DNA of 64,000 nt from Sporomusa malonica (lineage in GTDB: Bacteria > Bacillota > Negativicutes > Sporomusales > Sporomusaceae), in contig NZ_FWXI01000001.1 in the NCBI RefSeq assembly GCF_900176355.1, positions 62,001 through 126,000 of the forward strand, in the 5' to 3' direction. Below the pieces are notes generated by a model. The model had not been told where the DNA came from and made no database searches. It saw nothing but the letters and a program-made list of their open reading frames with translations. A program made the position numbers and the translations under genes. Shown one piece after another: positions 1 to 64,000 of this stretch; the stretch's first letter is position 1, and each line of letters opens with the position of its first letter.

Positions 1-1101
1 GGGCTGAAAAAATGCCAAGCTTCTTACATACAGGCAAGTTCGGAAGCAACCAAGTGGGAAGAACCCTACTTCTTCCGCTGCCGTGCCGGTTTGGTTATCT
101 GGGTGGTGCCTATCATCATCAACGGAGCTTCGCTCGGAAGTATTATTTGTGGGCAGGTTCTACTATGGAAACCGGACCACTTTTTCTATCATGAACTACG
201 TAAGCTCAATCCTGAGGTAGAGGATTTCGAAGAACTTGAAAGAATGGTGAAACAGTTAACCATCGTAACACCTGATCGTTTTCAGGCCGCTGCGGATGTA
301 TTGTTTATGATCGTTAATCAGCTAATGAAACACGATTTGCACATTTTAGAGAAAATCGGCGAAAATAAAATGAAACAGCAAATCCACGAGGCATTGGAGG
401 AACGCAAAAAACAAAAGGCCACCACTGTAAGAGCTGATATTGATTATGGAATATATTTCAAGAGGGAACGTAGCTTTCTTCGCTTTATTCGGTTGGGGGA
501 TAAGCCTCAGGCCGAAAAGAGTCTCCAAAGTCTCTTACCGCTCTTGTTTATTAAAACGATTGGTGATCAGGTAACGATTAAAAGGCGGATTATCGAGCTG
601 GCAAGCATAACTTCACGGGCTGCGGTTGAGGGTGGTGCAGAGGCAGAAAGAGTAACGACTTTGCTGCAGCAATTTTACCAGAGAGTCGACAATTCCCAGC
701 AAATGGAGGAGTTTTTCTTCCACTTACAACAACTAGTTGCAGCTTTTTTAAACCATGGTCAATCTCTAGTTGATAAAAAATACAATGGATTGGTAAGTGA
801 CGCAAAAAAAATTATCATGGAAAGTTATTCACAAAATATCAAAATTGAGGATGTAGCGGCTCACCTGTTTATAAGCCCATCTCACCTATCACGGCTTTTT
901 CGGCAAGAACTCGGTTGTACTGTCAATGACTATATCACCCGAGTAAGGGTAGAACATGCCGTCGAGTTAATGAAAAATCCAGGGCTAAGTGTTGCTCAGG
1001 TCTCTCAATCAGTCGGATTTCAAAGTCAAAGTTATTTTGCCAAAGTATTTAGTAAATATATTGGCGTTGCCCCATTGATTTACCGTAATAGTTTATCATA
1101 G
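1..1101 (+). CDS. PocR-domain AraC-family transcriptional regulator (5' end cut by window edge)
   Basis: The reading frame is open from base 1, so the gene begins upstream; ATG codons inside it are not taken as the start. The first visible residues (two Cys about 22 residues apart, then RAGLVIWVVPI and a GQV motif) look like the C-terminal half of a PocR ligand-binding domain. A helical linker of about 150 residues follows, then a typical AraC double helix-turn-helix in the last 100 residues (motifs VAAHLFISPSHLSRLFR and VSQSVGFQSQSYFAKVF). It ends 13 nt before a corrinoid-protein gene and upstream of the methanol methyltransferase genes, so it probably senses a C1 substrate or corrinoid state and activates them. 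The ligand is not visible. Family call is firm; the role is inferred from position. Confidence 0.85.
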   Translation, partial: GLKKCQASYIQASSEATKWEEPYFFRCRAGLVIWVVPIIINGASLGSIICGQVLLWKPDHFFYHELRKLNPEVEDFEELERMVKQLTIVTPDRFQAAADVLFMIVNQLMKHDLHILEKIGENKMKQQIHEALEERKKQKATTVRADIDYGIYFKRERSFLRFIRLGDKPQAEKSLQSLLPLLFIKTIGDQVTIKRRIIELASITSRAAVEGGAEAERVTTLLQQFYQRVDNSQQMEEFFFHLQQLVAAFLNHGQSLVDKKYNGLVSDAKKIIMESYSQNIKIEDVAAHLFISPSHLSRLFRQELGCTVNDYITRVRVEHAVELMKNPGLSVAQVSQSVGFQSQSYFAKVFSKYIGVAPLIYRNSLS

Positions 1102-1114
1102 CGGGAGGTTCTAT

Positions 1115-1810
1115 ATGATCTACATGGAGATTATTGAAGGCGTCAAACGTGGTGAGGCGGAAAGAGTGCTGGAACTTTGCCTCAAAGCTTTTTCTTTAGG
1201 GTATCCTGCCCTCTCCATACTAGAGAAAGGACTCATTGTGGGCATGGATGAGGTAGCAAATAAATATAGTCATCGACGGGTTATTGTACCTGAGGTACTA
1301 ATGTCTGCCAGAGCTATACATGCTGGCCTATCTATCTTAGAACCGCATTTAAAAAACAAGGCTAAGCGACGAACAGGTACCATTGTAATCGGCACTGTAG
1401 CGGGGGACTTGCATGATATCGGGAAGAATCTGGTGAAACTAATGGTGAAAAGTACGGGAGCTCTTGTTGTTGATTTGGGAATTGATGTTACGCCACAGAA
1501 ATTTGTCCAGACAGTAGAAAAAACAAACGCAGAGATACTGATGATGGCTGCTTTGTTAACTACCACTATGCCGGTAATGAGACGAGTCATTGTTGCTTTG
1601 GAAGAGGCGGGGCTGCGGAAAGGCATGTTAGTTGCCATCGGCGGTGCTCCGGTGGACGAGAGCTTTGCCCGGGAAATCGGCGCTGATTGTTATTTCAAGT
1701 GTGCCACAGATGCAAAACAGTTCTTAGAGCTCAACTTAAATAAAATTGTGTTACGACGGAAACAGGCATTGCTCGAAAATTACAAAAAACCTGCAAGTGT
1801 AGAGTGTTAA
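1115..1810 (+). CDS. Corrinoid-binding protein, MtaC/MtbC type, paired with the regulator
   Basis: A 231-residue protein with the two domains of methyltransferase corrinoid proteins: a helical cap (about 1-85) and a B12-binding Rossmann domain. The base-off/His-on motif DLHDIG lies at 98-103, with His100 as the expected lower axial ligand of cobalt. GGAPVDESFAREIGAD near 180-195 is the usual second loop. GGGAGG lies just before the ATG. It has no methyltransferase gene beside it: it sits between the PocR-AraC gene and a strong terminator. It is clearly paralogous to the MtaC at 2167 but has a longer, basic C-terminal tail. It could be an alternative methyl carrier or a corrinoid partner of the regulator. 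The family is certain, the substrate is not. Confidence 0.88.
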   Translation: MIYMEIIEGVKRGEAERVLELCLKAFSLGYPALSILEKGLIVGMDEVANKYSHRRVIVPEVLMSARAIHAGLSILEPHLKNKAKRRTGTIVIGTVAGDLHDIGKNLVKLMVKSTGALVVDLGIDVTPQKFVQTVEKTNAEILMMAALLTTTMPVMRRVIVALEEAGLRKGMLVAIGGAPVDESFAREIGADCYFKCATDAKQFLELNLNKIVLRRKQALLENYKKPASVEC

Positions 1811-1818
1811 ATTAAGCG

Positions 1819-1859
1819 ATAGCCGACCCTTCAAAACAAAGGGGCGGCTATTTAGTTTT
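1819..1859 (+). terminator. Intrinsic terminator after the regulator-corrinoid pair
   Basis: An 11-bp stem (1819-1829 with 1841-1851, one A-G mismatch) with an 11-nt loop is followed by TTAGTTTTT. It separates the regulator/corrinoid unit from the mtaCB unit, so the latter needs its own promoter. Confidence 0.85.
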
Positions 1860-1903
1860 TGTAGGGAAGACTGTGAGCTTTAGCAGACTGAAAAGAACTA
1901 TAT

Positions 1904-2026
1904 ATGTATCCACTTTTTGGCTGTGAAGAGGTAGTTGTATTTTTCTTCACGTATTTACTGATGCACGGAATGTATCCAAAAGAGCAGAACTGTAATGCAT
2001 TCTTAAGTGCCCTTTGATGATATAAT
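1904..2026 (+). promoter_or_regulatory. Candidate mta promoter with 9-bp direct repeats
   Basis: The 356-nt gap 1811-2166 holds the terminator, this region and a mini-ORF. TATAAT at 2021-2026 has an extended TG at 2018-2019 and a poor -35, as expected for an activated promoter. The 9-mer ATGTATCCA occurs twice, at 1904-1912 and 1970-1978, 66 bp (about six helical turns) apart and upstream of the -10. These are candidate half-sites for the adjacent AraC-type regulator. The assignment is inference from spacing and repetition. Confidence 0.45.
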
Positions 2027-2079
2027 GAAACCAGTAAAGGAAATATATGGGATTGACATGGGGGTTGAAGGAGGTGGAT

Positions 2080-2124
2080 ATGCCTATTCAAAAAGCAAAA
2101 TATTGGGTTTTATCATCCGAATAA
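2080..2124 (+). CDS. Possible 14-codon leader peptide upstream of mtaC
   Basis: ATG at 2080 is preceded by a near-perfect Shine-Dalgarno (AAGGAGGTGGAT). It opens a 14-residue frame, MPIQKAKYWVLSSE, ending with TAA 42 nt before mtaC. The quality of the ribosome site is the only argument; the peptide resembles nothing I know. It may be a translated leader or chance. Confidence 0.35.
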   Translation: MPIQKAKYWVLSSE

Positions 2125-2166
2125 CCTAAATGTATTAGCAAAAAGGAATTAAGAGGGGGAAGCGAA

Positions 2167-2799
2167 ATGGATTTAAGTCAACTTTCACTTGCTGTTCAAA
2201 AGGGTAGTGCTGCAAAAGCAAAACAAATGGTTACTGAGGCTCTTGCTGAGAAAGTAGAACCGTCAGAAATATTAAATAATGGCTTAATTGCTGCTATGGC
2301 CGCTGTTGGAGAGAAGTTTAAAAATAACGAAATGTATGTACCTGAAATGCTTATGGCCGCTAAAGCCATGAATACGTGCATGCTGGTATTGGAGCCTGTA
2401 CTGACTGCTACGGGTGTTAAACCGATCGGTAAGGCTGTAATCGGTACTGTAAAAGGCGATTTACACGATATCGGGAAAAACCTGGTTCGTATGATGTTAA
2501 AAGGCGCTGGTATTGAAATGTATGATCTTGGTATCGACGTTTCTGCTGAAGCCTTCTTGAATAAAGCCAAAGAGGTTAACGCTGATATGGTTTGCCTTTC
2601 AGCGCTGCTTACTACCACAATGCCTTACATGAAGAGTGTTGTCGAGGAATTTGAAAAAGCAGGATATCGGGATAAAGTTGTATTTTTGATCGGCGGCGCT
2701 CCAGTCAGCGAAAACTATTGCAAGAGTATTAAGGCAGATTATTATGCTGACGATGCTGTCGCTGCGGTTGACGTTGCTAAAAAAATCCTAGCTAAATAA
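2167..2799 (+). CDS. mtaC: Methanol-specific corrinoid protein MtaC
   Basis: A 210-residue methyl carrier: helical cap (about 1-85) plus B12-binding domain with DLHDIG at 98-103 (His100 lower ligand) and a GGAPVSENYCKSI loop near 178-190. The cobalt accepts the methanol methyl group from MtaB and passes it to a second methyltransferase. RBS AGAGGGGGAAGCGAA precedes the ATG. mtaB follows after 15 nt, the arrangement known for methanol:corrinoid methyltransferase operons in methanogens and acetogens. The methanol call rests on the strong identity of the adjacent MtaB. Confidence 0.92.
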   Translation: MDLSQLSLAVQKGSAAKAKQMVTEALAEKVEPSEILNNGLIAAMAAVGEKFKNNEMYVPEMLMAAKAMNTCMLVLEPVLTATGVKPIGKAVIGTVKGDLHDIGKNLVRMMLKGAGIEMYDLGIDVSAEAFLNKAKEVNADMVCLSALLTTTMPYMKSVVEEFEKAGYRDKVVFLIGGAPVSENYCKSIKADYYADDAVAAVDVAKKILAK

Positions 2800-2814
2800 A
2801 GGAGGCGTGTACAA

Positions 2815-4194
2815 ATGGCAAAATCTTTTGATAAATTAGCTTATAACTCCCTTAACGATTTTGTATATGGGAGCGCACCTTATCCAGTTACGTGCAAGAA
2901 CGGAATGGTCATCGGCGGCGGTATTATTTATCCGGAACTGAATATTACCCTGCCGCCTATCGAAGTTAGTGCAAGTACTATGCCCGAAATCAAAGAAATA
3001 TATACCGAAATAATTAATGGTGCTTTAAAACGCGCTGTGGAGTTATATGCACCAGGTGTTGTTGTTGAGTTTGAGATGTTGCCAGAAATGACACTTGTTC
3101 CTGAATGGGGCATTGAAATTAATAATCTATTGCGCAACACCATGTGGGAGTATGAAGCGAAATACGGATTGAAAAGTGCTTTACGCGCTACTCCTGGTGA
3201 TGTACGTGAATTTAAGCGCCCGCCGCTTATGCGTCAAGGAGAAATCCTGGATAATCTGCTCAGAACTATCGAAGGATCTGCCAAAGGTGGAGCTGATTTC
3301 ATTGCTATCGAATCTACTGGCGGTAAAGAAATTCACGATGATGCTCTTGTTAATGCTGATCTTACCAAAGTTATCTTTGCACTAGGCGTCATGGGTTGCA
3401 GAGATATGAAATTCCTCTGGGAAAAAATCGTAGATGTTTCAAGAGAAAACGGTTCTATTCCATCTGGTGATACAGCGTGCGGTTTTGCCAATACTGCCTT
3501 TGCTCTCGCCCATAAAAACTTTATTCCCAATTCTTTTGCCGCTGTTGTAAGGGTGGCTAGTGTTGCTAGAACGCTTGCCGCTGTAGAAGCAGGGGCAGTT
3601 GGCCCGGACAAAGACTGTGGTTATGAAGGTGTTTACCTAAAAGCGATCACTGGTACACCGATTTCTATGGAAGGTAAGTCGGCAGCTTGTGCTCATCTGA
3701 GTTCGATGGGGAACGTCGCGGCTTCGGTTGCTGACCTATGGAGCAACGAATCAGTACATCCTGTTCGCCTCTTATCAGATATTGCAACTACTGTTTCCAT
3801 GGAGCAGTTAATTTATGATTGCCGTCTAATGAATAAAGCCAAAGAAAGAGGCTATGGAACCACAATGCGGGACTTACTGGCTGATTCAGATTCAAAATAT
3901 GATCCTCAAGCTTATGTAATCAGTCCTAAGGTAGTTTTCGAAATTAGCCAAGAGTTAGTAAAAGCCAAGACTCCTTTCCTAAGAACCAAAGCAGGTGCTA
4001 AGTTGGCAGTTGAGGCCATTCGAAAAGGCGTTGACAAAGGCGAATTATGCATAGCTGAACGTGAAAAAGCCTGGTTAGATATCATGGATGAGCAAATCGC
4101 TGCTATTCCAGACGATGAAGAGAAATTCTGGCATGAAATCAAAGGCGAACTAGAACTGGATAAATTCATACCTTCCGAGTATGGGCTCGATTAA
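2815..4194 (+). CDS. mtaB: Methanol:cobalamin methyltransferase MtaB
   Basis: 459 residues, the usual MtaB length (about 460). It activates methanol on a zinc site and methylates MtaC. Likely zinc ligands are Glu166 (IAIESTGGKE), Cys222 (GDTACGFAN) and Cys268 (DKDCGYEG), matching the Glu-Cys-Cys pattern described for Methanosarcina MtaB. The body is a TIM-barrel-type sequence without gaps. AAGGAGG lies 11 nt before the ATG. The gene is the second of a likely mtaC-mtaB-mtrH-like operon. The high conservation makes methanol a firmer substrate call than usual for MT1 enzymes. Confidence 0.94.
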   Translation: MAKSFDKLAYNSLNDFVYGSAPYPVTCKNGMVIGGGIIYPELNITLPPIEVSASTMPEIKEIYTEIINGALKRAVELYAPGVVVEFEMLPEMTLVPEWGIEINNLLRNTMWEYEAKYGLKSALRATPGDVREFKRPPLMRQGEILDNLLRTIEGSAKGGADFIAIESTGGKEIHDDALVNADLTKVIFALGVMGCRDMKFLWEKIVDVSRENGSIPSGDTACGFANTAFALAHKNFIPNSFAAVVRVASVARTLAAVEAGAVGPDKDCGYEGVYLKAITGTPISMEGKSAACAHLSSMGNVAASVADLWSNESVHPVRLLSDIATTVSMEQLIYDCRLMNKAKERGYGTTMRDLLADSDSKYDPQAYVISPKVVFEISQELVKAKTPFLRTKAGAKLAVEAIRKGVDKGELCIAEREKAWLDIMDEQIAAIPDDEEKFWHEIKGELELDKFIPSEYGLD

Positions 4195-4247
4195 CCTGCA
4201 AAAGATCTGGGAATTTGAGCAAATATACGGAGAAGGAGGTAGCCGTT

Positions 4248-5045
4248 ATGCTAGTAGTAGGTGAACTGATCAATTCCAGCCGTAAGGCTATTACTGCGGC
4301 TATTGAGACTCAGGATGTAAAATATATTCAAAATATTGCAAAAGAACAATTGGAGGCCGGTGCCAATTATATTGACGTTAATGCTGGGATATTCGTTGGC
4401 AAAGAAGCCGAATATCTCACATGGCTGGTCAAAGTAGTGCAGGAAGCTGTGGACGCGCCCTGCTGCATTGACAGTCCGGACCCCAAATGTGTGGAAGCTG
4501 CGCTAAAAGTACATAAAGGTGTAGCAATGGTCAATTCCATCTCTCTAGAAAAAGAGCGTTATGATGCGTTGATGCCGGTGATAGCTGGAACGAACCTAAA
4601 AGTAGTTGCCTTATGCATGGGTGATGAAGGAATGCCGGAAACAACAGAGGCTAGATTGAAAATTGCCGATAAGTTGATCAATGATTTAACCAAAAATAAC
4701 GTGCCTTTGGACAACATTTATGTAGACGCCTTGGTTCAGCCGATAGCGACTAGTGACTCTTTTGGAATTGAGTTTTTGGATGCTATCCAGGCTGTTACCA
4801 CCAATTATCCAGGAGTACACACTATTTGCGGTCTATCTAATATTTCCTACGGACTGCCTAATCGCAAATTTATGAATCAAATGTTTGCGGTTATGGGCAT
4901 AGCCAAGGGGTTAGACGGGCTAATTATTAATCCGTTGGATAAGGCGATGATGGCAAGTATAATAACGGCAGAAACATTGGCCGGTCGGGACAACTTCTGC
5001 TGCAATTACCTTGAGGCTTTTCGACGGGACGCATTTGTTTGGTAG
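4248..5045 (+). CDS. MtrH/AcsE-like methyltetrahydrofolate:corrinoid methyltransferase
   Basis: 265 residues with a pterin-binding TIM-barrel signature: LVVGELINSSRK at the N-terminus, GANYIDVNAG near 47-56, CCIDSPDP near 78-85, GLSNISYGLPNR near 202-213. Known relatives (MtrH, AcsE, MtgA) move methyl groups between a corrinoid and tetrahydropterin. In this operon it should act as the second methyltransferase, carrying the methyl group from MtaC to tetrahydrofolate for the Wood-Ljungdahl pathway. This replaces MtaA, which uses coenzyme M in methanogens. The ATG at 4248 is chosen because AGAAGGAGGT lies 7 nt before it; an upstream in-frame TTG at 4215 has no such site. Confidence 0.88.
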   Translation: MLVVGELINSSRKAITAAIETQDVKYIQNIAKEQLEAGANYIDVNAGIFVGKEAEYLTWLVKVVQEAVDAPCCIDSPDPKCVEAALKVHKGVAMVNSISLEKERYDALMPVIAGTNLKVVALCMGDEGMPETTEARLKIADKLINDLTKNNVPLDNIYVDALVQPIATSDSFGIEFLDAIQAVTTNYPGVHTICGLSNISYGLPNRKFMNQMFAVMGIAKGLDGLIINPLDKAMMASIITAETLAGRDNFCCNYLEAFRRDAFVW

Positions 5046-5046
5046 C

Positions 5047-5104
5047 TTAGGCAGTGGCAAAGGGGGTTGTCTCCAGCATTATGGTGATAGCCCTCTATGC
5101 CTAA
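5047..5104 (+). other. Imperfect long hairpin between the mtrH-like and cobW-like genes
   Basis: TTAGGCA at 5047-5053 pairs with TGCCTAA at 5098-5104, and a GGGG/CCCTC pairing lies inside. There is no T-run, so it is not a standard terminator. It may be an mRNA processing or stability element separating the methyltransferase genes from the GTPase. Confidence 0.35.
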
Positions 5105-5162
5105 TAATATGCATATCACTTGTATTTATTCCGGAATTTTCCCAGCAACAAGGAGGGTAACA

Positions 5163-5756
5163 ATGCGTATTATACTTTTCGGCGGTTTTCTAGGTTCCGG
5201 AAAGACTACAACTATGTTGCAGGTAGCAAAATATCTGACAACGACTCGACAAGAGACGGTCGCTATTATTGAAAATGAAATCGGTGCAGCTGGTATTGAT
5301 GATAAACTTTTTTCTGATAGTGGTTTAAAAGTAAAAAAGTTATTTGGGGGATGCGTTTGCTGCCAAATAACTAGTGACCTACTAAGAGCTGTTGAGAGTA
5401 TTCATACGTCACTTAGTCCGGACTGGCTTATGATCGAAATGACTGGTTTGGCGTACCCCTCCAAGACAGCTAAAATACTTAAAACGCATAGTAAGAGTTA
5501 CTCAGCTTTCAAGATAGTTACTATCGTTGACCGTGGACGATGGTCTGAACTAATAGCTATGCTAAAGCCGCTTGTTATTGGACAGGTGTCAGGGAGTGAT
5601 CTAATTGTGCTTAATAAAGCGGACATTGCCGGTGAAGAGTTGCAGAAGATTGAAAGCGAGTTACGGGAAATTGACGCACACATAAAGGTTGTAGCGACTA
5701 GTGCTGTCAGCAAGTTACCTAGTGACGTGCTTGAGGAGGTCATATATTGTGAATAG
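5163..5756 (+). CDS. Short CobW/HypB-type G3E GTPase
   Basis: 197 residues. Walker A GGFLGSGKTT lies at 7-16, the metal-site CxCC motif (FGGCVCC) at Cys64, Cys66 and Cys67, and the guanine-specificity motif NKAD at 151-154. It is only the GTPase domain: the C-terminal CobW_C domain of typical CobW/YjiA proteins (300-400 residues) is absent. Known G3E proteins load metals (Zn, Co, Ni) or cofactors into client enzymes. Here plausible clients are the zinc enzyme MtaB or corrinoid activation, but that is inference. The ATG at 5163 follows AAGGAGGGTAACA; an upstream in-frame ATG at 5097 lacks an RBS. The next gene overlaps its 3' end by 8 nt, so the two are translationally coupled. Confidence 0.85.
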   Translation: MRIILFGGFLGSGKTTTMLQVAKYLTTTRQETVAIIENEIGAAGIDDKLFSDSGLKVKKLFGGCVCCQITSDLLRAVESIHTSLSPDWLMIEMTGLAYPSKTAKILKTHSKSYSAFKIVTIVDRGRWSELIAMLKPLVIGQVSGSDLIVLNKADIAGEELQKIESELREIDAHIKVVATSAVSKLPSDVLEEVIYCE

Positions 5757-6180
5757 TGAGGCCACTGTATATAGCCAAAGTCGTTATATCATTTTTAGAA
5801 ACAATATTACAACTCTAGAAGCTGAACGGTTATTACGAGAGCTTGTGATGTCAATTGGAAGAGAGCTCGCCTATAACGAGGTTATTCTAGGTCATATAAA
5901 AGTTCTTGCCAAGTTATTGCAACCTGTGGCAGAACATTTTCTCTTTTTGTCCCTGACTAGATTAGACCAGATAGATGTAGTCCCTTCGGAGTGTTGGCCT
6001 AAGGAAGGTGACGTTATTATAGATCGCTTGAAAGTATATGTGAATGTCCTCGTCTTTGGACATACAATGAGTAAAGTTGAAGAAGTGGTAAATAACGCTC
6101 TAAAGAGTTCAGGAGGATGTGCTTATAGAGCTCTTATCAGCGATTTTCATTCAGGGATTGGGCGGGGAATAAATCTTTAG
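5749..6180 (+). CDS. Unknown protein coupled to the CobW-like GTPase
   Basis: A 143-residue soluble protein I do not recognise. The GTG at 5749 is chosen because GAGGAGGT lies 8 nt upstream and because it overlaps the GTPase stop, a sign of translational coupling. The first 90 residues look alpha-helical and acidic/aliphatic. The C-terminal half (RLKVYVNVLVFGHTMSKVEE) suggests beta-alpha packing. A single Cys lies in SSGGCAYRAL. A possible reading is that it supplies in trans the C-terminal function missing from the short GTPase. It is the last gene of the methanol cluster on this strand. Confidence 0.7.
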   Translation: MNSEATVYSQSRYIIFRNNITTLEAERLLRELVMSIGRELAYNEVILGHIKVLAKLLQPVAEHFLFLSLTRLDQIDVVPSECWPKEGDVIIDRLKVYVNVLVFGHTMSKVEEVVNNALKSSGGCAYRALISDFHSGIGRGINL

Positions 6181-6328
6181 TGCAAGATGAGTTGAACTGA
6201 TTTGATTCTAATTAACAATTTCCTGAATTTATAAAAATTATAGCATAAATTCCAAAGAATGTAAAAGAATTATCTGCAGTCCTATCGCGAAAAAAATGTT
6301 GAATTTTAGGATGCAAAATACTTCATGG

Positions 6329-6368
6329 GCTGTCAAAAGCTGATAAATGCTTATTGATGGCTCTTTTC
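6329..6368 (+). terminator. Weak candidate terminator after the methanol cluster
   Basis: An 8-bp stem with two G-T pairs (6329-6336 with 6354-6361) is followed by TCTTTTCT. It is the only hairpin with a T-rich tail in the gap 6181-6430. The pairing is weak, so confidence is low. Confidence 0.3.
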
Positions 6369-6430
6369 TAGAGTATTCGCTAATTGACGATATATAACAA
6401 GGGAAGGTAGCGGAATAGGAGGGCCTATCT

Positions 6431-6799
6431 ATGAATTTTGGTGATAAGGTACGATATATTCGTGAAAAGTTCTCATTAACTACCACACAGTTGGCAAAGT
6501 TATTAAACGTGACGCAGTCGTACGTATCACACGTAGAAAACAACCGCCGACAGTTTGGTCGCGACAAAATTGTTGTATTAGCCAAGGAACTACAAATCCC
6601 TGTTGAATTTTTTCTGCGTGAAGATGTGGATACGTTAGAGCAAATCAGAGTTTCTGATGGGTTGGAAGCATTATTTAATGATGAAAGGTACCCCAACTAT
6701 TTCGGTGTAGTGGACTATGCAGTCAAGGCTGGCATTCGCCCCGAAGAATTGGAACAGGCGATAGAATTTATAAAGAATATAAGACACAAGACGAGATGA
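6431..6799 (+). CDS. XRE-family helix-turn-helix regulator
   Basis: 122 residues with an N-terminal HTH_3 domain (about 5-60: VRYIREKFSLTTTQLAKLL, then QSYVSHVENNRRQFGRDK) and a C-terminal helical extension without a recognised sensor domain. TAGGAGGGCC precedes the ATG. It stands alone between the methanol cluster and the DUF2325 leader and could regulate either. Its target is not visible. Confidence 0.85.
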   Translation: MNFGDKVRYIREKFSLTTTQLAKLLNVTQSYVSHVENNRRQFGRDKIVVLAKELQIPVEFFLREDVDTLEQIRVSDGLEALFNDERYPNYFGVVDYAVKAGIRPEELEQAIEFIKNIRHKTR

Positions 6800-6927
6800 A
6801 GTTTGCCGTAATCTTTAGGAGTTCATTGAAAAGAATAAGCGTCCGAGTTGGTCCGCTATTGTAACGCAATTAACAGTGAAACCAAGGATAATTTTGTAAA
6901 AATAAAGAATAAAGTTGCATTTAGGGG

Positions 6928-6957
6928 TTGACACCCATTTATACTTTGTGCTAACAT
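6928..6957 (+). promoter_or_regulatory. Sigma-A-type promoter for the DUF2325 unit
   Basis: TTGACA at 6928-6933 and TAACAT at 6952-6957 are 18 bp apart. Transcription should start near 6964, about 20 nt before the first of two hairpin/terminator units. It lies in the 371-nt gap 6800-7170, which otherwise holds only those leader elements. Confidence 0.7.
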
Positions 6958-6983
6958 GAGCCTAATCAATTAAATCGTATATC

Positions 6984-7044
6984 GCTGACCGGAATACCGG
7001 AGGCAATCGGTGGCTGTAACCCCAGCCGCGATTGCCTCTTTTTT
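6984..7044 (+). ncRNA. Leader RNA unit A: GCTGA, small hairpin, terminator
   Basis: GCTGA (6984-6988) is followed directly by a 4-bp hairpin (CCGG 6989-6992, loop AATA, CCGG 6997-7000). A strong terminator follows: 10-bp stem 7000-7009 with 7029-7038, capped by a second 6-bp stem 7011-7016/7023-7028, then T6. The last base of the small hairpin is the first base of the terminator stem. The same layout repeats at 7077 and 63377, with compensating changes in the stem. It looks like an attenuator, but no known riboswitch class matches. Confidence 0.65.
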
Positions 7045-7076
7045 ATTTGATTGTGGTCACAATTGAGATGAGTATT

Positions 7077-7144
7077 GCTGACTGGGAATATCCAGAGGCA
7101 ACTGAAGTTCTACCTGAAAATAGAATTTTGGTTGTCTCTTTTTT
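7077..7144 (+). ncRNA. Leader RNA unit B: second tandem copy
   Basis: GCTGA (7077-7081) is followed by a 5-bp hairpin (CTGGG 7082-7086, loop AATA, TCCAG 7091-7095). The terminator stem 7095-7102/7131-7138 has an inner AT-rich stem 7105-7112/7121-7128, then T6. Compared with unit A, both stems have changed sequence while keeping pairing, and GCTGA, AATA and GAGGCAA are kept. It ends 26 nt before the DUF2325 start codon, so readthrough of two consecutive terminators would be needed for expression from the upstream promoter. Confidence 0.65.
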
Positions 7145-7170
7145 GACTAATTTAAGTAGGAGATGAGGAT

Positions 7171-7455
7171 ATGACGGCTATGGTCATAGGTGCTGATTAC
7201 CTGGGGGCAATTGAAGGAAAAATGCGGGATATGGGCATAACCGAGATCGCTCATATTAAGGGCCGGAACCCTGGCGAGGTAAAAAAGTTCAATATACCCA
7301 AGAGTGCTGCTTTCGTCTTAGTGTTTACCGATTATATCAATCACAACATGGCTAAAGTGGTAAAAAGTCATGCGAAAGCTCAGTCGGTTCCGTTGGTTTA
7401 TGCAAAACGGTCATGGTGTGCCGTTGAGCGCAAACTGGCTGGGCTAGGCCTGTAG
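7171..7455 (+). CDS. DUF2325 protein
   Basis: 94 residues matching the small DUF2325 family: MVIGADYLGAIEGKMRDMG at the start, then FTDYINHNMAKVVKSHAK and a VYAKRSW motif. The fold is probably a Rossmann-like alpha/beta domain; biochemical function is not established. RBS TAGGAGATGAGGAT precedes the ATG. It is preceded by two tandem leader terminators and followed, about 200 nt on, by a corrinoid protein gene. This suggests a link to corrinoid or redox metabolism, by context only. Confidence 0.8.
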   Translation: MTAMVIGADYLGAIEGKMRDMGITEIAHIKGRNPGEVKKFNIPKSAAFVLVFTDYINHNMAKVVKSHAKAQSVPLVYAKRSWCAVERKLAGLGL

Positions 7456-7652
7456 TAGCTGAAATTTACTGAAGAATGCATTGCTTACGTTGAGACATGA
7501 GACAGTGCAAGATGACAAAACGTATATTCATAAACTGGTCAATGGTCCTTGGCATTAAGACGAATTTATCCACATTGCTCCGTATAAAACAGTTCAGGAG
7601 GAAGAATTCGGGATTGGCGTCAAGTAAATTAAATATCATGGGAGGGCTTGAA

Positions 7653-8309
7653 ATGCCGGTAAACAAGGAAGAATTACTCAAAAAGTTATCAGAGGCTGTT
7701 GTGGACATGAATGAGGATGAGGCTGTAAGTTTGGCACAGGAAATTGTGTCAGCGCAAATTGATGCCTATGAAGCTGTTGAGAAAGGGCTGTCTGATGGCA
7801 TGGACCGGGCAGGAAAACTATTCGAAGAAGAAGAGTATTTTATTCCTGAGCTGCTGCTGTGCTCTGATGCCATGTACGCTGGGCTGGATGTGTTAAAAGG
7901 GCATATCAAAGTTGCCGAACAAGGGGAAAAACGCAAAGTAGTCATTGGGGTTGTAGAAGGTGACACCCATGATATTGGTAAGAACCTGGTGAAGATTATG
8001 CTGGAGACTTCCGGATTTGACGTTTACGATTTGGGTAGAGATATTGCACCATTAGCCTTTGTTGAAAAGGCTAACGAAGTGAAGGCTGATATTATTGCCC
8101 TAGCTACCCTAATGACCACCACGATGGATGGGATGGCCGAGGTTGTGCGAATTTTGCAGGAACAAGACATCAAAGACCGCTACAAGGTGATTATTGGCGG
8201 CGGACCGATTTCGCAGAGCTTTGCCGATAAAATCGGCGCTAATGGCTATGCCGTTAATGCTGCAGATGCTGTAAGGATTTCTAAGCGGCTTCTAGGAGCA
8301 GCAGGGTAG
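7653..8309 (+). CDS. Corrinoid protein of the MtbC/MttC type
   Basis: 218 residues: helical cap then B12-binding domain with EGDTHDIG (His106 as the lower axial ligand) and a GGGPISQSFADKIGANGY loop. The ATG at 7653 is chosen because CATGGGAGGGCTTGAA precedes it; an in-frame ATG at 7497 is possible but adds 52 residues unlike the family. It is more distant from MtaC than the 1115 protein and resembles the carriers for methylamines or other methyl donors. The methyltransferase expected downstream is missing: only a 10-codon stub follows. Confidence 0.86.
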   Translation: MPVNKEELLKKLSEAVVDMNEDEAVSLAQEIVSAQIDAYEAVEKGLSDGMDRAGKLFEEEEYFIPELLLCSDAMYAGLDVLKGHIKVAEQGEKRKVVIGVVEGDTHDIGKNLVKIMLETSGFDVYDLGRDIAPLAFVEKANEVKADIIALATLMTTTMDGMAEVVRILQEQDIKDRYKVIIGGGPISQSFADKIGANGYAVNAADAVRISKRLLGAAG

Positions 8310-8346
8310 AAAGAATAGAAGAATTATTGATGGATGGAGGTTCAAT

Positions 8347-8379
8347 ATGAGTGTAGTACAAATTAAGGAACACAACTAA
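8347..8379 (+). pseudogene. 10-codon stub with good RBS after the corrinoid gene
   Basis: GGATGGAGGTTCAAT precedes an ATG that opens MSVVQIKEHN and then TAA. The position, where an MT1 methyltransferase gene normally follows a corrinoid protein gene, suggests the remnant of a deleted gene. It is too short to identify. A leader peptide is the alternative. Confidence 0.35.
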
Positions 8380-8456
8380 CCTCATCCGAAATAACGGCGC
8401 AGGCTTTATATTATCAACAGGCTGCGCGTTTCCACCGATGGCAATTTACTGAGTAG

Positions 8457-8511
8457 AAGCTATATCAAGCCGGAGTTGTCACTGGGCACTCCGGCTTGAT
8501 ATAGCTTTTTA
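8457..8511. terminator. Strong 20-bp hairpin terminator
   Basis: 8457-8476 pairs perfectly with 8488-8507 (20 bp), followed by T5 in the plus direction. It ends the DUF2325-corrinoid unit. The 246-nt gap 8380-8625 holds otherwise only a small GCGCAG/CTGCGC hairpin near 8397-8427. Confidence 0.9.
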
Positions 8512-8625
8512 GTAGGGGATGCAGGAAATTGATAGTTAGCAGCTAAATGAGTATATATCGATAGTAATTAAGTCGGTTAGTTTTGTAGGTAGTACTGTTT
8601 GGTGGAACAATAAGGCGGTGATGTT

Positions 8626-9861
8626 TTGGGTACAGCAAATCAGAGATCAACGCTAAAGTCAGACAGTGAGGTTATTCCGCTGTGGCGGCTATTCCTCATT
8701 TATATAGTCATTGGCTCGACTGGTTTTGGGCCGACGCTTGCCGCTGAAACCAAGAAACGATTAGTACAGAAAGAGCAATGGATTAAAGAAGAAGATTTTG
8801 TTAACGGACTATCATTGGCGCAGCTTTTGCCTGGTGCAATTTTTGTCAATCTTACTGTATATGTTGGTTATAAACTAAGAGGGATTAGCGGTGCACTGAC
8901 AGCCTTCTTGGCGTTTTTACTCGTGCCATTCGCTACCGTGCTGATTTTATCACATGTCTATTTTACATATCAGACCATTGAAGTAGTAAGCATTTTATTT
9001 AAAGGAGTCGCCGTTGTTATCGTGGGAGTCATTGCGCACGCTGTTATTGAAGTGGGGCGTTCTACTGTTGTTGATATGGCGGCAGGTATTATTGCTTTAG
9101 TCTCTGCGGGATTGATGCTCTTCTCGGGAAGTCCTTTTACTGTATTGCTGATAGCGGCCTTAGCCGGCATTCTGGCTTATTATCGCTCACTTCAGAGGCA
9201 AACAGAGGTATTATTGGAAGCCCGTAGCACGGCACCAAAAAATGATTGCTTTTTGGCTGTTCGCGTTTGGCGGTTTATTGCGCTTGGCACAATAGCTGCA
9301 ATCGCTTTGTACGCGGCACCAGTTCAGCCTATACTGATGCAGCTTGGCTGGGTTTTCTTTCGGATGGGAGCTGTTTTATTTGGTGGTGGATTATCGATGA
9401 TCCCGTTTATTCAGCAGGAAGTAGTCTCCCATTATGGCTGGATGACACTTGAGGAATTTGCTGTCGGTATCGCCCTCAGCCAGATGACGCCTGGCCCTGT
9501 CTTAATTATTGCTACATTTGTCGGGTATAAAGTTGCGGCTATCAGCGGGGCAATTGCTGCGACTATGGGTATTTTTCTTCCTTCATTATTTTTGGTTATG
9601 GGGACTGCCCAAATACACCAAAAAATTAGAAATACCACTTGGGTTCAGGCCGCTCTCAAAGGCATTGCAGCCTCATTTACCGGTATGATGGCTGTTTTGG
9701 TTGTTGGTTTGGCCCGGCATTCACTGACAGATATACCTTCGTTTATTGTGGCAATGATGGCTTTCCTGGCAATGCGGTTTGGCAAGTTAGATATCATTGT
9801 GACAATTGTCAGCGGAACCATAGTGTACTGGTTGCTGGCATTGATGGGGATTGTAATGTAG
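8626..9861 (+). CDS. chrA: Chromate transporter, ChrA family (two-domain form)
   Basis: 411 residues with the duplicated CHR architecture. The N-terminal half has GSTGFGPTLAAE and LSLAQLLPGAIFVNL; the C-terminal half has FGGGLSMIPFIQQEVV and ALSQMTPGPVLIIATFVGYK. There are about ten to twelve membrane helices. Members export chromate and perhaps other oxyanions. TTG at 8626 is taken as start, preceded by AAGGCGGTGATG; no better in-frame codon is visible. It stands alone between two terminators. Confidence 0.88.
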   Translation: MGTANQRSTLKSDSEVIPLWRLFLIYIVIGSTGFGPTLAAETKKRLVQKEQWIKEEDFVNGLSLAQLLPGAIFVNLTVYVGYKLRGISGALTAFLAFLLVPFATVLILSHVYFTYQTIEVVSILFKGVAVVIVGVIAHAVIEVGRSTVVDMAAGIIALVSAGLMLFSGSPFTVLLIAALAGILAYYRSLQRQTEVLLEARSTAPKNDCFLAVRVWRFIALGTIAAIALYAAPVQPILMQLGWVFFRMGAVLFGGGLSMIPFIQQEVVSHYGWMTLEEFAVGIALSQMTPGPVLIIATFVGYKVAAISGAIAATMGIFLPSLFLVMGTAQIHQKIRNTTWVQAALKGIAASFTGMMAVLVVGLARHSLTDIPSFIVAMMAFLAMRFGKLDIIVTIVSGTIVYWLLALMGIVM

Positions 9862-9905
9862 ACGCTATTATAAATACACTATATAAATGACTATATAATA
9901 CTACG

Positions 9906-9950
9906 AAAAAAAGATGGCCTCTCCCAGCAGTTTTCTGGGATTGAGGCCAT
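9906..9950 (-). terminator. Terminator of the atp genes
   Basis: ATGGCCTC (9914-9921) pairs with GAGGCCAT (9943-9950), and CCCAG/CTGGG pair inside. Read on the minus strand it is followed by a T-run (A7 at 9906-9912 on the plus strand). It closes the atpI-atpB-atpE unit and also lies just after convergent chrA. Confidence 0.85.
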
Positions 9951-10088
9951 TTAGCACCTTTATTGGTGTAAATTCCGAATGTAACTACGTATTGGACAGG
10001 ATCCCGATATATTAATTGATATAATAATGCCCATATAAGCAGCTAGAAATATCTAACTTCTAAGTCAATGCCACAAACGCCCACTTGC

Positions 10089-10340
10089 TTACTTTACAAA
10101 TGGATTTGAAAAAACGAGAACAATCGCAATAACGGCAGCGATAATCGGAATTGATTCGATTAACCCTACCGAAATTAACATGGATACAAGAATTGAATTT
10201 TTCGCTTCAGGCTGACGGGCAATACTTTCGACAGCTTTTGCCGTTACTTGCCCGTCACCGGTCGCAGCGCCAAATGCTGCTAAGCCAACTACAATCGCAG
10301 CGGCCAGTACTGAAGCAGCAATGATGATAGCTTGTTCCAA
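10089..10340 (-). CDS. atpE: ATP synthase F0 subunit c
   Basis: 83 residues, two membrane helices joined by the polar loop ARQPEA. The ion-binding carboxylate is Glu in GLIESIP. Glu-Ser resembles Na+-binding rings, but the Gln found in helix 1 of Na+ types (Ilyobacter Q32) is Asp here (GDGQ), so the coupling ion cannot be decided. Start is a TTG codon (10340-10338) because AAAGGAGG lies 8 nt before it; the longer frame from 10421 adds 27 charged residues foreign to the family. It is the last gene before the terminator. Confidence 0.9.
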   Translation of the reverse strand: MEQAIIIAASVLAAAIVVGLAAFGAATGDGQVTAKAVESIARQPEAKNSILVSMLISVGLIESIPIIAAVIAIVLVFSNPFVK

Positions 10341-10473
10341 TGTACTTTCCTCCTTTCCTGCCAAGCATAATTTAATAGTCTCAAAGTCTGGAATAACTAA
10401 CCTCAAGCGAGGTTGTTTCAATTTACCTCCAAATAAAATGGAAGGGTAAAATTATGAATTGATGGGCCGGCGT

Positions 10474-11151
10474 TTAATCATGATGGTCTTGTAAAGCACC
10501 TGCCAGATAAGACATGGACAGCATTGTAAAAATTAGCGCCTGAATGATGCCAACAAATACACTGAAGGCTAACCACAAAGTCGGCACAACATAGGGAACT
10601 AAAATACCCAAAATAACGATTAATATTTCGCCAGCCAGGATGTTGCCAAAAAGACGAAACGATAAGGTAACCGGTTTAGCCAATTCCTCAACTACAGTGA
10701 TAGGAAAGAACAATACATGCGGTTGGAAGAAATGCTTTATATAGGGCACGATTCCCTTGGTATGAATACTTAGGCCGTGTACCAGCACAAGAACCGCCAA
10801 TGCTAAGCCAAGTGTTGTATTAATATCATTCGTCGGTGATGTAAAACCAGGAACTAAACCCAACCAATTCGATACAAGCAAAAATAGAAATAAGGTCATA
10901 ATAAATGGAGCAAATATTTTACCCTTTGGCCCCATAGTAGCTTCGATCTGCGTGAGCAACTCTTCGATTACCATCTCTACGAAATTTTGCCAGCCCCGTG
11001 GTACAATTTCTTTTCCTCTTCGCGCTATTACTGCACCCACAATAATAATTGCCATGGTAAGCCAAGTCATATATAGAGTATCTAGATGAAATATCATCCC
11101 AGCAAAATTTACCAGCTTATGCCCCCCGATTTCCTCTCCACCATGCCCCAA
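10474..11151 (-). CDS. atpB: ATP synthase F0 subunit a
   Basis: 225 residues with five to six membrane helices. The essential Arg lies in LSFRLFGNILAGE, with the conserved PVTLSFR and Asn around it. It forms the stator half-channels against the c ring. The first codons overlap the end of the upstream subunit I gene by 43 nt. Order I-a-c follows the start of a normal F-type operon, but b, delta and all F1 genes are absent downstream. Confidence 0.93.
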   Translation of the reverse strand: MGHGGEEIGGHKLVNFAGMIFHLDTLYMTWLTMAIIIVGAVIARRGKEIVPRGWQNFVEMVIEELLTQIEATMGPKGKIFAPFIMTLFLFLLVSNWLGLVPGFTSPTNDINTTLGLALAVLVLVHGLSIHTKGIVPYIKHFFQPHVLFFPITVVEELAKPVTLSFRLFGNILAGEILIVILGILVPYVVPTLWLAFSVFVGIIQALIFTMLSMSYLAGALQDHHD

Positions 11152-11564
11152 GGTTTATGCCCTCCCGTCTTCTTATGGTTCTTCTTAGCTTCTAATATTT
11201 GTTGTCCAATTAAGAACGACGCATTTAAAAACAAGATGGTAGGCGTCGTAAAAAAGCCTACGACAAAAGCAGAATAGCCACCATCTAAGTGACGACCCAG
11301 AAAAATAAGTATAATGATCAGTAAGCTAAACCTCGCCATCCAGCCCCAGCGTAAATCGGCCGGCGCCGTTTTCTTCGGCGAATTAGTCAGCCTCTCAATC
11401 TGATAGTACAGGTGGAAAAAGTACATAACTCCTGCAATAATTCCCAAAATTAGTCCTGGAATCAGGGTAATGCCGCCATAATTATAAGCCATCCCGCAAA
11501 GTAATAAGCTGCTGAAACCAATATGTGATAAAATAACCATTATTCTAAATTCATGGTTTTTCAT
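11109..11564 (-). CDS. atpI: ATP synthase subunit I (AtpI-like)
   Basis: 151 residues, four predicted membrane helices and a basic C-terminal tail. The short hydrophobic layout and its place directly before atpB, with a 43-nt overlap, mark it as subunit I, an assembly factor for the c ring or a Mg2+-related protein. Sequence conservation in this family is low, so context carries much of the call. No strong RBS is visible before the ATG. Confidence 0.8.
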   Translation of the reverse strand: MKNHEFRIMVILSHIGFSSLLLCGMAYNYGGITLIPGLILGIIAGVMYFFHLYYQIERLTNSPKKTAPADLRWGWMARFSLLIIILIFLGRHLDGGYSAFVVGFFTTPTILFLNASFLIGQQILEAKKNHKKTGGHKPWGMVERKSGGISW

Positions 11565-11750
11565 CTTAGCTGGCTAATACGCCATCCCTCCCTAAAATTG
11601 CATTCTGATTTTCCACTGACACCAAGCTACTTATTTACCTATAAAACGAGAATATATAAGTATTTGTTATATAATATTGCAAGTTTCGTACCAACCCGAA
11701 AAGCCTGCTACTTCGGACAAGCCTTACTACTAACTGTTGCAAAACGCAGC

Positions 11751-11788
11751 AAAGAGCCTGTTGCATTTTGCAATGCAACAGGCTCTTT
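11751..11788. terminator. Perfect 17-bp hairpin after the sigma-54 activator
   Basis: 11751-11767 pairs perfectly with 11772-11788 around a 4-nt loop. The stem begins and ends with A3/T3, so it can work both ways. The stop codon of the minus-strand activator overlaps the stem. Confidence 0.8.
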
Positions 11789-13619
11789 AACAAAGCTTAT
11801 GAAGTTTACGCCACAAAGTAGTGCGGTTAATTCCTAATCGGTTTGCTGTCTTGGTATAGTTGAATCCTTCCTCAGCCAGAATTTTGGTGATAGTATGATG
11901 TTCCAGGTTAGACAAAATATTTGTATCCATCGTTTCTGCTTCATCATGCATCACATCATGGTCATGAAATAATGCTTGTCGGATGCAACTTTCTCCAATC
12001 ATATTTCCGGTAGCCAGCAGAACTGCTCTTTCTATACTATTTGCAAATTCCCGGACATTACCGGGCCAGCGATGTTTTTTAAGTATTTTTTGTATTCCGG
12101 CGCTAATAGTCACATCTTTCTTATGCTGTTTGTTAAATTTTTTTATAAAATATTCAGCCAGAGCCGGTATATCAGAAGTCCTTTCTCTAAGCGGAGGAAC
12201 ATGCACGCGAAGAATGTTTAGACGATAATATAGGTCTTGTCGAAATTGTTTATTTGCAACGAGTTCATCTAAGTTCTGATTAGTCGCCGCGATATACCTT
12301 ACATCAATAGGTATTACCCGGTCGCCGCCTAGCCGCATTACCTCTTTCTCTTGCAGTACCCTGAGTAGCCTGGATTGTAATATTAAATGCATCTCGCTGA
12401 TTTCGTCCAGAAACACCGTTCCATTATGGGCAAGTTCAAGCAATCCCGGTTTACCGCCTTTACGAGCTCCGGTAAATGCCCCTTCCTCATAACCAAACAA
12501 CTCGCTCTCTAGTAAATTATCTGGTAATGCAGCACAGTTGATGGCGACAAAAGGGCCATTCTTGCGTTTGCTCAAATTATGAATGCTCTGAGCAAACATT
12601 TCTTTTCCAGTTCCTGATTCTCCGGTAATCAGTATTGTCGAATCGGTTGCTCCATATAGGCGGGCTCGTTCTTTGGTTATCGTTAGCGCTGCCGATGTAC
12701 CAATAATTTCGTCGATAGATACTTTCGCGGTCAGGCCTTTGGCATAAAGCTTTTGGCGTATATCTTGTTCATAACGCTGCAACTGCGTGATATCTTGGAA
12801 ATTTGCAACCGCTCCCACCACTTCATTCCCAATCTTAATGGGAATACGTTTGGTAGCAATAACCTTACTGCCAATATACTGGATGTCGCCAATTTCCGAT
12901 ATTCCGTGGGCGATAACTTGCGGTAGTCGGGTATTGGGTATAATCGCGGTCACCGGTTGCGCGATTGCCTGAGCTGCAGGCATTTGAAATATTTCTTCTG
13001 CCATCGGATTGAATATATTAATGCGATTATTTGAATCAATAGAAATTATACCATCTGTCGAACTTTCAATAATTATTTTCAATAACTGGAATCTCTCTTG
13101 CTCGTTGCGGCGTACCCCAACAATTAATTGGGCTTCTTTTATCGCCTGGGAAATACTGTTTTTATCAGACTGAATGAGGATTCCCTGCAAGCCAAGCTGG
13201 ATTGCTGTTTCCACAGAAATTGAATCGCCAACAATCACACGAATACCCTGGTGCGCGGCGGTGAGAATCTTTTCTTTTGCCTCGCTGTGATTCTCTAGAT
13301 TAATTACCTGAAGAGGCATCTTACAGAAATTTAGTAGTTTTTCACAGCCGTAAATAACATTGGGAAACCCGGCTATCCCGACTAGACTTTTCTTAGGCTT
13401 TACCTTTCCTAAAGCGTTCAGCACATCAAGTACGGTAACCTTAATCTCAACTACTGGTACGTTAATTGCCGCGGCAATTAATTGCGCGGTTCCACCGCAG
13501 CTGATTATCATCTCTGCTCCTTTATCTACGGCCTCTTTCGCGGCGATTACTCCAGCTTCAAAACTGCCTGATACGACCATGACACCCTCGGGGCCCGCGC
13601 CGGCCCATTCATCCACCAT
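11787..13619 (-). CDS. Sigma-54-dependent activator, PrpR_N-PAS-AAA+-Fis (5' end disrupted?)
   Basis: 610 residues from the first in-frame ATG. Domains in order: PrpR_N-type sensor (about 1-175), PAS (about 180-290), AAA+ (about 305-530) with Walker A GESGTGKE, the sigma-54 contact loop GAFTGA and arginine-finger region, then a Fis-type HTH at the C-terminus ([19 protein letters not shown]). The family starts about 20 residues earlier. That sequence ([17 protein letters not shown]) is present in frame up to 13670, but the RBS-linked ATG at 13675 is out of frame by one base within an A5 run. Activity may depend on slippage, an internal start, or may be lost. Targets are unknown. Confidence 0.88.
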
Positions 13620-13801
13620 CTCTTGCGCTATTTGATAGATATTCGGCGTAGGCGCAACTAAGACAATTTTTGCATCTTAATACCTCCTCGTTCTGTCGGA
13701 TACGTAGAAATTGGTACTAATTAAAGTAAAAATGCATACCTATCTCGACAAATTCGAACTATTCGCTCAATAGTATTATACCTGTTTCCCTAAAATCCTC
13801 C

Positions 13802-13835
13802 TAAATTTCCAAATATTTTTTATTTTGGAAATTTA
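13802..13835. repeat. 12-bp inverted repeat upstream of the activator gene
   Basis: TAAATTTCCAAA (13802-13813) and TTTGGAAATTTA (13824-13835) form a perfect AT-rich dyad about 130 bp upstream of the activator start. TTTCCAAA also occurs twice near 14561 and 14583. They could be enhancer-type binding sites for the activator, by position only. Confidence 0.4.
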
Positions 13836-13918
13836 TTGTTTTTTTTCAAACCTCCAGGTCAACCATCTTAAGAATTGTTGTACGCCTCGCCTCCACCAAT
13901 TAAATCCGAAATAATGAG

Positions 13919-13946
13919 AACCCGCGAATTTTTCGCGGGTTTTTTG
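13919..13946. terminator. 10-bp terminator hairpin next to the CBO0543-like gene
   Basis: AACCCGCGAA (13919-13928) pairs with TTCGCGGGTT (13932-13941). It directly follows the stop codon of the minus-strand gene. The T-run (T6) is on the plus strand, and the minus-strand tail is only moderately T-rich. Confidence 0.65.
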
Positions 13947-14519
13947 TTATTGTTTAACCTCAGTTTTAGCGAGATTATAAATTTTTTGAGTTCCCCATTT
14001 GGTAATCAGTCCGATGGCTACGTAGATTGGAAATCCGTAAGCAGGAACCCATTTTAAAGGGACGTAGAGATCCAGCCATATCAGTATGGGCTCACAGATC
14101 CAGGTGAATGTACCTGCAGCAATTACTATTACTAGTAAATATTTTTTCCAATCTTTATAAGTTTGATAGATAAGCATGTATGTAACTGGTAGGACTGAAA
14201 AATTCACCTCTTCAAATCGCGGGAAGAGTGGAAAAATCTCGACTAAATATGTCCACATGCCGAGTTCGTATCCGATATGATCAAATGTTTCAGAAATAAT
14301 CATTATCCATGAGCCGAACAGTAGCGTTTCGGGTAAGCGCTTTTTATCAACCATTTTTATAAAAACAATCCAGGGTAGGATTAGTATTGCTAGCAGCAGC
14401 CACCATTGCCAGGTAAACAGGTCGAGGTATCGCCATTCATAGATATCAAGACGGGTGATTTCCAAGGTTAATTCAAGGACTCGATTTGCGATTTCCCGAT
14501 TATCCAAGCAACGATCCAC
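13947..14519 (-). CDS. CBO0543-like integral membrane protein
   Basis: Up to 190 residues with about five membrane helices, many Trp/Tyr at helix ends (WQWWLLLAILILPW, LGMWTYLVEIFPLFPR). The pattern fits the CBO0543 family, found mainly in spore-forming Firmicutes and of unknown function. The frame can start at GTG 14519 or TTG 14507; the RBS TAAGGAG overlaps the first, so the second is plausible. A similar protein is encoded at 16526, on the other side of the mobile-element region. Confidence 0.7.
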   Translation of the reverse strand: MDRCLDNREIANRVLELTLEITRLDIYEWRYLDLFTWQWWLLLAILILPWIVFIKMVDKKRLPETLLFGSWIMIISETFDHIGYELGMWTYLVEIFPLFPRFEEVNFSVLPVTYMLIYQTYKDWKKYLLVIVIAAGTFTWICEPILIWLDLYVPLKWVPAYGFPIYVAIGLITKWGTQKIYNLAKTEVKQ

Positions 14520-14619
14520 TCCTTAGGATAAATGATTATTTACTATCGTTTCTTTTATCTTTTCCAAAATCCTAATATATATTTTCCAAAATCGCGACAA
14601 GCGGCTAGTCGTGTTACAA

Positions 14620-14767
14620 GGGAAGGGACACCGGGACAGGTTCCTTGTCCCGACAAATAATATACGAAGTTGCAAAAGACTATTGAAACTTCAGATTTGG
14701 GGAGTTTAGGGAAAGTGAAATGGTTTATTTAAATATAATTGGGAGGAAGTACCTGCCCCCGCGTCCC
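14620..14767. repeat. MITE-like element, copy 1 (148 bp)
   Basis: It matches 15742-15889 over its whole length with only about five substitutions and no gaps. The ends form 22-bp imperfect terminal inverted repeats (GGGAAGGGAC... against ...GTCCCTTCCC in copy 2), and a GGGACAGG/CCTTGTCCC hairpin lies near the left end. It has no coding capacity. Similar GGGACAGG palindromes are known near REP-associated (RAYT) transposases in Clostridia. This copy has lost its last terminal bases (CACCC in place of CTTCCC). Confidence 0.8.
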
Positions 14768-14817
14768 ACCCTAGCACGCTATATATACTTAATTGGTGCG
14801 GCACATGTCTAAGCAAG

Positions 14818-14886
14818 GCAAACCCCTCCATTCCGGTAAATATCTACAGTTAGATTTTACCATAGTAGAGGGGGTTTGCTGTTTAT
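14818..14886 (+). terminator. Long hairpin with T-rich tail downstream of MITE copy 1
   Basis: GCAAACCCC (14818-14826) pairs with GGGGTTTGC (14871-14879). Inside, GGTAAA/TTTACC with TCTA/TAGA form a second stem. TGTTTATTT follows. No gene reads into it, so it may be a mobile-element end. The 511-nt gap 14520-15030 contains MITE copy 1, this hairpin and otherwise nothing recognised. Confidence 0.5.
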
Positions 14887-15030
14887 TTATTGACTTTTTC
14901 AGTGGTTTCGGACGGTTCGCGTTGATTCTTTCGTTTGAGTATGAGAGTATGGAAATATGAGTCATCGAGAACTGTCCCTAGCGACTCTGCGGGTATATAC
15001 AGAATGGTCAAAAGGAATGGTGTTTAGAAG

Positions 15031-15717
15031 ATGAGTGTAGTTGCAGAAGAACTAGATGCACTTTATCACAAGGTTAATTGTGAAGGCGAAGAGGCTATCC
15101 GAAATGAGCGAGAAGTTCTAGATCAGTTCTTGGATAATATAGACGCGGATAAGAGATCTGGGTTAACCTTACAAATAGATATACATGGGGCGACTAACGA
15201 GTTATATAAAAAGGCTATTAAGAGTATACAAGAAATTGAACCAAATATTTATATTTATCCAGATTCAGATTTGCACGTTACAGTAATTGATTTTATAAGT
15301 GCTAATCTTAAGTATGTGAAGGATGATGACCAGAATAATAAAATAATGGAGCTTATCGAAAAAGCCTTGTGCGGTATAACCAAGTTTGATTTGGTGTTCC
15401 AAGGATTGATTGTAAGTGATGCCGCAGTTTTGGGGAAAGGCTACTATATACAAGGCCTGAATCAAATCCGAAACAACATACGTAAATTAGCCAGAGAACA
15501 AAATATCAATTTAGAGCAGCGTTATCAGCGTACATCCGCTCATTTTACAGGTTTGAGATTTAAGTCACCACTTAGAAATAGAAGTGAGTTCGTAAAAGTG
15601 GTTCAAGAATATAATTTCTCAGAGGTTGGGGCATTCAGAGTCAATGAACTCGAGTTGGTCATTCATGATTGGTATAACCGTAGAAAAGCGGTAATCAAAA
15701 AATTCATCTTACCCTAA
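15031..15717 (+). CDS. 2H phosphoesterase superfamily protein (2'-5' RNA ligase-like)
   Basis: 228 residues with two H-x-T/S motifs typical of the 2H fold: HVT at 82-84 and HFT at 171-173, each within a beta strand. Such enzymes act on 2',3'-cyclic or 2'-5' phosphodiester bonds; the actual substrate is unknown. The first 45 residues are a charged helical extension. A weak RBS (AAAAGGAATGG) precedes the ATG. The gene is AT-rich and lies between two MITE copies, which suggests it arrived or was kept as part of a mobile region. Confidence 0.7.
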   Translation: MSVVAEELDALYHKVNCEGEEAIRNEREVLDQFLDNIDADKRSGLTLQIDIHGATNELYKKAIKSIQEIEPNIYIYPDSDLHVTVIDFISANLKYVKDDDQNNKIMELIEKALCGITKFDLVFQGLIVSDAAVLGKGYYIQGLNQIRNNIRKLAREQNINLEQRYQRTSAHFTGLRFKSPLRNRSEFVKVVQEYNFSEVGAFRVNELELVIHDWYNRRKAVIKKFILP

Positions 15718-15741
15718 TCATAATAGAGACTGTTGTTCATG

Positions 15742-15889
15742 GGGAAGGGACACCGGGACAGGTTCCTTGTCCCGGCAAATAATATACGAAGTTGCAAAAG
15801 ACTATTGAAACTTCAGATTTGGGGAGTTTAGGGATAGTGAAATGGTTTATTTAAATAGAATTGGGACGAAGTACCTGTCCCCGCGTCCC
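15742..15889. repeat. MITE-like element, copy 2 (148 bp)
   Basis: The better preserved copy of the element at 14620 (about 97% identity). Terminal inverted repeats are 22 bp with two mismatches. Its right end abuts the IS110 transposase remnant, so it may have inserted into that gene. No clear target-site duplication was found. Confidence 0.8.
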
Positions 15890-15890
15890 T

Positions 15891-16352
15891 TCCCTTTCTG
15901 AACAATTACCGGAGGTTGCACTACTTAGGAGCATCCCCGATATCGGTGATACACTGGCACCTATTATTTTTGGTGAGATCGGTGATGTTGATAGATTTAT
16001 GAACGCTAAGCAGTTGGTAGCCTTTAGTGGCATTGACCCATCGGTTAGGCAATCGGGTAATTTTGTAGGTACAAAAAACAAGGTAACCAAACGAGGTCGC
16101 CATTTTTGCGGCATGCGCTCTATATTGCCGCTACTACGTCTATTCGTAAGGAATCTAAAGGATAACAGGTTAACTCGGTAATTTATGAGTATTTCCAGCG
16201 GAAACAAAACCAAGAAACGAGCTTTAGGGGCTGTCATAAATAAGCTGCTGCGCATCATATTCTCGGTATTGAAGAACAAGCAGCCATTCCGATTGATTTC
16301 CCCTGATCAGCAAGTCGAAATGTATCGAAAACGCCTGCAAAGGGCAGCTTAG
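15891..16352 (+). pseudogene. IS110-family transposase remnant (C-terminal part)
   Basis: The frame LRSIPDIGDTLAPIIFGEIG, then FMNAKQLVAFSGIDPSVRQS and FVGTKNKVTKRG, is the Transposase_20 domain of IS110 elements. Near 16110 the frame shifts (continuing as HALYIAATTSIRKES), and an in-frame stop follows at about 16180 before RALGAVINKLLRIIFSVL. The N-terminal DEDD domain is missing; the MITE sits at its 5' side. A GCCTTTCTC/GAGAAAGGC hairpin near 16383-16417 may belong to the old element end. Confidence 0.85.
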
Positions 16353-16525
16353 CCAAGAATCGAATGAACATTGTTTGTGCCTTTCTCGATTAACGTTCGC
16401 GTTTGAGAAAGGCTTGTTTCCTATGCTCATTTTTACTTTGATCAAAAATTGTATTTAGGGCTTGACTTTAATTAGCTGGTCTTTGACACCACTTGCATAT
16501 AGCACCAGAAGTTAACAAATGCTCT

Positions 16526-17131
16526 TTATTTCTCGGCATTATCTTCGTTATTATTAAATGGTTTCAAAGCGGGTTGTAAATTTAATGATCTGGAGGGGTG
16601 CATTGTCTCAGACCGAACGAAAATACCTTCTTGCCATATCTGATATGCGTATATTATAACTCCTAGTGCGGAGGTCATAAAAACATCTAGCATAGGGCTA
16701 ACACTTTGAAATTGAATTACACCTCTATTACCTAGAAAATAATTTTCAAATACTAGAGTATAGAGCAAATTTAATAAAAAATCGGCACCTACGTACAACC
16801 AAAATCGCCCATACGTAAATTTAAAAAGCCACATTGTAGCTACTGGTATGGGACCATACAGATATGGGACGTTCTGGAGAGGATAAAGCTTTACTGGATA
16901 TACCCACCATCCAAACGTAATACCCGCTTCAAGAATCATTGCACTCGTAACCGTGGCAAATAGGCCAACAGGCATGAAGCGCTTGATATCCGCTTTTTTC
17001 ATGAAAAGAAGAGTGAGCCACGAAAGGATAAATATAGCTGATAGGATCGTTTGGTTGCTCAAGGGAGTAAATCCTCCTTTAAAAAACTTAACTGCTTTAT
17101 CGTACTGTTTGTGTGTTAGTATATGCTTCAC
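16526..17131 (-). CDS. CBO0543-like integral membrane protein
   Basis: 201 residues, about five membrane helices with aromatic belts (GITFGWWVYPVKLYPLQNVPY, GPIPVATMWLFKFTYGRFW) and a polar 45-residue C-terminal tail. It resembles the 13947 protein in layout and in the W-x-YPVKLYPL-type motif. Function is unknown. The two genes bracket the mobile-element region on the same strand. Confidence 0.65.
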   Translation of the reverse strand: MKHILTHKQYDKAVKFFKGGFTPLSNQTILSAIFILSWLTLLFMKKADIKRFMPVGLFATVTSAMILEAGITFGWWVYPVKLYPLQNVPYLYGPIPVATMWLFKFTYGRFWLYVGADFLLNLLYTLVFENYFLGNRGVIQFQSVSPMLDVFMTSALGVIIYAYQIWQEGIFVRSETMHPSRSLNLQPALKPFNNNEDNAEK

Positions 17132-17240
17132 CTAGATTTTTATTAGGAGATGTAAGTGGTCAAGTACTTTGGATAAAAAATGGTCAATAAATTTGGATGT
17201 TTTTCGGCAACTAAAGAATAGTGTTACGGTGAGTTAAGCG

Positions 17241-17369
17241 TTAGCTGTCGCCAACCATATTTAAAATTTCGCTATGGTGTACAAGGCGGTCAAGTATGAC
17301 AGTTGCAATTACCGGGTCGCCAAGAAACTCTGGCCATTCATCAAACCCCTTGTTTGATGTCACAATCAT
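17241..17369 (-). pseudogene. IS21-family IstB remnant
   Basis: Minus-strand reading gives [20 protein letters not shown], then a stretch rich in [13 protein letters not shown]-type residues ending in a stop. This matches the C-terminal third of the IstB helper ATPase. Nothing of IstA or the ATPase motifs remains. The 519-nt gap 17132-17650 holds this fragment and AT-rich DNA with a possible TATAAT at 17580-17585. Confidence 0.65.
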
Positions 17370-17650
17370 AGATGTTTTTCATATAGGCTCGAAACAAATT
17401 AAAATCTTTAAAGACTGAATTTGAGAATGTTGTTATATTAAGCATTTTGCTTACAGCGCAAGATGCTTTAATAAAAAAATGGCAAATCCTATCGAAATTT
17501 ATATAGATTTAGCAGGAGTTTAATACTTTAGTAGGAATAATAACAAATAGAGAATGTAAATTTTTGCTTTATGGCTTTGTATAATAAAGATAGATAAAGA
17601 GATTTTCACAATAACATCAAATCACCGTGAAAATATAGGAGTGAACGGTC

Positions 17651-19120
17651 ATGAATTTATTTAAAAAAGCACCATGCAATGAAGCTCTTTGTATAATAAA
17701 AAATGTTGAGGATCGACTTAAAGGGAAAGTAGCTGATAATCTTCAGGTTGAGTATCCCATTCACAAAACATTGCTGAAAAATTTTGATAAACTATTTGCA
17801 AGTGAAGAGAAGATGTCTACAAATTCTAAACACATGTTAAATGTTATATCTTCTTTAAGTGAATTTGATGTCAAAATGACACATTCTTCGTATAAAATGA
17901 TTGATTTTGCACAAGAAATGTCAGTTTTAAGTGAATCTAATCTTTCTATAGTAGAGGAAATCACTGCAAGTATGAATGATGTGAATCAGACAATAGGTCA
18001 TACTTCTGCTACGATGACTCAATTATCCAGATCATCGGAAGATTTAATCCAAAAGAATGATGAGAGTATGCTCCAGTTAGATGAACTTAATACATTAAAA
18101 GAAAGTGTTGTAAAAGATACAACTACCATGAGTGAACAAATCGAACATTTAGTAGACATGGCTACTAAAGTAAATGAAATAGTCAACGGAGTTCAAGCGA
18201 TAGCAGAACAGACCAACTTATTAGCACTTAATGCTTCCATTGAGGCTGCTCGGGCAGGTGAATTTGGCAGAGGGTTTGCTGTTGTGGCTGATGAAATTAG
18301 AAAATTAGCAGATAGTACTAAAGCAAATTTAGGTGATATGAGGGTTTTTGTAAATAACATACATCAAGCAGCTAATGATGGTAGGCAAAGTATGGCTAGT
18401 ACGATGAAATCTACTAACAACATGAACGAAAAGCTCGATAGCATTTCTGCCACAATAAAAGGCAATGTATTAATGCTAAGAGATACAGTTAAAGATATTA
18501 ATACAATATCAAAAGCAATGATAGATATTAACGAAACATCAAAACAAGTAAATCAAGCAATGGATTTATCAGCCCAAGATGCAGAAAAGTTACTCAATAT
18601 GACACAGATTATACATGAGGATGCTTCCCAAAGTGCTGCAAATGCAAAACACATATCAAAGATTGATGAAGAACTTAGTGATATTGTTCGAGATATGCTC
18701 TCGGCTCTGAATGGCGGAATACATGCAATTACGAATGATGATTTAATTAAGAATCTTTTGAAGGCAAAAGAAGCGCATGGTAATTGGATGAAAAACTTGA
18801 AAAGAATAGTAGATGAAATGAAGAGTTATCCTATACAGACTAACTCCAAAAGATGCGCATTTGGACACTTTTATCATTCCATTAATATAGAACATCCAGA
18901 TATAATCAAAGAGTGGATGGCCATTGATGGAGTACATCATGAATTACATAGTATGGGTGAAAAGATAATTAATACAATAAGTACCAAGAACTCAACACAA
19001 GCTAACACACTATACCTACAAGCTGAAGAATTATCAAAGAAGATATTTATCCACATAGATAACACTATTAAAGCAATTGAAAAGAATTCTAAATTAGGCA
19101 TAGAAGTTCTTAATTTATGA
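17651..19120 (+). CDS. Soluble methyl-accepting chemotaxis protein with C-terminal CZB domain
   Basis: 489 residues, no membrane segment. A long helical coiled coil carries the MCP signalling tip ([35 protein letters not shown]). The last 120 residues form a CZB domain with the zinc pattern H-(x)n-C-x2-G-H/F...H-x3-H ([25 protein letters not shown]). CZB domains bind zinc and respond to zinc or oxidant signals in known receptors. The gene is AT-rich, stands alone, and is followed by a terminator. Confidence 0.9.
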
Positions 19121-19126
19121 CGGATC

Positions 19127-19156
19127 ACCTCCACCTATTCGGGTGGAGGTTTTGTC
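19127..19156 (+). terminator. Terminator of the chemoreceptor gene
   Basis: ACCTCCACC (19127-19135) pairs with GGTGGAGGT (19142-19150), followed by TTTGTCTT. The stem is 9 bp with a 6-nt loop. Confidence 0.85.
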
Positions 19157-19170
19157 TTGATGGAAAACTG

Positions 19171-19201
19171 TTGACCTGTCTATAACTTTATACTTTAGAA
19201 T
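19171..19201 (+). promoter_or_regulatory. MerR-type promoter with 19-bp spacer
   Basis: TTGACC (19171-19176) and TAGAAT (19196-19201) are 19 bp apart, the over-long spacing typical of MerR-activated promoters. A TATAA-CT-TTATA dyad lies in the spacer. It precedes the SRPBCC-MerR pair, so autoregulation by the MerR protein is likely. Confidence 0.55.
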
Positions 19202-19236
19202 TTCATCAAAGCCTATTATTGCTAGGAGGAATGTTG

Positions 19237-19710
19237 ATGTTTAAAGGGAAAAGACTTATAAAAAGGCATACTATGCGGATTGGGGCTGCGGTAGATATCG
19301 TTTATCCTCTTCTTTGTCCCGAGCGGGAGAAGGAATGGGTTGACGGATGGTCCTATGAAATGATTTATTCCCAATCGGGATTTGCGGAACATGGCTGTGT
19401 TTGGAAGACGAATTTTCCGGAAGAAGGGGAAGCGTTCTGGGTTATGGTAAAAAATAATCCACCCTGTGAAGGGACGTATGTCAAATTTGTACCGGGCTTA
19501 ATGGTTACCGAGTTATCTTTTGTATTGACGAATACACAAAGTAATTGTACTTTGATTGATGCAACATATACCTTTACGGGCTTGACCGAACAGGGCAATC
19601 AGCTCATTGATATGACATTACCAACAAGCTGCGAGCAGAAATTAGTTGGACTTGAACGATCTCTTGATGACTATGTTCGGAAGGGTAATTTACTGACAAA
19701 AAATCGTTAA
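19237..19710 (+). CDS. SRPBCC-family protein
   Basis: 157 residues with the look of a START/SRPBCC fold: an N-terminal strand (HTMRIGAAVDIVYPLLCP), a WVDGW motif near 34-38, alternating strands, and a long C-terminal helix (LIDMTLPTSCEQKLVGLERS). Such proteins bind hydrophobic ligands; none can be named. ATG 19237 is chosen because AGGAGGA lies 6 nt upstream. It is followed after 13 nt by a MerR-type regulator, probably in one transcript. Confidence 0.7.
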   Translation: MFKGKRLIKRHTMRIGAAVDIVYPLLCPEREKEWVDGWSYEMIYSQSGFAEHGCVWKTNFPEEGEAFWVMVKNNPPCEGTYVKFVPGLMVTELSFVLTNTQSNCTLIDATYTFTGLTEQGNQLIDMTLPTSCEQKLVGLERSLDDYVRKGNLLTKNR

Positions 19711-19723
19711 GGTGATTTTACAT

Positions 19724-20266
19724 ATGTACAGCATTGGGCAAATAGCAAAAAAATTTAAATTATCGCGAAGTACCTTACTCTATTATGAGTCTATCGGATT
19801 ACTTGCTTCTTCAGGAAGGACAAAGTCCAACTATCGAGAGTATTCGGAGGATGAAGCTCAGCACCTTGAACAGATCTGTGCTTACCGTGAGACCGGGTTG
19901 CCGCTTGAAACAATTAAGAAAATATTACTCGGTACGCGGAACACTGCAGCAATGCTTTTGGAAAAGCGCATATATGAACTGAATGATGAAATCAAGGACT
20001 TACGTGAGCAACAGAAAGTCGCAATCAGATTACTACTTAACAGCCAGATGCATTATACAACAGAACCTATAGATAGATTGGCATGGGTGCAACTATTTCA
20101 TGATGCTGGATTTGGCGATTATGATCAGTGGTGTTGGCACCGAGACTTCGAGATGACTAATCCTGATTCACACCAGCTTTTTTTAGAGAAGGTGGGTTTT
20201 TCAGCAGATGAAATCACCCGGGTTAGAACTTGGGTTCATGAGGATTATCAGGAAACCACAAAATGA
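19724..20266 (+). CDS. MerR-family transcriptional regulator
   Basis: 180 residues. N-terminal winged HTH (YSIGQIAKKFKLSRSTLLYY), then a dimerisation coiled coil (about 80-110), then a C-terminal domain rich in Trp and acidic residues (DQWCWHRDFEM) that may bind a ligand. No metal-binding Cys pair is seen, so it is a drug/stress type rather than a metal sensor. ATG 19724 is chosen because the HTH starts there and AAGGTGAT precedes it. Confidence 0.85.
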   Translation: MYSIGQIAKKFKLSRSTLLYYESIGLLASSGRTKSNYREYSEDEAQHLEQICAYRETGLPLETIKKILLGTRNTAAMLLEKRIYELNDEIKDLREQQKVAIRLLLNSQMHYTTEPIDRLAWVQLFHDAGFGDYDQWCWHRDFEMTNPDSHQLFLEKVGFSADEITRVRTWVHEDYQETTK

Positions 20267-20306
20267 ATATAGCTATATTTAGAATTGTTAGCCATCAGAA
20301 TTACTC

Positions 20307-20335
20307 TTGACAAGCACTGATTTATGGTTTATATT
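20307..20335 (+). promoter_or_regulatory. Promoter of the gntR transcript
   Basis: TTGACA (20307-20312) and TATATT (20330-20335) with a 17-bp spacer; start near 20342. The transcript then runs into the leader hairpin/terminator at 20376. Confidence 0.7.
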
Positions 20336-20375
20336 AAATTCAAAATAATTGCTGTTATTCTAATATTATAAGAAA

Positions 20376-20424
20376 AGGCAATGACGCCTAAGCTGGTCTT
20401 TCAGTCCAGAATGGGCTTTTTTTT
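20376..20424 (+). ncRNA. Leader attenuator with AGGC-hexaloop-GCCT hairpin
   Basis: A small hairpin AGGC (20376-20379), loop AATGAC, GCCT (20386-20389) shares its right arm with the left arm of a terminator (20386-20396 with 20406-20416, two mismatches), then T8. The two structures exclude each other. The same motif lies at 39663 before another transporter operon. The hexaloop with A1 and G4 recalls ANTAR targets, but only one hairpin is present. It does not match a riboswitch class I know. Confidence 0.55.
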
Positions 20425-20449
20425 GCCGTCGAATGTAGGCGGATTACTA

Positions 20450-20473
20450 ACTTATTTTTCTTCAAAAATAAGT
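20450..20473. promoter_or_regulatory. Inverted repeat before gntR, possible operator
   Basis: ACTTATTTTT (20450-20459) and AAAAATAAGT (20464-20473) form a 10-bp dyad 43 nt before the GTG start; ACTTATT recurs twice just downstream. It is a candidate autoregulatory site for the GntR protein. Confidence 0.4.
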
Positions 20474-20515
20474 AGTACTTATTACTTATTTGAACAAGGA
20501 TACAGGAGGGAAATC

Positions 20516-21262
20516 GTGCCCACTATTGTAAAAGTCGATACAGAAGAGCTTTCTTCCAAAGTACGCAAGGCTTTGCTGAATATGTTACGTGAGGGGCTCT
20601 TCGAAAAAACCGGGCGGCTGCCGGCGGAGGAAACACTGGCCCGGGAAATGGGAATTAGCCGCACCGTGCTGAGGGATGTACTGGCCGCGCTGGAGAGTGA
20701 AGGCTTCGTTTCCCGTCGAAGAGGTGTTGGCACCATTGTGAATAAACATGTGCTAAAGGTTACTTCCCGAATGGACTTAGAAAAAGAGTTTATGGAAGAT
20801 TACGCCGATGCCGGCTACACACCGGCCATCAAAGAAGTACGGGTATACCGAACCGAGGCAAATGAAGAAGCGTGCCAGCGTCTGCATCTATCACCAGGGC
20901 AGCCACTGCTGGTGGTGGAGCGAATTGTATTGGCAGATGACCGCGAAGCGGTATATTGCATCGACTACATTCCGGCCTCACTCATCGTGGAATCTGATTA
21001 CCAAGAGGATGAGATGTATGCTCCGATTTTCGAATTCCTAAAAAACCGCTGTAAGACCACCGTTCACATGGGGCTGACAGGCATTGAAGCCTGCCAGACA
21101 GATGAGAAGCTGGCAAAAGAACTTGCACTCCCGGAAGGGGTAGCAATATTATATCTGGATCAGGTTGGGTACGATTTTGACCAGAATCCCGTTCTTTGGT
21201 CCAAAGAATACTATACACCTGGTATTTTGCACTTTACTGTACTAAGACGAAAAGTCTGGTAA
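20516..21262 (+). CDS. GntR-family regulator with UTRA effector domain
   Basis: 248 residues. Winged HTH at about 10-75 (RLPAEETLAREMGISRTVLRD, then RRRGVGTIV), then a chorismate-lyase-like UTRA domain (about 90-245: QPLLVVERIVLADDREAVYC, YLDQVGYDFDQNPVLWSKEYY). HutC-type regulators of this kind bind small metabolites. GTG 20516 follows CAGGAGGGAAATC. It lies before the CoA-ligase/creatininase/BMP-ABC genes and probably controls them. Confidence 0.88.
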   Translation: MPTIVKVDTEELSSKVRKALLNMLREGLFEKTGRLPAEETLAREMGISRTVLRDVLAALESEGFVSRRRGVGTIVNKHVLKVTSRMDLEKEFMEDYADAGYTPAIKEVRVYRTEANEEACQRLHLSPGQPLLVVERIVLADDREAVYCIDYIPASLIVESDYQEDEMYAPIFEFLKNRCKTTVHMGLTGIEACQTDEKLAKELALPEGVAILYLDQVGYDFDQNPVLWSKEYYTPGILHFTVLRRKVW

Positions 21263-21291
21263 CTTAATATCAATAGGAAATCAATGTTGAT

Positions 21292-21334
21292 TCCCGCAAA
21301 CCGCCATCGGCGATTTTGCGGGAGTTTTATTTTT
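21292..21334 (+). terminator. Terminator between gntR and the ligase gene
   Basis: TCCCGCAAA (21292-21300) pairs with TTTGCGGGA (21315-21323), with CCG/CGG inside, then GTTTTATTTTT. It lies only 16 nt before the ligase start, so it may act as an attenuator. No separate promoter was clear. Confidence 0.75.
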
Positions 21335-21349
21335 CATAAGAGAGGAACG

Positions 21350-22876
21350 ATGAGTATGTTACTACACCAACTTTTGCTCCAGGGTGCGGCCCGGCAACCG
21401 GATAAAACAGCATTTTGCTGGGTTGATCGCAAAACTAGTTTGACGTATGCCGAGGCAGCCAGGCAGATGGACCATTTTGCTGGTGCCTTGCACCATTTGA
21501 GAGTGGTTAAAGGCGACCGGGTAACCATTTTTGCCCACAACGGTATGGACTACCTGCTCGGCATGTTTGCGTGCTGGCGCATTGGCGCGATTGCTGCTCT
21601 GGTTAATGTACGCTTTGCCGGTGAACTCGAGTATTACTTACATGATCACCAGCCAACCGTCGTGATCTACACCCACGATATGGCGGAAGCTGTTCGTCAG
21701 GCGGCAGCGACGACCCCGAGTATCAGGCATCTTGTGTGCATGGACGGCCCGCAGCCGGGCGCGGAAAGCCTACCCGCCTTGCTGGCTGCCGGGTTGACCG
21801 CCCCGGCTGATCCAGGCGACGAAGCCGCAATCGCCCATCTTTCCTATACCTCAGGCACCACCGGACGCCCTAAAGGGGCCTGCCTTATGCATGAACCGAC
21901 CATGCGGGCGACCAATTGCATTGCCGAGCGTTTGCGTATAGCCTCTGAAGATATATCGTTCGGGCCAACAGCGTTATCAAGCTCCTATCAGTTAGTAGGC
22001 AATCTGCTGCCGCCGCTCCACCGGATGGCCACAGTGAATGTCATGTCCCAGTGGACGCAGCAAGCTGGCTGGCTAGCGCTGGATGTCACCCAATCCTCTC
22101 TGTTTGTCGCTAATCCTACCCTGTTGGCCGAGGTGCTGGAAGAATCCAAACTGCAAGGCCGTATCCCGGGTTCACTCCGTTTGGGACTGTCAGGCGGCGG
22201 CCCTGTCCCCACGGCATTAAAAAAAGCGTGGCGAGATGAATTGGGCATCCCGCTTGTAGAGAGCTATGGTCAAAGTGAGTTGGGCGGTTTTGTTGCTATG
22301 GGCTTCCCGGCCAAAGAACCTGATCACCGGCTTGGCGCCGTTGGGCTGGCTCAGCCTGATAAAGAGGTTGCGATACTGGACAAGGCCGGCAAAGCACTCC
22401 CGGTTGGTGAAGTCGGAGAAATCTGTCTGCGCGGTGGCTTTATGCATGGTTATTGGGGCAAACCGGATAAAACCGCCGAGGCTCTAAAGGATGGCTGGCT
22501 TCATACGGGTGATGCCGGCTGGATCGATACTGAAGGCTACGTAACTATGCGTGGTCGCTTCTCTGAACTGCTTACCGTTGCCGAAAAAATCTGGTTCCCC
22601 CGGGATGTCGAAGAAGCTTTGGCCGACCTGCCTGAGGTGAAAGCCGCTGCAGTTGTGGCAATTCCGGATCACTTATTAGGTCAGCGCCCGGTTGCCTATG
22701 TAATGCTGCAGGACGAAACGATAGCTCCGGACACGCTAAAACGGCTTATTGAACATAAAGTCCCCTATAATATCGAACCACTGCTAATGAAATCAATAGC
22801 CGAATTCCCCATGACCCCCACCGGCAAAATAGCTAAGGCTGAATTACGGGAGCTTGCTATATTAACAGCGCTATAG
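21350..22876 (+). CDS. AMP-forming acyl-CoA ligase
   Basis: 508 residues of the ANL superfamily. Phosphate loop YTSGTTGRPKGA near 185; GLSGGGPVPT near 285; ESYGQSELGG near 306; hinge/adenylate motif LHTGDAGWIDTEGY near 385; C-terminal Lys in PTGKIAKAEL. It should activate a carboxylic acid as acyl-AMP and then acyl-CoA; the substrate is not readable. GAGAGGAACG precedes the ATG at 21350. The creatininase-like amidohydrolase follows after 20 nt, so the pair may hydrolyse an imported amide and activate the acid released. Confidence 0.85.
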   Translation: MSMLLHQLLLQGAARQPDKTAFCWVDRKTSLTYAEAARQMDHFAGALHHLRVVKGDRVTIFAHNGMDYLLGMFACWRIGAIAALVNVRFAGELEYYLHDHQPTVVIYTHDMAEAVRQAAATTPSIRHLVCMDGPQPGAESLPALLAAGLTAPADPGDEAAIAHLSYTSGTTGRPKGACLMHEPTMRATNCIAERLRIASEDISFGPTALSSSYQLVGNLLPPLHRMATVNVMSQWTQQAGWLALDVTQSSLFVANPTLLAEVLEESKLQGRIPGSLRLGLSGGGPVPTALKKAWRDELGIPLVESYGQSELGGFVAMGFPAKEPDHRLGAVGLAQPDKEVAILDKAGKALPVGEVGEICLRGGFMHGYWGKPDKTAEALKDGWLHTGDAGWIDTEGYVTMRGRFSELLTVAEKIWFPRDVEEALADLPEVKAAAVVAIPDHLLGQRPVAYVMLQDETIAPDTLKRLIEHKVPYNIEPLLMKSIAEFPMTPTGKIAKAELRELAILTAL

Positions 22877-22896
22877 CACAGAAAGGGCTGATTTTC

Positions 22897-23664
22897 ATGG
22901 AACGCCACGTTAGCCGATTGACATGGGAAGAGGTCCGAGATCTTGACAAACACACCGGGGCCTTGATCTTGCCAATTGGCTCCCTGGAACAGCACGGTCC
23001 TCATCTTCCGGTAGACACAGACCTCTTTTTCACTGAACAACTCCTGGACTTGACCTTGGCTAAACTGCCGGATCAAGTCACCTTATGGCGTCTGCCTGTT
23101 CTGCCAATCTCGAAAAGTAATGAACATGCAAGTTACCCCGGTACATTGAGCCTTTCGGCTACAACCATGATGGCTGTGCTGCACGATATCGCCCAGGGAG
23201 TCGTCAACGCCGGTTTCCGCCGTCTGGTATTTTGGACTTGTCATGGCGGCAATCGTGCCCTCCTGGAGGTCATAGCCAGAGAAGTGAGAATTGCCACCGG
23301 GCTGATGACTTTTGTTGTATTTCCACCTGCAGTAGCAGCTGATCCGGTTCAGCTTGATGAGCAGGAGCAAGCTCTGGGCATTCATGCCGGCGACTGGGAA
23401 ACCAGTGTTATGTTGGCATTGGCAAGAGATAAAGTCCGGTTAGACAAACTAGACTGTTCTTATCCGGAACTCCCCGCCTCCTCGCTGCAACTTGAGTTAG
23501 CAGGAGCCACATTTGCCTGGACAACCAGCGACTGGAGTCCTAGCGGCACCTGGGGGAATGCCCGGAGGGCGACAGCCGAACGTGGTACACTGCGGTTATC
23601 AGCAATTCTGCCCCGGCTTGTCACGATCCTTACAGATATCTGTCACTTCGAGGTTTCTCGTTAA
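22897..23664 (+). CDS. Creatininase-family amidohydrolase
   Basis: 255 residues. The metal-site signature is complete: LPIGSLEQHGPHLPVDTD near 29-46 (Glu, His, Asp ligands), FWTCHGGN near 108, and Glu in HAGDWETSVM near 165. Family members cleave cyclic or linear amides (creatinine, FAPy in riboflavin/F420 synthesis, MftE). Here it is joined to a CoA ligase and a BMP-type ABC importer, so a nucleoside-like or amide nutrient is a reasonable guess. RBS AGAAAGGGCTG precedes the ATG. Confidence 0.87.
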   Translation: MERHVSRLTWEEVRDLDKHTGALILPIGSLEQHGPHLPVDTDLFFTEQLLDLTLAKLPDQVTLWRLPVLPISKSNEHASYPGTLSLSATTMMAVLHDIAQGVVNAGFRRLVFWTCHGGNRALLEVIAREVRIATGLMTFVVFPPAVAADPVQLDEQEQALGIHAGDWETSVMLALARDKVRLDKLDCSYPELPASSLQLELAGATFAWTTSDWSPSGTWGNARRATAERGTLRLSAILPRLVTILTDICHFEVSR

Positions 23665-23741
23665 CCACCGACCATGTTGTTTGTCGCCTATTTACGTGGG
23701 CGATTTGCATAATAAGCAAAAAATAAGCAGGGGGATTAGTG

Positions 23742-24776
23742 ATGAAAAGTTTTAGTTTGCTCAAAAAGTTTTTCGTATTCGGGCTCATTTTGATGATGGC
23801 TGCACTGGTCATTGCCGGTTGCGGGGAAAAACCCAAACCGGCTGCGGAAAAGACAGCGGCCCCGGCCAAGATGAAGATTGCCATGCTGTTGCCCGGACCT
23901 GCCAATGACGCAGGCTGGAATACCGCTGCCTATCAGGGTTTGATGAAGCTAAAAGATAGCGGCTATGAAGTTGCTTTCACCGAAAGTGTACCTGTTGCCA
24001 ATATCGAAGAAGCTTTTCGTAACTATGCGGAAAAGGGCTACGGCCTGATTGTCGGGCATGGTTTCCAGTTTGGTGACCCTGCGCTTAAGGTTGCCGGCCA
24101 GTTTGCCAATACAAAAATCTTCGTAAGCGGCAAAAATCCAACCAATGCAAAAATGCTGCCTAATGTCGGTTTTATTGACCAAAGCGAGTTTGAAGGGGCT
24201 TATTTGTGCGGCATTGTTGCCGGTATGACCACCAAGACCAATAAGATAGGCTATGTCGCCGGTATGGAAATCCCCGGACAACTGGCCAATCTGGCTGCCT
24301 TTACCAAAGCAGTGGAAGCCGTCAATCCTCAGGCCAAGGTATTTGGTATTATCACCGGTTCTTTTAGCGATCCAGCCAAAGGCAAGGAGGCAGCTACCGC
24401 TCAGATCGAAAACGGCGCCGATATTATCATGCACGCAGCCGACTCTACCGGCCTTGGCGTCATCGAAGCGGCCAAAGCCAAGAATGTTATGCTGATCGGC
24501 TATGGTGCCGATCAATCAGCACTAGCACCTGAGCTTATGCTGACCAGTCTGATTCCCGATTTGAGTAAAGCCATTACGCAACAGACCGAGCGCATTGATA
24601 AAGGCACTTTCGGCGGTGTTTGGAAAGCCGGTATTAAAGACGGCATCATTGATATCGCCCCACTTTCAGCCAAAGTTCCACAGGCTGCCAAAGACAAAGT
24701 CGCCCAGGTTCGTAAGGACATTGTGGAAGGAAAATTCAGCGTGCCGGAAATTTATGAACGGATTGACAAAAAATAG
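23742..24776 (+). CDS. BMP/PnrA-family substrate-binding lipoprotein
   Basis: 344 residues. Signal peptide with lipobox VIAGCG near residue 28, then a Pro/Ala/Lys linker and a BMP domain (KIAMLLPGPANDAGWNTAAYQG; LIVGHGFQFGDPALKVA). Relatives bind purine nucleosides for ABC uptake, some bind other ligands. The GGGGG 7 nt before ATG 23742 decides the start over the overlapping GTG. It heads the ABC importer genes. Confidence 0.9.
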   Translation: MKSFSLLKKFFVFGLILMMAALVIAGCGEKPKPAAEKTAAPAKMKIAMLLPGPANDAGWNTAAYQGLMKLKDSGYEVAFTESVPVANIEEAFRNYAEKGYGLIVGHGFQFGDPALKVAGQFANTKIFVSGKNPTNAKMLPNVGFIDQSEFEGAYLCGIVAGMTTKTNKIGYVAGMEIPGQLANLAAFTKAVEAVNPQAKVFGIITGSFSDPAKGKEAATAQIENGADIIMHAADSTGLGVIEAAKAKNVMLIGYGADQSALAPELMLTSLIPDLSKAITQQTERIDKGTFGGVWKAGIKDGIIDIAPLSAKVPQAAKDKVAQVRKDIVEGKFSVPEIYERIDKK

Positions 24777-24835
24777 TTCAATGGTGGAGCGGCGGGGAAT
24801 CAACCCCCCGCCGTCCCATTGAGGGAGGTAAGAAT

Positions 24836-26347
24836 ATGCAGGCGTGTCTGTCGTTGCGGGGTATTACCAAGTGCTTTGGCTCTTTTTCTGCTCTCAATCA
24901 TATCAGCCTTGATGTACAGCCCGGTGAGGTACTTGCTTTGCTGGGCGAAAACGGCGCAGGTAAAAGTACTTTAATGAATATTATCTATGGCTTGTACCAG
25001 CCAACGGCAGGTCAGATTTTGTTAAACGGTCAGCCGGTAACCTTCTCCAGCCCACTGGCGGCAATCAGTCACGGCATTGGCATGGTTCATCAGCACTTTA
25101 TGCTGGTACCGGCTTTCACCGTGGCTGAGAATGTTGCTATTGGTCAGGGGAAAGCACGCCTGACCTTGAGGCTTGATCAGATCGCAAAAGAACTGCAGCA
25201 ATTGGCGGCGCGCTATCATTTACAGGTTGATCCTTTTGCCAGGGTGGCGGATTTGCCTGTCGGCCTGCAACAGCAGGTAGAAATCCTAAAGGCGCTCCAT
25301 CATGGTGCAAAAATATTGATCCTGGACGAACCAACCGGGGTACTTACCCCCAAAGAGATTACAGGCTTGATTCAGACCGTCCGCAGCCTCGCTGCCCAGG
25401 GCACGTCAGTGATCTTTATCTCTCACAAATTAAATGAAGTCCTGGAGATCAGCGATCGCATTGTGGTTTTGCGGCAGGGGCAATGTGTTGGAGAAGTTTC
25501 TCCTCAAGGCACGACACCTGGTGATTTAGCCCGGATGATGGTAGGCAGGGACGTTAGTTTTCAGCCAGACCGTCAAGCAAGCCCCCGAGGCGAGGCGATT
25601 CTTGTTATGGATTCTGTCCGGGCCATCAATGACAGAGGCGTAGCAGCACTGCAAGATATTTCCCTGGCTGTACATGCCGGAGAAATCGTTGGTATTGCAG
25701 GGGTAGATGGTAATGGTCAGACAGAGTTGGCTGAGATCGTAACCGGCTTACGTCTGCTTACTGCCGGTGAGGTAGTCATTGCCGGTGAGAATCTCACCAA
25801 TCAAACCCCACTGGATTTTATTAACCAGAAAGTAGGGCATGTGCCTGAAGACCGGAAAAAAAACGGTTCAATAAAAGGCTTCTCATTATGGGAAACTGCC
25901 GTAATGAAGAACCATGGCAACTTCCCGTTCAGCCATAGCGGCATACTAAACCATGAAAAAATGATTGACCATACCCAGAAGCTAGTCCGGCAATATGACG
26001 TGCGGATGGCAACCATCCATCAGTCGGCCCACTCACTTTCCGGCGGCAATTTACAAAAACTTATTTTAGCAAGGGAAATCACAGCCACTCCGAAGTTTAT
26101 CGTTGTCATGCATCCCACCCGGGGTCTGGACGTAGGGGCCATAGAGTTTGTTCACTCGCAACTACTGGAAGCCCGGCGGCAGGGAGCAGCTATTTTGCTA
26201 ATTTCGAGCGAATTGGAAGAAGTTATGAGTCTTGCAGACAGGATACTAATACTTTACGAGGGAAAAATAGTTGGCCAATTGCTGCCAGACGAATATGATC
26301 CCAACCACATTGGGTTGTTAATGGCTGGCGCGAGGGAGGCTGGATGA
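24836..26347 (+). CDS. BMP-type ABC importer ATPase (two nucleotide-binding domains)
   Basis: 503 residues with two ABC domains, as in YufO/RbsA-type ATPases. The first has Walker A GENGAGKST, LPVGLQQQVEI and Walker B LILDEPTGVLTP. The second has a degenerate Walker A (GVDGNGQTE), signature LSGGNLQK and a Walker B in which His replaces the usual catalytic acid (VVMHPTRGLD), normal for the second domain of this family. GAGGGAGGTAAGAAT precedes the ATG. Its stop overlaps the next start (ATGA). Confidence 0.92.
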   Translation: MQACLSLRGITKCFGSFSALNHISLDVQPGEVLALLGENGAGKSTLMNIIYGLYQPTAGQILLNGQPVTFSSPLAAISHGIGMVHQHFMLVPAFTVAENVAIGQGKARLTLRLDQIAKELQQLAARYHLQVDPFARVADLPVGLQQQVEILKALHHGAKILILDEPTGVLTPKEITGLIQTVRSLAAQGTSVIFISHKLNEVLEISDRIVVLRQGQCVGEVSPQGTTPGDLARMMVGRDVSFQPDRQASPRGEAILVMDSVRAINDRGVAALQDISLAVHAGEIVGIAGVDGNGQTELAEIVTGLRLLTAGEVVIAGENLTNQTPLDFINQKVGHVPEDRKKNGSIKGFSLWETAVMKNHGNFPFSHSGILNHEKMIDHTQKLVRQYDVRMATIHQSAHSLSGGNLQKLILAREITATPKFIVVMHPTRGLDVGAIEFVHSQLLEARRQGAAILLISSELEEVMSLADRILILYEGKIVGQLLPDEYDPNHIGLLMAGAREAG

Positions 26348-27399
26348 TGTTTATAGATTTTGTACAGCAACACATAGTCAAAAAGTGTACCGGAACATCG
26401 GCAACGGTGATTTTAGCAGCCGTCATCCTGAGCTTGCTTTGTGGCGCTGTCTTTATCGCTCTGGCAGGGGCAAACCCGCTAGAGGCCTATTATGATATGC
26501 TTAAGAGTACATTAGGACGCTACTATGGCGTGGGCGAAGTGATCAGCAAATCAATCCCGTTAGTGCTTATTGCCGCCGGGGTGGCCATTGGCTTCTATGG
26601 CGGTCAAACTAATCTGGGCGGTGATGGGCAGTTCTATCTCGGAGCCATCGCTGCCGTCTGGACAGGCTTACTATTTGCAGAACTGCCCTGGCCGCTGGTT
26701 TTTATCTTGTCGTGGATAGCGGCCTGTTTGGCAGGCGGTGCCTGGGGGGCTATAGCCGGTGTACTCAAGGCCTATTTAAACACCAGTGAAATTATTGTTA
26801 CCATTATGCTCAACTATGTATCGGTTTTATTTGTCAGCTTTCTTGTCCACGGTCCACTCAAAGAAAAAGGCGGGTTCATTCCCCAGACAGCGACGTTGCC
26901 AGAAGAGCTGCATCTGCCGATTATTTTGGAGGCAACCCGCGCTCACGCTGGTATCCTGGTGGCCCTGATTGCCCTCCTGACCTTATGGTTTGTCATCCAC
27001 AAAACAGTATTAGGCTACCGTATCCGGGCGGTCGGTCAAGGGCTTGCCGGGGCCAGATATGCAGGGATTCATTGCGGCCGGTATATTACGCTATCGCTAT
27101 TTTTAAGCGGAGCGCTGGCTGGATTGGCCGGTGCCATCGAAGTATTCGGCATTCATCACCGTGTCCTGGAAGGCATCTCGTCCGACTTTGGTTTTACGGC
27201 GGTAATTGTGGCCTTACTGGGCAGGCTAAAGCCGCTCGGTATTCTCGGTTCAGCTTTGCTTTTATCCGGTTTAGTGGTTGGGGCTAATGCTATGCAAGTG
27301 TCGCAAGGGGTGCCTGTTTCAGTTGTATTAATGCTGGAAAGTATGATGGTTGCGTTTGTCCTGTTAGGTGAAAGTTATCGCCAAACGGCAGCAAAATAG
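26344..27399 (+). CDS. BMP-type ABC importer permease 1
   Basis: 351 residues, about eight to ten membrane helices of the BPD_transp_2 type (YufP-like): VAIGFYGGQTNLGGDGQFYL, NTSEIIVTIMLNYVSVL, and the coupling segment GYRIRAVGQGLAGARYAGI. It overlaps the ATPase gene by 4 nt and is followed by the second permease after 18 nt. Together they form a heterodimeric inner-membrane channel. Confidence 0.9.
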   Translation: MMFIDFVQQHIVKKCTGTSATVILAAVILSLLCGAVFIALAGANPLEAYYDMLKSTLGRYYGVGEVISKSIPLVLIAAGVAIGFYGGQTNLGGDGQFYLGAIAAVWTGLLFAELPWPLVFILSWIAACLAGGAWGAIAGVLKAYLNTSEIIVTIMLNYVSVLFVSFLVHGPLKEKGGFIPQTATLPEELHLPIILEATRAHAGILVALIALLTLWFVIHKTVLGYRIRAVGQGLAGARYAGIHCGRYITLSLFLSGALAGLAGAIEVFGIHHRVLEGISSDFGFTAVIVALLGRLKPLGILGSALLLSGLVVGANAMQVSQGVPVSVVLMLESMMVAFVLLGESYRQTAAK

Positions 27400-27417
27400 A
27401 GAAAGGGAGCATAAGGT

Positions 27418-28365
27418 ATGGATGTAGATATTTTGACAGGTTCGATGTTTTGGACCAGTGTAATCGCCGCAACCGTCCGGATGGCAGTCCCAATCTACCT
27501 TGCCGGTTTGGGTGAGATATTTTGTGAACGAGCCGGGGTTTTAAATATTGGCATTGAAGGACAAATGCTGACAGGTGCCCTGGCTGCCTTTTTCGCCACC
27601 TACTATAGCGGCAGTGTACTCACCGGAATGCTGGCCGGTGCCCTGGCCGGTTTGGCGATGGCCCTGCTGCTTGGTTTTCTCTGTATTAAACGGCAGCTTG
27701 ATCAGACCACTATAGGGGTACTGCTGAATATCTTCTGCCTCGGCCTGACTAGTTTTTCCTACCGGGTCATTTTCGGCATTTCTGCGACCCCGCCTACGAT
27801 ACCGCCTTTAGCGGCTGTGTCAATCCCCTTTTTGAGCAATATCCCAGTGCTTGGGCCGGCCTTGTTTCAACAAAACCTATTTGTCTATGCCGCGCTTATT
27901 TCTGTGCCGGCAGCTTACTGGTTGCTGTTTCGCACGTCACTTGGTCTGGATTTGCGGGCTGCCGGCGAGAACCCCAGAGCTGCTGAAACCATGGGTGTAA
28001 ATGTTGTCGCCATGCGCTATCTGGGCCTATGCCTCTGCGGCGCGTTAGCTGGATTAGCCGGTGCTTTTCTCTCCCTGGCATTATTAGGCCGGTTTGTTGA
28101 CAACATCACCGCCGGTAGAGGTTTTATTGCTTTAGCCATTGTTATTTTTGGCTGCTGGAAACCGCACCGGGTATTGGGAGCCGCGCTCCTGTTCGGTTTT
28201 GCCGAAGCACTCCAATTGCGCCTGCAGGCAGTAGGTATGAACATTCCATATCAGTTTATGCTCATGTTCCCCTATGTACTGACTATCATTGTTCTGGCTA
28301 TGACCAGCCGCCGCACATTTGCCCCCGCCGCCCTTGGTCAGCCTTATGCCCGGGAAAACGAATAG
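27418..28365 (+). CDS. BMP-type ABC importer permease 2
   Basis: 315 residues, about eight helices of the BPD_transp_2 type (YufQ-like): AGLGEIFCERAGVLNIGIEG near 29-48 and the coupling segment GLDLRAAGENPRAAETMGV. It is the last gene of the operon, followed at once by a strong terminator. RBS AGAAAGGGAGCATAAGGT precedes the ATG. Confidence 0.9.
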   Translation: MDVDILTGSMFWTSVIAATVRMAVPIYLAGLGEIFCERAGVLNIGIEGQMLTGALAAFFATYYSGSVLTGMLAGALAGLAMALLLGFLCIKRQLDQTTIGVLLNIFCLGLTSFSYRVIFGISATPPTIPPLAAVSIPFLSNIPVLGPALFQQNLFVYAALISVPAAYWLLFRTSLGLDLRAAGENPRAAETMGVNVVAMRYLGLCLCGALAGLAGAFLSLALLGRFVDNITAGRGFIALAIVIFGCWKPHRVLGAALLFGFAEALQLRLQAVGMNIPYQFMLMFPYVLTIIVLAMTSRRTFAPAALGQPYARENE

Positions 28366-28407
28366 CCATGAGAAAAAGCCCGGATTTTCCGGGCTTTTTT
28401 CTCATGG
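28366..28407. terminator. Bidirectional terminator after the BMP importer
   Basis: 28366-28384 pairs with 28388-28407 (about 19 bp, GC core GCCCGGA/TCCGGGC with A5/T6 flanks). It serves the plus-strand importer operon and the convergent minus-strand gene ending at 28428. Confidence 0.9.
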
Positions 28408-28427
28408 TCTTTCATGAACACTTGGAT

Positions 28428-29600
28428 TCATTTTATGCGGAGGGGTTTACTTCTAGTTAAACTGATCATGCTTTGTACGATTTTGTGGGCAATCTCTGGG
28501 TGAGAGTGGAAAAACCTTTGGAAAGCCAAACCGGACAATACTAATATTTCTACGGAATCCATGGCAGCAATATCTTCAGTGTGCTTAGTGAGCTCGGTTA
28601 ATCCGTTTGCGCCGAAGTGCTGTCCAGGTATGGTGTACTCTTTTACCGGGCGATGGAAAGTTAATGATTTTAGCCTGCCGGAGATCAATATATTATAGGA
28701 ATAACTAACATCACTTTGGTTGGTAATTATATCGCCTGAATCACACTGGACATAGGCGCCGCAGCAATGGATGAATTTTTTTGCTTCTGATACTGATAAT
28801 TTGTGCAGTATAGCTATAGCCTCAGTTGGTGGACTAGCCAAACGCTTACACAAAACTGTCCATAGTTCTTCTTCTGTAACGATTTGACTATTGATAACAG
28901 GTGAATTCTTAGTGAAATTGGCATGGAACCATTCGACTGCTTGCATATTTACTGCTCCTCTTTTACGAGCTATACGAAAAAAGGGGGAACGTACTGTACG
29001 GAAATGGTCAATATCATTTACAACCAAGATAAAAGGGGTCAATAGACCGTAACCTGATTCAACAAAATTTTTGCTGTAACGGCGGAATCCCATCTGCTCA
29101 TAGAGACGCAGCAAATGAAAATTAGAAGAGCCAAAGGCGAATTGTATTTGGTTACTGCAGAAAACCTCGTAACCTTTCACCATAAGCAGATAAAGTGCTG
29201 ACGAGCTTCGATAAGCGGGAGCAATCATTAACTTTCCAGTATAGGCAAATTTATGATCACTATGTTCAGTATAAAAATCTTGAAATGTATCCAGAGATAG
29301 AAAGTCTACTATTTCCTGGGGAAATTGTGCAAGAGTGCCAATGTTGATCCGTGCAGTGCCGATTAGCTCTGAGCCAATTTTTGCATATAGCAGAACGGTC
29401 CATTCATCAAGTTCATCATACAATAGCTTATTAACATAGTCTGTATTCCCAAGCTGTTTGGACATTTCTTCTATATAGATTTGGTAACGTAAATGGTATA
29501 CTTCCCTTTTTTCTGATGGAGTGATGGCTATGCCAATCTCAATAGAGTTTTCAGATGATTCTGCTGCGCAGGACATTGCTTTTTGATAGTTGTTTATCAT
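28428..29600 (-). CDS. FeeM-like GNAT acyltransferase fused to a cyclic-nucleotide-binding-like domain
   Basis: 390 residues. Residues about 20-200 resemble the N-acyl amino acid synthase (FeeM)/autoinducer synthase branch of GNAT folds: REVYHLRYQIYIEEM, GSELIGTARINIGTL, then MIAPAYRSSSALYLLMVKGY and LRLYEQMGFRRY. Residues about 255-385 look like a cNMP-binding beta roll (CDSGDIITNQSDVSYSYNIL, PGQHFGANGLTEL), though its phosphate-binding Arg is not evident. Known FeeM enzymes make N-acyl amino acids from acyl-ACP. The fusion suggests ligand-gated acyl transfer, which is inference. GAAGGAGAGATAATAAA precedes the ATG. Confidence 0.72.
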   Translation of the reverse strand: MINNYQKAMSCAAESSENSIEIGIAITPSEKREVYHLRYQIYIEEMSKQLGNTDYVNKLLYDELDEWTVLLYAKIGSELIGTARINIGTLAQFPQEIVDFLSLDTFQDFYTEHSDHKFAYTGKLMIAPAYRSSSALYLLMVKGYEVFCSNQIQFAFGSSNFHLLRLYEQMGFRRYSKNFVESGYGLLTPFILVVNDIDHFRTVRSPFFRIARKRGAVNMQAVEWFHANFTKNSPVINSQIVTEEELWTVLCKRLASPPTEAIAILHKLSVSEAKKFIHCCGAYVQCDSGDIITNQSDVSYSYNILISGRLKSLTFHRPVKEYTIPGQHFGANGLTELTKHTEDIAAMDSVEILVLSGLAFQRFFHSHPEIAHKIVQSMISLTRSKPLRIK

Positions 29601-29771
29601 TTTATTATCTCTCCTTCATATAGTTATTGACGTAAGAATTCTTGCAGAAAACGTTACGTTGTCATAACTATCACCCCCTTAATAGGGAATACGGAGAGAT
29701 TCTACATAATCCTTGTAAAAAAATGTTAAATCATAGTGTAATAGGTAGAAAAATATAATATTTAGGTAAAT

Positions 29772-29817
29772 AAAAAGCCCTTTTTCAGGAGTATTGCTGT
29801 ACTCCCTGAAAAAGGGC
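29772..29817 (-). terminator. Terminator of the histidine kinase gene
   Basis: 29777-29793 pairs with 29800-29817 with one bulged C. On the minus strand T5 follows. It lies just after the kinase stop codon. Confidence 0.85.
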
Positions 29818-29834
29818 CGGAGTGATTTGGAATT

Positions 29835-31502
29835 TTATGATACTGGCAGAGTAAAATAAACAAAAAACGTAGTTCCTTCATCGCTGGTATTGATTCTAAT
29901 AACAGCATTGTGTCGGTGTGCTATTTGGTAACAGATTGGAAGCCCCAAACCTGTGCCTGTATCTTTGGTAGTAATAAACGGTGTACCCAATTTATCAAGT
30001 ACATGTGTGGGTATTCCAGAGCCCTGATCGCTGATGGATAAAACAACTTTGGTATCTTCCACGAAGGTGCGAATAATCAGGTTCCCCCCTGTCGGCATTG
30101 CTTCAATACTATTACGTATTAGATTCAGCAGTAACTGGCGAATCTCATTTTCGTCTAGCAGTAATTCAGGAATATCAGTAAGATCAATATGTGCAAATAT
30201 TTTTGAAGTAGTAGCATCTGCCTGAATTAGGGGGAACAATGCTTCGATAATATTGTTTAAAGAGCATATTTTAAAGTTAATTGCCCTGTTCTGGGACAAA
30301 GAAAGATATTCCCGAATAATGGTATTGGCTCTATCTATTTCCTCAATCATTAATTTGAATTTTTCTTTATCGGCTTGATATTTTTCTTTTCTTCCCAGAA
30401 CCTGCAAGTAACCGCGTACAGTAGTCAGCGGATTTCTAATTTCATGAGCGACAGTTGCAGCCATACTACCTACCATATTCATCTTATCAAACATTGAGGT
30501 CATTTGTTCCAGCTTTTTTCGCACCGTGATGTCGCGAATAATACCTTCTAATGCTATGAGATGACCGTTTCCATCATAAATAGGGACACATTTCTGTTCG
30601 ATCCAAAGGGAAGTTTTATCTTTGCGAATCAGGCGTAATGTTAGTGGAAATTCAATAGAGAGTGGTAGATTACTGATAAAATTGTCAAGCAGAGAATGAT
30701 CATCAGGATGTATCAAATTGAGAACTAATTTATTGTCGGCGTAATATTCTTCGGGGGTATAACCAGTGAGGGTTAGAACAGAGGGGGTTATATATTCGAT
30801 TTTTCGTTCAGGCAGTAGTTGATAATGAAAGATTACGTCAACAGCATTCTCCGCTAATAGCCGGTATTGAGTTTCCTTGTTTACCAGATCTGTTCTGGTC
30901 TTTTCAAAGTATACCATTAGTGTACCCATAGCGATAACCAGGCGCAATATCCCACCCAATAAGTAACCCCAAGGAGCAAACCATGATCCGCCAAGTGAAA
31001 AAGGCAGAGCTAAACTGAGTAAACTCCATAGAATGAATGCATATCCGGTAATTAAGCGGCCAATTCCTGGTAGTTCCAAGTGCCGTATAAAAGTTAAACC
31101 TATCCATATGATTGCAGAGCAGCAGATAAAGATGGTGGGTAACAATTTGTAAGCTAAGGATGAGTATAGGCCGTTTAACGCAACACTTAGGATGAAAATG
31201 CTGACAACTCCATATAACCACCATTTATTAAGCTTTTTGTTTACAAAATTGCAAGTGCCCCATACAAACATTAGAGCACTGATCATATTTAGCATTTGAT
31301 ATGTAGTCACGCCTAAGTCGGATTGTTTCCAAGAGAGTAGTCCTGAATCGAAAATCGCAAACCGTGAGAGAAGGATGAGCCAGCTTAGTGCCCATATACC
31401 CATGTAGCGTTCGCGATACAGTGCATACAAATAAATGTAAACAAGAACTATGGAAACCGTGCCAATCGATGATCCAATTACTGATAGTTGAATATAATCC
31501 AT
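29835..31502 (-). CDS. Membrane PAS histidine kinase (sporulation-kinase-like core)
   Basis: 555 residues. About seven membrane helices at 1-200, a PAS domain with PAC segment (about 210-330: KIEYITPSVLTLTGYTPEEY), HisKA with His in VAHEIRNPLTTVRGYLQVL, and HATPase_c (NLIRNSIEAM, DQGSGIP, GTGLGLPICYQ). The kinase core is clearly paralogous to the one at 57363 and resembles KinA-E type kinases that feed Spo0F/Spo0A. No response regulator is adjacent. CCAGGAGTAATT precedes the ATG. Confidence 0.9.
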   Translation of the reverse strand: MDYIQLSVIGSSIGTVSIVLVYIYLYALYRERYMGIWALSWLILLSRFAIFDSGLLSWKQSDLGVTTYQMLNMISALMFVWGTCNFVNKKLNKWWLYGVVSIFILSVALNGLYSSLAYKLLPTIFICCSAIIWIGLTFIRHLELPGIGRLITGYAFILWSLLSLALPFSLGGSWFAPWGYLLGGILRLVIAMGTLMVYFEKTRTDLVNKETQYRLLAENAVDVIFHYQLLPERKIEYITPSVLTLTGYTPEEYYADNKLVLNLIHPDDHSLLDNFISNLPLSIEFPLTLRLIRKDKTSLWIEQKCVPIYDGNGHLIALEGIIRDITVRKKLEQMTSMFDKMNMVGSMAATVAHEIRNPLTTVRGYLQVLGRKEKYQADKEKFKLMIEEIDRANTIIREYLSLSQNRAINFKICSLNNIIEALFPLIQADATTSKIFAHIDLTDIPELLLDENEIRQLLLNLIRNSIEAMPTGGNLIIRTFVEDTKVVLSISDQGSGIPTHVLDKLGTPFITTKDTGTGLGLPICYQIAHRHNAVIRINTSDEGTTFFVYFTLPVS

Positions 31503-31676
31503 AATTACTCCTGGCGAAAGTTAATTTATTACATGAAATATTTGTTCTACATAAGGACAAATTTTCCTTCTTAAGGATCATTTGGCGTTTTTTGGTAGGC
31601 GCATTCAGGTTAAGAACATCCACTGAGAGTTCGCGCGCGTTTTTGTTACCTCTGCAAGGTGTTTTCCTCGACGGTA

Positions 31677-31726
31677 ATAAAAGGAAAGAGACCAGTATTA
31701 CATATAACTGGCCTCTTTCCTTTTAT
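31677..31726. terminator. 20-bp terminator hairpin after marR
   Basis: 31677-31696 pairs with 31707-31726 with one A-C mismatch, flanked by A- and T-rich ends so it can act both ways. It lies 28 nt after the stop of the minus-strand marR-like gene. Confidence 0.8.
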
Positions 31727-31753
31727 TTATTGCAGAGCGATCGAGGCTTATTA

Positions 31754-32185
31754 TTAAGCCATTTTATTTATGATTCGCTGCAATTCACTGATCGCATTAT
31801 TTAGACTGAGCACATCTTGATCGTCTAAATGTTCGATTTTCTTCTCTAATATCAGCATTGCTTTTTCTTTGACGTTCTCAACAATGTTCAATCCAGACGA
31901 GGTTATGCCTATTCGGATAATTCTCCTATCGAGGTTATCATATTCTCTCTGGGCAAAGCCTTCTGAAACCAGTTTATCAATAATCGGTGTCATCTGCTGC
32001 TTGGACATGAGCATTTCCTGGGAGAGTGCTGTCATGGTGGCTTTTTTTTCTCTTAAAATTACTAGTACATGAATTTGTATCGAACTAAGAATGACTTTAA
32101 ATTGTTGTTCAACAGGTCGTACAAACTCCTTATCAAGGAGCGGAATTAAATGAAACATCATTTCAGCGGTTTTTACACGATCCAA
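31754..32185 (-). CDS. MarR-family repressor
   Basis: 143 residues with a winged HTH (about 50-100: TALSQEMLMSKQQMTPIIDKL, REYDNLDRRIIRIGIT) between dimerisation helices. It is transcribed away from the MFS-TolC-RND operon, and a long palindrome lies in the shared promoter region. Repression of the pump operon and of itself is the obvious role; the inducing compound is unknown. AAGGAGTGC lies upstream of the ATG. Confidence 0.9.
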   Translation of the reverse strand: MDRVKTAEMMFHLIPLLDKEFVRPVEQQFKVILSSIQIHVLVILREKKATMTALSQEMLMSKQQMTPIIDKLVSEGFAQREYDNLDRRIIRIGITSSGLNIVENVKEKAMLILEKKIEHLDDQDVLSLNNAISELQRIINKMA

Positions 32186-32208
32186 AAAAAAGCACTCCTT
32201 ATTTTTTA

Positions 32209-32276
32209 TTGACAGTATACCATGAAACGGTTAACATATGTATATAGTAAATAAAAATTTACTATATACATATGTT
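32209..32276. promoter_or_regulatory. Divergent marR/efflux promoter with 20-bp palindrome
   Basis: TTGACA (32209-32214) and TAACAT (32232-32237), 17 bp apart, drive the pump operon. A perfect 20-bp inverted repeat (32233-32252 with 32257-32276, 4-nt loop) starts inside the -10, so a bound dimer would block initiation. On the minus strand TATACT (32219-32214) can be the marR -10. A second, smaller dyad (ATGCG 32372-32376, CGCAT 32392-32396) lies in the 5' leader of the MFS gene. Confidence 0.7.
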
Positions 32277-32427
32277 GATTATATTCAAATATTAATAGTA
32301 TATTAATATTTATATTATATCATGAGTACTACTACAAATCCAAGATAGCATTCAAAACGTCGATTGAGCTGATGCGAATCCCTGGAGGGGGCGCATTTCA
32401 AAATATTAATGCTTAAAGGAGAAATAC

Positions 32428-33864
32428 ATGACTACAGCTTCCGTTCATACCACTGATGTAAAAACTCTTCCGATTATGATTTCCTTGTTGGTTAGCGCCT
32501 TTCTCGGCATGTTTAGTGAAATGTCATTAAATGTTGCGTTAGGCAGTCTGATGAAGGAGTTAAGTGTTTCAACAACGACAGTTCAATGGTTAACCACTGG
32601 GTATATGCTTGTTATTAGTATACTAGTGCCAGTTTCAGCATTGCTGTTGCAATTGTTTACCACTAGGCAATTATTTATAACAGCACTTTCCTTATTTACG
32701 TTAGGCACGTTGGTGGCAGCAATCTCGCCAAGTTTTGCCGTGCTATTAATGGGAAGATTGATTCAAGCTGCAGGAACAGGGCTGTTGATACCATTAATGA
32801 TTAATACGATATTGCTTATTACCCCGGCAGAAAAGCGTGGTTCGGTAATGGGGCTGATAGGATTGATCGTGATGTTCGCTCCAGCTATTGCACCGACTGT
32901 AGCTGGTTTAATTTTGCAATATCTGGATTGGCACTGGTTATTCTGGGTTCTTATTCCGTTTCTGATTTTAGATATAGGATTTGGTTGTAGATCCATGCAG
33001 AATGTATCCGAAGTCCGGAAAATCAAAATTGATTTTTTATCCATTCTATTGTCGACGATAGGCTTTGGCGGTCTGGTGTACGGACTTAGTAGTGCGGGAG
33101 AAGGGGTTGATGGTTGGTCTCATCCTACCACAATCATTGCACTGGTCACTGGGTTAGTAGTAGTTATTCTTTTTGTTTGGCGCCAATTAACAATGAAAGA
33201 ACCAATGCTAGACTTGCGGGTGCTGAAATATCCAATGTTCTCACTTGGGATGGTGTTAGTAATAATTACGATGCTGATCATATTCTCATTCCTGCTGCTT
33301 ACACCCTTGTACCTTCAAAATGGACTTAAATATTCTACCTATATTATTGGACTGGTACTTTTGCCAGGGGGAGTTCTTAACGGTCTGATATCTCCGGTTA
33401 CCGGCCGGTTATTTGATAAATTTGGACCAACACGGATGGTTATTCCTGGCATGATCATTGTAGCAGTAACTTTATGGTTCTTTTCGCGAGTTACACTAAC
33501 ATCAACGATGCCGAATATTATTATCCTTCATTGCTTTTTAATGATTGGCGTGTCCATGATCATGATGCCTGCACAAACGAACGGGCTTAATCAGTTGCCG
33601 CGCAGACTATATCCGCATGGAACCGCGGTTATGAATACCGTTCAGCAACTGGCAGGGGCGGTTGGGACTGCGTTATGTGTTACTACCATGAATGCAGGAC
33701 AACGCAGTTATCTGGCAGGCTTAGGAACCCCAGGGGCGTCCGAATTAACGAACGCGCTAATTGCTGGGATACAAAATTCTTTTACGTTAGGCTTTGATTT
33801 AGCTGTTATTGGGCTGTTAATGGCTTTGCTTATCAAACGAGCGTATAGTTCACAATCAGAATAA
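32428..33864 (+). CDS. MFS multidrug exporter, DHA2 (14-helix) type
   Basis: 478 residues with about 14 membrane helices. Motif-A-like region near RQLFITALSLFTLGTL and the antiporter motif C (GLIVMFAPAIAPTVAGLIL) support drug:H+ antiport of the EmrB/LmrB type. AAAGGAGAAATAC precedes the ATG. It is the first gene of an operon that continues with an outer-membrane channel and an RND pump; no EmrA-type adaptor of its own is present. Confidence 0.9.
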   Translation: MTTASVHTTDVKTLPIMISLLVSAFLGMFSEMSLNVALGSLMKELSVSTTTVQWLTTGYMLVISILVPVSALLLQLFTTRQLFITALSLFTLGTLVAAISPSFAVLLMGRLIQAAGTGLLIPLMINTILLITPAEKRGSVMGLIGLIVMFAPAIAPTVAGLILQYLDWHWLFWVLIPFLILDIGFGCRSMQNVSEVRKIKIDFLSILLSTIGFGGLVYGLSSAGEGVDGWSHPTTIIALVTGLVVVILFVWRQLTMKEPMLDLRVLKYPMFSLGMVLVIITMLIIFSFLLLTPLYLQNGLKYSTYIIGLVLLPGGVLNGLISPVTGRLFDKFGPTRMVIPGMIIVAVTLWFFSRVTLTSTMPNIIILHCFLMIGVSMIMMPAQTNGLNQLPRRLYPHGTAVMNTVQQLAGAVGTALCVTTMNAGQRSYLAGLGTPGASELTNALIAGIQNSFTLGFDLAVIGLLMALLIKRAYSSQSE

Positions 33865-33881
33865 TTTATCAGGAGGTTAGT

Positions 33882-35177
33882 ATGAACAGATACCAGCGGT
33901 ATTTCCTAGCAATTATCCCGATCGCCATGCTAATGACGTTAGCCCAGCCGGCGTTTGCCACGGCGGTAGAGCTATCGGTAGAAGACAGTATTGCTTTGGC
34001 TTTAAAGAATAACTATGATATAAAATATGCAAAATCTGCCAGGGAAAAATCCTATTGGGCCATGAAAGAAGCCAAGAAAAATAAAGGCATTTCCATCGAT
34101 TTCACCCACACCGACCAGCGATATAACACTCCTCCGGCGGAGACCGGAACATCTGCATATGAATATACGACAAATTTTGATAACCAGATCGCCCTTACAT
34201 TACCACTGTATTCTGGTGGAAAGCTGGAAAATCAAATTAAACAGGCTAAACTTGATCTCAAGGTAGCAGAACTGGATGTGGAGGCAGCCAAACAACAACT
34301 TAAACTGACAGTGGTTACTGAGTACCTTACCGTGCTTGAATACCTTAATGAAGTACGAGTGAATCAGGAGACGGTCAAAAATTATGAAGAACATTTGAAG
34401 CAGGTTAAGGATAAATTCGACTTGGGCCTAGTTGCTAAGACTGATGTGTTGTCAAGCCAGGTAGATCTAGCAAGTTCTCAGGATAATTTGGTAAAAGCCA
34501 AAAATAATTATACAAATGCAGTAGCTGCACTGAACAATGCTATTGGTTTACCCCATGCTACTGAAGTTACGCTAAAAGATGAGTTTGCTTACGAAAAATA
34601 TCCAAAGACGCTGGAGGAATGTCTTCAATACGCTGTGGAGCACCGGCCCGAACTTATCCAATATGAGGCCAAAATCGCCAGTGCCAATTATGATGTGGAT
34701 ATTGCCAAAAGCGGCCGGCGGCCGACTGTTAATTTGACTGCCGAGCAGGACTGGTATGACAGCCATTTAATTGGCTCAAAAAATAGCAATTGGCTATTAA
34801 AATTAACCACATCGATCAATGTATTTGATACCGGTTTAACCAATTCTAACGTAAAGCAAGCCCAGCATAATGTGGATATGGTGCTGGATAAGGCCGGGCA
34901 GCAGCGTGATACGATCCTTTTGAATGTACGTGAGTATTATTTGAGTATGCATGAAGCCGAGAAGCGGATTGATTCCAATAAGGTATCTGTTGAATATGCC
35001 GAAGAAAGTTTAATGATCCAGAAAGCTCGTTATGAGGTCGGAATTGGAACTAACCTTGATTTGCGTGATGCGGTATTATCGCTGGACTCCGCTAAAAAGG
35101 ATTATATCCAGGCATTGTATGATTATAATACGAACAAAGTTAAACTGGAACAGGCCATGGGTTTACCAGTGCAATAG
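33882..35177 (+). CDS. TolC-family outer-membrane efflux channel
   Basis: 431 residues. A Sec signal peptide ends near AQPAFA (residue 27). Then two OEP repeats of long helices with heptad patterning (SVEDSIALALKNNYDIKYAKSA; LYSGGKLENQIKQAKLDL; RYEVGIGTNLDLRDAVLSLD). It would form the outer-membrane exit duct, so the cell must be diderm. RBS CAGGAGGTTAGT precedes the ATG. It lies between the MFS and the adaptor/RND genes. Confidence 0.92.
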   Translation: MNRYQRYFLAIIPIAMLMTLAQPAFATAVELSVEDSIALALKNNYDIKYAKSAREKSYWAMKEAKKNKGISIDFTHTDQRYNTPPAETGTSAYEYTTNFDNQIALTLPLYSGGKLENQIKQAKLDLKVAELDVEAAKQQLKLTVVTEYLTVLEYLNEVRVNQETVKNYEEHLKQVKDKFDLGLVAKTDVLSSQVDLASSQDNLVKAKNNYTNAVAALNNAIGLPHATEVTLKDEFAYEKYPKTLEECLQYAVEHRPELIQYEAKIASANYDVDIAKSGRRPTVNLTAEQDWYDSHLIGSKNSNWLLKLTTSINVFDTGLTNSNVKQAQHNVDMVLDKAGQQRDTILLNVREYYLSMHEAEKRIDSNKVSVEYAEESLMIQKARYEVGIGTNLDLRDAVLSLDSAKKDYIQALYDYNTNKVKLEQAMGLPVQ

Positions 35178-35201
35178 CAGTGAAAGGTGGAGGGATGACA
35201 A

Positions 35202-36368
35202 TTGAGTATCAAGGGTTCAAAAAAATTGTACATTGGATTGTTTGTTGTAGTTATTTTGCTTGGCATTGTTGTTGCACGCAGCGGGATATTGCCCACAACA
35301 CAGATGAATAAAGCCCCGCAGGCTGTAGTGGTAAAGGCTATGCAAGTAGTAACGCGTGATACACCTATCAGCCGTGAATTTGTGGGTCAGGTAAAAGCAA
35401 AAAGTGAAGTAAAAATCATGTCAAAAGTAGCTGGGAATGTTGTTGCGAAGATGGTGAATGGCGGCGATACTGTCTATAAAGGCCAGCCTTTGTTCCAAAT
35501 CGATAATAAGCAATACCGGTCAGCGATTAATTCAGCCAGGGCTGCGTTGCTAAAATCGCAGGCAACACTTAATAATACACAGAAAGACTTGGAGCGCTAC
35601 CGTAAATTGGCAGATCTAAAAGGAATTTCCCAGCAAACGTTAGACTCCTACATATCCCAGGCTGAAGAAGAAGCGGCTACGGTTGAGGTTAGCCGGGCAA
35701 CCTTGCAGCAGGCCATCGAGGATGAGCAGGATACCTTAATTGTTTCGCCAGTTGATGGCCGCATCGATGTGAATGATGTAAGTCTTGGTTATTATGTGGC
35801 AGCCGGTTCGACAACAATGGCTACCGTTTCCACAATAAATCCGGTTTGGGTACAGTTCAGCATGAGCGAAACTGAGTACCTGAATTTTATCCAAAAAGGC
35901 AATGGATCACTGCCTGCCAGCTTTAAGGATCATCTGAACCTTGTACTAAGTGACGGAACGGAATATCCACTCATAGGTCGGGTGGAGCAAATCGATCGGG
36001 GAATCAGCGATACAACAGGCACGATTACGATCAAAGCTCGTTTTGATAATCCGCAAAATTACTTGTTGCCAGGGATGTTTGCCCGGGTAGTTGCTCAAGA
36101 AACTGTGAGGCAGGGAGCTTTACTGATTCCACAAAAGGCGGTTAAGGAAGTGTTGGATAATACCTTTGTTATGATCGTAACCGACGCTAACAAGGCCGAA
36201 AGCAGGCAAGTGAAACTTGGCGATAGAATTGGCGATATGTGGTTGGTGGAAGAAGGTCTCAGCGGCACTGATCGTGTTGTTGTGGACGGTATCGACAAGG
36301 TAAAACAAGGAAATGATGTACAAATAACAATGATACAACCGGATGCACAGACTCCGGCTAAGCTATAG
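35202..36368 (+). CDS. RND periplasmic adaptor (membrane fusion protein)
   Basis: 388 residues: one N-terminal membrane anchor (about 8-26), a lipoyl/barrel-sandwich domain split by an alpha hairpin (AKSEVKIMSKVAGNVV; RLADLKGISQQTLDSY-type helix; LIVSPVDGRIDVNDVSLG), then beta-barrel and membrane-proximal domains. It links the RND pump with TolC. Start is TTG at 35202 with GAAAGGTGGAGGG upstream. The pump gene follows after 14 nt. Confidence 0.92.
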   Translation: MSIKGSKKLYIGLFVVVILLGIVVARSGILPTTQMNKAPQAVVVKAMQVVTRDTPISREFVGQVKAKSEVKIMSKVAGNVVAKMVNGGDTVYKGQPLFQIDNKQYRSAINSARAALLKSQATLNNTQKDLERYRKLADLKGISQQTLDSYISQAEEEAATVEVSRATLQQAIEDEQDTLIVSPVDGRIDVNDVSLGYYVAAGSTTMATVSTINPVWVQFSMSETEYLNFIQKGNGSLPASFKDHLNLVLSDGTEYPLIGRVEQIDRGISDTTGTITIKARFDNPQNYLLPGMFARVVAQETVRQGALLIPQKAVKEVLDNTFVMIVTDANKAESRQVKLGDRIGDMWLVEEGLSGTDRVVVDGIDKVKQGNDVQITMIQPDAQTPAKL

Positions 36369-36382
36369 GGGGCGTTGTTATT

Positions 36383-39300
36383 ATGGCCAATTTCTTTATT
36401 AACCGCCCTATTTTCGCCATCGTTTTGTCGATTATTATTACCTTATTGGGCACAACTGCCGCCTTTACTCTGCCGGTAGCACAGTACCCGCAAATTTCGC
36501 CACCAACAATTTCAGTAAGCACTACATACCAAGGGGCTAATGCAGATGTTGTTGATCAAACTGTAGCCCAGGTCATTGAAGAACAGGTAAATGGTGTCGA
36601 GGACATGGTTTATATGTCTTCCACCAGTACAGATTCCGGTTCTTATTCATTGAATATACAGTTTGAAACAGAAAAAAATTCTGATACGGCATCAGTACAA
36701 GCACAGAACCGAGTAGCGCAGGCCAATGCATCTTTACCCAGTACGGTGCAAACAACTGGTGTTACAACCCGCAAATCCTCGCAGGATATGTCGCTTATTT
36801 TTACCCTCTGGTCGCCCAATGACAATTATGATGCTAATTTCTTAAAAAACTATGGTAGTATTTATCTGATTGATGATATCAAACGGGTCAGCGGTGTTGG
36901 CGAAGTAACGGCATTTGGCTCGGATTACAGCATGCGGATCTGGCTGCAGCCAGAAAAGATGGCGCAATTATCGATTTCAGTCGGTGAAGTGACTTCAGCG
37001 ATTGAATCACAAAATATTCAGGCGGCTGCAGGTGCTTTTGGTAAAATGCCTACGGCGTCTGATCAGCAATTCCAGTATACAGCCAAGGTAAAAGGCCGCC
37101 TCACTGATCAGAAAGAGTTTGAAAATATTATAGTTCGTTCGAAAGCAGACGGTTCATTTGTTCGGATTAAGGATATCGCTCGGGTGGAGTTGGGCAGTAA
37201 GGAATATAATTTTAACGGCTTGCTGAATAATCATGTGGCAGGTGGGTTTGCCGTTAAGCTAACCAGTGATGCCAATGCCTTAGAGACGATTAGCAATGTA
37301 AAAAAGGTGCTGGAAAAATCGTCGAAGAATTTTCCCGGCGATATGGAATATAAACTTGTGGTTGATAATACTGAATTCGTACGCGAATCAATGGTGGAGG
37401 TAGTTAAAACCTTTGCCGAAGCACTACTGCTTGTTGTAATTGTGGTGTTTGTGTTCCTGCAGAGCTGGCGGGCCACGTTGATTCCTTTGCTGGCAATTCC
37501 GGTATCCTTGCTGGGCACCTTTGCTGCTTTTAGTACACTAGGCTTTACTATCAACACACTTACGTTATTTGCGATGGTACTGGCCATAGGGCTTGTTGTT
37601 GATGATGCGATTGTTGTTATAGAGGCAGTCGAGCATCATATGCGGTATTCTAGCCTTTCCCCCCTTGAGGCCACCAAGCGAGCAATGAGTGAGGTGTCCG
37701 GCCCAGTAATTGCCATTGCGTTTGTACTGGCGTCAGTATTTATCCCAGTTGCTTTTTTGGATGGTACTACGGGAATTTTGTACAAGCAATTTGCATTAAC
37801 CATTGTGGTATCGATGGCTTTGTCGGCTATTGTTGCTTTATCACTTACGCCGGCCCTGTGTGTATTGCTGCTTAAACCCCATGATCCACAGGCGCACAGT
37901 GGTTTATTGGCTAGATTTTTCAGCGCTTTCAATAATTGGTTTGAAAGAAGTATTGTGCGGTATGGCAGCGGGCTCTGCAAACTTATTCCTAAAGCCCGAC
38001 TGTGCCTAGTTTTATTGGCAGTCTTACTCATCTTGACCGGTGGGTTATATAAAATGGTACCGTCTTCCTTTGTGCCAGAGGAAGATCAGGGCTACTATAT
38101 AACGGCTATCACTTTGCCGGAAGCGTCCAGCCTGAACCGAACCATTGATGTGATGAGGCAATTTACCGAAAAAGTAAGTGCTCAGTCCGGCGTTCACAAT
38201 ATCATGGCGCTATCAGGATTGGATATAATGGGGGGCGGTACTAAGACGAATGCTGGAGCTATGTTTGTTACCCTGGATTCCTGGGACAAGCGGCAAATGC
38301 CCCAATTACAGCTAAAAGCTCAAATAGGTCAGACTTTCACGAGTGGAGCTCAGTTTCCTGAAGCCACGGCGATTGCGTTTGCTCCGCCTAGTTTACCAGG
38401 GTTGGGAACGGTCGGCGGCTTTTCTCTGATGCTGCAAGATCGGAGCGGCGGTTCACTGAATGATTTGGACAGTATGGCCCAAAAGTTCGTGGCGGCTGCG
38501 AAAGAGCGTCCGGAGATTGCCTCGGTTATGTCTACCTTTAAAACCAATACCCCGAGCTATGAATTTGAGGTAGACCGAGAGAAGGCCGAACAACTTGGTG
38601 TAGCTGTTGATGACGTATTCACGGCGTTGCAGGTATTCCTGGGCGGTACTGAGGTAAATGATTTTAATAAATTTGGTCGTTCCTACAAGGTTACGGTGCA
38701 GGCAGAAAATTCATTTCGTGGTGATGTGAACGCGACGCGGTTCCTTAATGTAAAAAGTTCTAATGATACAATGGTGCCATTGAATACTCTGCTTAAACCG
38801 AAAAAGATTAACGCACCAACGATCATTACTCGGTTTAATGGGGTGAAAGCTGTTCAAATCAGCGGTACACCGGCCTCTGGGTACAGCTCCGGTCAGGCCA
38901 TGACTGCCCTGGAAGAAGTGGCAGAGCAAACCTTATCTAATGGTTATACCTATGAGTGGTCTGGGCAAAGTCGTGAGGAAAAACTTTCCGGATCGCGGAC
39001 GCCGATTGTGTTTGGTATGGCGATTATCTTTGTCTTTTTGTGTCTGGCTGCTCTCTATGAAAGCTGGAGTGTTCCTTTTGCGGTATTGCTAACAGTACCA
39101 ACTGGTGTTTTTGGAGCCTTCCTCTTCCAGTATGTGCGGAATTTGGAAAATAGCGTATATATGCAAATCGGGTTAATCATGCTCATTGGTCTGGCTGCGA
39201 AGAATGCAATATTAATAGTTGAGTTCGCCAAAGTCAGGGTTGACCAGGGAATGAATCCAGTTCAAGCTGCCATTGAAGCGGCAAAAACCCGTCTGCGTCC

Positions 39301-39532
39301 GATCATTATGACATCACTCGCCTTTATTATTGGCTGCATTCCATTAGCGATAGCCACTGGTGCCGGTGCCGGTGCCAGAAATTCTATGGGAACAGCAGTT
39401 GTTGGCGGTATGTTTACAGCGACAGCGATGGGAATATTCTTAATCCCTGTTCTTTTTGTTGTGGTAGAAATTATAACAGAAAAGGTTACTAGCTGGCGTA
39501 AAGGTGGAAGCAAGTCTGTAAATGTACATTAA
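36383..39532 (+). CDS. RND multidrug efflux pump, AcrB/HAE1 type
   Basis: 1049 residues, the usual AcrB length. Twelve membrane helices and two large periplasmic loops; NRPIFAIVLSIIITLLGTTA at the start; the proton-relay region GLVVDDAIVVIEAVEHH carries the adjacent Asp pair of TM4; GLAAKNAILIVEFAKV contains the TM10 Lys. Substrate specificity is not readable. It is the last gene of the MarR-controlled operon. Confidence 0.95.
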   Translation: MANFFINRPIFAIVLSIIITLLGTTAAFTLPVAQYPQISPPTISVSTTYQGANADVVDQTVAQVIEEQVNGVEDMVYMSSTSTDSGSYSLNIQFETEKNSDTASVQAQNRVAQANASLPSTVQTTGVTTRKSSQDMSLIFTLWSPNDNYDANFLKNYGSIYLIDDIKRVSGVGEVTAFGSDYSMRIWLQPEKMAQLSISVGEVTSAIESQNIQAAAGAFGKMPTASDQQFQYTAKVKGRLTDQKEFENIIVRSKADGSFVRIKDIARVELGSKEYNFNGLLNNHVAGGFAVKLTSDANALETISNVKKVLEKSSKNFPGDMEYKLVVDNTEFVRESMVEVVKTFAEALLLVVIVVFVFLQSWRATLIPLLAIPVSLLGTFAAFSTLGFTINTLTLFAMVLAIGLVVDDAIVVIEAVEHHMRYSSLSPLEATKRAMSEVSGPVIAIAFVLASVFIPVAFLDGTTGILYKQFALTIVVSMALSAIVALSLTPALCVLLLKPHDPQAHSGLLARFFSAFNNWFERSIVRYGSGLCKLIPKARLCLVLLAVLLILTGGLYKMVPSSFVPEEDQGYYITAITLPEASSLNRTIDVMRQFTEKVSAQSGVHNIMALSGLDIMGGGTKTNAGAMFVTLDSWDKRQMPQLQLKAQIGQTFTSGAQFPEATAIAFAPPSLPGLGTVGGFSLMLQDRSGGSLNDLDSMAQKFVAAAKERPEIASVMSTFKTNTPSYEFEVDREKAEQLGVAVDDVFTALQVFLGGTEVNDFNKFGRSYKVTVQAENSFRGDVNATRFLNVKSSNDTMVPLNTLLKPKKINAPTIITRFNGVKAVQISGTPASGYSSGQAMTALEEVAEQTLSNGYTYEWSGQSREEKLSGSRTPIVFGMAIIFVFLCLAALYESWSVPFAVLLTVPTGVFGAFLFQYVRNLENSVYMQIGLIMLIGLAAKNAILIVEFAKVRVDQGMNPVQAAIEAAKTRLRPIIMTSLAFIIGCIPLAIATGAGAGARNSMGTAVVGGMFTATAMGIFLIPVLFVVVEIITEKVTSWRKGGSKSVNVH

Positions 39533-39615
39533 GTTATTTGGGAAAAAGCCTCTTTACCAGATAACTTGCAGAAAATATATAATAAAATGAAATTTCCATG
39601 TAGGTATAGCAGGAA

Positions 39616-39644
39616 TTTTCAAGATAGTGAAGAAACAGTATAGA
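39616..39644 (+). promoter_or_regulatory. Candidate promoter for the oligopeptide ABC operon
   Basis: TTTTCA (39616-39621) and TATAGA (39639-39644) are 17 bp apart; start near 39651, about 12 nt before the leader hairpin. The -35 is weak. Confidence 0.45.
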
Positions 39645-39662
39645 AAAGATTTCCAATTAATG

Positions 39663-39710
39663 AGGCGATGCAGCCTTTCAGGCAGGTAAAACTGCTTGAA
39701 AGGTTTTTTT
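39663..39710 (+). ncRNA. Leader attenuator, second AGGC-hexaloop-GCCT copy
   Basis: AGGC (39663-39666), hexaloop GATGCA, GCCT (39673-39676). The right arm overlaps a 12-bp terminator stem (39674-39685 with 39692-39703, one G-T pair), then T7. The layout equals that at 20376, although the terminator sequence differs. Downstream, a CATGGC/GCCATG dyad lies before the start codon of the binding-protein gene. Confidence 0.55.
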
Positions 39711-39819
39711 ATTCTCAATATAAATCTTTGCATGGCATATTGAAGCCAGCAGTTTTGTCAGTAGGCCATGAAAAGATTTATTTTATATAGTAAAGCATTA
39801 TTTGAAATGGGGGGAAAGC

Positions 39820-41397
39820 ATGAAAAAGTTAAGTTATCTGATGGTGCTGGTGTTACTGGTCATGGTTCTGGGCGGCTGTGGCAGCAGCAAACCGGCAGAG
39901 CAAGCCAGCAAAAAGGTACCCAATGATGTTTTGGTTGTCGGTATGTCTCTGGATTTGGCAACTTTAGATCCGGCTGCAACAATGGACAATGCTTCTTGGA
40001 AAATTACCTATCCCTGTTATGACCGTCTTGTCCAATATAAAACCAATAATGGTAAAAGCAGCACTGAGGTTGAACCAATGGCAGCAGAATCCTGGTCGGT
40101 AAGCCCTGATGGCAAGGAGTGGATATTTAAACTCCGTAAAAATATTAAATTTCATGATGGCAGCCCACTGACGGCACAGGCGGTAAAGTTCAGTTTCGAT
40201 AGGGTCATGAAAATTAAGAAAGGACCTGCCGACTATTTCCCGACACTGAAAGCAGTGGAAGTTGTTGATGATTATACAGTAAAATTTGTAATGGAAAAAC
40301 CCTTTCCGCCGTTTTTATATACGCTGGCAACAAACGCGGCCAGCATCATCAATCCCAAGGTTATGGCACATGAAAAGAACGGCGATTTAGCTTCCGGTTA
40401 TCTTGTCGATCATACCATGGGCAGCGGCGCTTACGATCTGAAGGAGTGGAATCTGGGCCAGAATATTAAGCTCCAGGCAGTGAATGACTATTGGGGCGGC
40501 GCGCCTGCACTGAAGACGGTACTCATCCAGTTTATTAAAGATCCATCGGCTCAGCGCCTGCAACTGGAAAATGGCGATATCGACATTGCGGAGAGTATTC
40601 CCACTGAACAACTCGATCAGTTGAAAACCAAACCGGATCTCCAGATTGTTGAAAGTCCCAGTCTGCTGGTCAGTTATGTGTATCTGAACAACAAGAAGGC
40701 GCCGCTTGATAATGTCAAGGTCCGGCAGGCCCTAAACTATGCCATTGATCATAATGCCATCATCCAGGGAGCGATCAAAGGCAAAGGCATTCAATTGAAA
40801 GGACCAATTCCCGAAGGATTGTGGGGATATGATCCCAATGCAAAAGGATATAACCTTAACATTGAAAAAGGCAAACAACTTCTGGCAGAGGCCGGTTTTG
40901 CTCAGGGGCTGACGTTGAAGCTACTTTATTCCGATTACAAGAGCTTCTGGGAAAGTGAGGCTTTGCTGCTGCAGGACAATCTGGCGAAAATTGGGGTAAA
41001 AGTTGAACTGGAAAAAATAGCATGGGCTACGTTAAGAGACAAGGTGGATCGGGCTGATTACGATCTGTGTCTTGGAGCCTGGAGCCCGGATTACGCCGAT
41101 CCCCAGATGTTCATGACATATTGGTACGACTCCCGGATGTTCGGTCTGGCCGGTAACCGGGCATTTTATAAAAACGATGCGGTAGACGCACTGCTGCGTG
41201 AGGCCGAACAGATCAGTGACCAGGGGGCACGCACCAAGCTCTACCAGCAAGCTCAGGCGATTGTCCTGGAAGAGGCTCCGTATATTTTACTGTTCCAGAG
41301 CAACAGTATGGTCGCCATGCGCAAAAACGTGCAGGGCTACGTGTACAACCCTATGTTGGAATCCATGTACAACTTTGAAAGCATGAAGAAGAACTGA
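39820..41397 (+). CDS. Oligopeptide/dipeptide-type ABC substrate-binding lipoprotein
   Basis: 525 residues of the SBP family 5. Lipobox VLGGCG near residue 22; signature stretches AESWSVSPDGKEWIFKLRKN and FHDGSPLTAQAVKFSFDRVM; then VRQALNYAIDHNAI. It binds peptides, nickel chelates or similar; the ligand is not readable. ATG 39820 is chosen because GGGGGGAAAGC precedes it. First gene of a five-component importer. Confidence 0.92.
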   Translation: MKKLSYLMVLVLLVMVLGGCGSSKPAEQASKKVPNDVLVVGMSLDLATLDPAATMDNASWKITYPCYDRLVQYKTNNGKSSTEVEPMAAESWSVSPDGKEWIFKLRKNIKFHDGSPLTAQAVKFSFDRVMKIKKGPADYFPTLKAVEVVDDYTVKFVMEKPFPPFLYTLATNAASIINPKVMAHEKNGDLASGYLVDHTMGSGAYDLKEWNLGQNIKLQAVNDYWGGAPALKTVLIQFIKDPSAQRLQLENGDIDIAESIPTEQLDQLKTKPDLQIVESPSLLVSYVYLNNKKAPLDNVKVRQALNYAIDHNAIIQGAIKGKGIQLKGPIPEGLWGYDPNAKGYNLNIEKGKQLLAEAGFAQGLTLKLLYSDYKSFWESEALLLQDNLAKIGVKVELEKIAWATLRDKVDRADYDLCLGAWSPDYADPQMFMTYWYDSRMFGLAGNRAFYKNDAVDALLREAEQISDQGARTKLYQQAQAIVLEEAPYILLFQSNSMVAMRKNVQGYVYNPMLESMYNFESMKKN

Positions 41398-41466
41398 TAG
41401 TAGTATGAGTGTTTGGGGATATGGATATGTTGCGGCATATCCATATCTGCGCTTTGGAGGGAGAAG

Positions 41467-42483
41467 ATGTTTGTTTTACGCTACTTAATTAAACGTTTAC
41501 CTCATTTGCTGGTAGTATTTCTGGGGGTATCTATCATTACCTTTGCCATATCCCATGTGATTCCGGGCGATCCGGCGCGGATGCTGGTGGGACAGCGGGC
41601 GAGCCAGGAAACGCTGGAAAAGGTTAGGGTAGAGCTGGGGCTGGATAAACCTGTCCCTATTCAATATCTCCGGTATATGACAGATTTGCTACAGGGGGAT
41701 ATGGGCACCTCCATTCGTACTCAGCAACCGATTGCCAAGGAGCTAAAGAAGTATTTTCCGGCTACGCTGGAGCTTACGCTGGTTAGCATGCTGCTTGCTT
41801 TGGTTTTCGGGATCTTGCTGGGGGTAGCTGCCGCTGTCCGGCGTGACCGGTGGGTTGACCATATAAGCCGTATTATTTCCCTCATCGGCGTTTCCACTCC
41901 CTTATTCTGGTCCGGTCTGGTGGTCATGATTATCTTTTATAAATGGCTGCAATGGTTTCCGGCTTCCGGGCGGCTGGACTCCTTCATCAGTCCACCGGCC
42001 TATGTAACCGGGATGTATATTATTGATGGCATATTGGCAGGCAATTGGCAGGTAGTGGTGAGCGCTGCCGAGCATCTGGTGCTGCCTGCCAGTTGTCTGG
42101 CTTATATCCAACTGGCGGTTATCGCGCGGCAGGTGCGCTCCAGCATGATCGATGCGTTGGCGCAGGACTATATTCGTACAGCCAGAGCCTGTGGTCTTGC
42201 TGAATGGAAGATTATTTATCAGTATGCATTGAAAAATGCCTTATTGCCGACAGTGACGGTAGCCGGGTTAATTCTCGGCGAATTGCTGGGTGGCGCTATT
42301 ATTACCGAAACTATTTTCGGTTGGCCCGGTATGGGGAAATATGTCGTGGACTCAGTGGCTTTTCTTGATTTTCCCGCCATCATGGGGTTTACGCTGGTGG
42401 TTTCTGTCGGGTATGTTCTGATCAATCTGTTGGTTGATTTGCTATACCGGGTGCTTGACCCTCAGATCAGGGAGGCCGACTAA
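41467..42483 (+). CDS. ABC importer permease, DppB type
   Basis: 338 residues, six membrane helices; N-terminal segment RLPHLLVVFLGVSIITFAIS, coupling loop DYIRTARACGLAEWKIIYQYALKN-like (EAA motif) near 235-260. ATG 41467 follows TTGGAGGGAGAAG; the in-frame ATG at 41413 lacks a site. The next permease starts 1 nt after its stop. Confidence 0.92.
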   Translation: MFVLRYLIKRLPHLLVVFLGVSIITFAISHVIPGDPARMLVGQRASQETLEKVRVELGLDKPVPIQYLRYMTDLLQGDMGTSIRTQQPIAKELKKYFPATLELTLVSMLLALVFGILLGVAAAVRRDRWVDHISRIISLIGVSTPLFWSGLVVMIIFYKWLQWFPASGRLDSFISPPAYVTGMYIIDGILAGNWQVVVSAAEHLVLPASCLAYIQLAVIARQVRSSMIDALAQDYIRTARACGLAEWKIIYQYALKNALLPTVTVAGLILGELLGGAIITETIFGWPGMGKYVVDSVAFLDFPAIMGFTLVVSVGYVLINLLVDLLYRVLDPQIREAD

Positions 42484-42484
42484 T

Positions 42485-43324
42485 ATGATGAGTGCCTGCA
42501 AAACATTTGCTATTTTACGTCGCAATTCCTTGACCCTCATGGGTTCAATTATTGTGTTACTGATGCTGGTCATTGGTCTTGGTGCGCCGGTGATTGCTCC
42601 CTACGATCCTGTTGCTATCGATGTGCCGGCCAGATTACAGCCACCCGGGGCGCAGCACTGGTTCGGCACTGACGAAATGGGGCGGGATATCCTGAGCCGG
42701 GTGATTTACGGCTGCCGAATATCGGTACAAGTTGGTCTGGCTATTGTTGTCATTGCGGCGGTGACCGGAACGATCATCGGCAGTGCTGCTGGCTATCAGG
42801 GCGGCAAAACAGATCAGGCTGTCATGGCGTTGACTGATATTGTCTTGTCCTTTCCCTCCATGGTTTTAGCCATGGCGTTGGCGGCCGCACTCGGCCCCAG
42901 CTTGTTTAATACTATGCTGGCTGTAGCAGTTGTGAAGATTCCTGTTTACATTCGTTTGGTGCGGGGACAGGTATTGTCATTGAAAGAACGGCAATATGTC
43001 CGGGCCGCGCGTACCTTTGGCGCCACGCCGCTGTGGATCATTCCCCGGCATATTATTCCAAACTGTATTGCTCCTGTACTGATTCAGATGACGCTCGGCA
43101 TTGGGGAAGCCATTTTGACTGCGGCGTCGCTGAGCTTTATCGGGCTGGGCGCCCAGCCGCCGACTCCTGAATGGGGTGCCATGATCAGCACGGCCCGTTC
43201 GTATGCGATTGATCAGTGGTGGTATGCCGGTTTTCCCGGAGTGGCTATCTTCATTACTGTTGTAGGGTTTAATTTGCTGGGCGACGGGATTCGTGACATA
43301 TTGGACCCGCGGGCCAAAAACTAA
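42485..43324 (+). CDS. ABC importer permease, DppC type
   Basis: 279 residues, six membrane helices; N-terminal LRRNSLTLMGSIIVLLMLVIG, GTDEMGRDILSRVIYG near 60-75 (DppC signature), EAA loop VRAARTFGATPLWIIPRHI. ATG 42485 (or 42488) follows CAGGGAGGCCGACTAAT. It forms the channel with DppB. Confidence 0.92.
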   Translation: MMSACKTFAILRRNSLTLMGSIIVLLMLVIGLGAPVIAPYDPVAIDVPARLQPPGAQHWFGTDEMGRDILSRVIYGCRISVQVGLAIVVIAAVTGTIIGSAAGYQGGKTDQAVMALTDIVLSFPSMVLAMALAAALGPSLFNTMLAVAVVKIPVYIRLVRGQVLSLKERQYVRAARTFGATPLWIIPRHIIPNCIAPVLIQMTLGIGEAILTAASLSFIGLGAQPPTPEWGAMISTARSYAIDQWWYAGFPGVAIFITVVGFNLLGDGIRDILDPRAKN

Positions 43325-43339
43325 TCAGGGAGAATGCAC

Positions 43340-44353
43340 ATGGAGAATTCAGTACTGTCTATCTGTGATCTCGCGGTCGATCTCACTATTGGTCGCGAGA
43401 AAGCGCGGGTTTTGCATGAGGTATCGTTAACGGTGACTGGTGGCGAAATTCTGGGTCTGGTTGGCGAGTCCGGCTCCGGCAAGTCGATTACGGCGGCGGC
43501 TATTATGCAACTTCTGCCAGGCGGGAAAGCAGCTATTACCGGCGGAAGCATTAGTTTCCGCGGTCAGGAATTGACGCGGAAAACGCCGGCAGAAATGAGG
43601 AAAATTAGGGGTAAAGAGATGGCAATGATCTTTCAGGAGCCCATGACCAGCCTGAATCCGGTGTTTACCATTGGCCGACAGCTGACCGATGTGATCATGA
43701 CACATCAGGATATGAGTAAAAGGCAGGCCGAAGCACATGCGACAGCCATGCTGGAAGCTGTTCACATTCGGGAGCCAGAACGCATTTTACGGAGTTATCC
43801 TCACGAGTTGAGTGGCGGGATGCGGCAGCGGGTCATGATTGCCATTGCGTTGTCATGCTCGCCGGCGCTCTTAATCGCCGACGAGCCGACCACTGCGCTT
43901 GATGTTACCATTCAGGCGCAGATATTACGGCTGCTGCAGGAGGCTGTCAAACAAACCGGCGCTGCCGTAATTTTTATTTCCCATGACCTGGGCGTGGTTT
44001 CGCAAATCTGTGACCGGGTGGCGGTCATGTATGCCGGCGAGGTTGTGGAATGTGGCGGGACGGCTCAATTATTGCACACACCCCGGCACCCCTATACCCA
44101 AGCGCTGCTTGCTGCTATTCCAGACTTTTCCACAATGGCCGGACAACTGTCAGCCATTCCCGGAACGGTTCCGGATGTGCGCAGTATTTTGCCAGGCTGC
44201 CGGTTTCAGCCGCGTTGTTCCTGTACCCAGGATATTTGTACAGGCAAGAAACCGGAGAATATAACCGTGCGGGCCGGACATACTGTTCGCTGCTGGTTGG
44301 TAGCAGAGGAGGAAGCTGGAGATGCAGCCGTTGCTAAAACTGGATGCTGTTGA
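43340..44353 (+). CDS. ABC importer ATPase, DppD type
   Basis: 337 residues. Walker A GESGSGKS near 37-44, signature LSGGMRQR, Walker [13 protein letters not shown], and the C-terminal oligopeptide-ABC extension with clustered Cys ([17 protein letters not shown]), typical of Fe-S-like Cys sites in this subfamily. ATG 43340 is 7 nt after AGGGAGA; ATG 43334 is too close. The end overlaps the next gene by 32 nt. Confidence 0.92.
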
Positions 44354-45287
44354 AAAACATTTTGTAAAGAAAACATATCTGGGCAAAGAAAGTATCTTCC
44401 GGGCGGTCGACGGGGTAACACTTGCTGTCAATAAAGGCGATACCCTTGGCATTGTCGGGGAATCCGGCTGCGGGAAAAGTACGCTGGCCAATTTGATCGT
44501 CCGTTTGGAAGAGCCTACAGGCGGGCGGATCTTTCTGGAGGGGGTAGAAATATCTCATCTGCCGGAAGCCAGGCTGCGACCTTTACGTCCGCGCATACAG
44601 ATTATTTTTCAGGATCCTTACTCTTCCCTAAATCCGCGAATGAATGTTGAACAAATCATTACCGAGCCGATGCGTGTTCTGGGAAAATGGACTCAGGACG
44701 ACATGCGCGGCAAAGCGGTATCACTGCTAAACCTTGTCGGACTGACCAGTGATCATTTGCGCAGGTACCCGCATGAATTCAGTGGCGGACAGCGTCAGCG
44801 GCTGTCTATTGCGCGGGCTTTAACGACTGAACCGGAAATATTGATTCTGGATGAGCCAACATCGGCTCTGGACGTATCGGTACAGGCACAGGTTTTGAAT
44901 CTGTTGCAGCAGTTGCAAAAAAAGCTGGGATTGACTTATGTTTTTATATCCCATAATTTGGCAGTGGTAAAATATGTAGCCAATCGCGCGGCAGTCATGT
45001 ACCTGGGTAAGATCCTTGAAACAGGCAAGGCTGATGACATCATGCTCAATCCGGTTCATCCGTACACCCAGGAGTTAATCAGTGCTGTACCTGCCATCGG
45101 CAAACCTTTAGCCTCAAATCGTCCGGATTGCGGGAACGAAAGCAATAAAAAACAGGTAAGTTCCGGTTGTTTGTACCGCTTACGGTGCAGGCAGGCGTCC
45201 AGTGTTTGCAGTCAGGTTATGCCTGAGCTTCAGGATTGCGGTCCCGATCATCAGGTTGCTTGTTGGGAGGTTGGAAGAAATGCGTAA
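44322..45287 (+). CDS. ABC importer ATPase, DppF type
   Basis: 321 residues. Walker A GESGCGKST, signature FSGGQRQRLSIARAL, Walker B ILILDEPTSALD, and a C-terminal Cys cluster (SSGCLYRLRCRQASSVC). It pairs with the DppD-type ATPase. Starts inside the previous gene with GAGGAGGAAGCTGGAG as RBS; its end overlaps the peptidase gene by 8 nt. Confidence 0.92.
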   Translation: MQPLLKLDAVEKHFVKKTYLGKESIFRAVDGVTLAVNKGDTLGIVGESGCGKSTLANLIVRLEEPTGGRIFLEGVEISHLPEARLRPLRPRIQIIFQDPYSSLNPRMNVEQIITEPMRVLGKWTQDDMRGKAVSLLNLVGLTSDHLRRYPHEFSGGQRQRLSIARALTTEPEILILDEPTSALDVSVQAQVLNLLQQLQKKLGLTYVFISHNLAVVKYVANRAAVMYLGKILETGKADDIMLNPVHPYTQELISAVPAIGKPLASNRPDCGNESNKKQVSSGCLYRLRCRQASSVCSQVMPELQDCGPDHQVACWEVGRNA

Positions 45288-46191
45288 ATTACGGGAGAAT
45301 CTGGTTGCATCCTTGCAAGGGGGCGGCGTTCCGGTAGGGCGGGTAGCTGTCTGTTATCAAAGCCAAAAAGCATTGGCCCAAACCATAGCCGGTTTGCTGC
45401 CTTATCCCACACTGTTAATCAACAGCCTGGCCAGTTTTAACGAAGAATCCGGTCTGGATGGTGTTAGTCACGCCATTGAACTGTACGAGCCAGAGGCACC
45501 CGGATATGATCTGTGCCGCCGGCAACGCAACCGGATGCAAAGCGCCGGTTGCCGGATCGTGTCCTTGTTTGACTGGCGTGATGACTATTTGCAGGATGAC
45601 TTCTGGGGTATCACCGATTATAATATTCTGGCGCAGCAACTGGAGATAATAAAACGGGAACTTAGTAAAGTGGATTCCTTCCATATTACATCTGAATTAG
45701 GTACCGACATCACTTTTTCGGTCAGAGGGCGTTCCTGGATTATTGCCAATGGCTTTTGCCGCAATGACGGGCTGGCGCAGATGCCTGACGGAGAGATTTA
45801 TACCTGTCCTGTTGAGGATACCTTTACGGGAGTTATCGTCATTGATGGTACTGTCAGCCGTTCCTGGCTGCCCCGGGAGCCACAGCGCCTTGAATTTAAG
45901 TGTGGCAAACTTGTTGATTGTTCACCGCAGTTTGCAGAATATATTAAGCCGCACGGTCCGGACATTTATCTCATCGGCGAATTCGCCCTTGGGCTCAACC
46001 CGGACCACCGACAGGTCGTTCGCAATATTTCCGTCGATGAGAAAGCTGCAGGCACTGTGCATTTTGCTCTTGGTGACAGCTATAATCTGGGGAAGAACAA
46101 GTGTATTTGTCATGTCGATATGGTAGTTCGCAATCCCCGTATTGAAACCACACCTTATGTTAAGTTGCCTTATTTTGAAAGCAATGCGTGA
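45280..46191 (+). CDS. Peptidase M29-like (aminopeptidase T family) protein
   Basis: 303 residues. The C-terminal half carries the M29 pattern: GEFALGLNPDHR, then DEKAAGTVHFALGDS and a final ICHVDMVV (Glu, His and Asp metal ligands). The N-terminal half is unusual and shorter than in classical 400-residue members. The same fold includes non-peptidase dioxygenases such as NicX. Coupled to the importer ATPase by an 8-nt overlap, it probably trims the imported peptide or opens the imported ligand. Confidence 0.72.
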   Translation: MRKLRENLVASLQGGGVPVGRVAVCYQSQKALAQTIAGLLPYPTLLINSLASFNEESGLDGVSHAIELYEPEAPGYDLCRRQRNRMQSAGCRIVSLFDWRDDYLQDDFWGITDYNILAQQLEIIKRELSKVDSFHITSELGTDITFSVRGRSWIIANGFCRNDGLAQMPDGEIYTCPVEDTFTGVIVIDGTVSRSWLPREPQRLEFKCGKLVDCSPQFAEYIKPHGPDIYLIGEFALGLNPDHRQVVRNISVDEKAAGTVHFALGDSYNLGKNKCICHVDMVVRNPRIETTPYVKLPYFESNA

Positions 46192-46263
46192 AGTGAAGCA
46201 GCGCATACCATGATGCCTGAAGCCGCGGGAAAATGGTATGCGCCAAATAAAACTAGCTAGTGG

Positions 46264-46812
46264 GTGAAGGCTTTGCAACTAGGGGAAAAAATACGGAATC
46301 TGCGCAAGGAACAAAAGTGCACTATCGAGCAGCTTGCTCAGATGGCAGACCTGAGCTCCGGTTTGATCAGCCAAATGGAACGGGATATTATTGTACCCTC
46401 AGTATGGTCGCTCTGGAAGGTAGCAAAGGCATTGAATGTTCATATTAACTACTTTTTTGACGAGTATGAGATGGATAATCCGGTTGTTCGCAAAGATGAG
46501 AGAAAAAAAATCATCCTGCCTAAATCCAATGTTACTTATGAATTGCTGAGTCCCCATTTAAACAGAAAGATGGAATTCTTACTGATAAAAATCGAGCCAG
46601 GAATGGAAAATTTTGATGAGCTAATTTGCCATGAGGGTGAGGAATGCGGCTATATGCTGCAAGGAATCATGAAAATTCGCTGGGGCAGTAAAGAATATAT
46701 CCTGCATGAAGGGGACAGTATTTATCTGGACAGCACCGTGCCACACCGCTTTATCAATATCGGCGATGTGACCGCAATTTCCATATGGACCATGACGCCG
46801 CCGACTTTCTAA
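46264..46812 (+). CDS. XRE-cupin transcriptional regulator
   Basis: 182 residues: N-terminal HTH_3 (about 3-60: IRNLRKEQKCTIEQLAQMA, SGLISQMERDIIVPSVWSL) and a C-terminal cupin_2 domain (ICHEGEECGYMLQGIMKIRW, HEGDSIYLDSTVPHRF). Such regulators often control amine, amino-acid or peptide catabolism. Start is uncertain between GTG 46264 and TTG 46273; the latter has AAGG at suitable spacing. It probably regulates the peptide ABC operon just upstream. Confidence 0.88.
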   Translation: MKALQLGEKIRNLRKEQKCTIEQLAQMADLSSGLISQMERDIIVPSVWSLWKVAKALNVHINYFFDEYEMDNPVVRKDERKKIILPKSNVTYELLSPHLNRKMEFLLIKIEPGMENFDELICHEGEECGYMLQGIMKIRWGSKEYILHEGDSIYLDSTVPHRFINIGDVTAISIWTMTPPTF

Positions 46813-46831
46813 TGACCCACACTCCTTTTCT

Positions 46832-47977
46832 TTACGCTTCCAGCGCCTGCGCTAAATCTGCGATAATATCATCAACATCTTCTATGCCTACCGACAAACG
46901 CAGCAGACAATCACTGATGCCTAACCGCTGAAGGATTTCGGCTGGAATATCGGCATGGGTTTGCACCGCCGGGAAGGTAATTAAGGATTCGACACCGCCT
47001 AAGCTTTCGGCAAATTGGAGAATTTTTACTTTACGCAGCACTTGTTCAGGCAGACGAGGATGATCTACGACAAAAGACAGCATGCCGCCGTAGCCTGTGG
47101 CCTGGGCGTCCTGTATTTCTTTGCCTGGATGATCTGGCAGTCCCGGGTAATAAACTTTGGTAACGCTTGGATGAGAGGTAAGCCATTTGGCGACAGCCAG
47201 CGCGTTTTCTTCATGCTGGCGTAATCTAAGGGCCAGGGTTTTCAGGCCGCGCAGCAGCAGCCAACTGTCCTGCGGCCCAAGAACAGCGCCAACAGCATTC
47301 TGGACAAAGCCAATTCTTTCACAGAGAGCAGCATCTTTGGCTACAACAAGGCCACAGATGACATCGTTATGGCCTGATAAATATTTGGAACCGCTGTGAA
47401 CTACTATGTCAGCGCCAAGGGGTAGAGGACGTTGAAAATAGGGAGACAAAAAGGTGTTGTCAACAATAACATGAATGGGAGTTTCACTGCTTTTCCGGGC
47501 GAGAGCAACAATGGCTTTTATATCAGCGATTTTCATCAGTGGATTTGTCGGAGTTTCAAGCAGAATGGCTTTGGTTGCTGGCAGAATTGCCTGTTGTACT
47601 TGGGTGATGTCGCCGGTATCGACAAAAGTAGCAGTGAGGCCAAACTGGGTAAATATTTTGTCCAGAATACGGTATGTCCCGCCATAACAGTCTTCTGTTA
47701 TGATGATGTGATCGCCAGGACGATAAAGCATAAGTATGGACGTAATGGCCGCCATGCCAGAGGCAAAGGCAAAGCCGGCGTGGCCTTCTTCAAGATTCGC
47801 TACAGCTTCTTCTACTGCTTTACGGGTTGGATTTTGACTACGGGAATAGTCATAGCCTGTGCTCCGGCCAAGCTCAGGGTGACGGAAGGTAGCTGTCTGG
47901 TAAATAGGAGTGCTGATGGCACCTGTTGTTTTGTCAGTAACCAGACCGGCTTGAACGACTTTAGTTGCAAATTTCAT
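46832..47977 (-). CDS. Cys/Met-metabolism PLP enzyme (cystathionine gamma-synthase/lyase type)
   Basis: 381 residues. PLP lysine Lys198 in VVHSGSKYLSGHND; GYDYSRSQNPTRKAVE near 41-56; SLGGVESLITFPA near the C-terminus. The family includes cystathionine gamma-synthase, gamma-lyase and O-acetylhomoserine sulfhydrylase, which sequence alone does not separate here. Control by a SAM-I riboswitch favours a methionine-forming role. ATG 47977 is chosen: GAGGAG lies 9 nt upstream, while ATG 47986 overlaps the site. Confidence 0.88.
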   Translation of the reverse strand: MKFATKVVQAGLVTDKTTGAISTPIYQTATFRHPELGRSTGYDYSRSQNPTRKAVEEAVANLEEGHAGFAFASGMAAITSILMLYRPGDHIIITEDCYGGTYRILDKIFTQFGLTATFVDTGDITQVQQAILPATKAILLETPTNPLMKIADIKAIVALARKSSETPIHVIVDNTFLSPYFQRPLPLGADIVVHSGSKYLSGHNDVICGLVVAKDAALCERIGFVQNAVGAVLGPQDSWLLLRGLKTLALRLRQHEENALAVAKWLTSHPSVTKVYYPGLPDHPGKEIQDAQATGYGGMLSFVVDHPRLPEQVLRKVKILQFAESLGGVESLITFPAVQTHADIPAEILQRLGISDCLLRLSVGIEDVDDIIADLAQALEA

Positions 47978-48005
47978 AATGATCATCTCCTCGTATAATA
48001 ATGGC

Positions 48006-48041
48006 AGACAAAAAGCAGCTCTTCCACAAGAAGAGCTGCTT
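48006..48041 (-). terminator. Expression-platform terminator of the SAM riboswitch
   Basis: AAGCAGCTCTTC (48013-48024) pairs with GAAGAGCTGCTT (48030-48041), 12 bp. On the minus strand TTTTTGTC follows. It lies between aptamer and start codon and gives transcription-termination control. Confidence 0.88.
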
Positions 48042-48054
48042 ATATACGCTGATA

Positions 48055-48152
48055 ACTCATCTTCCGGATTGCTCCGCTGGATTTAGCACCTTGCGTAAAC
48101 GCTGGTTGCTGGGTATCATAGGGCCAGTCCCTCTACCACTCTTGATAAGTTT
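48055..48152 (-). ncRNA. SAM-I (S-box) riboswitch
   Basis: The minus strand reads CTTATCAAGAG, GGTAGAGGGACTGGCCC, ATGACACCC-like GATACCCAGCAACC, then AAGGTGCTAAATCC and AGATGAG, the full set of S-box conserved blocks in order. P1 pairs ACTTATC with GATGAGT. A terminator follows, then the transsulfuration enzyme. High SAM should stop transcription. Confidence 0.95.
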
Positions 48153-48315
48153 GTATTCAATTATTGGATATCATTTTGTCATAATTATTAACATTTGTCA
48201 ATATACATTTGGTCGTGGTGGATTATGTTCTTCTTATTGACGCCAGTTCGAAAACCATATATCATAATTTCAAAAGGAAACATCTGTTTTGGGGAATATA
48301 GGAGGCCGTGATACT

Positions 48316-49362
48316 ATGACTGATGTGACAGATATTCAGGCGTTAATCAAAAAAGCCGAAACAACCCATGAACTTTCTAAGAGTGAAATTGTTACGCTAT
48401 TAACAGATAATCAATATGTAGATGAGTTTTTTGCGGCCGCGGATCGGGTGCGGCGAAAATATGTGGGTGATGAAGTCCACCTGCGCGGCCTGATTGAGTT
48501 TTCGAATATTTGTAAACAGAACTGCCTATATTGTGGACTTAGGCGTGATAATAAAAAGGTAGATCGTTACCGGCTGGACACTGATACTATTCTTGATTTT
48601 GCCGTCAAAGCTAAATCCTACGGCTACCGCACAGTAGTACTCCAGTCTGGTGAAGATGAATGTTTTGACGTTGATACTATGGTCAACATTATTAAGAAAA
48701 TTAAAGAGCTTGGCTTAGCGATAACCCTTAGTGTGGGTGAAAAGCCCCGAGAAGTGTACCAGGCATATCGCGAAGCTGGCGCTGATCGATATCTTCTCAG
48801 AATTGAGACTACAGACAAAGGCCTTTACGAAAAATTAGATCCGGGTATGAGCTGGGATAACCGGGTGCGGTGTCTGAAGGATATCAAAGAACTGGGTTTT
48901 GAATTGGGTACAGGCTGCTTGGTCGGTATTCCGGGACAAACAATTGAGTCATTGGCTGACGATATTCTTTTCTTTAAAAAGATGGACGCTGATATGATAG
49001 GGGTAGGACCGTTTATTCCTAATCCTGATACGCCGCTTGCTGCTGAAATTGGTGGTACTTTTGAGCTAAGCACCAAAGTTATGGCGATGACCCGCCTGCT
49101 ATTGCCTGATATTAATATTCCGGCGACTACGGCGATGGAATCGCTCAATCCCCAGGGCCGGGTGCTAGCGCTGCAGCGTGGCGCCAATGTGGTAATGCCT
49201 AATGTTACTGAGGGTGAGTATCGCCAAATGTATCTTTTGTATCCTGGAAAGATATGTATTAATGACACGCCAGCTCACTGCCGGTCTTGCATTACCGGCA
49301 AAATTCAGGGCATTGGTCGAAAAGTCTCTGAGACGCATGGATTCAGGGAAAAACGCGCGTAG
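48316..49362 (+). CDS. hydE: [FeFe]-hydrogenase maturase HydE (radical SAM)
   Basis: 348 residues, the normal HydE length. Radical-SAM cluster motif CKQNCLYC (Cys66, Cys70, Cys73), followed by QSGEDECFD, GIPGQTIESLADDI, GVGPFIPNPDTPLA and TTAMESLNPQGR, all typical of HydE rather than biotin synthase. It helps build the dithiomethylamine-bearing H-cluster precursor. No HydF, HydG or hydrogenase gene is in the window. ATG 48316 follows AGGAGGCCGTGATACT. Confidence 0.9.
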   Translation: MTDVTDIQALIKKAETTHELSKSEIVTLLTDNQYVDEFFAAADRVRRKYVGDEVHLRGLIEFSNICKQNCLYCGLRRDNKKVDRYRLDTDTILDFAVKAKSYGYRTVVLQSGEDECFDVDTMVNIIKKIKELGLAITLSVGEKPREVYQAYREAGADRYLLRIETTDKGLYEKLDPGMSWDNRVRCLKDIKELGFELGTGCLVGIPGQTIESLADDILFFKKMDADMIGVGPFIPNPDTPLAAEIGGTFELSTKVMAMTRLLLPDINIPATTAMESLNPQGRVLALQRGANVVMPNVTEGEYRQMYLLYPGKICINDTPAHCRSCITGKIQGIGRKVSETHGFREKRA

Positions 49363-49387
49363 TAGAGCAAATGGAGGAAATATCTTA

Positions 49388-49753
49388 ATGACTAAACAGG
49401 AAACTGTGAGCATAAGCAAGCATTTTACTGAAGCCGGACTTGAGCTTATTGAGCAAGCGGTGCAAGATATTACTTTTGGCTCGCTTACTTTAGTAGTCCA
49501 AGACTCCAAAGTAATTCAAATTGAGAAGCTGGAAAAAATCCGGATTTGTGACCAACAGCCTAAAGCGGCCAGCAAAACAGTCACGCAAGTGGCAGTTGGG
49601 GCCGCTTTGCGGACACGGATTTTACAATCTGTAAGCGGCATGGAGTATGGCAAGGTTGCGATCCAAATTCAGTCTGGCCAAATTACACAGGTTGAGCGAA
49701 CAGAAAAATATCGAGTAGGTAAATTTATGGGGCTTAACGGTGAAGGAATCTAA
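49388..49753 (+). CDS. Tandem DUF2292 (YezD-like) protein
   Basis: 121 residues made of two similar halves: VQDITFGSLTLVVQDSKVIQ then KLEKIRI, and VSGMEYGKVAIQIQSGQITQ then RTEKYRV. Each half fits DUF2292, which is usually a single unit of about 60 residues. Function is unknown. It follows hydE after 25 nt with ATGGAGGAAAT as RBS, so the two genes are probably co-expressed. Confidence 0.72.
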   Translation: MTKQETVSISKHFTEAGLELIEQAVQDITFGSLTLVVQDSKVIQIEKLEKIRICDQQPKAASKTVTQVAVGAALRTRILQSVSGMEYGKVAIQIQSGQITQVERTEKYRVGKFMGLNGEGI

Positions 49754-49791
49754 AACTGTATATTAGAGGGCTGATTGGTTATTACATTAGA

Positions 49792-49829
49792 GGCCGAGGA
49801 CTGTTTTTTCACAACAGCCTCGGTCTTTT
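49792..49829 (+). terminator. Terminator after hydE-DUF2292
   Basis: CCGAGG (49794-49799) pairs with CCTCGG (49818-49823), and CTGTT (49801-49805) with AACAG (49813-49817), with one bulged A; TCTTTT follows. Confidence 0.8.
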
Positions 49830-49954
49830 GGCTATTTAGAGGAGGTATTAGAGTTTTTGCAGTTGAAGAGTATACCAAATAGATTTTGACACTAAAGGTC
49901 ATCATGGCGGTATAATTAAAGCATAGAAACTATAAACAAGTGAGGAATTCGGGT

Positions 49955-51148
49955 ATGGAAAATAAGAAAACGGTATTTGACTTCGATACAATCATCCCCC
50001 GCCGGGGAACTGGCAGCAGTAAATGGGATGCGGTGGAAAAAGTATTTGGCAGTCGGGATGTGCTACCACTATGGGTCGCCGATATGGATTTTGCCACGCC
50101 CGCTGCTGTAACAACCAAGTTGCTGGAGCGGGCGCAGCATCCTATCTATGCTTATAATACACATGAGGCACCGCTCTATCAGTCATTTATTGACTGGGTC
50201 AAACATCGGCATCATTGGGAGATTGAACAAGACTGGATTTTACTGGCTCCGGGCGTTGTTCCGTCAATCATCCTGTCTATTTTAGCCTTGTCAGATCCAG
50301 GAGATGGCGTTATTATTCAACCACCAGTATATCCACCATTTTTTGCTTCCATCAAGGATAATGACCGGAAGATTGTGGAGAATCCGCTGATTGTTAAGAA
50401 TGGCCGTTATGAGATTGATTTTGATGATCTGGAGCAGAAGCTGGCCGATCCCCAAAATAAGTTATTGCTGTTCTGCAGCCCGCATAATCCGGTTGGCCGG
50501 GTATGGAGCAAGGCAGAACTGGAAAAAATATATGAACTCTGCCAAAAATACCAGGTCAATATCCTGTCAGATGAAATCCACAATGATCTGGTTTACGGGG
50601 AGCAGCAGCATACTGTTTTTGCCTCACTTGGCATGCCGGTGGCTAAAGAGACTGTTACTTTTATGGCTGCCAGTAAAACATTTAATATCGCGGGGCTTAA
50701 TTTCTCGTTTATCGTCGTTCCCTGCAAGCGCAGACGGGCTTTAATCAGTTCCTGGTTTGCCAAATTGCATATTAACCGCAACAATCTTTTTGGTGCAGTT
50801 GCCACCGAAACCGCCTACAGGGAAGGTGAGGCATGGCTGGATTCTTTGTTGCAGTATCTTGAGGGGAACGCTGACACTGTAGTCGAGTTTGTCCGGAACC
50901 GGCTGCCTGGTGTCAAAGTAGTCAAACCTGAGGGTACTTTTTTGGCATGGCTGGATTTTCGCGACTATTTTACCAATGCCAAAGATCTTGAAGAGTTTCT
51001 TGTACATAAAGCAAGAGTGGGACTTAATCCAGGCAAAAATTTTGGGAGCCAGGGAGAAGGCTTTGCCAGGCTAAACTTTGCTACCCAGCGCAGTGTGCTG
51101 CTGGAGGGATTAACTAGGATAGAAAAGGCGCTTCAGGCAATTAAATAG
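49955..51148 (+). CDS. patB: MalY/PatB-type C-S beta-lyase aminotransferase
   Basis: 397 residues of fold-type I PLP enzymes. PLP lysine Lys241 in AASKTFNIAGL; LPLWVADMDFATP near 37-49 and YAYNTHEAPLYQSF near 65-78 are hallmarks of PatB/MalY; DEIHNDLVY near 206-214. It cleaves cystathionine or cysteine conjugates to give a thiol or sulfide. GAGGAATTCGGGT precedes ATG 49955. Together with the transsulfuration enzyme it fits a methionine/cysteine interconversion set. Confidence 0.87.
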   Translation: MENKKTVFDFDTIIPRRGTGSSKWDAVEKVFGSRDVLPLWVADMDFATPAAVTTKLLERAQHPIYAYNTHEAPLYQSFIDWVKHRHHWEIEQDWILLAPGVVPSIILSILALSDPGDGVIIQPPVYPPFFASIKDNDRKIVENPLIVKNGRYEIDFDDLEQKLADPQNKLLLFCSPHNPVGRVWSKAELEKIYELCQKYQVNILSDEIHNDLVYGEQQHTVFASLGMPVAKETVTFMAASKTFNIAGLNFSFIVVPCKRRRALISSWFAKLHINRNNLFGAVATETAYREGEAWLDSLLQYLEGNADTVVEFVRNRLPGVKVVKPEGTFLAWLDFRDYFTNAKDLEEFLVHKARVGLNPGKNFGSQGEGFARLNFATQRSVLLEGLTRIEKALQAIK

Positions 51149-51277
51149 CCAACCAGGTAGTATACAAACCGATACTATGGCACAAATTAGTGCGTACTTG
51201 TGCATTGAAATCCGAAAGGATAAGATGATAATAGGGATTTATTTCCTATAAGTAAGTACAACGAGGGAGGTTTCTGG

Positions 51278-52294
51278 ATGCCCTATTTACTGGAACCATT
51301 ACAGATCGGGTCTTTAAACTTGACCAACCGCCTGGTTATGCCGCCAATGGCTACTTCCAAGGCTGCACCGGATGGTAAGATCAGCCCAGCCATCCTTGAG
51401 TATTATAATGAAAAGACAGCCGGTGGTTATCTCTCGCTGGTCATCATTGAGCACAGTTTTATACAGCAGGCAGGGAAAGCCAGTGAGAATCAGCTGTCTG
51501 TCGCTGACGACAGTGTCGTTGAAGGCTTAAAAGAACTGGCAGCCGTTATCCATCGTAATGGGGCCACAGCTGTAATGCAAATCAATCACGCCGGGAGTGC
51601 GGCAGACAAGGCAGTAACCGGTGTTACTCCGGTTGGGCCATCGGCTGTGAAGAATCCCCGTAAGGGTGGAGTGCCTCATGAGCTTACCCGGGAGGAGATT
51701 GGCGCGATTGTTGCAGACTTTGGTGCCGCAGCAGGGCGGGTAAAGGAAGCAGGCTTTGACGGCGTGGAAATCCACTCAGCGCATGGCTATTTTCTCAATC
51801 AGTTTTTCTCACCACTGACTAACAGGCGCTCTGATGAATATGGCGGAGATGTGTTAGGGCGAATCAGGATTCACCTGCAAGTTATCGAAGCTGTCCGAGC
51901 GGCTGTTGGTCAGGATTTCCCCATTCTCCTCAGGCTGGGAGCTTCTGACTATGTAGACGGAGGAACCACCGCTGCCGACAGTCAAATTGCCGCCAGGGCC
52001 TTTGCCGAAGCCAGTGTCAATGTCATTGATATTTCCGGCGGCTTCTCGGGCTATATTGTCCCGGGAAACAATGAACAGGGCTATTTCGCTCCACTCAGTA
52101 CAGCGGTTAAAGAAGTTGTCTCGATCCCGGTAATACTTACCGGCGGTATTACTGAAGCACAGGCGGCAGAACAATTACTGGCAGCGGGCAAAGCAGACCT
52201 CATCGGTGTCGGCAGGGCAGTTTTTCAGGACTCCTTATGGGCGCAAAAGGCTGTTAATTTGATAAGCAGGGGGTATTCAGATGGCAACAAATGA
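51278..52294 (+). CDS. NADH:flavin oxidoreductase, old yellow enzyme family
   Basis: 338 residues, a single FMN TIM barrel. Signatures: LTNRLVMPPMAT near 15-26, MQINHAGSAAD near 100-110, GVEIHSAHGYFLNQFFSPLT near 165-185 and GGITEAQAAEQLLAAGKADL near the C-terminus. It lacks the C-terminal Fe-S/FAD domains of enoate reductases, so it is the short YqjM-like form. Overlaps the next gene by 14 nt. RBS GAGGGAGGTTTCTGG. Confidence 0.9.
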   Translation: MPYLLEPLQIGSLNLTNRLVMPPMATSKAAPDGKISPAILEYYNEKTAGGYLSLVIIEHSFIQQAGKASENQLSVADDSVVEGLKELAAVIHRNGATAVMQINHAGSAADKAVTGVTPVGPSAVKNPRKGGVPHELTREEIGAIVADFGAAAGRVKEAGFDGVEIHSAHGYFLNQFFSPLTNRRSDEYGGDVLGRIRIHLQVIEAVRAAVGQDFPILLRLGASDYVDGGTTAADSQIAARAFAEASVNVIDISGGFSGYIVPGNNEQGYFAPLSTAVKEVVSIPVILTGGITEAQAAEQLLAAGKADLIGVGRAVFQDSLWAQKAVNLISRGYSDGNK

Positions 52295-52847
52295 GGTTTT
52301 AACAACAATTAAAAAGCGGCGAAGCATACGTGGTTTTAAAGAAGACCAAATAACAGATGAGGAGTTGCAGACTGTCTTGGAAGCTGGGATTTACGCCCCC
52401 AGTGCGGGGAACCAGCAACTTTGGCATTTTACAGTCATTCAAGACAAGCAATTGCTGGATCAATTAAATGTTAGTGCTAAAGCAGGTGCGGCTCAAATCG
52501 ATAATGAGCATATTCAACAGATTGCAAAAAATGAAAAGTTTAATATATTCTACGGAGCTCCAACCGTAGTGCTTGTTTCCGGCAAGGAGGATGGTATGGT
52601 CATTGAAGCCGATTGTGCGGCGGCTACTCAAAATATGTTGTTAGCCGCTGAATCCATCGGTCTTGGCGCATGCTGGGTCAATCTCATTTTATTCGCCTTC
52701 AGCGGCGAGCAAGGGGAACAATATAAACAGAAGCTAGGTGTTCCGGCGGGATATAAATCATTTTCTTCGGTGGTGCTGGGCTATAAGAAAATCGAACCGG
52801 TAAATGCACCCCCCAGAAAAGAAAATGTGATAAATTATATCAAATAG
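52281..52847 (+). CDS. Nitroreductase-family flavoprotein 1
   Basis: 188 residues: TIKKRRSIRGFKEDQITDEE near 8-27 (FMN phosphate contacts), YAPSAGNQQLWHF near 38-50, then an AATQNMLLAAESIGLGACW helix. Reduces nitro, quinone or enone groups or acts in dehalogenation/dehydrogenation; the substrate is unknown. It is translationally coupled to the old yellow enzyme gene. A 21-bp terminator follows. Confidence 0.9.
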   Translation: MATNEVLTTIKKRRSIRGFKEDQITDEELQTVLEAGIYAPSAGNQQLWHFTVIQDKQLLDQLNVSAKAGAAQIDNEHIQQIAKNEKFNIFYGAPTVVLVSGKEDGMVIEADCAAATQNMLLAAESIGLGACWVNLILFAFSGEQGEQYKQKLGVPAGYKSFSSVVLGYKKIEPVNAPPRKENVINYIK

Positions 52848-52913
52848 CCTAGTTTTGAATATATGGCTAATGGAAACTCGAATATCATCAAATGGACATG
52901 TAAGCTGACTGCC

Positions 52914-52967
52914 AAAAAGCAGAGACTGCGAGTATAGAGCGTTCTACTCGCAGTCTCTGCTTTTTTG
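52914..52967. terminator. Perfect 21-bp terminator
   Basis: 52914-52934 pairs perfectly with 52945-52965, 10-nt loop, T6 on the plus strand and A5 on the other side. It ends the oxidoreductase pair. The 317-nt gap 52848-53164 holds this terminator and one small ORF. Confidence 0.92.
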
Positions 52968-53002
52968 ATAGTTGTTATAAAAATAAACTTCAGGAGTGAT
53001 TA

Positions 53003-53095
53003 ATGATAATTGTACTTGAACGTATTGGGTTTGGGGGCAGACCGTCCAATTTTGCATTAACGAGCAGGACATTTAAACGAACAGTAGTATATTAA
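53003..53095 (+). CDS. Possible 30-residue small ORF
   Basis: CAGGAGTGATTA precedes an ATG that opens a 30-codon frame (starting MIIVLERIGFGGRPSNF), ending in TAA 69 nt before the second nitroreductase gene. No similarity is recognised. The RBS is good, coding evidence is otherwise absent. Confidence 0.3.
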   Translation: MIIVLERIGFGGRPSNFALTSRTFKRTVVY

Positions 53096-53164
53096 CTATT
53101 AATCATTATTAGAAAATCGGGAATTATTTTTAAACGCAAACAGATAAATTTGGGAGGGTTATTG

Positions 53165-53734
53165 ATGTTCAGTGATATTGTAAAAGCAAATCGCAGTTAC
53201 CGGCGGTTTTTTGAACAGGAAGCAGTTACGAGAGATACTTTGCTTACTCTTGTGGATTATGCCAGGCTGGTTCCCTCAGGTGCCAATAAACAGGCGCTTA
53301 GATATTATATCGCTTGTGAGCAACCACTTAACGGTCAAATCTTTGCTACTTTGGGCTGGGCAGGCTATTTAAAAGAATGGCAAGGACCTGTTGCCGGAGA
53401 ACGGCCGGCAGCTTATATTGTCATTGTTCAGGAAAAAGGCTATAAGATGGGGACCAGTTTTGATGCAGGTATTGCTGCGCAGACCATCTTACTCGGGGCG
53501 ACAGAAATCGGACTGGGAGGGTGTATGATTGGGAATATTCAGCATGCCAAATTGCAAGCCGTATTGAACCTAGCGGACTCCTTTGAGATATTGTTGGTGA
53601 TTGCACTAGGCAAACCGAAAGAAAAGGTTACTATTGAGGAAATCGAGACAGATGGTGATATCAAATATTGGCGGGATGAAAACCAGGTTCATCATGTTCC
53701 TAAACGTCAATTGAAAGATATAGTAATAATCTAA
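53165..53734 (+). CDS. Nitroreductase-family flavoprotein 2
   Basis: 189 residues: IVKANRSYRRFFEQEAVTRD near 5-24, ARLVPSGANKQALRYYI near 35-51, then GIAAQTILLGATEIGLGGCM near 105-124. It belongs to the BluB/NfsA-like superfamily but lacks clear BluB signatures. The ATG at 53165 follows TTGGGAGGGTTATTG. The NifU-like gene starts 32 nt after its stop, suggesting one transcript with the scaffold and the E1-like enzyme. Confidence 0.88.
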   Translation: MFSDIVKANRSYRRFFEQEAVTRDTLLTLVDYARLVPSGANKQALRYYIACEQPLNGQIFATLGWAGYLKEWQGPVAGERPAAYIVIVQEKGYKMGTSFDAGIAAQTILLGATEIGLGGCMIGNIQHAKLQAVLNLADSFEILLVIALGKPKEKVTIEEIETDGDIKYWRDENQVHHVPKRQLKDIVII

Positions 53735-53766
53735 TAGGTAAGTCACTTTAATAGGAGGCGACATCT

Positions 53767-54180
53767 ATGTACAATGACACCGTACTTGATCATTTCTCAG
53801 ATCCGAGAAATATCGGTGAAATAGCCGATGCAGACGGGATTGGCACTATGGGAAACCCTTTAGACGGTGACCTGATAACTATCTACGTAAAAATCAAAGA
53901 CAACGTTTTGACAGAAGTCAAAGTTAAAACTTTCGGTTGTGCGGCTGCGATAGCAGCAAGCAGTATGGTTACCGTTATGGCTAGTGGCGAGACGGTTAAA
54001 GCAGCGCTGCAGATAACAAACGAAGCAGTGGCCGAAGCCTTAGGTGGGCTGCCTCCGAAAAAAATAAAATGTTCAAATATCGCCGCCGATGCGCTTCATA
54101 ATGCCATTGCAGATTATTACGCTAAAGTAGATACTCAGGGAGGCGATCACAGTGATTCTTGCCAGGGAACAGATAAATAG
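53767..54180 (+). CDS. NifU/IscU-like scaffold with first cluster cysteine replaced
   Basis: 137 residues of the NifU_N fold (LDHFSDPRNIGEIADADGIG). Standard scaffolds bind Fe-S clusters with three Cys. Two are present, Cys58 (KTFGCAAAIAASS) and Cys102 (KIKCSNIAADAL). The first, in the usual GNPxCGD motif, is Asp33 (GNPLDGD). This may alter cluster stability or mean a sulfur-relay role. The C-terminal 15 residues are polar with one Cys. Overlaps the E1-like gene by 29 nt. RBS ATAGGAGGCGACATCT. Confidence 0.85.
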   Translation: MYNDTVLDHFSDPRNIGEIADADGIGTMGNPLDGDLITIYVKIKDNVLTEVKVKTFGCAAAIAASSMVTVMASGETVKAALQITNEAVAEALGGLPPKKIKCSNIAADALHNAIADYYAKVDTQGGDHSDSCQGTDK

Positions 54181-55585
54181 ATATTTGCGACATATTATTA
54201 TGCCGGAAATTAGCGGCCCAGGGCAGAAAAAACTTCTGGAAACAACTGTTTTTGTATGTGGGGAAAACATAAACGCTGCAGCTCCGGCAATATATTACCT
54301 GGCTGCATCTGGTATAGGCTGCATAAACTGTCATTTTGAAACCCCGGAAGGGTTTGACAGGCTTGCGGCAAGTATACGAGATTTAAATAGTGATGTGTCA
54401 ATTGCGTTAGCTGGCAGCAAGGATAGTGAGATTCGGATTTTCTTAGGCCGACCGGAATTTATTATCAAGCAGAGCGATAATATAGCAGAAGGTTTTGTTC
54501 CGTCCATAATAGCCCTTCAGAATGGCTGGAAGGGGGGCATTGAGGTATTTAGAGATCTGGCGGCAGCAAGATCTTTTCTGGCAGTATTATCGGCTGGGCG
54601 GCAACCAGTTGATGTCTGCCCTAAAGATAATCTTATAAAAAATGGAGTATTTTCTAGCTGCTTTTCAGGTGCATTATGTGCTATGGAAGTCGTAAAACTA
54701 GTACTTGCTATCGGTGAAACGGCAGATGACTTGCTATACTTTAACCTGCTGTCCATGGATTTTATTAAGGCCAGCCAAGAAGATTCTGCCCGTAAAATAG
54801 TCGAATTGTGCACATTAAAACCCGAAGAGTGCCAGGAAACCAGACTGGAGCAAGGCAAGGTATTAATTGTAGGAACTGGAGGACTCGGCTCTCCGGCTGC
54901 CTACGCCCTTGCATCTGCAGGAATCGGAACAATTGGTTTGGTGGATTATGACACTGTTGAAATAAGCAACCTTAACCGCCAAATACTTCATACCGTTTCA
55001 AGAATTGGCATGCCTAAAGTAGAATCAGCTGCAATATTTCTAAAAAGCCTGAACCCAGAGCTTACTGTCAATGTCTACAATACCAGCCTGACTAAGGAAA
55101 ATGTCTTTGATATCCTTGAAGGATATGATGTTGTCATCGTTGCGGTGGATAATTTTCCTGCACGTTTTCTGCTTAATGATGCCTGCTTCTTTGCAGGAAA
55201 ACCGATGATTGATGCCGGTGTAATCAGATTTGACGGTACTTCCATGACCATCATTTCTAAGGAGATAGGCCCCTGCTATCGCTGCACACTGCCTGATATT
55301 CCCACATCAGGCAAGATTCCATCATGTGCTGAGACCGGCGTACTAGGGCCTTTGCCAGGAATTATGGGCTTCATTCAGTCAGCCGAAGCCGCAAAATTAT
55401 TATCCAGCCAAGGGCAGCTTCTAAGTGACAGGGTTGTTTACTTTGACGGACTGTTTAGCAGCTTCCACACGCTAAGGTTAAATAAAGATGATAACTGCGC
55501 ATTATGTGGCACAAATCCTACTATCCACGAACTTCAGAAATATGATTTTGTGTGCGCGGACGCTGGTGATCAAGAGACTCAATGA
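54152..55585 (+). CDS. Two-domain E1-like adenylyltransferase (ThiF/MoeB/HesA family)
   Basis: 477 residues. The N-terminal part (about 1-230) looks like a degenerate ThiF fold: INRYLRHIIMPEISGPGQKK is conserved, but the nucleotide loop has become CGENINAAAPA. The C-terminal part is intact: GTGGLG at 241-246, SNLNRQILH, the CxxC zinc pairs CYRC and CALC, and the catalytic-Cys loop PSCAETGVLGPLPGIMG. It should adenylate the C-terminus of a ubiquitin-like sulfur carrier or a small molecule; no ThiS/MoaD gene is nearby. GTG 54152 lies 8 nt after GGGAGG, inside the scaffold gene. Confidence 0.85.
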   Translation: MILAREQINRYLRHIIMPEISGPGQKKLLETTVFVCGENINAAAPAIYYLAASGIGCINCHFETPEGFDRLAASIRDLNSDVSIALAGSKDSEIRIFLGRPEFIIKQSDNIAEGFVPSIIALQNGWKGGIEVFRDLAAARSFLAVLSAGRQPVDVCPKDNLIKNGVFSSCFSGALCAMEVVKLVLAIGETADDLLYFNLLSMDFIKASQEDSARKIVELCTLKPEECQETRLEQGKVLIVGTGGLGSPAAYALASAGIGTIGLVDYDTVEISNLNRQILHTVSRIGMPKVESAAIFLKSLNPELTVNVYNTSLTKENVFDILEGYDVVIVAVDNFPARFLLNDACFFAGKPMIDAGVIRFDGTSMTIISKEIGPCYRCTLPDIPTSGKIPSCAETGVLGPLPGIMGFIQSAEAAKLLSSQGQLLSDRVVYFDGLFSSFHTLRLNKDDNCALCGTNPTIHELQKYDFVCADAGDQETQ

Positions 55586-55627
55586 CATTGGTATTCAAAG
55601 ATAGTCATGATGAGGCAGTAGCATGAG

Positions 55628-55660
55628 TGAGCCCCCAGGAAGTTTAATCCAGGGGGCTCA
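55628..55660. terminator. Hairpin between convergent E1-like and aminotransferase genes
   Basis: TGAGCCCCC (55628-55636) pairs with GGGGGCTCA (55652-55660), with GGA/TCC inside. There is no T-run on either side, so termination efficiency is uncertain. Confidence 0.55.
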
Positions 55661-55712
55661 GCATGGTCAATATGAATCAACACTCAACTGGTTATTGCGT
55701 TTTAGTTTATTG

Positions 55713-57002
55713 TCACAGTGCTCTTTTTTCTAATTCCTGCTCAACGCTAATCAACTGGATACAAAGCGTAAATAGTTCCATAGCTTGCTTTAACTCTGCT
55801 AGCGGCGGGAAGGTGGGAGCAAGGCGGATGTTGTTATCTTTGGGGTCTTTACCGTAAGGGAAGGTGGCTCCAGCCGGGGTAAGAACAACGCCGGCTGCCG
55901 CAGTCTTAGCCACTATTTTTTTCGCACATCCTGGCAGGGTGTTAACACTGATGAAATAGCCGCCTTGCGGCTTACTCCACGAGGCCAGATTTTGGCCACC
56001 CAATTCAGTTTCCATAATGGCTATTGCCAAATCAAATTTTGGTTTGATGATCGCTGCATGCTTGCGCATATGGGCTTCAATTCCTGCTAGATCATTAAAG
56101 AACCGGACATGCCGCAATTGATTCAATTTGTCAGGACCGATAGTTTGAATACTGAGATGCTTTTTAAACCAACTGATATTGGTTTCACTACTGGCCAGCA
56201 CAGCAATACCGGAACCGGCAAAGCTGACCTTGGAAGTGGAGCCGAATACCAAAACCCTGTCAGGATTCCCGGCCTGCTTACACTCATCCAGAATGTTTAA
56301 TAACCGGGGCGGGGTATCGGTCAGGTGATGCACGGTGTAAGCATTATCCCAGAAAATCCGGAAATCAGGGGCTTTGACAGGCATAGCTGCCAACCGCTTT
56401 ACTACAGCATCAGAATAGGTGATGCCTGTGGGATTACTGTGTTTGGGCACACACCAAATACCTTTAATTGACGAATCAGCGGCTACCAATTGTTCCACCT
56501 GCGTCATATCTGGGCCATCATGCTGATAGTTAATAGGTATCATCTCAATACCAAGATGTTCACAAATGGCAAAATGCCGGTCATATCCGGGGCTGGGGCA
56601 GAGAAATTTTACTTGCGGCAGTTTTACCCAAGGGGTTTCACTGTCCGGCAAGCCGAGTAACATTGCCCGGGCAATTAAATCATACATCAGACTTAAACTG
56701 GAATTGCCCCCAATGATTATTTCATTAGGGCTTGCCTCTAAAACCTGAGAAAAAAGTTGCTTGGCCTCGGGGATTCCGTCTACTCCGCCATAATTTCGGC
56801 AGTCAGTTCCATCGGCGGCTTTGTAATCGGTTTGAGTGAGACAATCTAAAAGTCCGGAAGCAAGGTTTAGTTGATCCAGGCTTGGTATGCCACGCGACAT
56901 ATTTAGTTTTAGCTTCTGTGCCTGAAATTCTTCATAACGGTGGACTAATGCAGAATAGTGCTCTTGTAACATCTGATCATTCATTTTTTCTAGCTCAGTC
57001 AT
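55713..57002 (-). CDS. Class I aminotransferase, MocR/AspB-4-like type
   Basis: 429 residues of a fold-type I aminotransferase subgroup (PF12897-like): RNYGGVDGIPEAKQLFSQ near 70-87, NPTGITYSDAVVKRL near 190, WDNAYTVHHL near 219, and the PLP lysine in FGSTSKVSFAGSGIA near 254-268. Likely an aspartate or other amino-acid aminotransferase. CAAAGGAGCGATGCAAA precedes the ATG. Stands alone on this strand. Confidence 0.87.
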   Translation of the reverse strand: MTELEKMNDQMLQEHYSALVHRYEEFQAQKLKLNMSRGIPSLDQLNLASGLLDCLTQTDYKAADGTDCRNYGGVDGIPEAKQLFSQVLEASPNEIIIGGNSSLSLMYDLIARAMLLGLPDSETPWVKLPQVKFLCPSPGYDRHFAICEHLGIEMIPINYQHDGPDMTQVEQLVAADSSIKGIWCVPKHSNPTGITYSDAVVKRLAAMPVKAPDFRIFWDNAYTVHHLTDTPPRLLNILDECKQAGNPDRVLVFGSTSKVSFAGSGIAVLASSETNISWFKKHLSIQTIGPDKLNQLRHVRFFNDLAGIEAHMRKHAAIIKPKFDLAIAIMETELGGQNLASWSKPQGGYFISVNTLPGCAKKIVAKTAAAGVVLTPAGATFPYGKDPKDNNIRLAPTFPPLAELKQAMELFTLCIQLISVEQELEKRAL

Positions 57003-57248
57003 TTTGCATCGCTCCTTTGTACTCTCTATATTATACAGGATCTGTTAAATTATGGGCAATAAAATTATGAATTATTTCCCATTATCGCAATACCGTAGCC
57101 ATATAACATATTTGCCATAATATAACTACTCCATCACTTAGCTTATTATTCTCTACTAATATCAATAGTTAAAAAATTTAAGTGTTCACATGTCTAACTT
57201 ACAGAAAGTGTATATTTCCTGGAAATTTATAGAATATCTAGAAGGATA

Positions 57249-57276
57249 TTGATATCTTTTGGCGAAACAATATATT
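57249..57276 (+). promoter_or_regulatory. Promoter of the kinase-tct operon
   Basis: TTGATA (57249-57254) and TATATT (57271-57276) are 16 bp apart, about 80 nt before the kinase start. The 360-nt gap 57003-57362 is very AT-rich and holds otherwise nothing recognised. Confidence 0.55.
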
Positions 57277-57362
57277 AACTATTTAGGTAATTTTTGTATT
57301 ATAAGAAAAAATATCATCGGATAAAGTGTGAGGTGCTACACAATTTTAAGGAGCCGGAAACG

Positions 57363-58802
57363 ATGAAAAAAATCAATCTAACAACAAAACTGAACTTTAA
57401 AATAGTTTTTGTTGTTTTGTTGCTAATGATCACTGTTACTGCTTATAACCATTGGCTCTATGTACAAGAGGAGAACAATAAAAATGTCGCTTTGCTTATG
57501 TCTATTACCGAGTTTCTTGTTCAAAAAAAGCCTGCCGGTTCCTTTGTGGAGATTGCCGTCAGGCAGGGCAGTGCCAATCAGCCAGTTCAGGAACAGGTTT
57601 TGGCTATCAATAAAGAGCTTCAACCTATTTTGAATGATGTATTCGTACCAGGGAACATAATAAAATTTGGCTTTTACTCTCGACAGTATGAACGTATTGT
57701 TGGCATTGGGCCACACTTAGATACTTCGCTACTTATCGGCATTGACCCTGGTAAGATTAAAACAATCTATGCAACAAATTCCGATCAACTGATAAAAAAT
57801 AATAACTCACTTGTCTGGCATGGTGCAAATACACTTGCCTACACCAAGCCAATTAGTGAAAATGGCGTTATCATTGGCCATGCGTTTGCTTCTATCAACC
57901 AGGATGCCGTTTACTCAGCAATTTGGAAAAGAACAATAAGTACCTTTTTAGGTGCCTTTCTCATGTTGTTAGTATGTGTCGCTATCTTTCGCGAGTTATT
58001 TGTTAAATTAAAAAAAGACCTTCAATTATTTGCTGAATCGATTCTTGATGGGCGCACTTACAATTATGAGAGTGAAATCGAGGAATTCACCCCTATTCTA
58101 AAATACATCAGTGAACAAACGGAAAAAATGACAAAACTGGACAGATTGAACATAATTGGTGAGATGGCTGCTGGTATCGCCCATGAAATACGAAATCCAA
58201 TGACAACAGTGAGGGGATTTTTGCAGTTTTTAAATACTAAACAAGAATTCACAAAACAAAAAGAAAACTTCGACCTTATGATTGATGAGCTAGATCGTGC
58301 CAACAGTATTATTACAGAATTTTTATCACTTGCGAAAAATAGGACCATGGAATTTAGCGAAACTAATTTAAATACCGTCATACATGATATTTTTCCCTTA
58401 CTGCAGGCAGACGCTTTACGTAATAATTGTGAGATAAAGGTTACTTTAGGCGATATTCCTAATGTATCTATAGACAAGAGCAGTATCCGTCAACTTATTT
58501 TAAATCTGGTACGAAACGGGCTGGATGCCATGCCTGGAAGCGGGATAATTAACATTCATACCGAAACAGTTGAATCCAAAGTGCTATTATCTATCAAAGA
58601 TTGCGGAATAGGTATTCCACCGGAAATCCGGGACAAGCTTGGAACCCCTTTTTTTACCACCAAAGAACAAGGCACCGGCTTAGGTTTAGCCATTTGTTAT
58701 CAGATTGTACAGCGTCATTCAGCAACACTGACTATTGACAGCGAGCAAGGAAAAGGGACTACCTTTACAATCGGGTTCGATGTAAAAGACGCAAATAGTT
58801 GA
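57363..58802 (+). CDS. Membrane sensor histidine kinase linked to a tricarboxylate transporter
   Basis: 479 residues. TM1 (about 12-30), an extracytoplasmic sensor of about 150 residues, TM2 (about 195-215), then HisKA with His in IAHEIRNPMTTVRGFLQF and HATPase_c (NLVRNGLDAMPGSG, DCGIGIP, GTGLGLAICYQ). The kinase core is paralogous to the 29835 kinase and sporulation-kinase-like. No response regulator is nearby. tctB starts 10 nt after its stop, so sensing and transport genes share a transcript. ATG 57363 follows AAGGAGCCGGAAACG. Confidence 0.9.
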   Translation: MKKINLTTKLNFKIVFVVLLLMITVTAYNHWLYVQEENNKNVALLMSITEFLVQKKPAGSFVEIAVRQGSANQPVQEQVLAINKELQPILNDVFVPGNIIKFGFYSRQYERIVGIGPHLDTSLLIGIDPGKIKTIYATNSDQLIKNNNSLVWHGANTLAYTKPISENGVIIGHAFASINQDAVYSAIWKRTISTFLGAFLMLLVCVAIFRELFVKLKKDLQLFAESILDGRTYNYESEIEEFTPILKYISEQTEKMTKLDRLNIIGEMAAGIAHEIRNPMTTVRGFLQFLNTKQEFTKQKENFDLMIDELDRANSIITEFLSLAKNRTMEFSETNLNTVIHDIFPLLQADALRNNCEIKVTLGDIPNVSIDKSSIRQLILNLVRNGLDAMPGSGIINIHTETVESKVLLSIKDCGIGIPPEIRDKLGTPFFTTKEQGTGLGLAICYQIVQRHSATLTIDSEQGKGTTFTIGFDVKDANS

Positions 58803-58812
58803 GGTGAGATAT

Positions 58813-59232
58813 ATGGCTGAAAGAATAATAACCATGTCCTTTTTACTTGGAAGTATTATCTATCTGTTTGGAGCACAACAACTTACATTTGGCACTGTAG
58901 CGTCACCTAAATCCGGGTTTCTTCCTCATCTGGCAGGAGTGGCTGGCATCGCATTGGCATTGGCGCTTCTTGTCATACAATTACGCACGAAAAAAACGAT
59001 AGTGAAAGATACGGTCGACTGGACAAAGTTCCTTTTTGTCATTATTGGGCTGTTAGTTTATATTACCATTCTAAATACTATCGGTTATCTTGCTGCGGCA
59101 TTCATATTCCTGCTCTATTTGTTTAAGGTAGCCGATACAGGGGGGTGGATAGCTCCGGTTGCAATGGCGGCCGGCAGTTCAGCAGTATTTTATCTTATAT
59201 TTGGGCACTATTTGGCAGTTACGCTACCATAG
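58813..59232 (+). CDS. tctB: Tripartite tricarboxylate transporter small subunit TctB
   Basis: 139 residues with four membrane helices (ITMSFLLGSIIYLFGAQQL; LPHLAGVAGIALALALLVIQ; FLFVIIGLLVYITIL; AAFIFLLYLF). Position between a kinase and tctA confirms TctB despite low conservation. ATG 58813 is preceded by TTGAGGTGAGATAT. Confidence 0.85.
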   Translation: MAERIITMSFLLGSIIYLFGAQQLTFGTVASPKSGFLPHLAGVAGIALALALLVIQLRTKKTIVKDTVDWTKFLFVIIGLLVYITILNTIGYLAAAFIFLLYLFKVADTGGWIAPVAMAAGSSAVFYLIFGHYLAVTLP

Positions 59233-59251
59233 GGCTACGGGGGTAAGAAAA

Positions 59252-60760
59252 TTGGAAACATTGAGTCTGTTGCTGCAAGGATTTACTATTAGTATTATTC
59301 CGGCCAATTTATTAGCCTGTACCATTGGGGTTCTTATCGGCACGCTGGTAGGGGTACTGCCAGGAATTGGCACGGTTAGCACCATTGCCTTGTTACTACC
59401 TTTCAGCTATAGCATGGATAGTACCGCTGCCTTAATCATGTTTGCCGGAATCTATTATGGATCAAAGTTTGGCGGGTCGACAACCTCAATTCTGCTAAAT
59501 GTTCCCGGGGAAGCCGCCTCGGTCGTTACTTGCCTGGATGGCTACCCTATGGCACAGTTGGGACGGGCAGGAGCAGCGCTGGCAGTATCAGCCATTGGTT
59601 CTTTTGTTGCCAGTACCATTGGCGTAATTGGGCTAACGCTTTTTGCTCCGCCCTTAGCGCAGGCGGCGCTGGCCTTTGGTCCACCAGAGTACTTTGCCCT
59701 GGCCCTGGTAGGACTAATCATTCTAACGAATCTGACTGGTACCTCTACCCTCAAGTCAGCGATGATGGTTGTCGTCGGCATTATGCTCGGCACCATTGGG
59801 CTGGATAGCTTATCTGGTATCAGCCGTTTTACTTTAGGATTTGATGAAATGGATAGAGGCTTTGAATTATCAATTTTGGCTATGGGCATGTTTGGCATTG
59901 GAGAAATTCTTACTGTAATGACAAAAACGACTACTCCCCCCAGCCTCCCCACCATACGTTTCCGGGATTTATATCCTACCAGAGAAGAGTGGCGGCGTTC
60001 AGTCCCGCCGATGTTTCGCGGGGGAATTGTCGGTTTCCTGGTCGGTTTACTGCCCGGTCCGGCGGCAACAATCGCTAGTTTTGTATCCTACTCACTGGAA
60101 AAACGCTGCAGCAAAAATCCAGCTGAATTTGGCCATGGTGCTATTGAGGGGGTAGCCGGCCCGGAGTCAGCCAACAATTCTGCCATTTCGGCCACCATGA
60201 TTCCTTTATTGTCGCTGGGTCTGCCTTTCTGTGGCGCTACAGCTATCTTACTCAGTGGCTTTATGATTCATGGCATTACCCCTGGACCAGCACTAATAAC
60301 ACAGCAGCCTGACCTGTTTTGGGGTTTGATTACCAGTATGTATATTGGCAGTGTACTACTTCTGATTATAAATTTGCCGTTAATCGGTATTTTTGTCCAA
60401 CTGCTCAAAACGCCACTTAATATTCTGATGCCGCTTATCGCCTTATTGACCCTAACCGGAGCGTATTCTATCAATAATAGTATGTCTGACTTGGTTTGGA
60501 TTGTTATTTTTGGCGTAGTCGGTTTTTTTCTCCGCCGGACAGGATTTGAACCAGGACCGTTGCTAATTGGTGTAATCCTCGGGCCAGGTCTGGAACAAGG
60601 ATTAGTACGCGGATTAATTATTTGCGATGGCAACATCTGGTCACTTTTTACCCGCCCTCTTGCTGGCAGCATTCTAGCAGTGGGAGTTTTAGTCATTCTC
60701 TATAACACTACGAACTGGTTTATTAAGGACAACAAGCGGCGAAAGGAGGAGCACTGCTAA
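59252..60760 (+). CDS. tctA: Tripartite tricarboxylate transporter large subunit TctA
   Basis: 502 residues, about twelve membrane helices. Conserved segments GVLIGTLVGVLPGIGTVSTI near 25-44, YYGSKFGGSTTSILLNVPGE near 67-86, and FGHGAIEGVAGPESANNSAI-like region in the second half. It uses the ion gradient to import the solute delivered by TctC. TTG 59252 is taken as start: the family begins there and ACGGGGGTAAG precedes it. Confidence 0.93.
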   Translation: METLSLLLQGFTISIIPANLLACTIGVLIGTLVGVLPGIGTVSTIALLLPFSYSMDSTAALIMFAGIYYGSKFGGSTTSILLNVPGEAASVVTCLDGYPMAQLGRAGAALAVSAIGSFVASTIGVIGLTLFAPPLAQAALAFGPPEYFALALVGLIILTNLTGTSTLKSAMMVVVGIMLGTIGLDSLSGISRFTLGFDEMDRGFELSILAMGMFGIGEILTVMTKTTTPPSLPTIRFRDLYPTREEWRRSVPPMFRGGIVGFLVGLLPGPAATIASFVSYSLEKRCSKNPAEFGHGAIEGVAGPESANNSAISATMIPLLSLGLPFCGATAILLSGFMIHGITPGPALITQQPDLFWGLITSMYIGSVLLLIINLPLIGIFVQLLKTPLNILMPLIALLTLTGAYSINNSMSDLVWIVIFGVVGFFLRRTGFEPGPLLIGVILGPGLEQGLVRGLIICDGNIWSLFTRPLAGSILAVGVLVILYNTTNWFIKDNKRRKEEHC

Positions 60761-60786
60761 TAAATAAGTAGGGAGGTTAAACATCA

Positions 60787-61806
60787 GTGCGAAAAAAATC
60801 ACTATCTTTAACGGCAATATGTATATTTCTCATCTCAATAATACTGGGAGGTTGTGCCACTATGTCCAGTACACCGGCAGCTACAACTACAAAATTCCCT
60901 GATAAACCGATTACCGTAATCGTACCTTTTAGTGTAGGTGGAGGCTTAGATCTAACAGCTAGATCATTGGAGAAATTGGCGCCTAAACACTTAGGTCAAC
61001 CTTTGATTGTTATAAATAAGCCTGGCGGCGCAGGGGCAATCGGTTGGAATGAACTGGCTGGAGCCAGCCCGGATGGCTACACGATTGGCGTAACTGCTCC
61101 TGACATGTTGCTGCTATCGCTGTATGGCTCAGGCAAATATGATTATCCAACTGCATTAAGCCCTCTTGCACAGGTTGCATCAGTACCATTAGTACTGGCT
61201 GTTCAAGCTAGTCAACCATGGAAAACACTTAACGACTTAATTGAATATGCTAGAAAAAATCCAGGGAAGCTCAAGTTCGGGCATGGTGGCGTGGGATCAT
61301 TTCCTCATTTAGTTGGTGTGATGGTTGGCCAAGCGGCCGGCATAACCATTGAACAGGTTCCATTTTCCGGAGCAGGTGAGGTTACTGCCGCTTTACTAGG
61401 CGGACATATTCAACTTAGCTTTGTTAACCCTATGGTAGTCAAAGAACATGTAAAGAATGGGACAGTTAGAGTCTTGGCAGCGACAAGCGAGCAACGGATA
61501 GTCGACCCAGTATTATCACAAGTACCTACTTTTAAAGAGCAAGGCCTTGATGTTGTTTTAACTAATTGGTATGGGGTTGCAGTTCCTAAAGAAACACCAA
61601 TAGAAGTAAAAAACAAGTTAGCAAAAGGATTGAAAACCATTATTACAGACCCGGAATTCATAAAGAATATGAATAATGTTGGACTGCAAGTTGAATATTT
61701 GGACCCCCAAGAATCACAAGCCAAATGGTTGGCCAATAGTCAAAAACTTTCCCAAACACTCAACGAAAGCGGCATTTTAGAAAAAATCAAAGCCCAGCGG
61801 AAATAA
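60787..61806 (+). CDS. tctC: Tripartite tricarboxylate transporter receptor TctC (lipoprotein)
   Basis: 339 residues. Signal peptide with lipobox ILGGCA near residue 22, then a TctC domain (PDKPITVIVPFSVGGGLDLT, VVNKPGGAGAIGWNEL-like, FGHGGVGSFPHLVGVMVGQ). It binds citrate or another di/tricarboxylate outside the inner membrane. GTG 60787 is preceded by AGGGAGGTTAAACATCA. Last gene of the kinase-tctBAC operon. Confidence 0.92.
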   Translation: MRKKSLSLTAICIFLISIILGGCATMSSTPAATTTKFPDKPITVIVPFSVGGGLDLTARSLEKLAPKHLGQPLIVINKPGGAGAIGWNELAGASPDGYTIGVTAPDMLLLSLYGSGKYDYPTALSPLAQVASVPLVLAVQASQPWKTLNDLIEYARKNPGKLKFGHGGVGSFPHLVGVMVGQAAGITIEQVPFSGAGEVTAALLGGHIQLSFVNPMVVKEHVKNGTVRVLAATSEQRIVDPVLSQVPTFKEQGLDVVLTNWYGVAVPKETPIEVKNKLAKGLKTIITDPEFIKNMNNVGLQVEYLDPQESQAKWLANSQKLSQTLNESGILEKIKAQRK

Positions 61807-61841
61807 TAGCTGGCACCGCTTAAGTGGCCAAGGGTAACGTA

Positions 61842-61880
61842 AACAAAGGACTTGAGCCATAGTTACAATGGTTCAAGTCC
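61842..61880 (-). terminator. Hairpin between tctC and the convergent adaA-like gene
   Basis: 61848-61860 pairs with 61868-61880 (13 bp, one G-T pair). On the minus strand TTTGTTT follows, so it best serves the adaA-like transcript; on the plus strand there is no T-run. Confidence 0.7.
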
Positions 61881-61940
61881 CTGTTCAAGCATAAGCAATA
61901 CCAATTTTACCGATGTCAGTCTGATCGAAGTATAAGGCTA

Positions 61941-62510
61941 TTATAAATTACCTCGTTTTTCTCTAAATTTATTAGGTGTGTCCCCCATTTGTGCTTTAAA
62001 GCACTTATAAAAATTAGATAGGCTTATAAACCCTGCCGTATAAGAAACTTCAAGAATATTTAAATCTGTTTGCTCAAGTAACTTTGCTGCCGAGTCGACC
62101 CTTAGTTTTGTCAGATATTGCGCCGGGGTAAATCCCAGGTGCTGTTTAAATAATCGGGTTAAATGAGGTGCGCTCACGCCAAGTAGTTTTGAAACCTCAC
62201 CTACCTCGATTGACAAGTTGTATTGTTGATCAAATATCGCTAACGCTTTTTGCACAAGCTCTACATCTGGTTCAAAAACAAGTATATCAGGGCGACATTT
62301 TTTACACGGACGATAGCCAGCTGCAATCGCCTGGTCTGAATTACTGAAGAAAACCACGTTTTCGCGCCTGGGGTTCTTTGCCCTGCAGGCTGGACGGCAA
62401 AAGATACCTGTTGTTTTTACCCCATAGAAAAATAGACCATCACAGCTCTTATCGCACTCGATTACAGCCTGCCATTTAATGCTATCGGGAATACCGCCTG
62501 TCTTTTCCAT
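61941..62510 (-). CDS. AdaA-like methyl-phosphotriester-sensing AraC regulator
   Basis: 189 residues. N-terminal Ada zinc domain with the four Cys: Cys38 and Cys42 (GIFCRPAC), Cys69 and Cys72 (RPCKKC). Then an AraC double HTH (VSKLLGVSAPHLTRLFKQ; VSYTAGFISLSNFYKCFK). It lacks the C-terminal O6-methylguanine transferase domain of full Ada. In Bacilli such AdaA proteins accept a methyl group from DNA phosphotriesters on the zinc Cys and then activate repair genes. Ends 11 nt from the next gene upstream, so it is probably co-transcribed with it. Confidence 0.9.
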   Translation of the reverse strand: MEKTGGIPDSIKWQAVIECDKSCDGLFFYGVKTTGIFCRPACRAKNPRRENVVFFSNSDQAIAAGYRPCKKCRPDILVFEPDVELVQKALAIFDQQYNLSIEVGEVSKLLGVSAPHLTRLFKQHLGFTPAQYLTKLRVDSAAKLLEQTDLNILEVSYTAGFISLSNFYKCFKAQMGDTPNKFREKRGNL

Positions 62511-62521
62511 CAGCTTTCTCC

Positions 62522-63175
62522 CTATGAATGAACATCAATGAAACGTTGTAGCTCCTGGTGCCAGGCATCAGGCTCATATGTGCCACTGGTAGTATCCTCG
62601 CCCCATAACAAGTCAACTATATAATGTGGCTTCTTCCCCCCAATGTGCATTGCTTTAATACAGGAAACACAATAAACTACCACGTCTTCAACAGGCATTT
62701 CGTCTGCACGTTTTTTCATTTGCTCTTTGACCTGTGCCAAAGGTAAAGTACCGTAAAAACTATCGCCGCAGCAGGTCGCTTGGGTTTGTGTATTTTGGGG
62801 TTCAACGACCTTGATATTCATCTTTGTAAGAAGCTTTCTAATTGCCTTATGCACACGCTCCTCCGTGCGTGTGGGGCAAGCATCATGAACAGACATTGTC
62901 ATGCCTTGATAGTCTGGGAACGGGAAAGTATTACTCTCTGCGACTATTTCCCAAAGCGATATAGTCGAGATACCCTCATAGAGTTCTCGATACCGCCTGT
63001 CGCAACCTGCGCAGGTATTGATTATTTTTGTGCCGGGTGGAAGCTTGGGATTGTGTCTGCAGCAAATCAGATGTTCAGATATATTGGTGCTCTGATTTAA
63101 AAAAATCAACATTTTTTTTGCAAGCTCCGGTTTGTATAGTATTAGGGCACAACCTGGAGCATAGACATGGTTCAT
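62522..63175 (-). CDS. CCG-domain (HdrB-like) cysteine-rich protein
   Basis: 217 residues with paired Cys motifs: ICCRHNP near 37, NTCAGC near 54, an HDACPTR motif near 96, ATCCGD near 133, and YCVSC near 168. These resemble the two CCG domains of heterodisulfide-reductase-type subunits and lactate utilisation proteins that hold a non-cubane Fe-S cluster. No partner flavoprotein is nearby. Function remains open; it shares a transcript with the adaA-like gene. Confidence 0.75.
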   Translation of the reverse strand: MNHVYAPGCALILYKPELAKKMLIFLNQSTNISEHLICCRHNPKLPPGTKIINTCAGCDRRYRELYEGISTISLWEIVAESNTFPFPDYQGMTMSVHDACPTRTEERVHKAIRKLLTKMNIKVVEPQNTQTQATCCGDSFYGTLPLAQVKEQMKKRADEMPVEDVVVYCVSCIKAMHIGGKKPHYIVDLLWGEDTTSGTYEPDAWHQELQRFIDVHS

Positions 63176-63340
63176 GTAATCCCTCCTGCGAATTGCTCAT
63201 ATACGCTATTCTACATGAAATCAGGCGATAAATCTTCCTGTATTTTAACGACCAATTAAAGTGATTTTTCGAGACTGATTAGTAAACCAAAGGTCAGAAT
63301 ATGAAAGGTTCGGTCAGGGTGTCTTTACCGCAAGGCTGCT

Positions 63341-63368
63341 TTACAAATCTGCGAAATTCTGTTATGGT
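63341..63368 (+). promoter_or_regulatory. Candidate promoter of the sulfite/nitrite reductase gene
   Basis: TTACAA (63341-63346) and TATGGT (63363-63368) are 16 bp apart. The start would lie near 63375, immediately before the GCTGA leader element. The 290-nt gap 63176-63465 holds this promoter and leader, otherwise nothing recognised. Confidence 0.45.
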
Positions 63369-63376
63369 AAGTATAT

Positions 63377-63430
63377 GCTGATCAGAAAACTGAAGGCCAA
63401 GGTTCATCATGTGAACTTTGGCCTTTTTTA
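63377..63430 (+). ncRNA. Leader RNA unit C: GCTGA, small hairpin, terminator
   Basis: GCTGA (63377-63381) is followed by a 4-bp hairpin (TCAG 63382-63385, loop AAAA, CTGA 63390-63393). A 14-bp terminator (63393-63406 with 63412-63425, one G-T pair) ends in a T-run. As in the units at 6984 and 7077, the last hairpin base is the first terminator base, and the terminator starts with AGGC. It controls the reductase gene 40 nt downstream. Confidence 0.6.
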
Positions 63431-63465
63431 CATTTAAAGTATAACTACAATAGGGGGAATTGCCA

Positions 63466-64000
63466 ATGGAACAAGTATGGGCAAAAGAACTAGACAAGTT
63501 GAACAAGGTTGAGTTAATCAAACTTGAGAAAGACGGCCTTGATATAGTCAATGATATTGAGCGCTTCGCCAGATTAGGGTTTGACTCTGTTACCGAAAAG
63601 GATTTTGATTTGCTTAAGTGGCTGGGGCTATACATATCCCGGCCTAAAGAAGCTGGATTTTTCTTGCTGCGGGTAAAAGTTCCAGGCGGAGTGCTTAATT
63701 CGGCACAGGCCAGGGGATTAGCTGGCATCGCCCGTGACTATGGGCGTAATCTGCTTGATGTTTCTACCAGGCATGCGATTCAGTTTCACTGGATTCGCGT
63801 AGAGTATTTGCCTGATATCTTTGCCAGACTTGAGAAAGTGGGGCTTAGCTGTCTTGAATCAGCCGGGGACTGCCCGCGTACCATTGTTGGTAATCCAGTA
63901 TCAGGCTATGACCTGGATGAAGTTATAGATGCTGGTCCGGTTTTAAAGGAAGTATCTGACGTCTTCCATAATAATAGAGAATTTTCCAATCTACCCCGTA
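63466..64000 (+). CDS. Siroheme sulfite/nitrite reductase (N-terminal part, runs off the window)
   Basis: An open frame of 178 codons from ATG 63466 without stop at the window end. The sequence has the ferredoxin-like half-domain of nitrite/sulfite reductases (FLLRVKVPGGVLNSAQARGL; LLDVSTRHAIQFHWI; GDCPRTIVGNPVSGYD). The Fe-S/siroheme Cys motifs would lie beyond the edge, so nitrite versus sulfite cannot be decided. TAGGGGGAATTGCCA precedes the ATG. A leader terminator lies just upstream. Confidence 0.85.
   Translation, partial: MEQVWAKELDKLNKVELIKLEKDGLDIVNDIERFARLGFDSVTEKDFDLLKWLGLYISRPKEAGFFLLRVKVPGGVLNSAQARGLAGIARDYGRNLLDVSTRHAIQFHWIRVEYLPDIFARLEKVGLSCLESAGDCPRTIVGNPVSGYDLDEVIDAGPVLKEVSDVFHNNREFSNLPR

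Follow-up and report, generated by a model that had tools for sequence, protein, structure and literature searches.

The RAT of the BglG/SacY/LicT systems is a short hairpin with conserved internal-loop bases that overlaps the 5′ arm of a terminator. The leader units described here, from Sporomusa malonica and many other bacteria, resemble it in that their hairpin also overlaps the terminator 5′ arm, and we propose that a small protein stabilises them. Nevertheless, the RNA consensus is different (GCUGA/AGGC), the units stand before sulfur genes and not before the PTS sugar operons controlled by BglG/LicT, they number from several to 35 per genome, and their candidate partner matches DUF2292/OscA only, with neither the CAT RNA-binding domain nor the PRDs of BglG/LicT. 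Terminator-based leaders of the S-box (SAM) and T-box types are found on methionine and cysteine genes of the same phylum (there is a T-box in locus L149), but neither model matches at the units. Lambda Q, which the phage itself encodes, acts beside a terminator site to control the late genes; the phage modules reported below differ from lambdoid Q in having as their site an RNA hairpin that overlaps the terminator, and as their proposed factor a DUF2292 protein common to host sulfur control. This protein belongs to the same family as OscA (NF033785)/YezD, a member of which, in Pseudomonas caspiana, is encoded directly upstream of a sulfate-binding protein gene; it differs from OscA in its two tandem repeats and in its link to an RNA unit, which is missing from the Proteobacterial loci.

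We analysed a stretch of 64,000 nt of the S. malonica genome (the window), whose relevant features are collected in Table 1. The original prediction of two consecutive GCTGA-hairpin-terminator units ahead of a DUF2325 gene was borne out, both units being present at positions 6984–7144. In the window there are two occurrences of the spaced pattern GCTGAC-N0-20-GAGGCAA, where 0.04 would be expected from shuffled sequence. The hairpin had been described as a 4–5 bp stem with an AATA loop, which is accurate for unit 1, whereas unit 2 has a 4-bp stem and a GAATAT loop, and its fifth stem pair would be G-U. Likewise, hairpin and terminator share the single base originally counted if only the upper hairpin is considered, but not when a lower stem, composed of a G-C pair, a C-G pair and usually one or two further pairs, is taken into account, since AGGC(AA) is then common to both structures. 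Because this lower stem makes antiterminator and terminator use the same AGGC(AA), the two folds are mutually exclusive; in unit 1 their calculated free energies are about −10 and −30 kcal/mol, respectively.

Table 1. Coordinates of leader elements and associated genes in the window.
Feature	Coordinates	Strand	Evidence
Promoter of the DUF2325 leader, sigma-70-like (TTGACA, 18-nt spacer, TAACAT)	6928..6957	+	Consensus scan
Unit 1, putative antiterminator hairpin GCUGA-CCGG-AAUA-CCGG-AGGC	6984..7004	+	CM R2, 70.8 bits; conserved in genus
Unit 1, intrinsic terminator GAGGCAAUCG.../...CGAUUGCCUC + U6	7000..7044	+	Stem 7000–7038; fold calculation
Unit 2, putative antiterminator hairpin GCUGA-CUGG-GAAUAU-CCAG-AGGC	7077..7099	+	CM R2, 52 bits
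Unit 2, intrinsic terminator, 7094–7139 + U5	7094..7144	+	Sequence scan, fold
DUF2325 gene (PF10087), predicted to be gated by units 1 and 2	7171..7455	+	Pfam
Corrinoid protein gene (B12-binding), same cluster	7653..8309	+	Pfam, NCBIfam
SAM riboswitch (RF00162, 87.6 bits), preceding a gene for a Cys/Met PLP enzyme	48054–48151	-	Rfam
DUF2292/YezD gene, protein with two repeats, proposed RNA-binding antiterminator	49388..49753	+	PF10055, E 1.6e-26
Unit 4, degenerate, with terminator, 16 nt past the DUF2292 stop codon	49770..49829	+	CM R2, 29.5 bits, E 0.005; fold
PatB/MalY-family C-S lyase gene (patB), downstream of unit 4	49940..51148	+	TIGR04350, E 4e-155
Unit 3, GCUGA-UCAG-AAAA-CUGA-AGGC, with terminator	63377..63429	+	CM R2, 53.7 bits; fold
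Sulfite/nitrite-reductase-like gene, predicted to be controlled by unit 3, continues beyond the window	63460..64000	+	NIR_SIR_ferr, E 9e-19

The promoter of the leader lies ca. 25 nt upstream of unit 1, and in genomes of the same genus both unit 1 and the cysK unit are likewise preceded, at ca. 25 nt, by a TTGACA...TGnTAcTAT arrangement. An XRE-type HTH gene (6431–6799) lies directly upstream of the tandem leader. The tandem precedes DUF2325 in seven genomes of the genus, including that of the window, with one locus (L035, from G007) keeping a single unit, and cysK is preceded by one unit in the genus. Downstream of DUF2325, same-genus relatives carry nitrogenase-component-1-like genes (PF00148) and corrinoid methyltransferase genes. 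The nitrogenase-like genes seen after DUF2325 in L033, L039 and L043 are missing from the window (7456–7652), where the corrinoid protein gene comes directly next. Related gene clusters with MarHDK-like genes have been linked to methyl-sulfur metabolism (PMC10418091).

A covariance model, built in two rounds (R1, then R2), retrieved further units conforming to the general form N-N-[C/U]GA-(Y..stem-loop..R)-AG-N-N, mostly GCUGA...AGGC, in which the 3′ arm of the hairpin (AGGC..) doubles as the 5′ arm of an intrinsic terminator. Their upper stems differ widely in sequence (CYGG/CCRG, UCAG/CUGA, UUGG/CCAA and CUAG/CUAG, among others), and their lower stems include GC/GC, AC/GU and GU/AC. In an alignment of 150 units (A4), for which the lower stem was excluded from the aligning model, pairing in the upper stem reaches 99.8 %, and each of its four pairs has changed on both sides; the claim that the small stem changes sequence yet stays paired thus holds, with compensatory changes at every upper-stem pair. 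Covariation extends beyond the terminator stem not only to this upper hairpin but also to the lower stem, which the original prediction had not noticed: both-sided changes occur here at 4/4 pairs, and the double-change cells amount to 252, against 100 ± 9.5 in shuffles, none of 500 shuffles reaching the observed value. Pairs 13–45 and 14–44 of the lower stem are nearly always formed, and pair 12–46 varies (AU in 45 units, GC in 25, UA in 20 and GU in 14). Within the stems, only [C/U]GA and AG are near-invariant (A42 and G43 in 150/150 units, A17 in 147 and G16 in 137). Column 45, either C or U, covaries both with its lower-stem partner and with its terminator partner, which is the signature of mutually exclusive folds.

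A strict anatomical finder, requiring hairpin, AG, lower pairs, terminator and U-tract, identified 53 units in 452 kb of match regions and none in the reversed sequence; over all cellular loci examined it found 203 distinct units with 34 distinct stem pairs. It is extremely implausible that the units are ordinary intrinsic terminators accompanied by a chance hairpin, or DNA operators. Every strict unit does have an intrinsic terminator, although by construction of the finder, but the empty reversed control and the sulfur-specific gene context described below argue against both ideas, and the double-sided covariation, including G-U pairs, already contradicts them. A search of Rfam 15 at the units found no riboswitch, T-box or leader family above the gathering threshold, and nothing plausible at E<=10. 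The data thus support the original view that stacked attenuators, matching no known class by eye, precede DUF2325, and their class is absent from Rfam. We found no earlier description of the unit class in the open-access literature, a scope that leaves out most subscription journals, and the family therefore appears to be a large one so far undescribed. Inspection also led us to discard a k-turn for the UGA/AG loop, whose second strand has AG where a k-turn needs GA, as well as CsrA sites, which have GGA in the loop, because units with UCAG and other stems lack GGA.

Matches to R2 were present in 92 of 341 Negativicutes genomes, with up to 35 units per genome, and in 40 of 398 genomes sampled across the phylum; units also occur in Clostridia and Bacillales. 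Instead of appearing as scattered terminators of unrelated genes, the motif is concentrated on sulfur metabolism. The first downstream genes encode sulfate-binding proteins (8/94), CysK (8/94) and UroD-type corrinoid methyltransferases (7/94), as well as parts of ABC transporters of the sulfonate, taurine, methionine and cystine types, MetQ, Cys/Met PLP enzymes, sulfite reductase, MetK, NifH-like and nitrogenase-like proteins, DUF2325, DUF1847 and DUF2292 itself. Among the Bacillales, the unit precedes a sulfate-binding protein gene in Kurthia, Rummeliibacillus, Lysinibacillus and Niallia, and in Priestia abyssalis a unit with DUF2292 stands before an ssuB-like gene. Outside Negativicutes, in the same phylum, loci L180 and L187 have units before metK (S-adenosylmethionine synthetase), in tandem in L187. 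Dense clusters of matches (16 in 70 kb at G031:C1:2957733-3027868 and 13 in 43 kb at G107:C8:60853-103656) mark large sulfur-gene islands. Computation thus delineates an RNA class with mutually exclusive folds that is set in a sulfur regulon.

Within the window, the sequence ACTGA-TTAG-TAAA-CCAA-AGGT at 63274–63294, ca. 100 nt before unit 3, looks like a decayed unit whose stem contains one mismatch and which lacks a clear terminator, and the two possibly form a second tandem arrangement. The SAM riboswitch is divergent from a stretch with hydE-like, DUF2292, unit 4 and patB, so that two kinds of sulfur leader lie side by side.

The DUF2292/YezD gene of the window, which unit 4 follows, encodes a clear family member (92 bits against PF10055, with a curated cut-off of 22). 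This association recurs. PF10055 is present in 83 of the 84 Negativicutes with a strong motif versus 49 of the 257 others, and in the phylum sample in 33 motif genomes and not in seven, versus 35 with and 323 without among the rest, comparisons whose p-values ignore shared ancestry. DUF2292 went undetected in one strong-motif Negativicutes genome (G135) and in four motif genomes of the phylum sample; among the seven exceptions in the phylum sample, three (G415, G502 and G533) carry, in a phage-like locus, a divergent gene that resembles DUF2292 and lies beside the unit. Scanned alone, one of these genes passes the PF10055 cut-off; the other two are alike by eye only. DUF2325, itself a regulon gene, served as a specificity control: in the same 67 genomes, DUF2292 occurs in 47/49 with the motif versus 3/18 without it, and DUF2325 in 34/49 versus 9/18. 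The concern about shared ancestry is met in part by this control together with the rescued exceptions. We also rejected DUF2325 as the regulator, given its weak co-occurrence with the units. Additionally, 33 phylum genomes have both unit and DUF2292, and in 11 of these a unit follows the gene on its 3′ side in the same orientation, at a distance of no more than 530 nt and frequently of no more than 100 nt; among DUF2292 loci away from scored matches, mostly in CM-negative genomes, several (L352, L353, L354 and L363) have a unit just 3′. No unit could be recognised beside the DUF2292 genes of Pseudomonas and Sphingobium, which may mean either that the link to the RNA is peculiar to Firmicutes or that the site has diverged in those Proteobacteria.

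The same pair is found in viruses. Scanning IMG/VR for the pattern yielded 158 loci, of which 23 contain a strict unit and 135 do not; a DUF2292-like gene was detected by profile in 10/23 of the former, several of the remaining ones being cut off by a contig edge, versus 1/135 of the latter, and three more strict-unit loci (L197, L254 and L329) have one by eye. In all such loci this gene is upstream of the unit, on the same strand, and downstream of the unit are sigma-region-4 or DUF1492 regulators, or the small terminase in L329. No sulfur genes were seen among the first downstream genes of these viral loci, and tblastn of the phage DUF2292 proteins against named phages gave no match. DUF2292 could be, in bacteria, merely one more member of the regulon, but the phage modules argue against this, since they pair DUF2292 and unit without sulfur genes. 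The unit and DUF2292 are thus genetically coupled in bacteria and phages. To judge from gene content and order, DUF2292/YezD is very probably the genetic partner of the unit, and phages very probably borrowed gene and hairpin together to control their own genes.

These data also bear on whether the unit could be a very small riboswitch for, e.g., a sulfur metabolite, DUF2292 being no more than a sulfur protein under the same regulation. A terminator-coupled cis-regulatory RNA before one pathway, with a near-invariant internal loop, would fit such a reading, but the unit has only ca. 21 nt and roughly nine conserved bases, and the characterised aptamers we know of are larger. A riboswitch would also leave unexplained both the near-perfect co-occurrence of unit and DUF2292 and the viral DUF2292-like genes with units ahead of late regulators, and we consider it quite improbable. 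The original prediction had left it undecided whether the units respond to a ligand or to an RNA-binding protein; DUF2292/YezD is now a strong candidate for the latter.

The window protein also matches its closest curated relative, NCBIfam NF033785 (OscA, ‘sulfur starvation response protein’), with E 1e-14 and 54.1 bits, below the 85-bit equivalog cut-off. AlphaFold models the DUF2292 domain as one helix plus a β-hairpin (pLDDT 80), and the two-repeat window protein alone was poorly predicted (pLDDT 37). A fold search of the PDB with the DUF2292 model returned no neighbour and no detectable RNA-binding fold, a PDB sequence search gave no match for DUF2292 or DUF2325, and our search of the open-access literature found no paper giving a molecular function for DUF2292/YezD/OscA. 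It is conceivable, in keeping with the lack of a known RNA-binding fold and with the occurrence of DUF2292 without units in some genomes (49 Negativicutes without a strong CM-detected unit) and in Proteobacteria, that another protein binds the RNA and that DUF2292 senses sulfur or modifies that protein. We deem this unlikely, because it is DUF2292 that is repeatedly found next to the unit in compact phage modules and no other gene was seen recurring beside units in both phages and bacteria.

The best explanation, and in our view a probable one, is that each unit attenuates transcription within a sulfur regulon in a protein-dependent manner, with DUF2292/YezD acting as its antiterminator. The nascent leader would fold either into a short antiterminator with an asymmetric internal loop (5′-..GC-UGA-Y...R-AG-GC..-3′) or into the far stabler terminator, both sharing AGGC... 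By default the terminator would prevail and the gene would be off; as it is much stabler than the antiterminator, read-through should need something that stabilises the latter. DUF2292/YezD would bind the antiterminator through the near-invariant UGA/AG internal loop and block folding of the terminator, so that the polymerase would read through, presumably under sulfur scarcity. Two units in series before DUF2325 would be two checkpoints in one leader, and in phages a DUF2292-like gene just upstream of one unit would form with it a pair gating late-regulator genes. The genetic coupling leads us to infer strongly that DUF2292 would be the cognate antiterminator; direct RNA binding, antitermination as the direction of the effect and sulfur status as the signal are predictions of this model.

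Alternatively, DUF2292 and the hairpin might favour termination, or act on RNA decay or translation. In two large-genome relatives (L347:212 and L349:378) a terminator-less unit immediately precedes the start codon of a cysT-like gene, and DUF2292 comes after the permease gene that follows; these units possibly exert translational control. In most units, however, the terminator 5′ arm is the hairpin 3′ arm, so that stabilising the hairpin must weaken the terminator, and we regard this alternative as very unlikely overall.

We further consider it fairly likely that DUF2292/YezD/OscA is an unrecognised family of RNA-binding antiterminators, governing a Firmicutes-wide sulfur-starvation regulon through the GCUGA/AGGC hairpin and taken over by phages for late genes; with 40–60 residues per domain, these antiterminators would, if this is true, be among the smallest known. 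A conserved protein family of unknown function (DUF2292) would thereby acquire a molecular function, and the units would constitute a new cis-regulatory RNA class, by which a sulfur regulon would be defined in Negativicutes as well as in many Clostridia and Bacillales. Roles in sulfur metabolism would be predicted for DUF2325, DUF1847, DUF1858 and the nitrogenase-like and corrinoid methyltransferase clusters downstream of units. Finally, phages would here have adopted a metabolic RNA switch of their hosts for lytic timing, something that is rarely seen.
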